A stretch of DNA of 34,323 nt, from positions 1-34,323 of the forward strand of contig JAEEII010000152.1 in the NCBI GenBank assembly GCA_016281295.1, written 5' to 3'. This document shows positions 1-34,323 of this stretch, piece after piece. Position numbers and translations under genes: made by a program. The notes beneath the pieces are model-generated. The model saw only the letters and a list, made by a program, of their open reading frames with translations, made no database searches and was not told where the DNA came from. Origin of the DNA: Bacteroidales bacterium. Lineage in GTDB: Bacteria > Bacteroidota > Bacteroidia > Bacteroidales > F082. Positions within the stretch are counted from its first letter, which is position 1. The number at the start of each line of letters is the position of its first letter.

Positions 1-2
1 TA

Positions 3-185
3 ACTAAGGAATTCCGAGAAAAACACTCAGAAGTACCGTGGCGCAACATCATAGACATGCGTAATGTGCTAGTCCATGGGTATTATATTGCAAGTCCACT
101 GTTCATTTGGGAAACTTATACCAAAGACCTTGGGCCTTTATTGGAGCATGTAAGACGGTATATTGCTGAAATGAAGAACATTTGA
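3..185 (+). CDS. HepT-like RNase toxin, C-terminal part (5' end outside window)
   Basis: An open frame enters from the left edge and stops with TGA at 183-185, giving 60 residues of a protein C-terminus. It contains RNVLVHGYY, which fits the Rx4HxY motif of HepT/DUF86-type HEPN ribonucleases. In the known HepT-MntA systems the partner is a nucleotidyltransferase-fold antitoxin that modifies this tyrosine-containing motif; any such partner would lie upstream, outside the window. The motif plus the surrounding context (WRNIIDMRN before it, a helical tail after it) is typical of the family. What is inferred is that the full gene is intact; only its last part is visible. Confidence 0.8.
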   Translation, partial: TKEFREKHSEVPWRNIIDMRNVLVHGYYIASPLFIWETYTKDLGPLLEHVRRYIAEMKNI

Positions 186-191
186 TGCAGC

Positions 192-210
192 CCAACGAGG
201 GTTGGATTTT
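192..210 (+). terminator. Short hairpin after the hepT-like gene
   Basis: CCAAC (192-196) and GTTGG (201-205) pair around a GAGG loop and are followed by ATTTT, seven bases after the hepT-like stop codon. The stem is only 5 bp, so this is a weak intrinsic-terminator candidate. It lies between two convergent genes. Confidence 0.35.
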
Positions 211-565
211 AGATTTCGTATGCCTGCAACAAAAAATCTTCAATGTTTTCTTCCGTTGCATCCTTATGCTCACTGAAGACTTGGTGTGTTTTGAGATCTA
301 TAACCTTTCCGTTTTGTAAAAGAAAAAGCTGGTTTCCGACAAGACCCGGTGACAATTTCAATTCAAACAGAGCGGTGACTTTTTCATTATGTACTAATTG
401 GCAAACAGAGCTTAAATCTTCTATGTTATTAAACACCCACTCGCTAAACAGCACAAAATCAGCATCCTTTTTATTGAGTATTTCCACTACAATACTGACC
501 CGAAGTTTTCTCTGCTTTGAAGACAAACGATTCCAACTGGGAAATGAAACCAATTTTATTACCAT
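209..565 (-). CDS. Hypothetical protein, 118 aa (possible nitrilase-like fragment)
   Basis: Not firmly recognised. The 118-residue product has an N-terminal stretch (KLVSFPSWNR, then a basic helix, then DADFVLFSEW) whose hydrophobic strand followed by an acidic residue faintly recalls the start of carbon-nitrogen hydrolases. Those proteins are about 250 residues or longer and have Glu-Lys-Cys catalytic residues; nothing comparable to the Lys or Cys regions is visible. It could therefore be a truncated relative or an unrelated small protein. The minus frame is preferred over the overlapping plus-strand frame because its composition is protein-like. Upstream, at 595-654, lie strong palindromes that look like regulator binding sites for this gene. 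It converges on the hepT-like gene with 23 bp between stop codons. Confidence 0.5.
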   Translation of the reverse strand: MVIKLVSFPSWNRLSSKQRKLRVSIVVEILNKKDADFVLFSEWVFNNIEDLSSVCQLVHNEKVTALFELKLSPGLVGNQLFLLQNGKVIDLKTHQVFSEHKDATEENIEDFLLQAYEI

Positions 566-594
566 AACTTATGTATTCTCTGTTTTGTCATAAC

Positions 595-618
595 AAAACA
601 ATATTCGAATATTGTTTT
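595..618. promoter_or_regulatory. 24-bp perfect palindrome, putative operator
   Basis: The two 12-base arms, AAAACAATATTC and GAATATTGTTTT, meet without a loop. It lies 30 bp upstream of the start codon of the minus-strand gene ending at 565. With no spacer and no GC-rich stem it looks like a binding site for a dimeric regulator, not a terminator. A related half-site, GAATATTGTT, recurs at 639-648. Confidence 0.55.
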
Positions 619-636
619 TAATGATATTTTCCATAT

Positions 637-654
637 TAGAATATTGTTATTCTA
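637..654. promoter_or_regulatory. Second, imperfect operator-like element
   Basis: TAGAATA (637-643) and TATTCTA (648-654) are inverted around TTGT. The overlapping string ATATTAGAATAT (633-644) resembles the core ATATTCGAATAT of the 595-618 palindrome. The two cores are centred about 32 bp apart, close to three helical turns, as expected for tandem operators on one face of the DNA. Confidence 0.4.
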
Positions 655-655
655 T

Positions 656-983
656 CTAAAACCTGTAAACCAGCAATCCTTTCAGTATCCAGTCGTGGAA
701 GATGCCCCGATAATCAAGTTTGGTTACATCTTCCGGGAGATCCTCATGCTGGGCGTTGAAAGCGTCGCGGCTGCGGAAATAGAACCGATTGTAGGTAAAT
801 TGCGTAGAGAAATATACCCGTCCCATGGTGAGGCTGACGGCGGCACTGCCGATGTAATTGGGCATAGACCACAGCTGGTTTGGTCAAAAAGAGATTGACC
901 TTTCGCCAAAAAGTGGAATTTTGGGCTTGCACACTTATCACAGCAATAAGCAAGACAACAGATAAAAAATAACGTTTCATCAC
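656..983 (-). pseudogene. Broken outer-membrane-type gene (N-terminus and C-terminus in different frames)
   Basis: The minus strand from 983 begins a clear signal peptide (MKRYFLSVVLLIAVISVQAQ) followed by a short mature start, FWRKVNLFLTKP. Around 865-893 the sensible reading moves to another frame, which continues LWSMPNYIGSAAVSLTMG and then an aromatic, alternating pattern (YFSTQFTYNRFYF) ending GLLVYRF, like the last strands of an outer-membrane barrel. Neither frame alone makes a plausible protein. The two ends together are much shorter than any barrel protein, so an internal deletion plus frameshift is the simplest reading. The ends vaguely recall DUF4421 proteins of Bacteroidota, but I cannot confirm this. 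Confidence 0.6.
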
Positions 984-988
984 CTATA

Positions 989-2161
989 TTAATAACGATT
1001 TAACCTCATGATCTTCACCGGTCTTTCATCGCCTTGATAAAGACGGCTGCACCAGTTAATTTTGCCCGTGTCGTGGAAACCGCATTTCTCCATCACTCGG
1101 CCTGAGGCGGGATTATCCACAAAGAAGTCTGCCCATAAGGTTTGGAAATGTTTCTCGTTGAAGCAATAGTCAATCATGGCCTGGAGCGCCTCCGTACAGA
1201 GACCTTGATTCCAGTAAGGCTTGGCAATCCAATAGCCCAGCTCGGCATCATCAGGAGTAATGTCGATATTGCTTTCACCGTGGGCATAGTAGCCCATACA
1301 GCCGACGGGTTCCCCTGTTTCTTTGAGTTCCAGTGCCCAGGTATGACCATTTGAGAAAATATTGCGAATCACCTGAAGGCTATCTTCGACGGATTGATGC
1401 GGAGGCCAGCCGGCACGGGGACCCACCTCGGGATCGGAGGCATATTTGAAAAGAGCTAAGGCATCCTTATCAAACCAAGGGCGAAAACGGAGGCGTTTCG
1501 TTTCCAACAAATTACTCTCATCCAACAGACATTTTTGCAGTTCCTCGACCGTATCGACGATCCTGTTTCCTGCCAGCTGTTCACGGGTACGGTTGCCCCA
1601 GCTGACAGCGATACCGTCGATACCGCCGTTGGCAGCCGTCTGCATGTCGGTGTTAGAGTCGCCCACCATGACCGCATCAGCAGGGACGCGACCTGCCTTG
1701 GCCAGCACGGAGGCAACGATCTCAGGTGCCGGTTTCATGGGATAGCCCACACGGTTGCCGAAGATGGCAACAAAAACAATGTCGGGAAAGAACTCATGAA
1801 CCAGTCGTTCAGTACCCTCCTGCACCTTGTTGGAGACGACGGCCAGCTGGACGCCACGAGCATACAAGTCGTTAAGCAAGGCGACAATACCCGGGAATGG
1901 GCGAGTATGCTCATCGATATGGGCGAGGTAATACTCCTTGAACTCTGCCACACAAGTTTCCAGATAGGCATCGTCCAGCTCCATGGGCGAGAAGGCTTTG
2001 CAGATCAAGTTACGGATGCCATGTCCCACCATCTTGCGGTACTGAGGCAAGGTATATTGGGGCATCCCACGACGCTCCAGAATATAATTAACGGCATTAC
2101 CCAAATCCTCGATCGTATCGAGCAACGTGCCGTCCAAGTCGAAAATCACTAGTTTTTTCAT
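989..2161 (-). CDS. HAD-family phosphatase (Gph-like) fused to a GNAT N-acetyltransferase
   Basis: This is a 390-residue two-domain protein. Residues 1-213 form a HAD hydrolase of the phosphoglycolate phosphatase type: FDLDGT with nucleophile Asp8 and Asp10, motif II Ser110, motif III Lys143 (MKPAPE), and motif IV GDSNTD with Asp168 and Asp172. Residues about 217-390 form a RimJ/RimL-type GNAT acetyltransferase: an ETKRLRFRPW start, the acetyl-CoA loop region PYWNQGLCTEAL, and the VDNPASGRVMEKCGF segment typical of this family. The frame is continuous, so the fusion is real unless the assembly is wrong. Such enzymes normally occur as separate proteins. Phosphatase substrate and acetyl acceptor are unknown. 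The gene follows rocD on the same strand but is separated from it by a 29-bp inverted repeat. Confidence 0.88.
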   Translation of the reverse strand: MKKLVIFDLDGTLLDTIEDLGNAVNYILERRGMPQYTLPQYRKMVGHGIRNLICKAFSPMELDDAYLETCVAEFKEYYLAHIDEHTRPFPGIVALLNDLYARGVQLAVVSNKVQEGTERLVHEFFPDIVFVAIFGNRVGYPMKPAPEIVASVLAKAGRVPADAVMVGDSNTDMQTAANGGIDGIAVSWGNRTREQLAGNRIVDTVEELQKCLLDESNLLETKRLRFRPWFDKDALALFKYASDPEVGPRAGWPPHQSVEDSLQVIRNIFSNGHTWALELKETGEPVGCMGYYAHGESNIDITPDDAELGYWIAKPYWNQGLCTEALQAMIDYCFNEKHFQTLWADFFVDNPASGRVMEKCGFHDTGKINWCSRLYQGDERPVKIMRLNRY

Positions 2162-2202
2162 GACCTATAACAACTGTGATAATAAAGGCAAGCCATATAA
2201 TT

Positions 2203-2271
2203 TAACATCGAAAAACACGAAAAACACGAAAGTCCGAAACAATTTCGTGTTTTTCGTGTTTTTCGATGTTA
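2203..2271. repeat. Long perfect inverted repeat (29-bp arms, 11-nt loop)
   Basis: The arm at 2203-2231 is exactly complementary to 2243-2271, separated by GTCCGAAACAA. Each arm contains a tandem CGAAAAACA unit. It lies between rocD and the HAD-GNAT gene, so in RNA it would form a very stable hairpin and could end rocD transcription. The unit structure also resembles dispersed intergenic palindromes seen in Bacteroidota genomes (recollection, not checked). Confidence 0.85.
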
Positions 2272-2296
2272 CAAAAAGTTACAAAAAGTTACAAAA
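2268..2296. repeat. Tandem 10-mer GTTACAAAAA, nearly three copies
   Basis: The unit GTTACAAAAA is repeated at a 10-bp period immediately after the inverted repeat and just before the rocD stop codon. It partly overlaps the right arm. Confidence 0.8.
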
Positions 2297-2305
2297 CCAT
2301 TGAGA

Positions 2306-3538
2306 TTATTCGAAGGAGGCGATGGCCTTCTTGATGATCTCGATGGCCTCGCGGAGTTCGGCCTCGGTGATGACCAAGGGCGGAGCGAAACGGATGATGT
2401 GCTGGTGGGTAGGCTTGGCCAGCAGGCCGAGGTCACGCATCTTCAAGCACACATCCCATGCCTCTTTACCATCTTTAGGTTTGATGATCACAGCGTTGAG
2501 CAAGCCTTTGCCACGAACCTTCTCGATCATCGGGCTCTTGATCTTGCCAATCTCCTCACGGAAGATCTTACCAAGACGGTCGGCGTTTTCCATCAGGTGT
2601 TCATCCTTGATGACTTGGAGAGCAGCGATGGAGACACGGGCAGCGATGGGGTTGCCGCCGAAGGTGGAGCCGTGCTCACCGGGCTTGATGTTCAACATGA
2701 TGTCATCATCTGCCAACACGCAGGAAACCGGAACGACACCGCCACCGAGGGCTTTGCCCAGGATCAGGATGTCGGGACGGACACCTTCATGGTCGCAGGC
2801 CAGCATCTTACCGGTACGGGCGATACCGCACTGCACTTCGTCGGCCATAAACAGAACGTTGTACTTCTTGCAGATGTCATAGCACTTCTTCAGGTAGCCA
2901 TCATCCGGGACATACACGCCAGCCTCACCTTGGATAGGTTCCAGCAGGAAACCAGCGATTTCCTTACCGTCCTTAGCCAGCACTTGTTCCAGGGCATCAG
3001 GATCGTTATAAGGGATGCGGATGAAACCAGGAGTCATGGGACCGTAGTTGGCATAGCTCTCGGGGTCGTTGCTCATGGTGATGATGGTGATGGTACGACC
3101 ATGGAAGTTGCCTTCGCAGCAGACGATCTTCACCTTGTCGTTCGGGATGCCTTTCTTGACCACACCCCAGCGGCGGGCGAGTTTCAGACCCGTCTCATCG
3201 GCTTCTGCACCAGAGTTCATCGGCAGGACCTTGTCATAGCCAAAGTATTCGGTGACATATTTTTCCCAAACACCCAGAGCGTCGTTGAAGAAAGCGCGTG
3301 AGCTAAGAGTAAGACGGTTGGCTTGTTCGGTCATGGCCTTGATGATGGCCGGGTGGCAGTGACCTTGGTTCACTGCGGAGTAAGCTGACAGGAAGTCAAA
3401 ATATTCTTTTCCTTCGACATCCCACACCTTGGCGCCCTTGCCCTTGGCGAGGACGACCGGCAGCGGGTGATAGTTATGGGCTCCGTATTTCTCTTCGAGC
3501 TCCATAGCCTGCTGTGATGACGTGATTTTCTCGATCAT
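2306..3538 (-). CDS. rocD: Ornithine aminotransferase
   Basis: A 410-residue class III PLP-dependent aminotransferase. It transfers the delta-amino group of ornithine to 2-oxoglutarate, yielding glutamate semialdehyde and linking arginine and proline metabolism in the cytosol. The N-terminus ([15 protein letters not shown]), [13 protein letters not shown] and the NFHGRT segment are characteristic of ornithine aminotransferases. The PLP-binding Asp233 lies in [13 protein letters not shown] and the Schiff-base lysine is Lys262 in ILGKALGGG. Length matches the family. The segment [18 protein letters not shown] differs slightly from the usual NTGAEAVETALK but keeps the fold residues. A TATCTTTG promoter element lies 52 bp upstream of the start. 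Acetylornithine aminotransferase is a close relative, but the overall pattern favours rocD. Confidence 0.93.
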
Positions 3539-3590
3539 TTTTTTGTTGTTTATTTGTTGAGTTGTTTAATTATTTAATTGTTAGGAGCGG

Positions 3591-3598
3591 CAAAGATA
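3591..3598 (-). promoter_or_regulatory. Bacteroidota -7 element for rocD
   Basis: TATCTTTG on the minus strand matches TAnnTTTG exactly and lies 52 bp upstream of the rocD start. Confidence 0.6.
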
Positions 3599-3642
3599 CA
3601 AAAATGTTGATAGGTTGTGAAGTTTATTTGATGTTTTGTTTT

Positions 3643-4287
3643 TTAAACGGCGACGTATGGATTAAAATCTTTCTCCTCGCCGATGGTGGTATATCCGCCG
3701 TGACCCGAATAGACTTCTGTGTCGTTTGGCAAGGTAAACAAACGAGTCCGGATGGATTCACGCAAGGTGCCATAATCACCTCCAGGAAGGTCGGTTCGCC
3801 CAATGCTTCGGCTAAAGAGCGCGTCACCTGTGAGCACCCAGCCTTCGACAGGCGCATAGAGGCTGATACTACCCCTGGCATGACCTGGGGTGCAAATCAC
3901 CTCCAAGAAGCCATCTCCCACTTTAATCACCTCATCATCCTTTAACGCTTGATCTGGCAGTTCGATATCACCCACGGATTGAAAGCCGAGCCACACTGCC
4001 TGTTGTTTGGCCTGGATGAAATCATCCTTCACCTCGGGATGAGCCGCCACCTTGATGCCATAACGACGTTTCACCGCATAATTGCCAACGATATGATCCA
4101 CATGTCCATGGGTGTTGATAATCAAGGATGGCTTCAGTTGATGGCTGTCGATAAAGCCGAACAAAGTTTCTTCTTCCGAAGTGGTGATACAGCCGGGATC
4201 GATGATGACACACTCTTTGGTCTCATCGTAAATAACGTATGTGTTCTCAGAAAACGGATTAAAAATGAAAACGTTTATTCGTAGCAT
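3643..4287 (-). CDS. Metallo-beta-lactamase-fold hydrolase (glyoxalase II-like)
   Basis: A 214-residue protein starting MLRINVFIFNPFSENTYVIYD. A longer upstream frame would run into the divergent promoter and gene, so the ATG at 4287 is chosen. It carries the metal ligands of the MBL fold: THGHVDH (His60, His62, Asp64, His65), PGHARGS (His136), TGDALF (Asp155) and SGHGG (His196). The GDALF-SIGRTDLPGG block is typical of the YcbL/GloB-like group, which hydrolyses thioesters such as S-lactoylglutathione analogues; the exact substrate is unknown. It is divergent from the 1069-residue membrane protein and shares a roughly 70-bp promoter region with it. Confidence 0.88.
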   Translation of the reverse strand: MLRINVFIFNPFSENTYVIYDETKECVIIDPGCITTSEEETLFGFIDSHQLKPSLIINTHGHVDHIVGNYAVKRRYGIKVAAHPEVKDDFIQAKQQAVWLGFQSVGDIELPDQALKDDEVIKVGDGFLEVICTPGHARGSISLYAPVEGWVLTGDALFSRSIGRTDLPGGDYGTLRESIRTRLFTLPNDTEVYSGHGGYTTIGEEKDFNPYVAV

Positions 4288-4310
4288 GTTGAATTGTTGA
4301 TTTGTTTGGG

Positions 4311-4318
4311 CAAAGGTA
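4311..4318 (-). promoter_or_regulatory. -7 element for the MBL-fold gene
   Basis: TACCTTTG on the minus strand fits TAnnTTTG, 23 bp upstream of the chosen ATG at 4287. This supports the short start. Confidence 0.6.
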
Positions 4319-4330
4319 AGGATAATTCCG

Positions 4331-4338
4331 TATTTTTG
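4331..4338 (+). promoter_or_regulatory. -7 element for the propeller/barrel gene
   Basis: TATTTTTG fits TAnnTTTG, with TTTG-containing sequence about 20-25 bp upstream. The predicted transcript would start near 4345 with a very short leader, favouring the ATG at 4358. Confidence 0.6.
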
Positions 4339-4357
4339 CAGTTTGATTTCAAATAAA

Positions 4358-7300
4358 ATGAAGCTGAGAATCCGACACTGTTTACGTTTGATGCTGTTAG
4401 TGGCACTGACAGCCACAGCTTCATGGTCACACGCCCAGTTCTACAACGGCATGAACATGGAATTTGGGAAAAACCGTGTGCAGTGGAAAGATTTTCATTG
4501 GTCCTACTACAAATACGATTTGTTTGACGTTTATTATTACCAAGGTGGCGAAGACCTTGCCCGTTATGTGATGCAGTATGCCAAGAAAGAAATACCTGTC
4601 TTGGAAAAACGGTTCGGAAATCATTTCGGAAGGAAGGTTCAATTCTTGGTTTTCAACAATATGGGAGACCTCAAACAGAGCAACATCAATAACGAGGAGG
4701 AGGACAACGGCAACACCGGGGGTGTCACCAAAATCATTGGATCAAAGGTGTTTCTGTATTTCAACGGCAACTATGTGGATTTCGAGCAACAGATTCAAGA
4801 AGGCATCGCGCATCTGCTGTTGAGTCAAGTCATGAACGGTGTCTCTGTCGGTTCCCAAATCCGGAATTCCTATCGGTATGATGTGCCAGAATGGTTCCAA
4901 AATGGGCTATGCGCCTACATCACCGAGGACTGGGACAGCTTTAAAGAAGACCGTCTCCAACGAGGCATATTATCAGGCAACTACAAGAAAATCAATCAAC
5001 TACATGATTATGACGCTGTTATTGCTGGGTATTCGTTTTGGGAATTCATCGAAGAGAAATATGGCACCCAAGCCTTCAACGAGATCATGACACTTGCAGA
5101 AAGTTCGCAAAATGTCAGAAAAGCCCTGTTGTATGTCACAGGCATCAAGTACAAGGAGTTGATCAAGCAATGGTTCAGTTTTTATCAGGAACGCTACAGT
5201 GTCATGGCGAAAGATCTACCGTCAGAGGTGATGTCATTGAAATATAGGAAATACCGCACCTTCACGGAACCCGAGGTCAGTCCTGATGGCCGACGCATCG
5301 CCTACGTCAGCAATGATGATGGACGTATTTGCATTTGGGTAGAGGACCTGAGAACTGGCAAAAAAGAGCGCCTTTACAAAACCGGCCATCGTTCCGACAG
5401 TTGGATTGACACCTCTTTCCCGTTGCTGGCCTGGCATCCATCAGGCGGAATCCTTTCGTTCATTGTCGAGGAAGAAGGCAAGATCCAGCTCTGCAATCTC
5501 GACTTGGGAACCAAGAAAGTTGGAAAGACCTATTTGTTTGAATTCCAAAAGATCACTGCTTTCTCATACGCTCACAAAGACCGCAAAATCGTGCTTTCCG
5601 CCTCCCGTCACGGAAAACCCGACATCTTCGTTTATCATCTGTTTTCCAACACCATAGAACAGATTACCAACGATTTCTACACCGACCAATCCCCTGTGTT
5701 CTCCGCTGATGACCGGCAGATCATTTTCAGTTCAAACCGTCCCGATGAGCTTTTGGAACCCCAAACAGAACCTGGAGAACAACGTAAACAATTCAACCTG
5801 TTTGCCTACGACTATGAAAGCAAGAAACCACTGTTGCAAAACATGACTCAACAGTCCATCTCAAGCAGCATCCTTCCCAAAGCTTATCCAGGAAACAAGT
5901 TGTTTTATCTGAATGACTCCAGTGGTTTCTTTAACCTATATGAGGCCCGGTTCGACAGTGCAGTGAGCCATGTGGACACCGTAGTGCATTTCCGGCATTT
6001 CAGCATCAACAAAAGGCTGACTACCTATACTTCCAGTGTCATTGACTATTCTTACAACCCCGTGGAAAAAAAGCTCATCCTGTTACTTCCCGACAAAGAT
6101 GGCCAAAAAGTGTATGTCACCGCTTATTCAAGCGAGACAGCGGAAAAGGAACTACGAGAAGTCAGCCCATACGCTCAACAAAGATTGCTGAAAAAGAAAA
6201 AGCAAGAAAACAAGCCTTTGGAAAAGACTACAGAACACCGTTTCAGAAATAGCTACCGCGCCATGAGGAGGAAGAAAGCCCCAGACCCCTCACAAGACAC
6301 GGTGAGTCCGATTGAAATCGCAAAGCCACCTGTTATGGTGTCAAAGGAAAAAGAAAAAGACACGGTGTTGAGACCCAGGAACTATTATGTGGAGATGTTC
6401 ATCAACAAAATGACCAGCCAGGCTGATTTCAGTTATATGAACTACAGTTACCAGCCTTTTACGGGTAATGGATCCGCCATTTACCTCAACTCTGGATTCA
6501 ATGTGTACATGGGTGCTGAGATGGCCGATTTGATGGAAGACCACAAAATCAACGTTGGCATGAAACTGAACATGTCGCTGATCAACAACGAATATGTCAT
6601 CAGATTCCGGGATCTGACCCGACGGTTGGACAAGAGTCTGACCCTTCACCGATATGTCACCGACGACTATTACACCTATTATTATCGCACTTTCACCAAC
6701 GAGGCATTTTATACGCTCAGCTATCCTTTCAACGAGACATTAAGTGTGAGAGGTACTGCCATTTTCCGTAATGACAAGCGGGTCAGCCTGGCTATTGACG
6801 GTTACAGTCTGGCCGAAGGCAATGTCATGGAAAATCTTGGAGGAATCAGAGGAGAGTTGGTATATGACAATTCTAAGAAAATCCAGACCAACATCTACGT
6901 AGGTGCGAGAGGCAAGCTCTTTGCTGAGTATTATCAAACCATCAAGAAAGAAACCAAAAACTTCATTGTGGTAGGATTCGACTACCGCCATTACACACGC
7001 ATCCACCGCAACTTCATCTGGGCCAACCGAATCGCTGGAAGCAGCTCATTCGGGCAAAACAAACTCATTTATTATATGGGTGGTGTTGACAACTGGATCA
7101 ATGCCAAATTCGACAACGGAACGCCCATTGACTACAGTCAGCCTTTCACCTATCAGACCTTGGCCACCAACATGCGAGGGTTCCAACAAAACATCAGAAA
7201 CGGCAACAACTTCGTGGTGCTCAACAGCGAGTTGCGTTTCCCAGTGTTCAGCTATCTGCTCAACCGTCCAATCAACATGGAGTTTATCAAGAACTTCCAA

Positions 7301-7567
7301 GTGGTGGCCTTTGGCGACCTGGGCACAGCATGGACCGGATGGAACCCTTACAATCCCGACAATTCACTTTACACCTCGCATTATAGCGATGGCAACCTCA
7401 ACATCAGCGTGACACGTCTCAGAGAACCCATTGTGGGCGGTTTTGGTATCGGATTGAGAACCACTGTGCTTGGATATTTCGTCAGAGGCGACATCGCCTG
7501 GGGAATAGACGACGGCTATTTAAACAAAAAACCCCAGTATTACCTCTCTTTCAGCCTGGATTTTTAA
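4358..7567 (+). CDS. Large outer-membrane protein: degenerate peptidase-like domain, TolB-like beta-propeller, Omp85-like barrel
   Basis: A 1069-residue protein with a signal peptide (MKLRIRHCLRLMLLVALTAT..SHAQ). Residues about 30-280 resemble the MA/M1-like gluzincin domain, but the zinc motif is degenerate: EGIAHLLL stands where HExxH is expected, and PEWFQNGLCAYI lacks the usual acidic residue, so peptidase activity is unlikely. Residues about 290-640 hold PD40/TolB-type repeats (FTEPEVSPDGRRIAYVSND, DQSPVFSADDRQIIFSSNRP). The C-terminal third alternates in the manner of a beta-barrel and ends like Omp85/BamA-type proteins (LNSELRFPVFSYL, VVAFGDLGTAWTG, FVRGDIAWGIDDG, final SFSLDF). The architecture suggests an outer-membrane protein with a periplasmic propeller. 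Its function is unknown; TolB-like annotations would describe only the middle. The ATG at 4358 is preferred to an upstream TTG. Confidence 0.82.
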   Translation: MKLRIRHCLRLMLLVALTATASWSHAQFYNGMNMEFGKNRVQWKDFHWSYYKYDLFDVYYYQGGEDLARYVMQYAKKEIPVLEKRFGNHFGRKVQFLVFNNMGDLKQSNINNEEEDNGNTGGVTKIIGSKVFLYFNGNYVDFEQQIQEGIAHLLLSQVMNGVSVGSQIRNSYRYDVPEWFQNGLCAYITEDWDSFKEDRLQRGILSGNYKKINQLHDYDAVIAGYSFWEFIEEKYGTQAFNEIMTLAESSQNVRKALLYVTGIKYKELIKQWFSFYQERYSVMAKDLPSEVMSLKYRKYRTFTEPEVSPDGRRIAYVSNDDGRICIWVEDLRTGKKERLYKTGHRSDSWIDTSFPLLAWHPSGGILSFIVEEEGKIQLCNLDLGTKKVGKTYLFEFQKITAFSYAHKDRKIVLSASRHGKPDIFVYHLFSNTIEQITNDFYTDQSPVFSADDRQIIFSSNRPDELLEPQTEPGEQRKQFNLFAYDYESKKPLLQNMTQQSISSSILPKAYPGNKLFYLNDSSGFFNLYEARFDSAVSHVDTVVHFRHFSINKRLTTYTSSVIDYSYNPVEKKLILLLPDKDGQKVYVTAYSSETAEKELREVSPYAQQRLLKKKKQENKPLEKTTEHRFRNSYRAMRRKKAPDPSQDTVSPIEIAKPPVMVSKEKEKDTVLRPRNYYVEMFINKMTSQADFSYMNYSYQPFTGNGSAIYLNSGFNVYMGAEMADLMEDHKINVGMKLNMSLINNEYVIRFRDLTRRLDKSLTLHRYVTDDYYTYYYRTFTNEAFYTLSYPFNETLSVRGTAIFRNDKRVSLAIDGYSLAEGNVMENLGGIRGELVYDNSKKIQTNIYVGARGKLFAEYYQTIKKETKNFIVVGFDYRHYTRIHRNFIWANRIAGSSSFGQNKLIYYMGGVDNWINAKFDNGTPIDYSQPFTYQTLATNMRGFQQNIRNGNNFVVLNSELRFPVFSYLLNRPINMEFIKNFQVVAFGDLGTAWTGWNPYNPDNSLYTSHYSDGNLNISVTRLREPIVGGFGIGLRTTVLGYFVRGDIAWGIDDGYLNKKPQYYLSFSLDF

Positions 7568-7580
7568 CAGCAACCTCGGT

Positions 7581-7632
7581 TTTTTTATCAACACGACATG
7601 TTGATAAAAAACAGAAGAGATTCTTCTTTTTT
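7581..7632 (+). terminator. Two successive terminator-like hairpins
   Basis: First hairpin: 13-bp perfect arms at 7581-7593 and 7599-7611 (core ATCAACA / TGTTGAT flanked by T6 and A6), loop CGACA; it would work in both directions. Second hairpin: AGAAGA (7613-7618), loop GAT, TCTTCT (7622-7627), then T5. Both lie just after the 1069-residue gene and before nrdJ. Confidence 0.65.
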
Positions 7633-7732
7633 CCAACCACTATTTGACTACTCTTTTCTAATTTAGCACTCGCAAACCCACAAGGGGAGAATGGGGATTG
7701 CAATAATCTAAATACTTAACTTTCATCGAGAT

Positions 7733-10537
7733 ATGAAGAACAAACATCAGCCTGTTGTTGAAGAGCAGACGCTATTCAGTGAGTTTCAGACAGAAGAGCT
7801 GGAAATGGGGGTCAAGACGGGACATGACAAAATATTAGAAGCCCGTCAGAACACAAGTTTTGGAGAGGAGAAGCTGTCGAGACAAGAGAACGTCCAGTTG
7901 GTTGAAAAAGTCAACCCAGCAAGCACGACTGAAACAAAAATGGCATTTGCGGAAAAAGAGCCGGAGCCTAGAGTGTATCACAAATACGATACTGATGATG
8001 TCAAAGCGGCTGCCAAAGAATATTTTCATGGTGATTCGCTTGCAGGCGATGTGTGGGCAAACAAATATGCCCTGAAAGACAGCGAGGGCAACATCTACGA
8101 GTTGACTCCCGATGACATGCATCACCGCATTGCCAGAGAAATTGCTCGTATCGAGAAAAAATACCCCAACCCTATGACCGAGGAGACGGTGTTTGAAGTG
8201 CTGAAGGACTTTAAATACATTGTACCGCAAGGCAGTCCCATGGCTGGTATCGGCAACGACTTTCAAATCTCCTCCCTATCGAACTGCTTCGTCATTGGTA
8301 ACAAAGGACAGTCGGATTCATACGGCGGCATCATGAAGATTGACCAAGAGCAAGTTCAGCTGATGAAACGCCGTGGTGGTGTGGGTCACGACCTCTCCCA
8401 CATCCGTCCAGCAGGAAGTCCCGTGAAAAACTGCGCCCTAACCTCCACCGGAGTGGTGCCTTTTATGGAACGTTATTCCAACTCCACAAAAGAAGTGGCA
8501 CAAGACGGACGCCGTGGAGCATTGATGATGAGCATCAGCATCAAACATCCCGACTCGGAAGCTTTTATCGACGCCAAGATGACCCAGGGCAAAATCACCA
8601 ATGCCAATGTCTCGGTACGAATCACCGACGAATTCATGCAATGCGTCAAAGAAGGCAAGCCCTTTATCCAACAATATCCTATTGACTCGCCAAACCCAAT
8701 GTTCACCAAGGAAGTGGACGCGCGGGCATTATGGAACAAAATCATCCACAACGCCTGGAAATCAGCCGAACCCGGAGTGCTGTTTTGGGATACAATCCTT
8801 CGCGAATCCATCCCCGACTGCTATGCCGACCTTGGATTCCGCACATTAAGCACCAACCCTTGCGGTGAGATTCCATTGTGCGCCTATGACAGCTGTAGAT
8901 TGCTGGCTATCAACTTATACAGTTATGTTGACCATCCTTTTACTCCAGAAGCCCGTTTCAATAACCGTCTATTCTCCAAACACGTAGCTATCGCCCAACG
9001 TATGATGGATGATATTGTGGATTTGGAAATCGAGAAAGTGGACTCCATCTTGAGAAAAATTGACTCAGACCCTGAGGATGCAGAAGTGAAACGTATTGAA
9101 GTCAACTTATGGAAGAACATCCGTGAGAAATGCCTTCAAGGCAGAAGGACGGGCATTGGCATCACTGCGGAAGGCGATATGCTGGCAGCGTTAGGGAAAC
9201 GATATGCCTCTGACGAAGCCATAGCCTTCTCCACTGAAGTCCAAAAGTTACTTGCTCATGAAGCTTACCGTTCATCAGTGAATCTGGCTGAGGAACGTGG
9301 TGCCTTCCCCATGTATAACGCCAAACGCGAAGAGAACAACCCCTTCATCAAACGACTGAGAAGCATCGACGAAGAGCTTTACCAGAAGATGGTAAAGACC
9401 GGACGCCGTAACATCGCCATGCTTACCATAGCTCCAACAGGATCCGTGAGTTTGTGCACACAGACCACTTCCGGCATCGAGCCTGTTTTCATGGTCGTTT
9501 ACAAACGCCGCCGCAAGGTCAACGCCAATGACAAAGACACGCATCCCACTTTCATTGACAGTGTGGGCAATGCCTTTGAGGAGTACAATGTCTTCCATCA
9601 CAAATTCCTTACCTGGCTTGAAATCAACGGCTACAACGTGGAGGAGGTGATGCACTACGATGACGCAAAGCTGAACGAGGTCATTGCCCAATCGCCCTAT
9701 TATAAAGCGACTGCCAACGACATCGACTGGGTCAACAAGGTGAAGATGCAGGGTAGCATGCAGAAATGGGTGGATCACTCCATCAGCGTCACTGTCAACG
9801 TTCCCAGGGAAACCACTGAAGAACTGGTGAGCCGGATTTATATGACTGCCTGGGAAAGCGGTTGCAAAGGCATGACCATCTATCGAGATGGATCACGTGA
9901 CGGAGTGCTGGTGGCCAAAGACGAGAAAAAAACGGAAGAGAAAAAGCCCGCCCCTGTTGCCGAAAGCAACACAAGGCCCAATGATATTAAGTTGAGTTCC
10001 GCCCCACAACGTCCCAAGGAGTTGGAATGCGATGTGGTTCGTTTCCAGAACAATTATGAGAAATGGATTGCTTTTGTGGGCAAATTACACAACCAGCCCT
10101 ACGAAATCTTCTTAGGCAACGCTGATGAGATTTTCCTCCCTCCGTTTGTCGAAAAGGGTTTGATTATCAAAGAGAAAAACAAAGGAGAAGCCACACGATA
10201 CGATTTCCAGTATTTGGATAAGGGAGGGTATCCCGTCACCATCCAAGGACTGTCGCGCATGTTCAACAAGGAGTATTGGAACTATGCCAAGTTGATCTCT
10301 GGCATCTTACGTCATGGTATGCCCATCAATTATGTCATCGAACTGATACAGAACTTGACCGTGGAGGAAGACAACATCAACACTTGGAAAAACGGCATCG
10401 TTCGCGCCCTTAAGAAATACATCCCTGACGGATTGAAGTTGACGGGCAAGATTTGTCCCGTCTGCGGTCAAAACTCGCTTATCTACCAAGACGGATGCAT
10501 GTTATGTACCAATTGCGGTCATTCAAAATGCGGATAA
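7733..10537 (+). CDS. nrdJ: Adenosylcobalamin-dependent (class II) ribonucleotide reductase
   Basis: A 934-residue enzyme that reduces ribonucleotides to deoxyribonucleotides using a B12-derived radical. Visible landmarks are the first redox cysteine in SLSNCFVIG (Cys185), the N-x-C-x-E motif in STNPCGEI (Asn375, Cys377, Glu379), GRRTGIGITAEGDMLAALG, and the phosphate-binding APTGS (567-571). Residues about 765-900 look like the TSCPD domain found at the end of many NrdJ proteins, and the tail is a cysteine-rich segment (Cys908, 911, 922, 925, 928, 933) as expected for the thiol shuttle. The first 80 or so residues are a hydrophilic, low-complexity extension before the conserved VYHKYDTDDV region. 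No partner nrdB-type or activase gene is adjacent, consistent with class II. I see no cobalamin riboswitch in the short upstream gap. Confidence 0.93.
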   Translation: MKNKHQPVVEEQTLFSEFQTEELEMGVKTGHDKILEARQNTSFGEEKLSRQENVQLVEKVNPASTTETKMAFAEKEPEPRVYHKYDTDDVKAAAKEYFHGDSLAGDVWANKYALKDSEGNIYELTPDDMHHRIAREIARIEKKYPNPMTEETVFEVLKDFKYIVPQGSPMAGIGNDFQISSLSNCFVIGNKGQSDSYGGIMKIDQEQVQLMKRRGGVGHDLSHIRPAGSPVKNCALTSTGVVPFMERYSNSTKEVAQDGRRGALMMSISIKHPDSEAFIDAKMTQGKITNANVSVRITDEFMQCVKEGKPFIQQYPIDSPNPMFTKEVDARALWNKIIHNAWKSAEPGVLFWDTILRESIPDCYADLGFRTLSTNPCGEIPLCAYDSCRLLAINLYSYVDHPFTPEARFNNRLFSKHVAIAQRMMDDIVDLEIEKVDSILRKIDSDPEDAEVKRIEVNLWKNIREKCLQGRRTGIGITAEGDMLAALGKRYASDEAIAFSTEVQKLLAHEAYRSSVNLAEERGAFPMYNAKREENNPFIKRLRSIDEELYQKMVKTGRRNIAMLTIAPTGSVSLCTQTTSGIEPVFMVVYKRRRKVNANDKDTHPTFIDSVGNAFEEYNVFHHKFLTWLEINGYNVEEVMHYDDAKLNEVIAQSPYYKATANDIDWVNKVKMQGSMQKWVDHSISVTVNVPRETTEELVSRIYMTAWESGCKGMTIYRDGSRDGVLVAKDEKKTEEKKPAPVAESNTRPNDIKLSSAPQRPKELECDVVRFQNNYEKWIAFVGKLHNQPYEIFLGNADEIFLPPFVEKGLIIKEKNKGEATRYDFQYLDKGGYPVTIQGLSRMFNKEYWNYAKLISGILRHGMPINYVIELIQNLTVEEDNINTWKNGIVRALKKYIPDGLKLTGKICPVCGQNSLIYQDGCMLCTNCGHSKCG

Positions 10538-10582
10538 GTCAAGATTTTTGATACAGTTGTTTTTTTATCTTCATAATGGTGA

Positions 10583-10617
10583 GAGGGTGTGTCTGTTCAA
10601 GGCACACCCTCATTTTT
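10583..10617 (+). terminator. Intrinsic terminator of nrdJ
   Basis: GAGGGTGTG (10583-10591) and CACACCCTC (10603-10611) form a perfect 9-bp GC-rich stem with an 11-nt loop, followed by ATTTTT. The T-run reaches the stop codon of the convergent gene. Confidence 0.85.
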
Positions 10618-11051
10618 CATGACATCTCCTCGTACGACGGCAGATGGTCCACAGCTTCAAGGATCCCATTCATCGCTTTAAAGCAATAACACTGAGTTCC
10701 ATTATAAAGCATCAGGTAAGAAGGATGGAGAGCGGAATAATATCTAAGAGCCTGATCCAAAGTCGTTTGTGACAACTTTACAGAAGGCGCCTTGCATTCG
10801 ACAATCATCAAGGGAGTTCCTTCTTTGCCAAACACCACCACGTCGCAGCGTTTGTCGAGGCCATTGACTTTGACAGAGTATTCCACGGCCACCAATCCTG
10901 CTGGCACATTCAAATGCTCCACCAAGAGGTAGAGCATTTTCTGTCGGACTTCCTCTTCAGGAGTCAGGGCACAATAGATTTTTCGCAACGGATCGAATAC
11001 CAAGGTTTTCCCATCCTTATTGGCGAGTTTAAACCATTGCAGTTCAGCCAT
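10617..11051 (-). CDS. HsdR N-terminal-like PD-(D/E)xK domain protein
   Basis: A 144-residue stand-alone protein resembling the N-terminal nuclease-fold domain of type I restriction R subunits (HSDR_N family). The PD-(D/E)xK core can be read as RCDVVVF (Asp89) followed by PLMIVECKAPS (Glu105, Lys107), preceded by PEEEVRQKMLYLLV and followed by QALRYYSAL. It has no helicase part and no HsdM/HsdS neighbours, so it is not a restriction system here; short homologues are common in Bacteroidota. It follows the DUF4837 gene by 11 bp on the same strand and is probably cotranscribed with it. Function unknown. Confidence 0.78.
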   Translation of the reverse strand: MAELQWFKLANKDGKTLVFDPLRKIYCALTPEEEVRQKMLYLLVEHLNVPAGLVAVEYSVKVNGLDKRCDVVVFGKEGTPLMIVECKAPSVKLSQTTLDQALRYYSALHPSYLMLYNGTQCYCFKAMNGILEAVDHLPSYEEMS

Positions 11052-11062
11052 CGCATCCGGTA

Positions 11063-12076
11063 TTATTCGGGGAACTGGATGCTATACAGGATAGACTGAA
11101 GCTGCAAGAGGTCATCGCGTTTGTCGTGATTGGGATAATAGACATAGCCTTCGAGAGTCACCAAGTTACCTGTATTGGAATCGGCAAAAGAATAAGAGAC
11201 AAAAGGTCCGGCCATATAATCACCCACGAGGCACCACATGCCACGCATCTCGGCGGCAAATCCAGTGGGATAGGTGGAGATATAATTCAACATAGGCGGG
11301 ACGAATTCTTTCTCGGTGGTCATGAATGAACCATCGGCAGGGCCAGGCACATATTGTTGAAGCAACTGGTCACGAACTGACACCAGACTGTTCAACTCCA
11401 GTTGTAGCGTGTCTTTGTAGGGTGTGCTATAGATGAAAATACCAAAGCTGTTCTTGGGAAGTTCTTTCCGGAGCCACATAAAATCCGGTTCATCTTTCGC
11501 GATATAGAACCCTGAGGGAATGGTCATCGTGAAGCCCATCTTCTCCTGGATTCTTTTCACGATTTGCTCATCATTAGACGGGCGCAGCACAGAGAGGATG
11601 CGGTCGCGTTCCACTTTATCATACATGACCTTAAACGCCTCCTTATTTTCATTGAAAGCCTGGCACCATGAGGTGCGGTCGGGAGCGATGATTTTCAGGA
11701 CCCTTTGAGGAGCGGCCCACAAATCCTCACCCGTCTCCAATACAGGTTTTTCAAGGGCAGGGTTAATCTCCACCAGAAGAATGCATTTGTGTTTCCTGAA
11801 CATATCAGTCATGCCACTCACTTTGATATGAGTAAGTTTGTTGATTGCCTCCGGCTGAGGAAGTCCATATTGGGGTTGGAGGAAAAAAGCGCGGATGGTG
11901 TCACCAATCATCCCATCCCATTGCTCATCATTCTGGGTGACCACCATAATCTCGGAGGTGCCGCCAGCGGAACGATCTTTCTTCGCCAAGTTTTCTTTAT
12001 TGCCACAAGAGGTCCATGTAGTCAGAACGGCGAAGAGGAAGACCCATGCCCATGTGTTTTTGTTTTTCATGATCAT
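11063..12076 (-). CDS. DUF4837 family lipoprotein
   Basis: A 337-residue lipoprotein with an N-terminal hydrophobic segment and lipobox ending TSC-GN near residue 24. The body matches my recollection of DUF4837 proteins of Bacteroidota: SEIMVVTQNDEQWDGMIGD near the start, a conserved middle with MGFTMTIPSGFYIAKDEPDFMWLRKE, and a C-terminal MRGMWCLVGDYMAGPFVSY. Function is unknown; it is likely anchored in a membrane facing the periplasm. The second Met (residue 3) is an equally good start. It lies 65 bp downstream of the LysM lytic transglycosylase gene and may share its transcript. Confidence 0.82.
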   Translation of the reverse strand: MIMKNKNTWAWVFLFAVLTTWTSCGNKENLAKKDRSAGGTSEIMVVTQNDEQWDGMIGDTIRAFFLQPQYGLPQPEAINKLTHIKVSGMTDMFRKHKCILLVEINPALEKPVLETGEDLWAAPQRVLKIIAPDRTSWCQAFNENKEAFKVMYDKVERDRILSVLRPSNDEQIVKRIQEKMGFTMTIPSGFYIAKDEPDFMWLRKELPKNSFGIFIYSTPYKDTLQLELNSLVSVRDQLLQQYVPGPADGSFMTTEKEFVPPMLNYISTYPTGFAAEMRGMWCLVGDYMAGPFVSYSFADSNTGNLVTLEGYVYYPNHDKRDDLLQLQSILYSIQFPE

Positions 12077-12140
12077 TTTGTTTTTAATGTTTTTAAATCC
12101 GTAAGCACTATTAATTCAAACGATTTCAAAACACTGATTA

Positions 12141-13691
12141 TTATTTGGAAACACGTAATTTTTGTTTGACCTGGATTTTATCCGATTTCAATTTGTTCCA
12201 TTTCTTCAAGTTGGCTATGGTAGTGTTGTATTTTTTAGCGATGGATGCCAGCGTCTCACCCGCTTTGACCGTGTGGTATTTAGGAGCGGAAGAGCCAACC
12301 GCTTTGGAGTTGCTGTCGGAAGAAGCCATCGGGCCACCTGAAGAATAGATAGTCAGTTTCTGCCCCACACGCAGCGTGTCCTTTCTTAGGTTATTCCATT
12401 TTTTGAGATTAGACACAGAGACATGATATTTCCGGGCCACCGAGGCGAGGGTCTCCCCTTTTTTCACGGTATGGACGGTGCGGTCACTGACGCTTTTCAC
12501 CTGCTCGACCACTTTCTCTTTCTCTATGGTCTCCTTGGTCTTATAGGCATATATTTCCTGTTCTTTTTCTATAAACTTCAGTGCTTCTTGGGAAGGCAGG
12601 CGAAGCACATAATAAGTGGAGTCGTTTGCTGGAATTACCTCCTTGGTATATTGAGGATTGAAAAAACGGAGGTCCCTTGCGCTCACTCCAATAGTTTCAA
12701 TCAGTTGGTCGAAGGTAAGGAAATCGCGGACGGTGACGGTATCGGTACCCGACATCAAGAGTCCGGGGTCGATGGGATAGATATTATGCTCTGCGGCATA
12801 ATTGATGACATAGTTGACTGCGATAAAGGCGGGGACATAGCCTTGGGTTTCTTTAGGAAGATAAGGCCATATTGCCCAATAATCCTTGACACCTCCCGCT
12901 CTCACAATGGCTTTATTCACGGTACCCGGGCCTGAGTTATAGGCGGCGAGGACAAGAAACCAGTCCTTATATTTATAATAGAGGTCCAGCATATAAAGGC
13001 ATGCCGCTTCGGTAGCTTTGATAGGGTCGAAACGATCCTCAACCAAAGTGGTGGAGTTCAGTCCATATTGTTTGCCTGTGCCATACATAAATTGCCAAAG
13101 GCCTTTGGCACCCACCCGTGAACCCGCCACGGGATTCAGTGCTGACTCAATCATGGCCAGGTATTTCAATTCAAGCGGCATGTTATATTTATCGAGCATC
13201 TCCTCAAAAAGTGGGAAATAGATATAGGAGAGGCCCAGCATACGGCCTGTGAGTGCGCGGCGACGCATGGCATACAGTTCAATAAAAGGCTTGACATGAG
13301 CGTTAAACACCAGAGGAATGGTGGTTTGACTGGCCAGGGCCTCGATACGTTGGATATAGATGCTGTCGTCGAACACCGGGATCTCACCATAATCATATCC
13401 ATAGACATTCAGCTCCATAGTGTCAATGTCGAGGTAGTGGTCGCCAAAATAAGGGATGCTCCCGAGTGATTCGAACATTTTCATGACCTCCGATTGACCC
13501 AGCACCTCACGAGCCTCCTTAAAATCGGCTTGTCGTTGCTCCTCGAAGAGCTCAAGGCTATCAGGAATATAGTCAACCGAATCGACCACATAGACACTGT
13601 CCGCTGATGTTTTCGGTTGATGTTTGATGATTTGAGCATTGGACGCAAGGACCAAGAAAAAAGAACCTATAATTAAAAGAACAACTTTCAT
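12141..13691 (-). CDS. Membrane-associated lytic transglycosylase with two LysM domains (MltD-like)
   Basis: A 516-residue periplasmic enzyme that cleaves the MurNAc-GlcNAc bond of peptidoglycan non-hydrolytically. Signal peptide at residues 1-19 (ends SNAQ). The SLT domain spans about 150-300: catalytic Glu182 in MIESALNP, then GAKGLWQFMYGTGKQYGL and the AAYNSGPGTVNKAI motif. Two LysM repeats follow at about 406-449 (VHTVKKGETLASVARKY) and 472-514 (YHTVKAGETLASIAKKY), for glycan binding. Its own TATTTTTG promoter lies 22 bp upstream, separating it from rodA. It fits the cell-wall theme of this block. Confidence 0.92.
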   Translation of the reverse strand: MKVVLLIIGSFFLVLASNAQIIKHQPKTSADSVYVVDSVDYIPDSLELFEEQRQADFKEAREVLGQSEVMKMFESLGSIPYFGDHYLDIDTMELNVYGYDYGEIPVFDDSIYIQRIEALASQTTIPLVFNAHVKPFIELYAMRRRALTGRMLGLSYIYFPLFEEMLDKYNMPLELKYLAMIESALNPVAGSRVGAKGLWQFMYGTGKQYGLNSTTLVEDRFDPIKATEAACLYMLDLYYKYKDWFLVLAAYNSGPGTVNKAIVRAGGVKDYWAIWPYLPKETQGYVPAFIAVNYVINYAAEHNIYPIDPGLLMSGTDTVTVRDFLTFDQLIETIGVSARDLRFFNPQYTKEVIPANDSTYYVLRLPSQEALKFIEKEQEIYAYKTKETIEKEKVVEQVKSVSDRTVHTVKKGETLASVARKYHVSVSNLKKWNNLRKDTLRVGQKLTIYSSGGPMASSDSNSKAVGSSAPKYHTVKAGETLASIAKKYNTTIANLKKWNKLKSDKIQVKQKLRVSK

Positions 13692-13712
13692 ATTTCAATT
13701 TCAATTAGATTG

Positions 13713-13720
13713 CAAAAATA
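13713..13720 (-). promoter_or_regulatory. -7 element for the lytic transglycosylase gene
   Basis: TATTTTTG on the minus strand, 22 bp upstream of the ATG at 13691, in the gap between rodA and this gene. Confidence 0.6.
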
Positions 13721-13732
13721 AAAAAAACGTGA

Positions 13733-15004
13733 TTACAAGACATTGAGCCTGTTGGCGTCCTGTTTCACAAAAATAGCCAACATGATGGAGAAGGCGAGCA
13801 TACTGGATCCTCCGTAGCTTAGGAATGGGAGTGGAATGCCGATGACCGGCACCAAGCCAATGGTCATACCGATATTGATCGCCACATGGACGAAGATGAT
13901 TCCGGCAATGGAATAGCCATAGATCCTGCTAAAATCAGACCTTTGACGTTCTGCCATACGTATGATACGGATAAGCATACCCACATAAAGAAGAAGCACG
14001 ACAAGACTACCCACGAAACCACCTTCTTCACCGATTGTACAGAAAATAAAATCGGTATGTTGTTCAGGGACAAAATCATATTTAGTCTGTGTGCCTTGCA
14101 GAAAGCCTTTGCCAAAAACGCCTCCTGAACCAATGGCGATTTTGGATTGATGAAGATTGTATCCTGCTCCCTGCATGTCTTCCTTCAATCCAAGCAGCAC
14201 TTCAATCCTAATCCTTTGGTGAGGTTCCAAAACCTTTTGGAAAGCATAATCCACCACAAAGACAAAGGCAATGAAACACACGAACACGGTCACCATGGTC
14301 CATAGTCCTTTTTTCTTGGTCAGCAGATAATATGTCAGAGTCAAGGCAAACATGCAACCCAGCACGATGGCCATGACTTTGGATCCCCAAAGGAGTGTGA
14401 GCACAAAGACAGCCACGGCGCCCAGGGCAATCAGCATAAGCACACCTGCGCCAGGCATACCTTCTCTATATAAAACAAAAATAAACGAGGCAAACACAAG
14501 TGCCGACCCTGTGTCGTTTTGAAGCAGCACCAGTGCTGCGGGAACCAAGATAATCGCGTATGCGATAAGCCGTGACTTCCTGTTTTTCAGGTCAACGTCA
14601 TAGCGCCCAAGGTAGCTTGCCAGTGCCAATGCCGTTCCCATCTTGGCAAACTCGGAGGGCTGTAGTTTGAAACCTCCGCCCAGGCTAATCCAAGATGTGG
14701 CGCCTTTGGTAGCCTTGCCATAAACCAGCACCACCACCAAGAGGAAGACCACAATGGCAAAAATCCAAATAGCAAACGCATCAAAAAACTTGGCATCAAA
14801 CAATAAGATAATGAAGCCAATCAAGAGGGAGCTTCCAATCCATATCATCTGTTTTCCTGAAAACTGAGACACGTCATAAATAGGATGGTTACCGTCGCCG
14901 AGGCCGGCAGAATAGATGCTCAACCAGCCTATCAAGACCAGCCCGAAATACATCAGCAACAATGGCCAATCCACTTTCCCTATGATACTATTTCTATCGG
15001 TCAT
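13733..15004 (-). CDS. rodA: Rod shape-determining SEDS glycosyltransferase RodA
   Basis: A 423-residue polytopic membrane protein of the SEDS family, the peptidoglycan polymerase that works with PBP2 in cell elongation. About ten hydrophobic segments are visible. Signature stretches include SWISLGGGFKLQPSEFAKMG, LVLLQNDTGSALVF, and the C-terminal GLVPVIGIPLPFLSYGGSSM. The start at 15004 gives MTDRNSIIGKVDWPLL; a longer frame reads back into mrdA and is rejected. Its ATG overlaps the mrdA stop as ATGA, indicating translational coupling and a 1:1 complex. FtsW is the main alternative, but pairing with a PBP2 gene indicates RodA. Confidence 0.94.
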   Translation of the reverse strand: MTDRNSIIGKVDWPLLLMYFGLVLIGWLSIYSAGLGDGNHPIYDVSQFSGKQMIWIGSSLLIGFIILLFDAKFFDAFAIWIFAIVVFLLVVVLVYGKATKGATSWISLGGGFKLQPSEFAKMGTALALASYLGRYDVDLKNRKSRLIAYAIILVPAALVLLQNDTGSALVFASFIFVLYREGMPGAGVLMLIALGAVAVFVLTLLWGSKVMAIVLGCMFALTLTYYLLTKKKGLWTMVTVFVCFIAFVFVVDYAFQKVLEPHQRIRIEVLLGLKEDMQGAGYNLHQSKIAIGSGGVFGKGFLQGTQTKYDFVPEQHTDFIFCTIGEEGGFVGSLVVLLLYVGMLIRIIRMAERQRSDFSRIYGYSIAGIIFVHVAINIGMTIGLVPVIGIPLPFLSYGGSSMLAFSIMLAIFVKQDANRLNVL

Positions 15005-16830
15005 TTCACTTTTGAATAATTGATGACGCCTTCCATCATGCGTTTTTCGACATTGGGGCGTTCTGAATATCCTCTTATATATTTCTCCATCATGAGGGAA
15101 GCGATGGGAGCTGCCCATGTCGAGCCATAGCCGCCATTTTCAATGATGATGGAAAGTGCAATTTTAGGATCTTCAACAGGAGCGAAAGCGATGAAGATGG
15201 AGTGGTTGTCGCCGTGTGGGTTTTGCGCTGTTCCGGTCTTGCCGCCTGCGGTGATTCCCGGGATCTTGGACCCTCTAGCTGTTCCGTGTCCGCCCTCGAA
15301 AACGCTCTGCATACCCGCTTTAATCACTTTGTAATGACGCGGTTCCACACCTGTATAAATTTTCGTGGTCATTTTCTCGGGAATAGCTGTGGAGTCACCG
15401 AATGCCCGAATCAAATGAGGCGGATAGTAAAACCCTTCATTAGCGATGGTGGCGGCAATATTGGCCAGTTGAAGCGGAGTGACCAAAATCTCGCCTTGTC
15501 CGATGCCTAGAGAGCGTATCGTCACCGAATTCCAGCTCCCGTCATACATCTTGTCGTAATAATCCCGGGTAGGTATGTTACCAGACTTCTCGTAAGGGAT
15601 GTCGGTGTCGAACTTATGGCCAAGTCCCATTGCCCAGGTCATGTTCTTCCAATACTCATAACCTTTCTTGATATCTCCGAATTTCGGGTTGTTGATGGTC
15701 GTCTTGAAAGCCTCGTAAAAATAAGGGTTACATGAGTTCTCGATGGCATTGGCGAGATTAGGGGAGGAACCGTGAAAGTGGGTACAACGGATAGGGGTAC
15801 TGCCGGGACCGTTGCAGTGGAACTGGGTAGCTGGCACGATGCTTCCGCTTTGGAGAGCGATGAGGCCATTTACCATCTTGAAGGTAGAGCCAGGAGGATA
15901 GGTGCCGCTGACCGCACGGTTAATCAAAGGTTTTTTAGGATCATTAAGCAAGGCTCTGAAGTTAGCTCCTCTCACACGTCCCACCAAGAGGTTAGGGTCG
16001 TAGGTAGGGCTGGAAACGAAGGCAAGGATCTCACCAGTCTTAGGGTCAATAGCCACGATAGAACCTGTTTTGCCATTCATAAGTTGTTCTCCGTATGCTT
16101 GGAGCTCAGCATCAAGGCCAAGGTACAAATCCTTTCCTGGAGAGGGTAATGAGTCGAGCATTCCATCCCGATAGCTGCCTTTTTCGCGGTTATGCACATC
16201 AACCATGACCACTTTAAGCCCCTTTTTCCCCCGAAGTTCCTTTTCGTAGAATTTCTCCACGCCCGATTTCCCGACATAATCACCCCTTTGATAGTAGGGG
16301 TCGGCATCGATTTGTTCTTTGTCAGCCTCTCCGATATCACCCAAAGTATGCGCTGCGATGGAGTTCGGGTAATGCCTCAATGTACGAGTTTGGAAGAAAA
16401 AGCCTGGATAGCGGTAGAGTATTTCACCGATATGGGCATAGTCCTCTTTTGAAATTTGGGGGACAAAGGCTGAAGCTTTAAAGCTAGAATAAGAGCGAGC
16501 TTTGTTAATGCGATCCGCGAAGACCGACTCAGTGATGCCGAGAAGGCGGCAAAACTCAGCCGTATCAATATCTTTCACCTGCGAAGGAATCACCATCAGG
16601 TCGTAAACGGCTTCGTTATAGACCAGCAATTCCCCGTTACGGTCATAGATTTTACCCCGAGCGGGATATTGAGTGACAAAACGCAGCACATTACTGTCAG
16701 CAGTCTCCTTGTAGGTTTTGTCCAACACCTGCAAAGAGAATAATTTGATAAGATACAATACGCCCACAGCGACAATGATGCCGATGATAACGTACTGCCT
16801 GCTAGCCTGATTCCGATTGGTGATTTTCAT
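15001..16830 (-). CDS. mrdA: Penicillin-binding protein 2 (elongation transpeptidase)
   Basis: A 609-residue class B PBP that cross-links peptidoglycan during side-wall growth. One N-terminal membrane segment (residues 13-34), a dimerisation domain with YPARGKIYDRNGELL, and a transpeptidase domain with SxxK at Ser315-Lys318 (GTYPPGSTFKMV), SxN at Ser366-Asn368 (ENSCNP) and KTGTA at 531-535. The start is taken at MKITNRNQ (16830), which follows a TACCTTTG promoter element; the longer upstream frame overlaps that element. mreBCD, which usually precede mrdA-rodA, are not adjacent here: the neighbour is the divergent gldH gene. Confidence 0.94.
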   Translation of the reverse strand: MKITNRNQASRQYVIIGIIVAVGVLYLIKLFSLQVLDKTYKETADSNVLRFVTQYPARGKIYDRNGELLVYNEAVYDLMVIPSQVKDIDTAEFCRLLGITESVFADRINKARSYSSFKASAFVPQISKEDYAHIGEILYRYPGFFFQTRTLRHYPNSIAAHTLGDIGEADKEQIDADPYYQRGDYVGKSGVEKFYEKELRGKKGLKVVMVDVHNREKGSYRDGMLDSLPSPGKDLYLGLDAELQAYGEQLMNGKTGSIVAIDPKTGEILAFVSSPTYDPNLLVGRVRGANFRALLNDPKKPLINRAVSGTYPPGSTFKMVNGLIALQSGSIVPATQFHCNGPGSTPIRCTHFHGSSPNLANAIENSCNPYFYEAFKTTINNPKFGDIKKGYEYWKNMTWAMGLGHKFDTDIPYEKSGNIPTRDYYDKMYDGSWNSVTIRSLGIGQGEILVTPLQLANIAATIANEGFYYPPHLIRAFGDSTAIPEKMTTKIYTGVEPRHYKVIKAGMQSVFEGGHGTARGSKIPGITAGGKTGTAQNPHGDNHSIFIAFAPVEDPKIALSIIIENGGYGSTWAAPIASLMMEKYIRGYSERPNVEKRMMEGVINYSKVK

Positions 16831-16845
16831 ATCTGTAATGCCCTG

Positions 16846-16853
16846 CAAAGGTA
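16846..16853 (-). promoter_or_regulatory. -7 element for mrdA-rodA
   Basis: TACCTTTG on the minus strand, 15 bp upstream of the mrdA ATG at 16830; the leader would be very short. Confidence 0.55.
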
Positions 16854-16937
16854 GGGAATTGTTTAAAAGACCGAAAGGGATAGAATGTTTTTTTTTACAT
16901 TCCTTTCTCTTTAGGCTTATTATACAAGAAAAAAGCG

Positions 16938-16945
16938 TACTTTTG
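16938..16945 (+). promoter_or_regulatory. -7 element for gldH
   Basis: TACTTTTG matches TAnnTTTG, 22 bp upstream of the gldH ATG. Confidence 0.6.
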
Positions 16946-16967
16946 CAATTCATTTAATAAAAAGTCA

Positions 16968-17435
16968 ATGAAAAGACCTGTTTTTTTAATATGGATTTTA
17001 CTTTTAATCGGGTTAGGAGCTTGTAATTCAGGGGTAAAAGAGAGTGACACCTTGTTATCACGGGACTTCCTCCCCGCAGGATGGGAACGTTTTGATTTCA
17101 TCACAGACACGTTGAATGTGAAGAAGCCCGTTACGTATGATTTAAGCATGACTGTCACTTTCACACCTGAATACCCATTTGATTATTTTTCAACAGTTTT
17201 CACTGTTTTTGACATGGAAGAACAGCCTTTGCGAACGAAAAGTTACAATTTTAAGTTGAAAGACAGAGAGGGCATTTGGAAGTCTGATTTGGTTGACGGG
17301 TGTTACACTTTCACCTTGCCCATCAACAACGAGATGGCATTCAACGAGCCAGGGATGTTCGTATTACAGTTGGAAAACCGCATGCCCATCACCCCTTTAG
17401 TAGGCATTCGGCATATTTCCATCCGTTCCAAATAA
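16968..17435 (+). CDS. gldH: GldH-type gliding motility lipoprotein
   Basis: A 155-residue lipoprotein: signal sequence MKRPVFLIWILLLIGLGAC with the lipobox cysteine at residue 19. The body (GWERFDFITDTLNV, YDLSMTVTFTPEYPFDYF, GIWKSDLVDGCYTFTLPI, GMFVLQLENRMPITPLVGI) matches the pattern of GldH proteins, which are short beta-rich lipoproteins found throughout Bacteroidota and linked to gliding in Flavobacterium, but also present in non-gliding species. It is divergent from mrdA, and 70 bp upstream of the polysaccharide export genes. Assignment rests on recollection of the family pattern, with no catalytic residues to confirm it. Confidence 0.72.
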   Translation: MKRPVFLIWILLLIGLGACNSGVKESDTLLSRDFLPAGWERFDFITDTLNVKKPVTYDLSMTVTFTPEYPFDYFSTVFTVFDMEEQPLRTKSYNFKLKDREGIWKSDLVDGCYTFTLPINNEMAFNEPGMFVLQLENRMPITPLVGIRHISIRSK

Positions 17436-17475
17436 GTTTTTTTAACTAATTATCATGCTTTTTTGATTTTTTTGA

Positions 17476-17483
17476 TATATTTG
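17476..17483 (+). promoter_or_regulatory. -7 element for the polysaccharide export operon
   Basis: TATATTTG matches TAnnTTTG, 21 bp upstream of the ATG at 17505. Confidence 0.6.
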
Positions 17484-17504
17484 CACAAAAAAAAGAACTT
17501 TCTA

Positions 17505-18302
17505 ATGAAACGTATCCTTTCCTTACGCAGTTTAGCACTGCTTGCCGTTCTTGGCATTCTTACATTTTCTTCCTGTGTGTCACACAAGAAAATGTTATTA
17601 TTAAAAGACATGGAGATGCTGAACAGAACCACCTCGATTGATTATCAAAACGAGCGGAGTTTAGACTACAAGGTACAACCTGGTGACAATCTTTACATCC
17701 ATGCCGTCAACATCATCGACGAAAAGAACTCTGGAGCATTGAATAATGACGCAGGGAGATACAGTTTAGGATCCGAGGCTTCCATCTACCTCCATTCACT
17801 CACCGTGAATCAGAAAGGTTTCATTGACTATCCTTTGATTGGCCTTGTGGAAGTAAAGAACCTTACCGTGGAAGAAATCAAGTATAAGTTAGAAGGTTTA
17901 TTGTCAAAATATGTCAAGGAAACCACGTTGATGGTAAAGCTCTCCAATTACGACCTTACCATTCTTGGGGAAGTGCATAAACCAGGGAAATACAAAGTTT
18001 ACCAATCAGAAGTCAATGTTTTTGAGGCACTGGCCATGGCGGGCAACTTGTCCAATTTCGCAAAGACCTCCAGTGTCAAGTTGATCCGGCACACTGATGA
18101 CGGGTCACAAGTCTTCACATTGGATATTGGGAAAGCCGACATCCTTAGTTCCCCGTATTATTATCTGAAGCCCAACGACATTATTTATGTCGAGCCTTTG
18201 AAACTCAAACGCTGGGGCTTCTCTTCATTCCCCTACTCCACTGTGTTCTCTATCATTTCATTAGGAGTCACCGTTTACACATTAATCACAAAAACAAAGT
18301 AA
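17505..18302 (+). CDS. Outer-membrane polysaccharide export lipoprotein (OPX, Wza-like)
   Basis: A 265-residue OPX protein. Lipoprotein signal with lipobox FSSC (cysteine at about residue 24); poly-export domain beginning DYKVQPGDNLYIHAVNI; SLBB-type domain around KLSNYDLTILGEVHKPGKYKVY; and a hydrophobic C-terminal segment (TVFSIISLGVTVYTLI) ending with lysines. OPX proteins form the outer-membrane exit pore for surface polysaccharides together with a PCP/BY-kinase in the inner membrane, which is encoded 6 bp downstream. The start at 17505 is chosen over an upstream frame because it fits the signal sequence and the promoter. Confidence 0.9.
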   Translation: MKRILSLRSLALLAVLGILTFSSCVSHKKMLLLKDMEMLNRTTSIDYQNERSLDYKVQPGDNLYIHAVNIIDEKNSGALNNDAGRYSLGSEASIYLHSLTVNQKGFIDYPLIGLVEVKNLTVEEIKYKLEGLLSKYVKETTLMVKLSNYDLTILGEVHKPGKYKVYQSEVNVFEALAMAGNLSNFAKTSSVKLIRHTDDGSQVFTLDIGKADILSSPYYYLKPNDIIYVEPLKLKRWGFSSFPYSTVFSIISLGVTVYTLITKTK

Positions 18303-18308
18303 GCAACC

Positions 18309-20801
18309 ATGAGCAATACAACTGAAAACAAAAACATCCAGAACCAGAACAAAGAGGAACAGTCCGTCGATATCAAAGCTCTGGTCTTTATTTTTCTTCA
18401 TCACTGGTACCTATTTCTAATTGGTGTCGTGGTGGCTTTGGCTTGTGGTTGGCTATACAACCGATACAGTCCTTCTGAATATCAGGTATCGGGCACAGTG
18501 TTGGTCAAGGACCATAGTTCAAGTATGGACCCCACTTCATTCATCAGCAGAAGCAGTTATTACAACTCACAGAATCTGGAAAACGAGATTGTCATTCTCA
18601 GATCATATTCGATGTGTGAGGAAGTAGTGAAAAAGATGAACCTCGAGGTATCTTATTTTGAAAACGGAAACATCTTATCCTCTGAGATTTACAAAAGCGC
18701 GCCTTTTGTGGTTAAATTTGACCAAAACATCCCCCAAGCAATCAACTTATATTATGAAATCATCATTAATGGCGAAACCATCTCGTTAAAGGCAAAATCC
18801 GATCATCATACAGAATATGACTATTCCACGGAACAAATCATAGCCCAACGTGAGGAGGACATTGACATCAACGGGGAATACAAATTTGGAGAATGGATTG
18901 ACACAGGTTACAACCGTTTCTCGATTGAAAAAAAGACCAGTTACAAGCCTCATATCCATGATGGGCGCAAGTTCTCCTTCTGTTTCCTTGATTATCTGAC
19001 GATTACCAACCGCATGAGAAGCTTTGCGGTTTCAACGGTCAGCAAAAACTCCTCAGTGGTATCCATCAGCATGACCGGACAAAACCGCCAGAAAATGGTT
19101 GAGTTCATCAACACCTTGATGGACACATACGTCAACCGTGGTTTGGAACGGAAGAATGAGATTTCGGAAAACACCATCCAATTCATTGACGAACAACTGG
19201 AGGAAACCGAAAGCTCACTTAACAAGGCTGAGACCGACCTTCAAGAATTCCGTACGTCCCACGACCTTACTAATCTTGACGCACAAACCAGACAAATCAT
19301 CTCCTCCATCAAAACCATGGAAGAGCAACACGCCGCGTTGCTGGTCAACAGGCAATATTATCAACGCTTGCAATCCTATATTCAAGCCAACATTGACAAT
19401 CCCGACAACCTGGCCGCACCTTCAGCCATGGGCATCAGCGACCCTCTGTTGAACAAACTGGTTCAAGACCTTGTCAACCTCAACCAGCAGAAGGCCTCAC
19501 AACTACTTACCTTGACTGAGGAGCACCCGCAGATTGTCAAACTCGATGAACAGATTGTGACCACCAAGAAAACGCTGTTGGAAAACATCAATAACCTGGT
19601 GGAGAAAAACGCTTTGAACATCAGCGACATCGAGAGCCGTATCAGAAAAAGTGAGAGTGAAGCCCGTAACCTTCCCCAAAAAGAGCGTTTGTTGATTGGT
19701 TACCAACGTAAATTCAGTCTGAATCAAGACACCTATAATTATTTGATGCAACGTCGTGCCGAGGCGCAAATTTTGAAGGCATCAAACATGCCAGACAACG
19801 AGATTGTTGACTATGCCCGTTATCAACGCGCGCGCATGGTGGCACCGAGAGTAACCATGAACTACCTCACGGCACTCTTGATTGGCTTGTTGATTCCTGC
19901 ATTGATTCTCTTCTTAAGAGATTACTTCAATGTGAAGATTCAGACTCGGAAAGATGTGGAGAAAGCCACCAACTTCCCCATCATTGGTCAGATTGGTTTG
20001 TGCAGCAGCGACAACCCATTAGTGGTCATTGAAAAGCCCAAATCACCGGTGGCAGAGGCTTTCCGTTCTATCCGTACCAATATCGACTTTATCACCCAAG
20101 GCAAGCCCAAGAGCACCATTTTGGTCACTGGTGATATGCAGAGTGTAGGAAAGACCTTCAACAGTATCAATATCGCATCCATCTATGCCTTATATGGCAA
20201 GAAGACCTTGTTGCTCGGTTTTGATATGAGAAAGCCTAAGTTGTTCCAAGAATTCGGAATCACCAACAATATCGGTTTGAGTTCCTACCTCAGCAACAAA
20301 AACTCAATTGACGAGGTCATTCAGAACTCGGGCAAGATTGACTGCCTTGACTTGATCACGTCTGGTCCTATTCCACCCAACCCGGCGGAGTTGATTGCCT
20401 CTGACCGTTGTAATGAGTTATTTGACGAGTTGAAAAAGCGTTATGACTATATCATCATCGACACCCCGCCTTTGGGTTTGGTCACGGATGCCTTCTTGCT
20501 CATGAAATACACAGATGCCAACCTTTATATTGTACGTCAAGGTCACACTGACAAGAACATCTTTGGAAGCATCATCAAAGATATTGAGAACCGTGGCTTA
20601 AAGGTCAACATCGTGATCAACGGCATCCATCAAGAAGGTGGGTATGGCTATGGTAAATACCACTATGGCTATGGTTATGGCTATGGCTACGGTTATGGCT
20701 ATGGCACTGGCAAATATGGTAATTACGGAGATGTTGGAGAAGCCTACTACACAGCGGAAGACAGCGACAAGAAGTCGAAAAAGAAAAAGAAACGCAGCTA
20801 A
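18309..20801 (+). CDS. Polysaccharide co-polymerase with BY-kinase domain (Wzc-like)
   Basis: An 830-residue inner-membrane protein controlling polysaccharide chain length and export. First membrane segment at about 26-50, Wzz-type region at 52-115, periplasmic coiled coil at about 285-480 (TIQFIDEQLEETESSLNKAE), second membrane segment at about 518-537, then a cytoplasmic tyrosine kinase. Walker A is GDMQSVGKT (608-616, Lys615), Walker A' is LLGFDMRKP (Asp639) and Walker B is YIIIDTPP (Asp718). The C-terminal tail, about 779-814, contains 14 tyrosines, many in Tyr-Gly alternation, followed by a Lys-rich end. Such tails are the autophosphorylation cluster of BY-kinases; here it is unusually regular. 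It lies in an operon with the OPX gene before it and an antiterminator gene 6 bp after. Confidence 0.93.
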   Translation: MSNTTENKNIQNQNKEEQSVDIKALVFIFLHHWYLFLIGVVVALACGWLYNRYSPSEYQVSGTVLVKDHSSSMDPTSFISRSSYYNSQNLENEIVILRSYSMCEEVVKKMNLEVSYFENGNILSSEIYKSAPFVVKFDQNIPQAINLYYEIIINGETISLKAKSDHHTEYDYSTEQIIAQREEDIDINGEYKFGEWIDTGYNRFSIEKKTSYKPHIHDGRKFSFCFLDYLTITNRMRSFAVSTVSKNSSVVSISMTGQNRQKMVEFINTLMDTYVNRGLERKNEISENTIQFIDEQLEETESSLNKAETDLQEFRTSHDLTNLDAQTRQIISSIKTMEEQHAALLVNRQYYQRLQSYIQANIDNPDNLAAPSAMGISDPLLNKLVQDLVNLNQQKASQLLTLTEEHPQIVKLDEQIVTTKKTLLENINNLVEKNALNISDIESRIRKSESEARNLPQKERLLIGYQRKFSLNQDTYNYLMQRRAEAQILKASNMPDNEIVDYARYQRARMVAPRVTMNYLTALLIGLLIPALILFLRDYFNVKIQTRKDVEKATNFPIIGQIGLCSSDNPLVVIEKPKSPVAEAFRSIRTNIDFITQGKPKSTILVTGDMQSVGKTFNSINIASIYALYGKKTLLLGFDMRKPKLFQEFGITNNIGLSSYLSNKNSIDEVIQNSGKIDCLDLITSGPIPPNPAELIASDRCNELFDELKKRYDYIIIDTPPLGLVTDAFLLMKYTDANLYIVRQGHTDKNIFGSIIKDIENRGLKVNIVINGIHQEGGYGYGKYHYGYGYGYGYGYGYGTGKYGNYGDVGEAYYTAEDSDKKSKKKKKRS
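20643..20702 (+). repeat. Tyr-Gly codon repeat in the BY-kinase tail
   Basis: The unit TATGGC/TATGGT recurs every 6 bp, encoding alternating Tyr and Gly at residues 779-798 with one interruption (Lys-Tyr-His). Change by whole units would keep the frame and alter the number of phosphorylatable tyrosines. Confidence 0.85.
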
Positions 20802-20807
20802 TTAGCG

Positions 20808-21338
20808 ATGACGCAGACGGACAAGTTGCCATGGTACGCGTTATACGTACATTCAAGAGCGGAAAAAAAGGTCTATGCCTACCTGCAAGACATGGGGGTA
20901 GAAGCTTATCTACCCCTGGTCACCAAGATGAAACGCTGGAGTGACCGTATGAAAAAGGTGGAGGAGCCCTTGTTCAAGTCCTATCTCTTTGTACGTGCTG
21001 ACGAACGAAACCACTACAACATCCTATCCGTTCCAGGGGTGACGCGATTTGTGAGTTTTGAAAGAAAGGCCGTTCCGGTACCTGAGAACCAAATCATCGC
21101 CATTAAAAAATACTGCGACGACTTTGAAGAGGATGAAAAACAACTAGAACAAAAAGAGCTTCACGAAGGCCAACTGGTTAGGATTGCAAGAGGAGAAATG
21201 ACAGGACTTATTGGTCGCTTGGCAAAGATTAACAACAAGAAACGGCTAGTGATTTATATTGAATCTGTGGGACACTACCTGCCAATCAACATCGCAAGAA
21301 CCAAAGTGGAGCCGGTGTATGGGGAGAATGAAGTTTGA
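20808..21338 (+). CDS. UpxY/NusG-family transcription antiterminator
   Basis: A 176-residue NusG paralogue. The NGN domain occupies residues about 8-115 (WYALYVHSRAEKKVYAYLQDMG, EAYLPLVTKMKRWSDR, EPLFKSYLFVRADE, VPGVTRFVSF) and the KOW region 135-170 (EGQLVRIARGEMTGLIGRLAKI). In Bacteroides such proteins (UpxY) allow RNA polymerase to read through capsular polysaccharide operons, and they are usually the first gene of the operon. Here the gene follows the export genes by 6 bp and is followed by a coiled-coil gene, with no glycan-synthesis genes behind it. It is too short and too divergent from the housekeeping NusG, whose usual ribosomal-protein neighbours are absent. Confidence 0.88.
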   Translation: MTQTDKLPWYALYVHSRAEKKVYAYLQDMGVEAYLPLVTKMKRWSDRMKKVEEPLFKSYLFVRADERNHYNILSVPGVTRFVSFERKAVPVPENQIIAIKKYCDDFEEDEKQLEQKELHEGQLVRIARGEMTGLIGRLAKINNKKRLVIYIESVGHYLPINIARTKVEPVYGENEV

Positions 21339-21358
21339 AGTTTATTAATCGAGACACA

Positions 21359-22273
21359 ATGAATACTGAAAGGACATCATCAACAAGATCCAAAGGATGG
21401 GTTTATGGCATCTTAGGTGCCTTGGCACTCGTCATTATTGGACTATCATGCTGGTTGATCTCGCTGAAAGGAGATCTAAGCACATTGGAGAACGAAAAAG
21501 AGCAGCAACGGGCTGACTTCCAAGCAGAAGTGGATAGCCTACTTCGCGTTCACAACGAGTTAAAAGAAAATTATGGAGAACTCAGCAGTCAATTAGCAGA
21601 GAAAGACAGTATCATTCAAGCGGATGCTGAAGAAATCAAAAAACTTCTTGACTCCCAATGGGATTACAACAGAATCAAGAAGAAAGTGGCTGAACTTCAG
21701 AAGATATCCCAAAAATACGTTAACCAGCTGGATTCACTCTATGTGGTGAACCAAGAGCTGGTAGCTGAAAATGAAAGAATTCGTGAAGAGGTACAGGAAG
21801 AACGCAAACAAAACAAAAACCTCCAACGTCTGAAAGAAGAGCTCACTAACAAGGTCAATCAGGCCGCAGTCCTGAGGATTTACAACCTGAATGCGGAAGC
21901 AGTCCGTTTCAAAGGCGGCAACCAAGAGACGGTCACCGACAAAGCTAGAAGAGCCGAGCGAATCAGAATAGACTTCACGGTAGGACAAAATGAATTAGTG
22001 GAAGCCGGATCCAAGGACTTCTATTTACGTATCGCCGACCCCTCCAAGAGCATCATCAGCAAGGGCATGGGTGATGAATATGCCTTCACCTATCAAGGTG
22101 AATTGCTCCAATACACGGAGAAGATACATTTCACCTACGATAACAAAGAGAAGGATATAAGGGCTTATTACATCAAGCCTTCTGACAAAGAAATGCAGCC
22201 TGGATATTATTTCATCGATATCTATGACGGCAATGACAACCTCATTGGCCAAACCTCACTCAATCTGAGATAA
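21359..22273 (+). CDS. Membrane-anchored coiled-coil protein of unknown function
   Basis: A 304-residue protein, family not named. One N-terminal membrane segment (VYGILGALALVIIGLSCWLI), a long Glu/Lys/Gln-rich coiled coil at about 40-170, then a compact C-terminal beta domain (AAVLRIYNLNAEAVRFKGG, ERIRIDFTVGQNELV, KDFYLRIADPSKSIISKG, GYYFIDIYDGNDNLIG). I recall similar anchored proteins throughout Bacteroidota. Starts at the ATG at 21359; the upstream TTG overlapping the previous stop is less likely. Same strand and only 20 bp after the antiterminator, so it probably belongs to the export operon and could be an envelope scaffold. The gene ends 4 bp from the convergent recO. Confidence 0.7.
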   Translation: MNTERTSSTRSKGWVYGILGALALVIIGLSCWLISLKGDLSTLENEKEQQRADFQAEVDSLLRVHNELKENYGELSSQLAEKDSIIQADAEEIKKLLDSQWDYNRIKKKVAELQKISQKYVNQLDSLYVVNQELVAENERIREEVQEERKQNKNLQRLKEELTNKVNQAAVLRIYNLNAEAVRFKGGNQETVTDKARRAERIRIDFTVGQNELVEAGSKDFYLRIADPSKSIISKGMGDEYAFTYQGELLQYTEKIHFTYDNKEKDIRAYYIKPSDKEMQPGYYFIDIYDGNDNLIGQTSLNLR

Positions 22274-22277
22274 TCAC

Positions 22278-23003
22278 TCAACGAAGGACTTCCTTCAAGA
22301 TTTCATGCGATTGCAACCCCTTCAACACCGGGGCATGCAGTCGCATGAAATTTATGATACCATCCAACAAAGCATTCCGCTGCAACCCGGTCAACGTCAC
22401 CTCAGCCATTTCATCAACTTTACGATTCAATAACTTGGCTAACACTGCACTGTGTTCTTTCTCGAAATAATATGGATGAGGAGGAACGGCAAGCACAAAC
22501 TGACCTTCCATCATGTCGAACAAGGCACCTTCCTTGTAATTACATTGTGGATAAAAACCCAAGAAACGACTCAGTTCCAAAGTGAAATATAGAGGGAAAC
22601 TCGCATAACCCTCCTCCACTAAATCGAGCCAGACCAATGACTGGGAAACAAAAGAGTAAAGTGCATCATTACGTTCTTGCTGGGTCAAGGTTTGTGACAA
22701 CAGCTCATCAACATACATCAGGATAGCACTTTTGTTCATGACACGTGGAATGGACTGATAAGCATACGAAACTTCAGGGTCTTTCAAATAAGCCATCCCC
22801 CCTTGCCGTGGTTTTGCACTCTGAAGAAAACGAAGAAAGGTCATCGGTTGAAAGAATGCGATGCGATTCCCAGAGTGTTTTCCTCCAACACCTTTGACCA
22901 TATAGGATTGCAGGCCTGCATTCAGGGTATAGATTCTCACGATAAGGCTCGAATCGCCATATCGAATCGTATTCAGTACAAACCCCAGAATCTTATCATC
23001 CAT
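22278..23003 (-). CDS. recO: DNA repair protein RecO
   Basis: A 241-residue protein that helps load RecA with RecR and RecF in the recombination repair pathway. The N-terminal OB fold begins DDKILGFVLNTIRYGDSSLIVRIYTLNAG and continues YMVKGVGGKHSGNRIAFFQPMTFL; a helical region follows with LYFTLELSRFLGFYPQ, the segment typical of RecO. The zinc-finger cysteines seen in some RecO proteins are not evident, which is common in Bacteroidota. Its ATG overlaps the porZ stop codon (TAATG), indicating coupled translation. Confidence 0.92.
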   Translation of the reverse strand: MDDKILGFVLNTIRYGDSSLIVRIYTLNAGLQSYMVKGVGGKHSGNRIAFFQPMTFLRFLQSAKPRQGGMAYLKDPEVSYAYQSIPRVMNKSAILMYVDELLSQTLTQQERNDALYSFVSQSLVWLDLVEEGYASFPLYFTLELSRFLGFYPQCNYKEGALFDMMEGQFVLAVPPHPYYFEKEHSAVLAKLLNRKVDEMAEVTLTGLQRNALLDGIINFMRLHAPVLKGLQSHEILKEVLR

Positions 23004-25351
23004 TAATTCATCACCAAGATTTTCGTGGCAAAACGTTCATTACCATCTTTCGTGCTCACAAAAATCAGATAAACACCTGGACGCACCTTGTCGCCATCGA
23101 TGGTGGTGCAGTCCCAAACCGCCTGGCCCCCTTCTGCAAGCAACTGGGTAACAAAAGAACCATCAACAGTAGTAATTCGCACCAACGCATCCTCAACCAA
23201 ACCATTAATCCCCACATAACCATTATAACCTGGACGAACAGGATTCGGATAGACAGTCACATCCGTATTGGTGTTCCCACCGGGAGTAGCAATTCCACGA
23301 TAAGAAATGACTCCTTGATCGGTGCCGAAGAAGACTTCACCGTTATCATTGATAGTCATGGTGTTCACCGAATTATCAAGCAAAGGGCTATTACTCGTTG
23401 AAAAATGCAACAGTTGAGTCTTGCAGTCAGGCGACATCTCATACACCCCTGTCTCAAGGCCAAACCATTTATTGTTATTACCATCCACAGCGATGCTAAT
23501 CACCTTGATTTCATTGAAAAGAGGATCAGCTTGTTGGGTACCATCATTACGTGGAATCATCACTTGACTGGCATCATGGTTCGGTGAAGTGAAAAGAAGT
23601 TTTGTGTTGGAAAAATAACAAGGTCCGCTATCTGTTCCGACCCATACATAACCATTACGATCCACAGCAAGACAATTTACGGCTGAACCAGAGATTCCAC
23701 CATGGCCTTCCACACAACGAAGTGTGATTACCTGGTCATCAGAAGTATTGTCGATGGTGCCGTTGTCGTTGAAAACGATGATTTTATCATCACTCCCCGA
23801 ACGGCGAAGTATCCATTTATAGTCATTATGGTCAATCACCATGGTAGAGATATCAATACCGCTATTGGAGCCTCCCAAATTAAAAGACTTCCATACCCCT
23901 TTGGTGTCCATCACCGACAACAAATTATTGGCTCCGGTGTTGGCGACCCAGAGATTGCCATGGCTATCGAATGCCAGCCCACTAATATTGACGTACTTCA
24001 GAGCCTGTGTCCAGGCACCCAAAGAGCTGTTTGTGGTATCATAACGCATGATATACTGATCATCCTTGAATTTCAGCACACCACTACCCCAAGTTCCCAC
24101 GTAGGTTACTGTCGTATCTATAGGATCCGTGGCACAACAGATGAAATCAGTGATTTTTTCCTCGTCAAACACCGGAATATTAGAATTGTTAAGGTTAGTC
24201 CACCAATTACCATCAAAATGGCTGACACCGTTTTTTGCATATTTTTTCGCCCAATTGGAGTCATGACCACCAGAAGCGATCCACACATTTTTCCCTTGAT
24301 GACTCAGTTCAAATACACTATTGCTATAAGTCCCATTAGGGTTATAAGATTCCGGATCATAATTCCAACTATCTTTGGCATGGATCATACCCCTTTGCAT
24401 GTCACCTATCCAATAATAGCCGTCAGCATCGAGGCAGACCGAATTGGGATGAATAGAACTGCCGCAAGCATAGATGTTCTCAATCTGATTGAAAGAATTA
24501 TCATACACATGAACACTGCTATAGTTAGATATCAGCAAACGATCACCCACTGCCTTGATTTCGCGTTTATTCGCGGAATAGGAAGGATCGAAATAATCCC
24601 AAGAATGACCGTCAAAAACAAATAGTGTATCCGCATTATAAGTTCCATCCGTATAATTAATAAGGAGTTTCCCGCCAAAAGCTTCCAGCTCGTTATAGTT
24701 TGCATAAGGATGGATCAATGTGGTATCCAAGGTCCATGAGGCAAAATTCGCCAAGGTGTTGAGCGAGGCGTCGGCGGAATAAAGACCATTGGTAGTGGCC
24801 GCATAGATACGTCCTTTGTAGAAATCTATATCGGTAACATTGACGGCGGCACCATTTTCGCCAATATAGTAGGTATCTTTCACTTCTTGACGATTCAAAT
24901 CATAGACTACAATACCGAATCCGCAGGCAAAATAAGCCAATTCATCTTTAAAGGTAACTTCATTAATCGTCTTATTGCCAATGATTGTTTTGTCTTTGAT
25001 GTCGCTCATATTAAAAACTTCGCCATGTTTATCAATCAAATCGATATTGGCATTTTTGTAGGCGACCACCATCAGATTCAGTTTATTGTTACAACGGATG
25101 GTGGAGACACCCACATCAGAGAGGCCGTTGATCTTGTTCAAAATATGGAGGCTGTTGTCCTCTTTATCGTAGGTGAACAGCTCAAAATCGGTAGCGGCAA
25201 AAACGGTGGAGCCGAGCATGTCAACTCCGATGACATTCTGGTAAGGCATGTGAGTGCGCCAATGGCCGATAGCGACCCCTTCTTGGGCAAAGAGGTTGGA
25301 GCCCAAGGACAAAACGATAAGCAGCACGAAGAGTTTCAAATGACAGTTCAT
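23003..25351 (-). CDS. porZ: Type IX secretion system protein PorZ
   Basis: A 782-residue secreted protein with signal peptide (ends NLFAQ), two beta-propeller regions and a C-terminal T9SS type A sorting domain (about 698-782, beginning VTVYPNPVRPG and ending RFATKILVMN). The N-terminal part (IGHWRTHMPYQNVIGV, FELFTYDKEDNSLHILNKINGLSDVGVSTI, KNANIDLI, FACGFGIVVYDLNRQEVKDTYYIG) matches the PorZ pattern. In Porphyromonas gingivalis PorZ is part of the cell-surface attachment complex and delivers anionic LPS to the PorU sortase. Length agrees with the family, and adjacency to recO is, as I recall, a common arrangement in Bacteroidota. The rest of the T9SS is not in this window. Confidence 0.9.
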   Translation of the reverse strand: MNCHLKLFVLLIVLSLGSNLFAQEGVAIGHWRTHMPYQNVIGVDMLGSTVFAATDFELFTYDKEDNSLHILNKINGLSDVGVSTIRCNNKLNLMVVAYKNANIDLIDKHGEVFNMSDIKDKTIIGNKTINEVTFKDELAYFACGFGIVVYDLNRQEVKDTYYIGENGAAVNVTDIDFYKGRIYAATTNGLYSADASLNTLANFASWTLDTTLIHPYANYNELEAFGGKLLINYTDGTYNADTLFVFDGHSWDYFDPSYSANKREIKAVGDRLLISNYSSVHVYDNSFNQIENIYACGSSIHPNSVCLDADGYYWIGDMQRGMIHAKDSWNYDPESYNPNGTYSNSVFELSHQGKNVWIASGGHDSNWAKKYAKNGVSHFDGNWWTNLNNSNIPVFDEEKITDFICCATDPIDTTVTYVGTWGSGVLKFKDDQYIMRYDTTNSSLGAWTQALKYVNISGLAFDSHGNLWVANTGANNLLSVMDTKGVWKSFNLGGSNSGIDISTMVIDHNDYKWILRRSGSDDKIIVFNDNGTIDNTSDDQVITLRCVEGHGGISGSAVNCLAVDRNGYVWVGTDSGPCYFSNTKLLFTSPNHDASQVMIPRNDGTQQADPLFNEIKVISIAVDGNNNKWFGLETGVYEMSPDCKTQLLHFSTSNSPLLDNSVNTMTINDNGEVFFGTDQGVISYRGIATPGGNTNTDVTVYPNPVRPGYNGYVGINGLVEDALVRITTVDGSFVTQLLAEGGQAVWDCTTIDGDKVRPGVYLIFVSTKDGNERFATKILVMN

Positions 25352-25413
25352 TGTGATTGGTGTTTTTGAGCGATAAAAATACGACTATTTTTCGAAATAT
25401 TGGTTTTTTTGTG

Positions 25414-25421
25414 TAATTTTG
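25414..25421 (+). promoter_or_regulatory. -7 element for tRNA-Arg
   Basis: TAATTTTG matches TAnnTTTG and lies 13 bp upstream of the first base of the tRNA. Confidence 0.6.
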
Positions 25422-25434
25422 CACTCTGAAATAC

Positions 25435-25506
25435 GGCCCTATAGTTCAAGGGATAGAACGGAAGTTTCCTAAACTTTAAATCTAGGTTCGAGTCCTAGTG
25501 GGGCTA
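25435..25506 (+). tRNA. tRNA-Arg (anticodon CCU)
   Basis: Complete cloverleaf: acceptor GGCCCTA with TGGGGCT (G1-U72 and U6-G67 wobbles), D arm GTTC/GAAC, anticodon arm GAAGT/ACTTT with loop TTCCTAA, variable loop AAAT, T arm CTAGG/CCTAG with loop TTCGAGT, discriminator A. The anticodon CCT is at 25468-25470 and reads AGG codons. CCA is not encoded. It stands alone between the divergent porZ start and the convergent xthA gene. Confidence 0.95.
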
Positions 25507-25532
25507 CAAGGAGGGATTAATCGCATTTATCC

Positions 25533-26294
25533 TTATTGTATTTCAAGGACAATCGGGCAATGATCCGAGTGTTTCACCTCCGACAAGATATCCACTTGTG
25601 CAATACGGTCCTTCAGATTATCGGTAACCATGTGGTAATCAATACGCCAGCCAAGGTTTTTTTGTCTTGCTCCGGCACGGAAGCTCCACCAGCTGTAACG
25701 GTTTGGTTCTTTTACCAAATAGCGGAAACTATCGATAAAACCATCGCTGAGAAAATCCGTCATCCACTGCCTTTCTTCAGGCAAGAAGCCCGACGACTTG
25801 TCATGCGATCTCGGGTTGTTGATATCGATATCCTCATGACAGATGTTATAGTCGCCTGAAAGCACCAGATGAGGACGTTCTTTCCGCAGCTGATTCACAT
25901 AATCACGGAAAAAATCGAGCCAAACCATTTTGAACGACTGTCGTTCATCGCCCGTAGTGCCAGAGGGGTGATAGACGCTGACCACAGAGAGGTCACCAAA
26001 ATCCACACGCAGGAAACGACCCTCGTTGTCATAAACGGGGTTGTCCATGCCATACACCACATTATCAGGCAACAGCTTGGTAATCATTCCCACTCCGCTA
26101 TAGCCTTTTTTCTGGGCAGGAAACCAGTAATGATGGTAACCCATCATTTCAAAATCCATGAGAGGGATTTGGTCGGGAGTGGCCTTGAGTTCCTGAAAAC
26201 ATAATACGTCAGGTTGATATTCCTGAATCCATTGCAACAAACCCTTACTGATTGCAGAGCGAATGCCATTGACGTTATAACTGACTATTTTCAT
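25533..26294 (-). CDS. xthA: Exodeoxyribonuclease III
   Basis: A 253-residue AP endonuclease/3'-exonuclease of the EEP superfamily, acting in base excision repair. Conserved catalytic parts: SYNVNGIRSA (Asn7, Asn9), CFQELKA (Glu35), the GYSGVGMITK stretch, the VVSVYHPSG segment where many homologues have YxPNG, LSGDYNICH (Asp and Asn of the active site), GWRIDYHMV, and the terminal KHSDHCP catalytic Asp-His pair. Length matches the family. It is divergent from the ClC gene, with a possible TATCTTCG -7 element 22 bp upstream. Confidence 0.95.
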   Translation of the reverse strand: MKIVSYNVNGIRSAISKGLLQWIQEYQPDVLCFQELKATPDQIPLMDFEMMGYHHYWFPAQKKGYSGVGMITKLLPDNVVYGMDNPVYDNEGRFLRVDFGDLSVVSVYHPSGTTGDERQSFKMVWLDFFRDYVNQLRKERPHLVLSGDYNICHEDIDINNPRSHDKSSGFLPEERQWMTDFLSDGFIDSFRYLVKEPNRYSWWSFRAGARQKNLGWRIDYHMVTDNLKDRIAQVDILSEVKHSDHCPIVLEIQ

Positions 26295-26316
26295 GATGAG
26301 AAAAAGAATAATGGTG

Positions 26317-26324
26317 CGAAGATA
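26317..26324 (-). promoter_or_regulatory. Probable -7 element for xthA
   Basis: TATCTTCG on the minus strand differs from TAnnTTTG at one base, 22 bp upstream of the xthA ATG. Confidence 0.4.
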
Positions 26325-26337
26325 AAAAAAGTTTTTC

Positions 26338-26345
26338 TATTTTAG
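26338..26345 (+). promoter_or_regulatory. Possible -7 element for the ClC gene
   Basis: TATTTTAG differs at one base from TAnnTTTG and lies 21 bp upstream of the GTG start. Transcription from here would leave a leader of under 20 nt that includes the competing ATG at 26360. Confidence 0.35.
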
Positions 26346-26366
26346 CGGCCAGAAAACAAATGGATC

Positions 26367-28145
26367 GTGTTAAAGCTGAAAAACAATCAATGGATAGATC
26401 GGTTTAACGCCTGGCGTGAGGCCCATCTGACGCACCATCAGTTTCTATTGCTGCTCAGCATCCCCACGGGTTTTTTCGCAGGGATGGCTGCAATCATCAT
26501 CAAGAAGCTGGCACATGGCATACGCGATATTGTCATGAGCATCACATTTGAGTATTCACACCTATTGTATTTCGTTTTCCCAGCGGTTGGCATTCTGCTC
26601 ACCATTTGTTTCTGCAAGTTTATCTTGAGAAAAGAGATTGGGCATGGCATTCCCGGCATCCTATACGCCATTCGCAAGAAAAAAGGAGAGGTGAGCAAAC
26701 ACAGCATGTGGTCAACTATCATTGCCAGCGGTCTCACTGTTGGTTTCGGAGGATCGGTGGGTTTGGAAGGTCCCTCGGTATCCACAGGTGCTTCGATAGG
26801 CTCCAATTTAGGACGATGGTTAAAACTGGAATACCGAGAGATCATCATGCTCATCGGCATGGGAGGCGCGGCGGCTTTGGCTTCTATTTTCCAAGCCCCA
26901 ATGACTGGGATTTTCTTTGCGCTTGAAGTCCTGATGATTGACTTATCGTTAGGATCGTTGATACCCATCATCTGCTCCTCCTTTACCGCCATCCTCACCT
27001 CCTATTTCTTTTTAGGGCAAGCCGTGGAATACAGTGCCGTCATCACCGAAGGGTTTATTCCAAGCAACGCATTATACTACATTGGTTTAGGTGTTTTTGT
27101 CGGCTTGGTTTCGGCTTATTTCCTGAAGGTGACTTTCGGCATGGAGCGGAGATTTAAGCACATACAATCGCCTTGGAAACGGTTTCTTATTGGAGCGACA
27201 GTATTAGGAGTGCTGATTTATCTGTTTCCCGCTTTGTATGGAGAGGGATACGATGCCATCAACGCAGCCTTGAAGGGCGATTACAGTTCTATTTATGAGA
27301 GTCCGGTTTTCTCGGGCTGGGAAGAACACAGTTGGTCCATTTTGGTCCTTTTGGCCGGGATCATCCTTTTGAAAGCTTTTGCCACAGCCTTAACCTTTGG
27401 TGCGGGCGGTGTGGGAGGCACTTTTGCTCCCGCTTTGTTCATCGGAGCCTTTTCTGGTTTGTTTTTTGCGCTATCCATGCATTTCTTAGGCCTTGGGGAA
27501 TTAGACCCCGCCAAGTTCGCGTTGGTAGGCATGAGTGGGTTGATTGCAGGCATGCTGCATGCACCCTTGACAGGCATCTTCCTCATCGCCGAGATCACCA
27601 ACGGCTATGTGCTCATCGTCCCCTTGATGATTGTCTCCGCCCTATCCTATTTTGTCAACAGGATATTCTTCAAACACTCTGTTTACACTAACGCTGTCGC
27701 CGAGCAAGGAGTTGAAGTCACTCACAACAAAGATGTCAGCATCCTTGGCATGATGACCATCAACAACCTCATCGAAACCAACTTCAGCAAAGTCAAACGC
27801 GGCTCCACTTTGGGCGACCTCATCCCGATCATTGCCGAATCCAGAAGGAACATCTTCCCCGTTGTGGACAAGGATGGCAGTTTTTGCGGCCATGTCCTCT
27901 TTGATGACATCCGCAGTGTAATGTTCAACCAAGAACTGTACAGCCGGCCCATCGAAGAGTTCACCGTCCTGCCCGAATATCTCATTCATCCGGAAGACTC
28001 GATGGAAGACGTGGTAAAAAAATTCCAAGTCTCCGGGAAATATAATATCCCCGTTATAGAACAAGGGAAATACCTCGGTTACATCTCCAGAGCCAATGTG
28101 TTCTCCACCTATCGAAAGACATTAAGTGAAATTTCCGACGATTAA
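26367..28145 (+). CDS. ClC-family chloride channel/transporter with C-terminal CBS pair
   Basis: A 592-residue membrane protein. Filter motifs: GHGIPG (92-97, His where E. coli ClC has Ser), GLEGP (132-136) with the gating Glu134 retained, and GGTFAPALF. Roughly ten or more hydrophobic helices occupy residues 25-430. Two CBS domains follow (about 455-590; NIFPVVDKDGSFCGHVLFDDI and NIPVIEQGKYLGYISRANVF), which often bind nucleotides to regulate transport. The only start available in this frame after the upstream stop at 26343-26345 is GTG at 26367. An ATG at 26360 in another frame opens a 15-codon ORF that overlaps the start. Whether it is a channel or a proton-coupled exchanger is not settled by sequence. 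Confidence 0.92.
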   Translation: MLKLKNNQWIDRFNAWREAHLTHHQFLLLLSIPTGFFAGMAAIIIKKLAHGIRDIVMSITFEYSHLLYFVFPAVGILLTICFCKFILRKEIGHGIPGILYAIRKKKGEVSKHSMWSTIIASGLTVGFGGSVGLEGPSVSTGASIGSNLGRWLKLEYREIIMLIGMGGAAALASIFQAPMTGIFFALEVLMIDLSLGSLIPIICSSFTAILTSYFFLGQAVEYSAVITEGFIPSNALYYIGLGVFVGLVSAYFLKVTFGMERRFKHIQSPWKRFLIGATVLGVLIYLFPALYGEGYDAINAALKGDYSSIYESPVFSGWEEHSWSILVLLAGIILLKAFATALTFGAGGVGGTFAPALFIGAFSGLFFALSMHFLGLGELDPAKFALVGMSGLIAGMLHAPLTGIFLIAEITNGYVLIVPLMIVSALSYFVNRIFFKHSVYTNAVAEQGVEVTHNKDVSILGMMTINNLIETNFSKVKRGSTLGDLIPIIAESRRNIFPVVDKDGSFCGHVLFDDIRSVMFNQELYSRPIEEFTVLPEYLIHPEDSMEDVVKKFQVSGKYNIPVIEQGKYLGYISRANVFSTYRKTLSEISDD

Positions 28146-28160
28146 GTCATCTTTTTTCTG

Positions 28161-28168
28161 TATCTTTG
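28161..28168 (+). promoter_or_regulatory. -7 element for the M23 peptidase gene
   Basis: TATCTTTG, an exact TAnnTTTG match, 26 bp upstream of the ATG at 28195. Confidence 0.65.
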
Positions 28169-28194
28169 CCCTTTCAACTCATGAATAATCACCC

Positions 28195-29307
28195 ATGAAA
28201 AGGCTTATCATACTCACAATCAGCATATTATTAAGCATTCCAGCCATCGCACAAGACTTTGAGATAGTCAATAGTAATGAAGGAGACACCATCAAGAAAC
28301 TCACATGGTTTCAACGTCTTTTCAGCAAACGCACAGAAGTGGTTCACGACACCGTTTACATCTTCATCAACAATTATTTGGACTCCAACAACGAAGATGC
28401 TGAGGAAGATGACGATGAATTGATGGAGAAAGAAGAACATAGCGGAAGCATTCCTTTGCCGTTTGACACCATTGACACCGATGACAAATTTCAAAAAGTG
28501 CTTCTTTTCGACAACGGCACCTGGGCTTATTGGGACGTCCCAAAACCCGATGTGCCCGATTTTATCAGCAACGACCATTGGATGACCGAGAGCGTTCATG
28601 CCTACACGGATATTAATATTAAAGACCTTCCTGAAAAAGTGACCTTGGTTTTATGTGACTCCACCCATTCATGGCACATTCCCGGAAATGGAACAGTGGT
28701 ATCTCCCTATAAATTAAGGAAAAGGCACAAACACCAAGGCGTTGACTTGGGAGTGGAGTACGGAAACCCCATTTATGCGGCCTTTGATGGCATTGTTCGC
28801 GCGGCACTACCTACCCGTTACACGGGAGGTTATGGCAACGTGGTCGTGTTGCGTCATGCCAATGGCTTGGAGACCTACTACGGACACATGACCCATTATG
28901 TGGTACAAGCTGGCGACTTGGTTACCGCAGGTGAAGTAATCGGATATTGTGGATCCACAGGACGATCCAGCGGACCGCATCTTCATTTCGAGACCCGTTA
29001 CATGGGGCAATCGTTTGACCCAGAACGCATCTTTGACTTTCAGAAAGGCGTTTTACGCGATACCGTTTTCACCCTCAGGAAAGACTATTTCAGCATTTTC
29101 TCACACGAAGGACAAAGCGATGAGGAATCCAAGACAGCAGCCAAACAAGTGGTGCCGAAACGAATTGCGCATACCATCAAAAAAGGCGACACCTTGAGTT
29201 CCATCGCCAAAAGATATGGCACTACGGTGAGCAAATTATGCAAATGGAACAAGGTCACTCCAAAGACCAAACTTCAGATCGGTCACAAGATTTATATAGA
29301 ACAATAA
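28195..29307 (+). CDS. Periplasmic M23 (LytM) peptidase with LysM domain
   Basis: A 370-residue peptidoglycan hydrolase or hydrolase regulator. Signal peptide at residues 1-20 (ends PAIAQ). An acidic linker at about 60-82. The LytM core has the zinc ligands His180 and Asp184 (HQGVDLG), His231 (YYGHM) and His264 of HLH (GPHLHFE), so it appears catalytically competent. A single LysM at about 326-368 (HTIKKGDTLSSIAKRYGTT) binds glycan strands. A five-codon ORF (ATG at 28181, MNNHP) precedes the gene, its TGA overlapping the gene's ATG. It is followed 8 bp later by gmk, suggesting cotranscription with gmk and nadD. Confidence 0.92.
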   Translation: MKRLIILTISILLSIPAIAQDFEIVNSNEGDTIKKLTWFQRLFSKRTEVVHDTVYIFINNYLDSNNEDAEEDDDELMEKEEHSGSIPLPFDTIDTDDKFQKVLLFDNGTWAYWDVPKPDVPDFISNDHWMTESVHAYTDINIKDLPEKVTLVLCDSTHSWHIPGNGTVVSPYKLRKRHKHQGVDLGVEYGNPIYAAFDGIVRAALPTRYTGGYGNVVVLRHANGLETYYGHMTHYVVQAGDLVTAGEVIGYCGSTGRSSGPHLHFETRYMGQSFDPERIFDFQKGVLRDTVFTLRKDYFSIFSHEGQSDEESKTAAKQVVPKRIAHTIKKGDTLSSIAKRYGTTVSKLCKWNKVTPKTKLQIGHKIYIEQ

Positions 29308-29315
29308 TAAAAAAG

Positions 29316-29909
29316 ATGAAAAAAGGAAAGCTTTTGATTTTTTCTGCCCCTTCAGGTTCCGGGAAAACCACTTTGGTCAACCATCTATTGAGCGAGATTC
29401 CCAACATGGCCTTTTCGGTATCGGCCACTACACGACAGCCCCGTGGGACAGAACAAAATGGCGTGGAATACTATTTCATGAGCCTCGAGGAATTCAAACA
29501 ACGTGTTGAAAACGACGAGTTTTTGGAGTGGCAGGAGGTATATCCAGGGCGTTGCTACGGAACTTTGAAAGCAGTCGTTGAAAAGATGTGTGAAGAAGGC
29601 TACCATGTCGCTTTTGACGTAGATGTGGTGGGCGGCACCAACATCAAGAAATTCTATGGAGACGAAGCTTTGTCCATTTTCATTCAAGCCCCTTCGATTG
29701 ATGTACTACGGGAAAGATTGGTAAACCGGCAAACCGACTCCATGGAAGAGATTGAGAAACGCCTTGCCAAAGCCGACTGGGAAATGAATTTCGCAAAGGG
29801 CAAGTTCGACATCACCATCATTAATGATGATTTAGAGACCGCCAAAAACGACATCCTTAAAGCCGTCCAAAGCTTTTTGGATCAAGAAGAAACGCCATGC
29901 GTAGAATAG
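29316..29909 (+). CDS. gmk: Guanylate kinase
   Basis: A 197-residue cytosolic enzyme converting GMP and ATP to GDP and ADP. P-loop SGSGKTT (13-19 within APSGSGKTTL), GMP-binding stretch SVSATTRQPRGTEQNGVEYYF, then EFLEWQEVYPGRCYGT, and the lid RLVNRQTDSMEEIEKRL. The ATG at 29316 is chosen because it gives MKKGKLLIFSAPSG, the usual beginning; the longer frame overlaps the M23 gene by 70 bp. It overlaps nadD by 13 bp. Confidence 0.95.
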   Translation: MKKGKLLIFSAPSGSGKTTLVNHLLSEIPNMAFSVSATTRQPRGTEQNGVEYYFMSLEEFKQRVENDEFLEWQEVYPGRCYGTLKAVVEKMCEEGYHVAFDVDVVGGTNIKKFYGDEALSIFIQAPSIDVLRERLVNRQTDSMEEIEKRLAKADWEMNFAKGKFDITIINDDLETAKNDILKAVQSFLDQEETPCVE

Positions 29910-30478
29910 GCTTGTATTCTGGATCATTCAACCCCATCCATCACGGTCATGTGATGTTGGCCAACTATCTCGTGGAGTTCTCCGACCTTGACGAGTTGTG
30001 GTTTGTGGTGTCGCCTCAAAATCCCTTAAAGAAAAAAGAGGACTTGATGGATGACGGTGACCGTTTGGAGATGGTGAGACTCGCCATTGGCGATGATCCC
30101 AGAATGAAAGCCTCGGATATCGAGTTCGGACTCCCGAAGCCCTCTTATACCATTAACACGCTAAGGGCGTTATCAGCACAGCATCCAGAGGATCAATTTG
30201 TTTTCATCTGTGGCATGGACAGTTTACAAGGCCTGCCCCGATGGAGGGAATATCAAGCAATCCTGGACGGATATGAGCTGTTGGTTTTTCCGCGTAAAGG
30301 CTACGATGGAGGAGATTTGGTTCATCATCCCCACGTGAAAGTGCTTGAAACACCTGTGATTGAGGTGTCATCAACGTTTATCAGGAACTGCATGAAAGAA
30401 GGGAAAGACGTCAGACATTTCATGCCGGAGCGATCCTACCAATACCTTATTTCATCCGCAGCAGTTTCGTCATTTTAA
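29897..30478 (+). CDS. nadD: Nicotinate-nucleotide adenylyltransferase
   Basis: A 193-residue nucleotidyltransferase that converts nicotinate mononucleotide to deamido-NAD in NAD synthesis. The family motifs are GSFNPIHHGHV (nucleotide-binding HxGH) near the N-terminus, VVSPQNPLKKK, FICGMDSLQGLPRW and the C-terminal VSSTFIR (the ISSTxxR motif). Length is normal. Its start lies within the end of gmk (13-bp overlap), and its 3' end overlaps the convergent holB by 32 bp. Confidence 0.95.
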   Translation: MRRIGLYSGSFNPIHHGHVMLANYLVEFSDLDELWFVVSPQNPLKKKEDLMDDGDRLEMVRLAIGDDPRMKASDIEFGLPKPSYTINTLRALSAQHPEDQFVFICGMDSLQGLPRWREYQAILDGYELLVFPRKGYDGGDLVHHPHVKVLETPVIEVSSTFIRNCMKEGKDVRHFMPERSYQYLISSAAVSSF

Positions 30479-31580
30479 AACTGGTGTCCAAAAAAATCAG
30501 CGGAGCATAACCATTTCTCTCGATTTGTCGCGAAGCTTCTTCCAAAAGCTCAGCAATCTGAATGATATTCGACGGTTTCACAAAAGGAGCAAAACCCGCA
30601 TTGAACTTCTTCTCTTCTTCGGGAAGCATCACCAGTTGATTCAGGTTGTTATTAAACAACAAAGAATTACGGACGATGCCCAAGCCATATTCCAGCAGTT
30701 GTTTTTGTCGCTCGCGACCGATGGTTTTAATGTTGTTTGAGAAATCGATAAGCTCATTAATCGCAGCTTTAAAACAGAGGCGCATCCATTGCTGGAAAGT
30801 GCGGAAATAATATTTCTGGTCCTCGGAATCCTTGACGTTTTGGCAGGCTTTGAGCCAGTTGCCTTCTGACACCATGGCGGCATCAGAGGCCACTTGAGCA
30901 GTGCATCCAAATCGCTGAACCAAAGCCATTTGCAGGTCATTTTGTAAGATACGGGGAATCTTCACCAGCGAAGTTCTAGAGCGGATTGTGGCCAGCAGTT
31001 CCTCCTGATCCTCGGCAATCAAAATAAACACAGTCTTCTCTGGCGGCTCTTCAAGGAGTTTCAGCAACTTGTTAGCCGTATCCACACGCATCTTCTCGGC
31101 CATCCAGATGATTGCGATTTTGTATTCTCCTTCGTAGGCTTTGAAACTCAACTTCCTCAACAAGGCGGCTGCGTCACGGACTGAGATATACCCCTGTTTA
31201 TTCTCCACGTCCAAAAACTCATACCATGAAGAGGTATCCACATAACCTTCTTTTTGGAGCACATAGTCACGCCACTCTGTCATGAAAAGATCTGATTCAG
31301 GATTGCCTTTCACACTCTTGGTGGTTGTGGTCGGCACCACAAAATGCAGGTCTGGATGGGTCAGCTTGCTGATTTTCTGGCAAGAAGGACAAACCCCGCA
31401 ACTGTCGGTTGCAGTACGATGAGGACAGAGAATATACTGTGCGTAGGCCAAGGCCAACGGCAGTTTTCCGTTGCCCTCAGGGCCTAAAAAGAGTTGTGCA
31501 TGAGGCACACGGTTTTCCTGCACGCTAAGGATCAGTTTGCGTTTGACTTCTTCTTGTCCGATGACATCTTTGAATTGCAT
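30447..31580 (-). CDS. holB: DNA polymerase III subunit delta'
   Basis: A 377-residue AAA+ clamp-loader subunit. The N-terminus MQFKDVIGQEEVKRKLILSV and VPHAQLFLGPEGNGKLPLA give a modified P-loop with Lys-Leu in place of Lys-Thr, as expected for delta', which does not hydrolyse ATP. Zinc-binding cysteines at 52, 61, 64 and 67 (CPHR..CGVCPSC), sensor-region text ANKLLKLLEEPPEKTVFIL and the SRT motif (ATIRSRTSLV) follow. The start at 31580 is chosen after a TATTTTTG promoter 17 bp upstream; the longer frame begins in it. Confidence 0.92.
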   Translation of the reverse strand: MQFKDVIGQEEVKRKLILSVQENRVPHAQLFLGPEGNGKLPLALAYAQYILCPHRTATDSCGVCPSCQKISKLTHPDLHFVVPTTTTKSVKGNPESDLFMTEWRDYVLQKEGYVDTSSWYEFLDVENKQGYISVRDAAALLRKLSFKAYEGEYKIAIIWMAEKMRVDTANKLLKLLEEPPEKTVFILIAEDQEELLATIRSRTSLVKIPRILQNDLQMALVQRFGCTAQVASDAAMVSEGNWLKACQNVKDSEDQKYYFRTFQQWMRLCFKAAINELIDFSNNIKTIGRERQKQLLEYGLGIVRNSLLFNNNLNQLVMLPEEEKKFNAGFAPFVKPSNIIQIAELLEEASRQIERNGYAPLIFLDTSFKMTKLLRMK

Positions 31581-31597
31581 AATCGTGTTTTGATGAG

Positions 31598-31605
31598 CAA
31601 AAATA
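31598..31605 (-). promoter_or_regulatory. -7 element for holB
   Basis: TATTTTTG on the minus strand, 17 bp upstream of the ATG at 31580. Confidence 0.55.
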
Positions 31606-31677
31606 CAATTTTTCAAGCATTGTACCTGAAAAACGAATAAATAAGTTTGTCATCAACTGATTTGCGAATTTTTGGAT

Positions 31678-31701
31678 AAATTTCGCATAAAAGCGAAATT
31701 T
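31678..31701. promoter_or_regulatory. Inverted repeat, putative operator of the toxin-antitoxin pair
   Basis: AAATTTCGC (31678-31686) and GCGAAATTT (31693-31701) are perfect 9-bp arms around ATAAAA. It lies 14 bp upstream of the TATCTTTG element, overlapping where the -33 box would be, so a bound antitoxin would block the promoter, as usual for autoregulated pairs. Confidence 0.6.
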
Positions 31702-31715
31702 TCGGAAAAAAGTAT

Positions 31716-31723
31716 TATCTTTG
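31716..31723 (+). promoter_or_regulatory. -7 element of the toxin-antitoxin operon
   Basis: TATCTTTG, exact TAnnTTTG match, 24 bp upstream of the ATG at 31748. Confidence 0.65.
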
Positions 31724-31747
31724 CGGCATCAACAAAAACAAAGTACC

Positions 31748-32221
31748 ATGAGAACAGCAAAGATTGTATCCATCTCTTCCTCCGACCAAGTAGGACTCTA
31801 TTCGATTTGCTTCAACAACGGCGAAAGCGAGTTCCGTAAGTTTCTCAAAAAATTCAAAGACAATGCTGCTTTGAACAAGGATTATCAGTCTATCCTTTAC
31901 GCTCTTGACAGAATTATTGCTAAAGGTGCGTTCGAGAGAATGTTCCGTTACGAAGGGAAAATGAATGATAATGTTGTGGCTTTGTCTCTCGACTCCAGAA
32001 AGTTGCGGTTGTATTGCTTACGTATGTCCGACCAAATTCTGATAGTCGGCAATGGTGGCTTGAAAGAGACTCGCACCTACGATGAGGACGAAGAGTTGAG
32101 CGGCTATGTGATGGACTTGCAGAAATTTGACGAACTTCTCAAACAAGCACAAGAGGAAGGCTCCATATACATTGAGCAAAACATGATTACAGGTATTGAA
32201 GAAATGACTTTCAGGGTATGA
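31748..32221 (+). CDS. Putative RelE/HigB-like toxin
   Basis: A 157-residue protein whose role is inferred mainly from context. It is the first gene of a two-gene unit with an XRE regulator, its stop codon overlapping the regulator's ATG as ATGA, and an operator-like repeat covers the promoter: the layout of HigBA-type systems, toxin first. The middle (AFERMFRYEGKMNDNVVALSLDSRKLRLYCLRMSDQILIVGNGGLKET) looks like the curved-sheet core of RelE-fold toxins, with RKLRLYCLR and the GNGGLKET strand-loop. It is longer than typical HigB (about 100 aa), with a C-terminal helical extension at 118-157. The ATG at 31748 is used since an earlier start would lie upstream of the promoter element. No individual catalytic residue is assigned. 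Confidence 0.62.
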   Translation: MRTAKIVSISSSDQVGLYSICFNNGESEFRKFLKKFKDNAALNKDYQSILYALDRIIAKGAFERMFRYEGKMNDNVVALSLDSRKLRLYCLRMSDQILIVGNGGLKETRTYDEDEELSGYVMDLQKFDELLKQAQEEGSIYIEQNMITGIEEMTFRV

Positions 32222-32490
32222 TTGAGATTTATGACGAAATGTTGCGCGAAGAGTTGGCAAAAATACCGTCTTTGACGAGGGAAACCTATTTCCTTACAGA
32301 CGACATTGCCGAGCGTATTGACGCGATAATGAAAGCAAAAGGCATCAGCAAGAAGCAGCTTGCCGAACTCACCCACCGCCGTCCGTCTGACGTAACGCGC
32401 TGGCTTGGTGGTGGCCACAACTTCACCTGCAAGACCATTGCCATGATTCAGTTGGCGTTGGGAGAGAAGATTGTGGAGGTGGTGAAGTGA
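32218..32490 (+). CDS. XRE-family antitoxin/regulator
   Basis: A 90-residue protein with a helix-turn-helix at about 42-74 (GISKKQLAELTHRRPSDVTRWLGGGHNFTCKTI), preceded by an N-terminal arm likely to contact the toxin. Coupled to the preceding gene by ATGA. It probably neutralises the toxin and represses the operon through the inverted repeat at 31678-31701. Its last 57-62 bases are duplicated almost exactly 1043 bp downstream (33472-33533). Confidence 0.82.
   Translation: MIEIYDEMLREELAKIPSLTRETYFLTDDIAERIDAIMKAKGISKKQLAELTHRRPSDVTRWLGGGHNFTCKTIAMIQLALGEKIVEVVK
32429..32490 (+). repeat. Direct repeat, copy 1 (3' end of the XRE antitoxin gene)
   Basis: These 62 bases match 33472-33533 with three mismatches (at 32433, 32443 and 32483). 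The match stops abruptly at the antitoxin stop codon. Confidence 0.92.
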
Positions 32491-32530
32491 TTATTTTTCA
32501 TCCATTGTTGCGACAAAACTAAAAAGTGAC

Positions 32531-32538
32531 TATTTTTG
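32531..32538 (+). promoter_or_regulatory. -7 element of the DUF3791/DUF3990 cassette
   Basis: TATTTTTG, 17 bp upstream of the ATG at 32556, so the cassette has its own promoter after copy 1 of the repeat. Confidence 0.6.
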
Positions 32539-32555
32539 CGCCATTAAACACACTT

Positions 32556-32780
32556 ATGGACAGCGAGCAAAAAAGGATATCGTATTTCGTTTCGTTTTGC
32601 GTTGAGCAATACAAAAATGCCAAACATTTGACTGGTGGTCAATCATTTGAAGAACTAAACCAATATGGTGTGCTTGACTATTTGGCCGAGAACTACGAGA
32701 TTTTGCACACGCAAAGCTACCAATGGATTTTGGAGGACATTGACGAGTTTATCAACATTAGGAAACAGAAAGCATCATGA
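32556..32780 (+). CDS. DUF3791-family small protein
   Basis: A 74-residue helical protein. The pattern RISYFVSFCVEQYKNAKHLTG, FEELNQYGVLDYLAENYEILHTQ, then WILEDIDEFI matches my recollection of DUF3791. These proteins are usually encoded next to DUF3990 genes, as here. Function unknown; an antitoxin or accessory role for the DUF3990 protein is inferred from the coupling. The ATG at 32556 is preferred to an upstream GTG, which lies before the promoter element. The stop overlaps the next start (ATGA at 32777-32780). Confidence 0.78.
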   Translation: MDSEQKRISYFVSFCVEQYKNAKHLTGGQSFEELNQYGVLDYLAENYEILHTQSYQWILEDIDEFINIRKQKAS

Positions 32781-33262
32781 TACTGTATCACGGAAGCCTT
32801 GGGCGAGTCGCACAACCAGAAATCAGGGAATCTAACCGAACCTTGGACTATGGAACCGGGTTTTATGCCACCACTTCATACCAACAAGCTGAGGACTGGG
32901 TGCGTCGCAGGATGAAAGAGGCAAAAGAAAATAGAGGCTATGTGAATGAGTATAAGTTGAATACCGAAATGTTAGCAGATTTGAAGTGTCTTTATTTCGA
33001 TACTCCTACAGAAGAGTGGCTCGACTTTGTGATGAAAAACCGCACTGATCGACATTTCTCGCACGATTATGATGTTGTTTACGGGCCTGTGGCCAACGAT
33101 AGAGTTTATGCAGCTTTTGCCTTGTATGAAGGCGGCCTATTGAACAAGCAAAACCTAATCGCAGAATTGAAAACTTTCAAACTCGTTGACCAATACCTTT
33201 TCCATACTACCAAATCCTTGACGACCATTAAGTTCTTCGAAGCAAAACAGATACTATTATGA
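32777..33262 (+). CDS. DUF3990-family protein, probable ADP-ribosyltransferase fold
   Basis: A 161-residue protein. It begins MILYHGSLGRV, continues DYGTGFYATTSYQQAEDWVRR, then TEEWLDFVMKNR, DYDVVYGPVANDRVY and DQYLFHTTKSLTTIKF, the DUF3990 pattern. The order of these blocks parallels the H-Y-E class of ADP-ribosyltransferases: YHGS (His5), GFY (Tyr30) and a late polar residue (Gln139 in VDQYLFHT). I recall DUF3990 being placed in that superfamily; the triad is my own reading. Coupled by ATGA overlaps to the genes before and after, a layout typical of toxin modules. Activity, target and which neighbour is the antitoxin are unknown. Confidence 0.75.
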   Translation: MILYHGSLGRVAQPEIRESNRTLDYGTGFYATTSYQQAEDWVRRRMKEAKENRGYVNEYKLNTEMLADLKCLYFDTPTEEWLDFVMKNRTDRHFSHDYDVVYGPVANDRVYAAFALYEGGLLNKQNLIAELKTFKLVDQYLFHTTKSLTTIKFFEAKQILL

Positions 33263-33489
33263 CTGCAATAACCCAGGACAATCTTTATCTTTTGTTGCCT
33301 TCCAAAGTGAGTTGGTTGGCCGAAATGCTTTCCGAAGATACGGGCGTTGGCATTGTGGAAGCCATTCGTCGAATTTATCGGTCGGAAATGTACAAGAGAT
33401 TGGAAATAGAGGAAACCAAGCTTTGGCACGAGGGACCGGTAGCGCTTTATGAGGAAATCAACGAGGCGACAGCAAAACCATTGCCCTGA
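33259..33489 (+). CDS. Small cassette protein with a possibly overwritten 3' end
   Basis: A 76-residue protein beginning MTAITQDNLYLLLPSKVSWLAEMLSEDTG and containing VEAIRRIYRSEMYKRLEIEETKLWHEGPVALYEEI. I do not recognise a named family with certainty, but short proteins of this type accompany DUF3990 genes in my recollection, and the Leu-Trp-His plus Leu-Tyr pattern is typical of them. It overlaps the DUF3990 stop by ATGA. Its last codons (KPLP then TGA) lie inside the duplicated antitoxin tail, read in a different frame, so the natural C-terminus may be lost. Confidence 0.65.
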   Translation: MTAITQDNLYLLLPSKVSWLAEMLSEDTGVGIVEAIRRIYRSEMYKRLEIEETKLWHEGPVALYEEINEATAKPLP

Positions 33490-33533
33490 TTCAGTTGGCG
33501 TTGGGAGAGAAGATTGTGGAGGTGGCGAAGTGA
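33471..33533 (+). pseudogene. Orphan 3' end of an XRE antitoxin gene
   Basis: Read in frame, 33471-33533 encodes SKTIALIQLALGEKIVEVAK and a stop, nearly identical to the end of the antitoxin at 32490 (TIAMIQLALGEKIVEVVK). No helix-turn-helix or start codon precedes it; upstream is the small cassette gene in another frame. It is a remnant of a second antitoxin copy. Confidence 0.85.
33472..33533 (+). repeat. Direct repeat, copy 2
   Basis: Matches 32429-32490 at a fixed offset of 1043 bp with three mismatches. The two copies bracket the DUF3791/DUF3990/small-protein cassette in the same orientation. Confidence 0.92.
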
Positions 33534-33609
33534 ATGTATAAATAAGAAATACAATGTGTTATCGGATTGCAAATCCGCTGGAACTGGGCACACTGGTTGA
33601 AACACTACC

Positions 33610-34125
33610 TCATAGTTCAAACACAACGCTCCATTCCTTACACAGTTTTTCTAAAGTCCAAGAAGCGTTGGAACCGCTTGTTTCTGGCAAACGAAACACT
33701 TTGATGGATTGTCCGAGCTGATTTTGTAATTTTTCTCCAAACTCATCGTAATTTCCATAACCATTTATGGCAATCTTTGTTATAGACGGATTTTTTCTAA
33801 CAAAACCGACAATATCGTTTGGAGTTTTTGGAGTTCCTTTTAGGATACCTTTATCCGTGCTATTAGTTCGCTCAACAAACTGATAATAATCCCAAAGTAC
33901 GACATGCAAATGTTCTAATAACACCTTTTTCTCGGTATAATTTGTAGGCAATTTTTGTGTTGATAATTCTGCCAACATCTTCCACATCCGATTTCTATTA
34001 TCATTATAATACTCATTGGTACTAATAGACTTCTTCCCTGGTATTTTTCCCAAAATCAATACTCGAGGCTCATGACACATCAATGGAGGAAAACCTTCCA
34101 CAATAGTTGAATCATTCTTTTTCAT
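33610..34125 (-). CDS. Hypoxanthine-DNA glycosylase-like protein (UDG superfamily)
   Basis: A 171-residue protein of the uracil-DNA glycosylase superfamily, family 6 pattern: GFPPLMCHEPRVLILGKIPG, then NEYYNDNRNRMWKML, HLHVVLWDYYQF, TPNDIVGFVRKNPSI, and LPETSGSNASW near the end. These blocks follow the order of DNA-deoxyinosine glycosylases, which excise hypoxanthine from DNA. GKIPG replaces the more common GSMPG and LPETSGSNAS replaces LPSTSPANAS, so activity may differ. The base composition looks more AT-rich than the core genes, consistent with recent acquisition. It lies 31 bp downstream of a small acidic ORF on the same strand. Confidence 0.75.
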   Translation of the reverse strand: MKKNDSTIVEGFPPLMCHEPRVLILGKIPGKKSISTNEYYNDNRNRMWKMLAELSTQKLPTNYTEKKVLLEHLHVVLWDYYQFVERTNSTDKGILKGTPKTPNDIVGFVRKNPSITKIAINGYGNYDEFGEKLQNQLGQSIKVFRLPETSGSNASWTLEKLCKEWSVVFEL

Positions 34126-34156
34126 GTCAGTTTAATTTTAATGAAGATAAGATAGA

Positions 34157-34321
34157 TTAGTATAATTCCTCAGCCCCACCATAGTAATCGTAAACATCTT
34201 GATAATCCAAGTCTAATTGTTCTAAGATTTCCTCTGAAGACAGGCCGGTATTTATCTTGTTACCACCAGGTAAAGTTAAGACTACTCCATTGTTCTCATC
34301 ATAGCCATTTACCCTTGGCAT
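34157..34321 (-). CDS. Small acidic ORF, 54 aa, possibly 5'-incomplete
   Basis: The minus frame MPRVNGYDENNGVVLTLPGG..INTGLSSEEILEQLDLDYQDVYDYYGGAEELY ends with TAA at 34157-34159. It starts with an ATG two bases from the window edge, so a longer N-terminus outside the window cannot be excluded. The product is rich in Asp, Glu and Tyr and has no recognised domain. Same strand and 31 bp upstream of the glycosylase-like gene, so the two may be cotranscribed. The acidic character would suit a DNA mimic or partner protein, but that is speculation. Confidence 0.5.
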   Translation of the reverse strand: MPRVNGYDENNGVVLTLPGGNKINTGLSSEEILEQLDLDYQDVYDYYGGAEELY

Positions 34322-34323
34322 AA

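Follow-up and report, generated by a model that had tools for sequence, protein, structure and literature searches.

The 3' end of an XRE antitoxin gene recurs as a joint between small gene cassettes at one chromosomal site in Bacteroidales genomes. In the window, by which we mean the whole stretch of 34,323 nucleotides that was analysed, this end is present twice, and in relatives the same tail of about 75 bp (hereafter REP) recurs, mostly as an orphan. The first-pass annotation had proposed that antitoxin gene ends may be docking sites for exchangeable cassettes, and sequence comparison largely supported this idea. REP probably acts as portable homology, with cassettes exchanged by general recombination at a hotspot between holB and lysS.

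The two copies in the window are located on the + strand in direct orientation (32429-32490 and 33472-33533) and are identical at 59 of 62 positions. No further 62-bp copy was found on either strand of the window, where no other place matched at 34 or more of the 62 positions. The annotation made from the letters alone had described a 62-bp direct repeat with three mismatches at these coordinates and had read copy 1 as the 3' end of an XRE antitoxin gene; both descriptions were borne out, the latter by the Pfam HTH_26 match of the gene at 32218-32490 (+ strand). The length of 62 bases holds for these two copies, but not for the repeat in relatives, where it extends leftward to about 75-78 bp, corresponding in the window to 32413-32490 (REP copy 1, + strand, from sequence comparison). 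Copy 2, an orphan tail by the same comparison, is without the first ~16 bases of the full REP. The XRE gene is coupled by an ATGA overlap at 32218 to T1, a RelE-like toxin gene at 31748-32221 (+ strand; the ATG at 31748 is assumed as the start of an ORF whose longest form begins at 31721). The two matched the PADLOC PDC-M64 models together at the gene-model level, T1 to PDC-M64B (E = 1e-45) and XRE to PDC-M64C (E = 1e-21). The predicted structure of T1 has low confidence (pLDDT 67), and its eight best PDB matches were RelE, YafQ or other toxin-antitoxin chains. From fold and operon evidence, T1/XRE is a putative type II toxin-antitoxin pair. Near-identical T1 toxins (P0245 and P0266) come from a metagenome-assembled genome labelled Alphaproteobacteria, which was probably misbinned.

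To the left of this pair is holB, encoding DNA polymerase III delta' (30447-31616, - strand), the left anchor of the hotspot, whose best NCBIfam match, TIGR00678, lies just below the curated cut-off (E = 3e-52; 176.8 against 180.6 bits). Between holB and T1, an orphan remnant (31619-31650, + strand) resembles the 3' end of the GNAT cassette gene, as compared with the GNAT ends of genomes G001 and G016; a GNAT-like orphan tail of ~32 bp beside holB was also observed in G080 and G013, making a second kind of gene tail at the hotspot. To the right, copy 2 is followed by a block common to several genomes (33534-33609), which is the start of the UDG cassette and contains short palindromic pieces; palindromes of the GGATTGCAAATCC type occur within 33534-33620 of the window, and short pieces of the block are scattered in some genomes. 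The cassette continues with a gene for a DNA-deoxyinosine glycosylase of the UDG family (33610-34125, - strand; NCBIfam TIGR04274, above cut-off), which is paired with a small gene cut by the window end (34157-34321, - strand; cluster c7). Among the 7 loci compared, the glycosylase is 92-97% identical. No RNA family reached the gathering score in 31000-34323, and Pfam searches revealed no recombinase in ten further window ORFs (176-516 aa).

Three ORFs, DUF3791, DUF3990 and g3, are located between the two copies and are coupled by ATGA at 32777 and 33259. They are preceded by a leader of ~60 bp, which follows REP in both the GNAT and the DUF3990 cassettes and contains a promoter-like stretch (32505-32538, + strand; recognized from leader similarity and a motif found by eye), with TTG at 32508-32510, 20 nt, and then TATTTTTG at 32531-32538, an arrangement that we take to be of the Bacteroidetes promoter type. 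DUF3791 (32556-32780, + strand; Pfam PF12668, E = 1e-20; PDC-M13A) is a proposed antitoxin, DUF3990 (32777-33262, + strand; Pfam PF13151, E = 8e-49; PDC-M13B) a proposed ADP-ribosyltransferase-like toxin, and g3 (33259-33489, + strand; PDC-M13C; no significant Pfam match) a proposed second antitoxin. The PADLOC gene models PDC-M13 A, B and C matched together (E = 2e-33, 4e-62 and 2e-32, respectively). No credible solved relative of DUF3990 was found by sequence; its confidently predicted structure (pLDDT 93) was closest in the PDB to Xre-RES and ParT toxins, with weak E-values of 0.006-0.02, and the family has been placed in Pfam's ADP-ribosyltransferase clan (PMC7955679). PDC-M13 was reported 3324 times in rumen genomes (PMC13356809). 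According to PADLOC, PDC-M64 (T1/XRE) and PDC-M13 (the DUF3990 trio) are candidate defence systems.

The promoter-like stretch and the three coupled genes agree with the earlier description of this cassette as a self-contained unit, but g3 runs into copy 2. The last residues of g3 (AKPLP) and its stop codon (33487-33489) come from REP copy 2, read in another frame, and the cassette is therefore not cleanly separate from the repeat. Among 14 homologues inspected, only P0001 has a C-terminus like that of the window g3. Because g3 homologues otherwise end differently, the 3' end of the window g3 appears to have been made by the joint with REP, which looks like a one-time illegitimate join that spread afterwards.

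We found 21 DUF3990 loci in 19 of the 173 genomes of the same, mostly rumen, Bacteroidales family. The order DUF3791-DUF3990-g3 was observed at 14 of them, at 5 a weak g3 homologue precedes DUF3791, and at the remaining 2 DUF3990 has one partner only. By its gene order, the trio is a conserved predicted operon. Two genomes, G010 (locus L089) and G139 (locus L086), carry the same cassette minus DUF3990, with DUF3791 and g3 fused in frame, and the database proteins P0054 and P0120 look like similar DUF3791-g3 fusions. The fused forms suggest that both genes flanking DUF3990 may be antitoxins that outlived a lost toxin. REP was within 1.5 kb of DUF3990 only in G018 among the 21 family loci, and on this count we rejected the reading that copy 2 belongs to a conserved gene beside DUF3990. 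The comparison of related genomes that had been proposed as a check on the docking-site idea thus gave neither of the outcomes named as fatal to it, a conserved gene containing copy 2 or a tail duplication common to all relatives with unrelated boundaries; REP accompanies 1 of 21 DUF3990 loci, and its joints recur.

Scanning genome contigs with the XRE protein yielded 39 loci, many of them from samples of the rumen or another ruminant stomach, in records with the titles Bacteroidales, Bacteroidia, Bacteroidetes or Paludibacteraceae. At 14 of the 39 loci only the last part of the protein was matched (residue 57 onward). DNA comparison revealed arrays with up to four REP copies, whose starts are roughly 300-1060 bp apart, and the copies share ~93% identity over about 62-78 bp. 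Truncated XRE genes with the tail were found in G005 and G006, and two XRE genes with 54-55% protein identity bear near-identical tails. REP was present in 19 of 20 whole genomes chosen for holding such loci and in 26 of the 173 family genomes, with up to 5 candidates evaluated in each. When 393 genomes were drawn from the whole order, with up to 2 candidates evaluated in each, only G001 matched. Four of the 26 matches are weak or partial: those of G137 and G109 are at the hotspot, that of G134 is beside a GNAT gene on a contig other than that of holB, and that of G055 has surroundings without a recognisable feature. The REP matches of one genome are on one contig, except in G004, where they are on two contigs that both start in or near the array.

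The arrays are located at one chromosomal site. We identified holB in 169 of the 173 family genomes and examined the DNA upstream of it in the window and in the 59 genomes whose holB is most similar to that of the window. REP was found there in 20 of the 59 genomes and in the window, with 37 copies, all on the + strand and reading away from holB. The opposite anchor is lysS (NCBIfam lysine--tRNA ligase), which is reached by 34 of the 60 stretches: the site is empty, with a gap of <100 bp, in 10 of these, 13 have a longer gap without REP, and 11 have a gap with REP. The other 26 stretches comprise 10 with REP, including the window, and 16 without it before the stretch ends or the order changes. 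In G005 and G006, holB is elsewhere and REP is still 1-2 kb from lysS. Besides the window modules and the deoxyinosine glycosylase, the gap holds genes assigned by Pfam to GNAT, ParE, DUF2442, DUF4160, DUF5674, HepT-like and NT5C, among others; the cassette proteins GNAT, ParE-like, c19, DUF2442, DUF4160, c11, DUF5674 and HepT-like gave no PADLOC match at 1e-3. Since 13 of 34 sites hold genes without REP, the hotspot is broader than the tail system and REP is not required for it. Of 56 genomes, those with and without REP pooled, 20 have a contig end within 3 kb of holB on the array side and 4 have one on the opposite side (discordant 19:3, p = 0.0009). Such an excess is expected from site variation among co-resident strains or species, but any repeat could cause it too. 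In G010, an ORF to the right of the array resembles a transposase.

Within the hotspot, the cassettes punctuated by REP form a mosaic that includes the RelE-like toxin/XRE pair, DUF3791-DUF3990-g3, GNAT and others. We grouped the flanks of 32 of the 39 REP copies; the left flanks fall into 11 groups and the right flanks into 12, and 23 combinations of the two occur. Seven copies were dropped, one at a contig end (G004@1839), three with a truncated or divergent 5' part (G004@488, G137@186 and G001@1515), and three as g3-type (window@1840, G018@2560 and G010@1213). The window-type XRE tail is followed by the DUF3990 cassette in the window, by the GNAT cassette in G001, and by other DNA in G002. 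Conversely, tails without an adjoining full XRE gene lie by the DUF3990 cassette in G018 and by the version lacking the toxin in G010 and G139. All these support the part of the docking-site idea by which the same tail bounds different cassettes across species at one chromosomal site. The idea was modified by the observations that most tails are orphans away from a full antitoxin gene and that the cassettes include non-toxins. The exact excision once predicted, which would leave the same intact antitoxin gene, was not seen among the genomes compared. The nearest cases are G136, in which a different XRE gene and tail are followed by the UDG block with the cassette absent, and G005, in which a 5'-truncated window-type XRE gene and tail are followed by the UDG block. 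General recombination is a better explanation than a dedicated system of precise excision.

Comparisons between hosts indicated that several modules are more alike than the host genes around them. The DUF3990 cassettes of the window and G018 are 96.3% identical over 970 bp and have different neighbours on both sides, and the first 500 nt of holB are 69.4% identical. Fourfold-degenerate sites are identical at 91 of 106 positions in the three cassette genes versus 18 of 49 in part of holB; as a scale, lysS of G015, which is close to the window by holB, is 88.8% identical to that of G018. Such an excess over host genes was true for the DUF3990, XRE and UDG cassettes and mixed for GNAT, where most pairs are more alike than holB, but G001-G002 (86.5 versus 87.2%), G002-G008 (87.6 versus 88.2%) and G002-G016 (86.2 versus 86.4%) are not above holB, and G015-G011 is level with it (90.3 versus 89.8%).

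Several observations are suggestive of crossing over inside REP, and two pairs of loci that appear to have swapped their right sides weigh most. G009 and G115 share 549 bp to the left (99.5% identity) and REP up to base 68, and are then entirely different. G002 and G003 share 550 bp to the left (98%), show scattered differences from REP base 24 and near-complete difference from base 66, and bear different cassettes after this shared left side. In addition, REP variants track the left flank near the left end and the right flank near the right end (contrast slope p = 0.012); among five linkage windows, one left window was significant (p = 0.022) and none of the right windows was. An earlier flank-linkage run on 35 copies was set aside because three of them, which have g3-type 5' ends, inflated the result. 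In four PHI runs, no effect of distance within REP was detected (p 0.14-0.92), and four-gamete counts suggesting many recombination intervals, being unsupported by PHI, were not used as proof. Of the 37 copies, 30 have their left edge at REP bases 1-4 (~7 of these are inside XRE genes), and the others have it at bases 6, 17, 18, 28 and 41. The 27 orphan tails compared contain 35 variant alleles, 20 of which are synonymous, where a share of 21-29% would be expected (p 3e-6 to 5e-4; these values depend on the assumed transition bias and are optimistic for non-independent alleles). The orphan tails vary as if renewed from working antitoxin genes.

These results can be combined into a mechanism that we consider probable. 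The ~75-bp XRE 3' end has become a recurring joint between the small cassettes of the holB-lysS array, several of which may be toxin-antitoxin or candidate defence modules. DNA from a neighbour would recombine through the general machinery at two points, one within a tail and the other in another tail, holB or lysS, and such crossovers would swap, add or delete the cassettes between them. Since the tail is the end of a functional antitoxin gene, the antitoxin can still work after a crossover there, and functional XRE genes could in turn renew orphan tails. Points against this explanation are the null PHI result, the lack of significance in most single linkage windows, the clustering of left edges, the GNAT pairs that are no more alike than holB, and the 13 of 34 sites filled without REP. 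Moreover, a tract of about 62-78 bp with ~93% identity falls short of what efficient homologous recombination usually needs.

Left edges clustered at bases 1-4 could also mark a site-specific boundary. The tail would then be an attachment site for a recombinase acting from elsewhere, and the cassettes would be integrase-less CIME-like elements or an integron-like array. We regard this as unlikely. The left edge is sharp and adjoins several unrelated left partners, an element that enters a gene 3' end and restores the gene would yield such direct repeats, and Phage_integrase (PF00589) genes, that is tyrosine recombinases, occur somewhere in 22 of the 23 REP genomes. However, such a gene is on the array contig in only one of the 23, G015, 53 kb from the array, and none was found beside the arrays within 53 kb as far as the contigs reach, many of the array contigs being short. 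The left edges outside bases 1-4 and the flank linkage, which suggests varied crossover places, also argue against a fixed site. REP folds no better than shuffled sequences as a hairpin or attC-like structure (four folds of two copies, z -1.29 to +0.28). It had no match in plasmid and phage collections, and one 27-mer queried against viral contigs had no exact match.

A reading that we consider still less probable is that the tails are relics of tandem toxin-antitoxin loci or of successive displacement of T1/XRE, with no continuing role in exchange. The truncated XRE genes with the tail in G005 and G006 and the orphan GNAT tails in the window, G080 and G013 would be expected from it, and sequential displacement is known for T6SS arrays (PMC5361080). 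On the other hand, the uniform tail length, the coding-like evolution of the orphans and the 23 flank combinations are unexpected of decaying leftovers, and the same cassette occurs with tails in distant hosts. The tandem-relic alternative that the first-pass annotation had offered is weakened by these data; it may explain single copies, not the recurrent mosaic. An assembly or binning artefact is highly improbable: most contig records are titled as metagenome-assembled genomes or uncultured isolates and contigs end more often on the array side of holB, but identical joints appear repeatedly across bins that come from separate hosts and studies, and contigs of 100-320 kb (G001, G002, G015 and G017) cross the array into lysS with conserved flanking order.

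The REP array resembles several known systems in part. Integrons and superintegrons contain tandem cassettes, each followed by a repeat of ~75 bp, with toxin-antitoxin genes among them, and the REP array is alike in these features. It differs from integrons in that neither an integrase beside the array nor a stable hairpin was found; in addition, REP belongs to the coding sequence of the gene from which it stems, and the cassettes seem to have promoters of their own. CIMEs and islands in gene 3' ends share with the REP array an insert that lies between direct repeats of the 3' end. At the REP arrays, no integrase or related element was seen, the edges of the repeat vary, and several cassettes are in series. 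PADLOC PDC-M64 and PDC-M13, which match T1/XRE and the trio, are gene-family models and include neither the array nor its joint. Arrays of the rAID type are similar to REP arrays in that they occur in Bacteroidales with short genes and conserved intervening sequence (PMC12247911). As defined there, a rAID array has a predicted tyrosine recombinase upstream of co-oriented short genes, which is absent at REP arrays; rAID genes are orphan immunity genes, and in the portion of that report available to us the motifs are not described as gene tails (PMC12247911). Also similar are the T6SS effector-immunity arrays of Vibrio cholerae, in which modules of toxin and immunity genes lie at one locus, orphans are kept, and mosaics spread by homologous recombination without specific sites, with displacement of Rhs modules also cited (PMC5361080). 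The orphans described there are whole immunity genes and the effectors are secreted (PMC5361080), whereas the joint of the REP array is a ~75-bp gene tail and its modules look like intracellular toxin-antitoxin pairs. We place the proposed mechanism with such module arrays exchanged by homologous recombination (PMC5361080), as judged from the accessible text, and not with integrons or rAID arrays, because their recombinase is missing beside REP arrays. No published description of this array was found by title or abstract opening, in a search that left subscription journals mostly outside.

The new element is that the 3' end of a functional gene seems to have been copied as array punctuation at one hotspot. 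A bolder interpretation, which we put forward tentatively, is that the antitoxin gene end is a selected cassette-exchange site, a homology tag that would be self-protecting because a crossover there leaves a working antitoxin, and that rumen Bacteroidales use it to exchange toxin and defence modules between species with no need of an integrase. If true, the array would amount to an integron that lacks its integrase and serves addictive genes. The results suggest, in concrete terms, how small toxin-antitoxin and candidate phage-defence modules may pass between species, with no integrase or conjugation genes in view at the locus. Portable homology supplied by the 3' end of a gene itself would explain the persistence of orphan antitoxin ends, and portable gene tails may tell where new modules can be sought.
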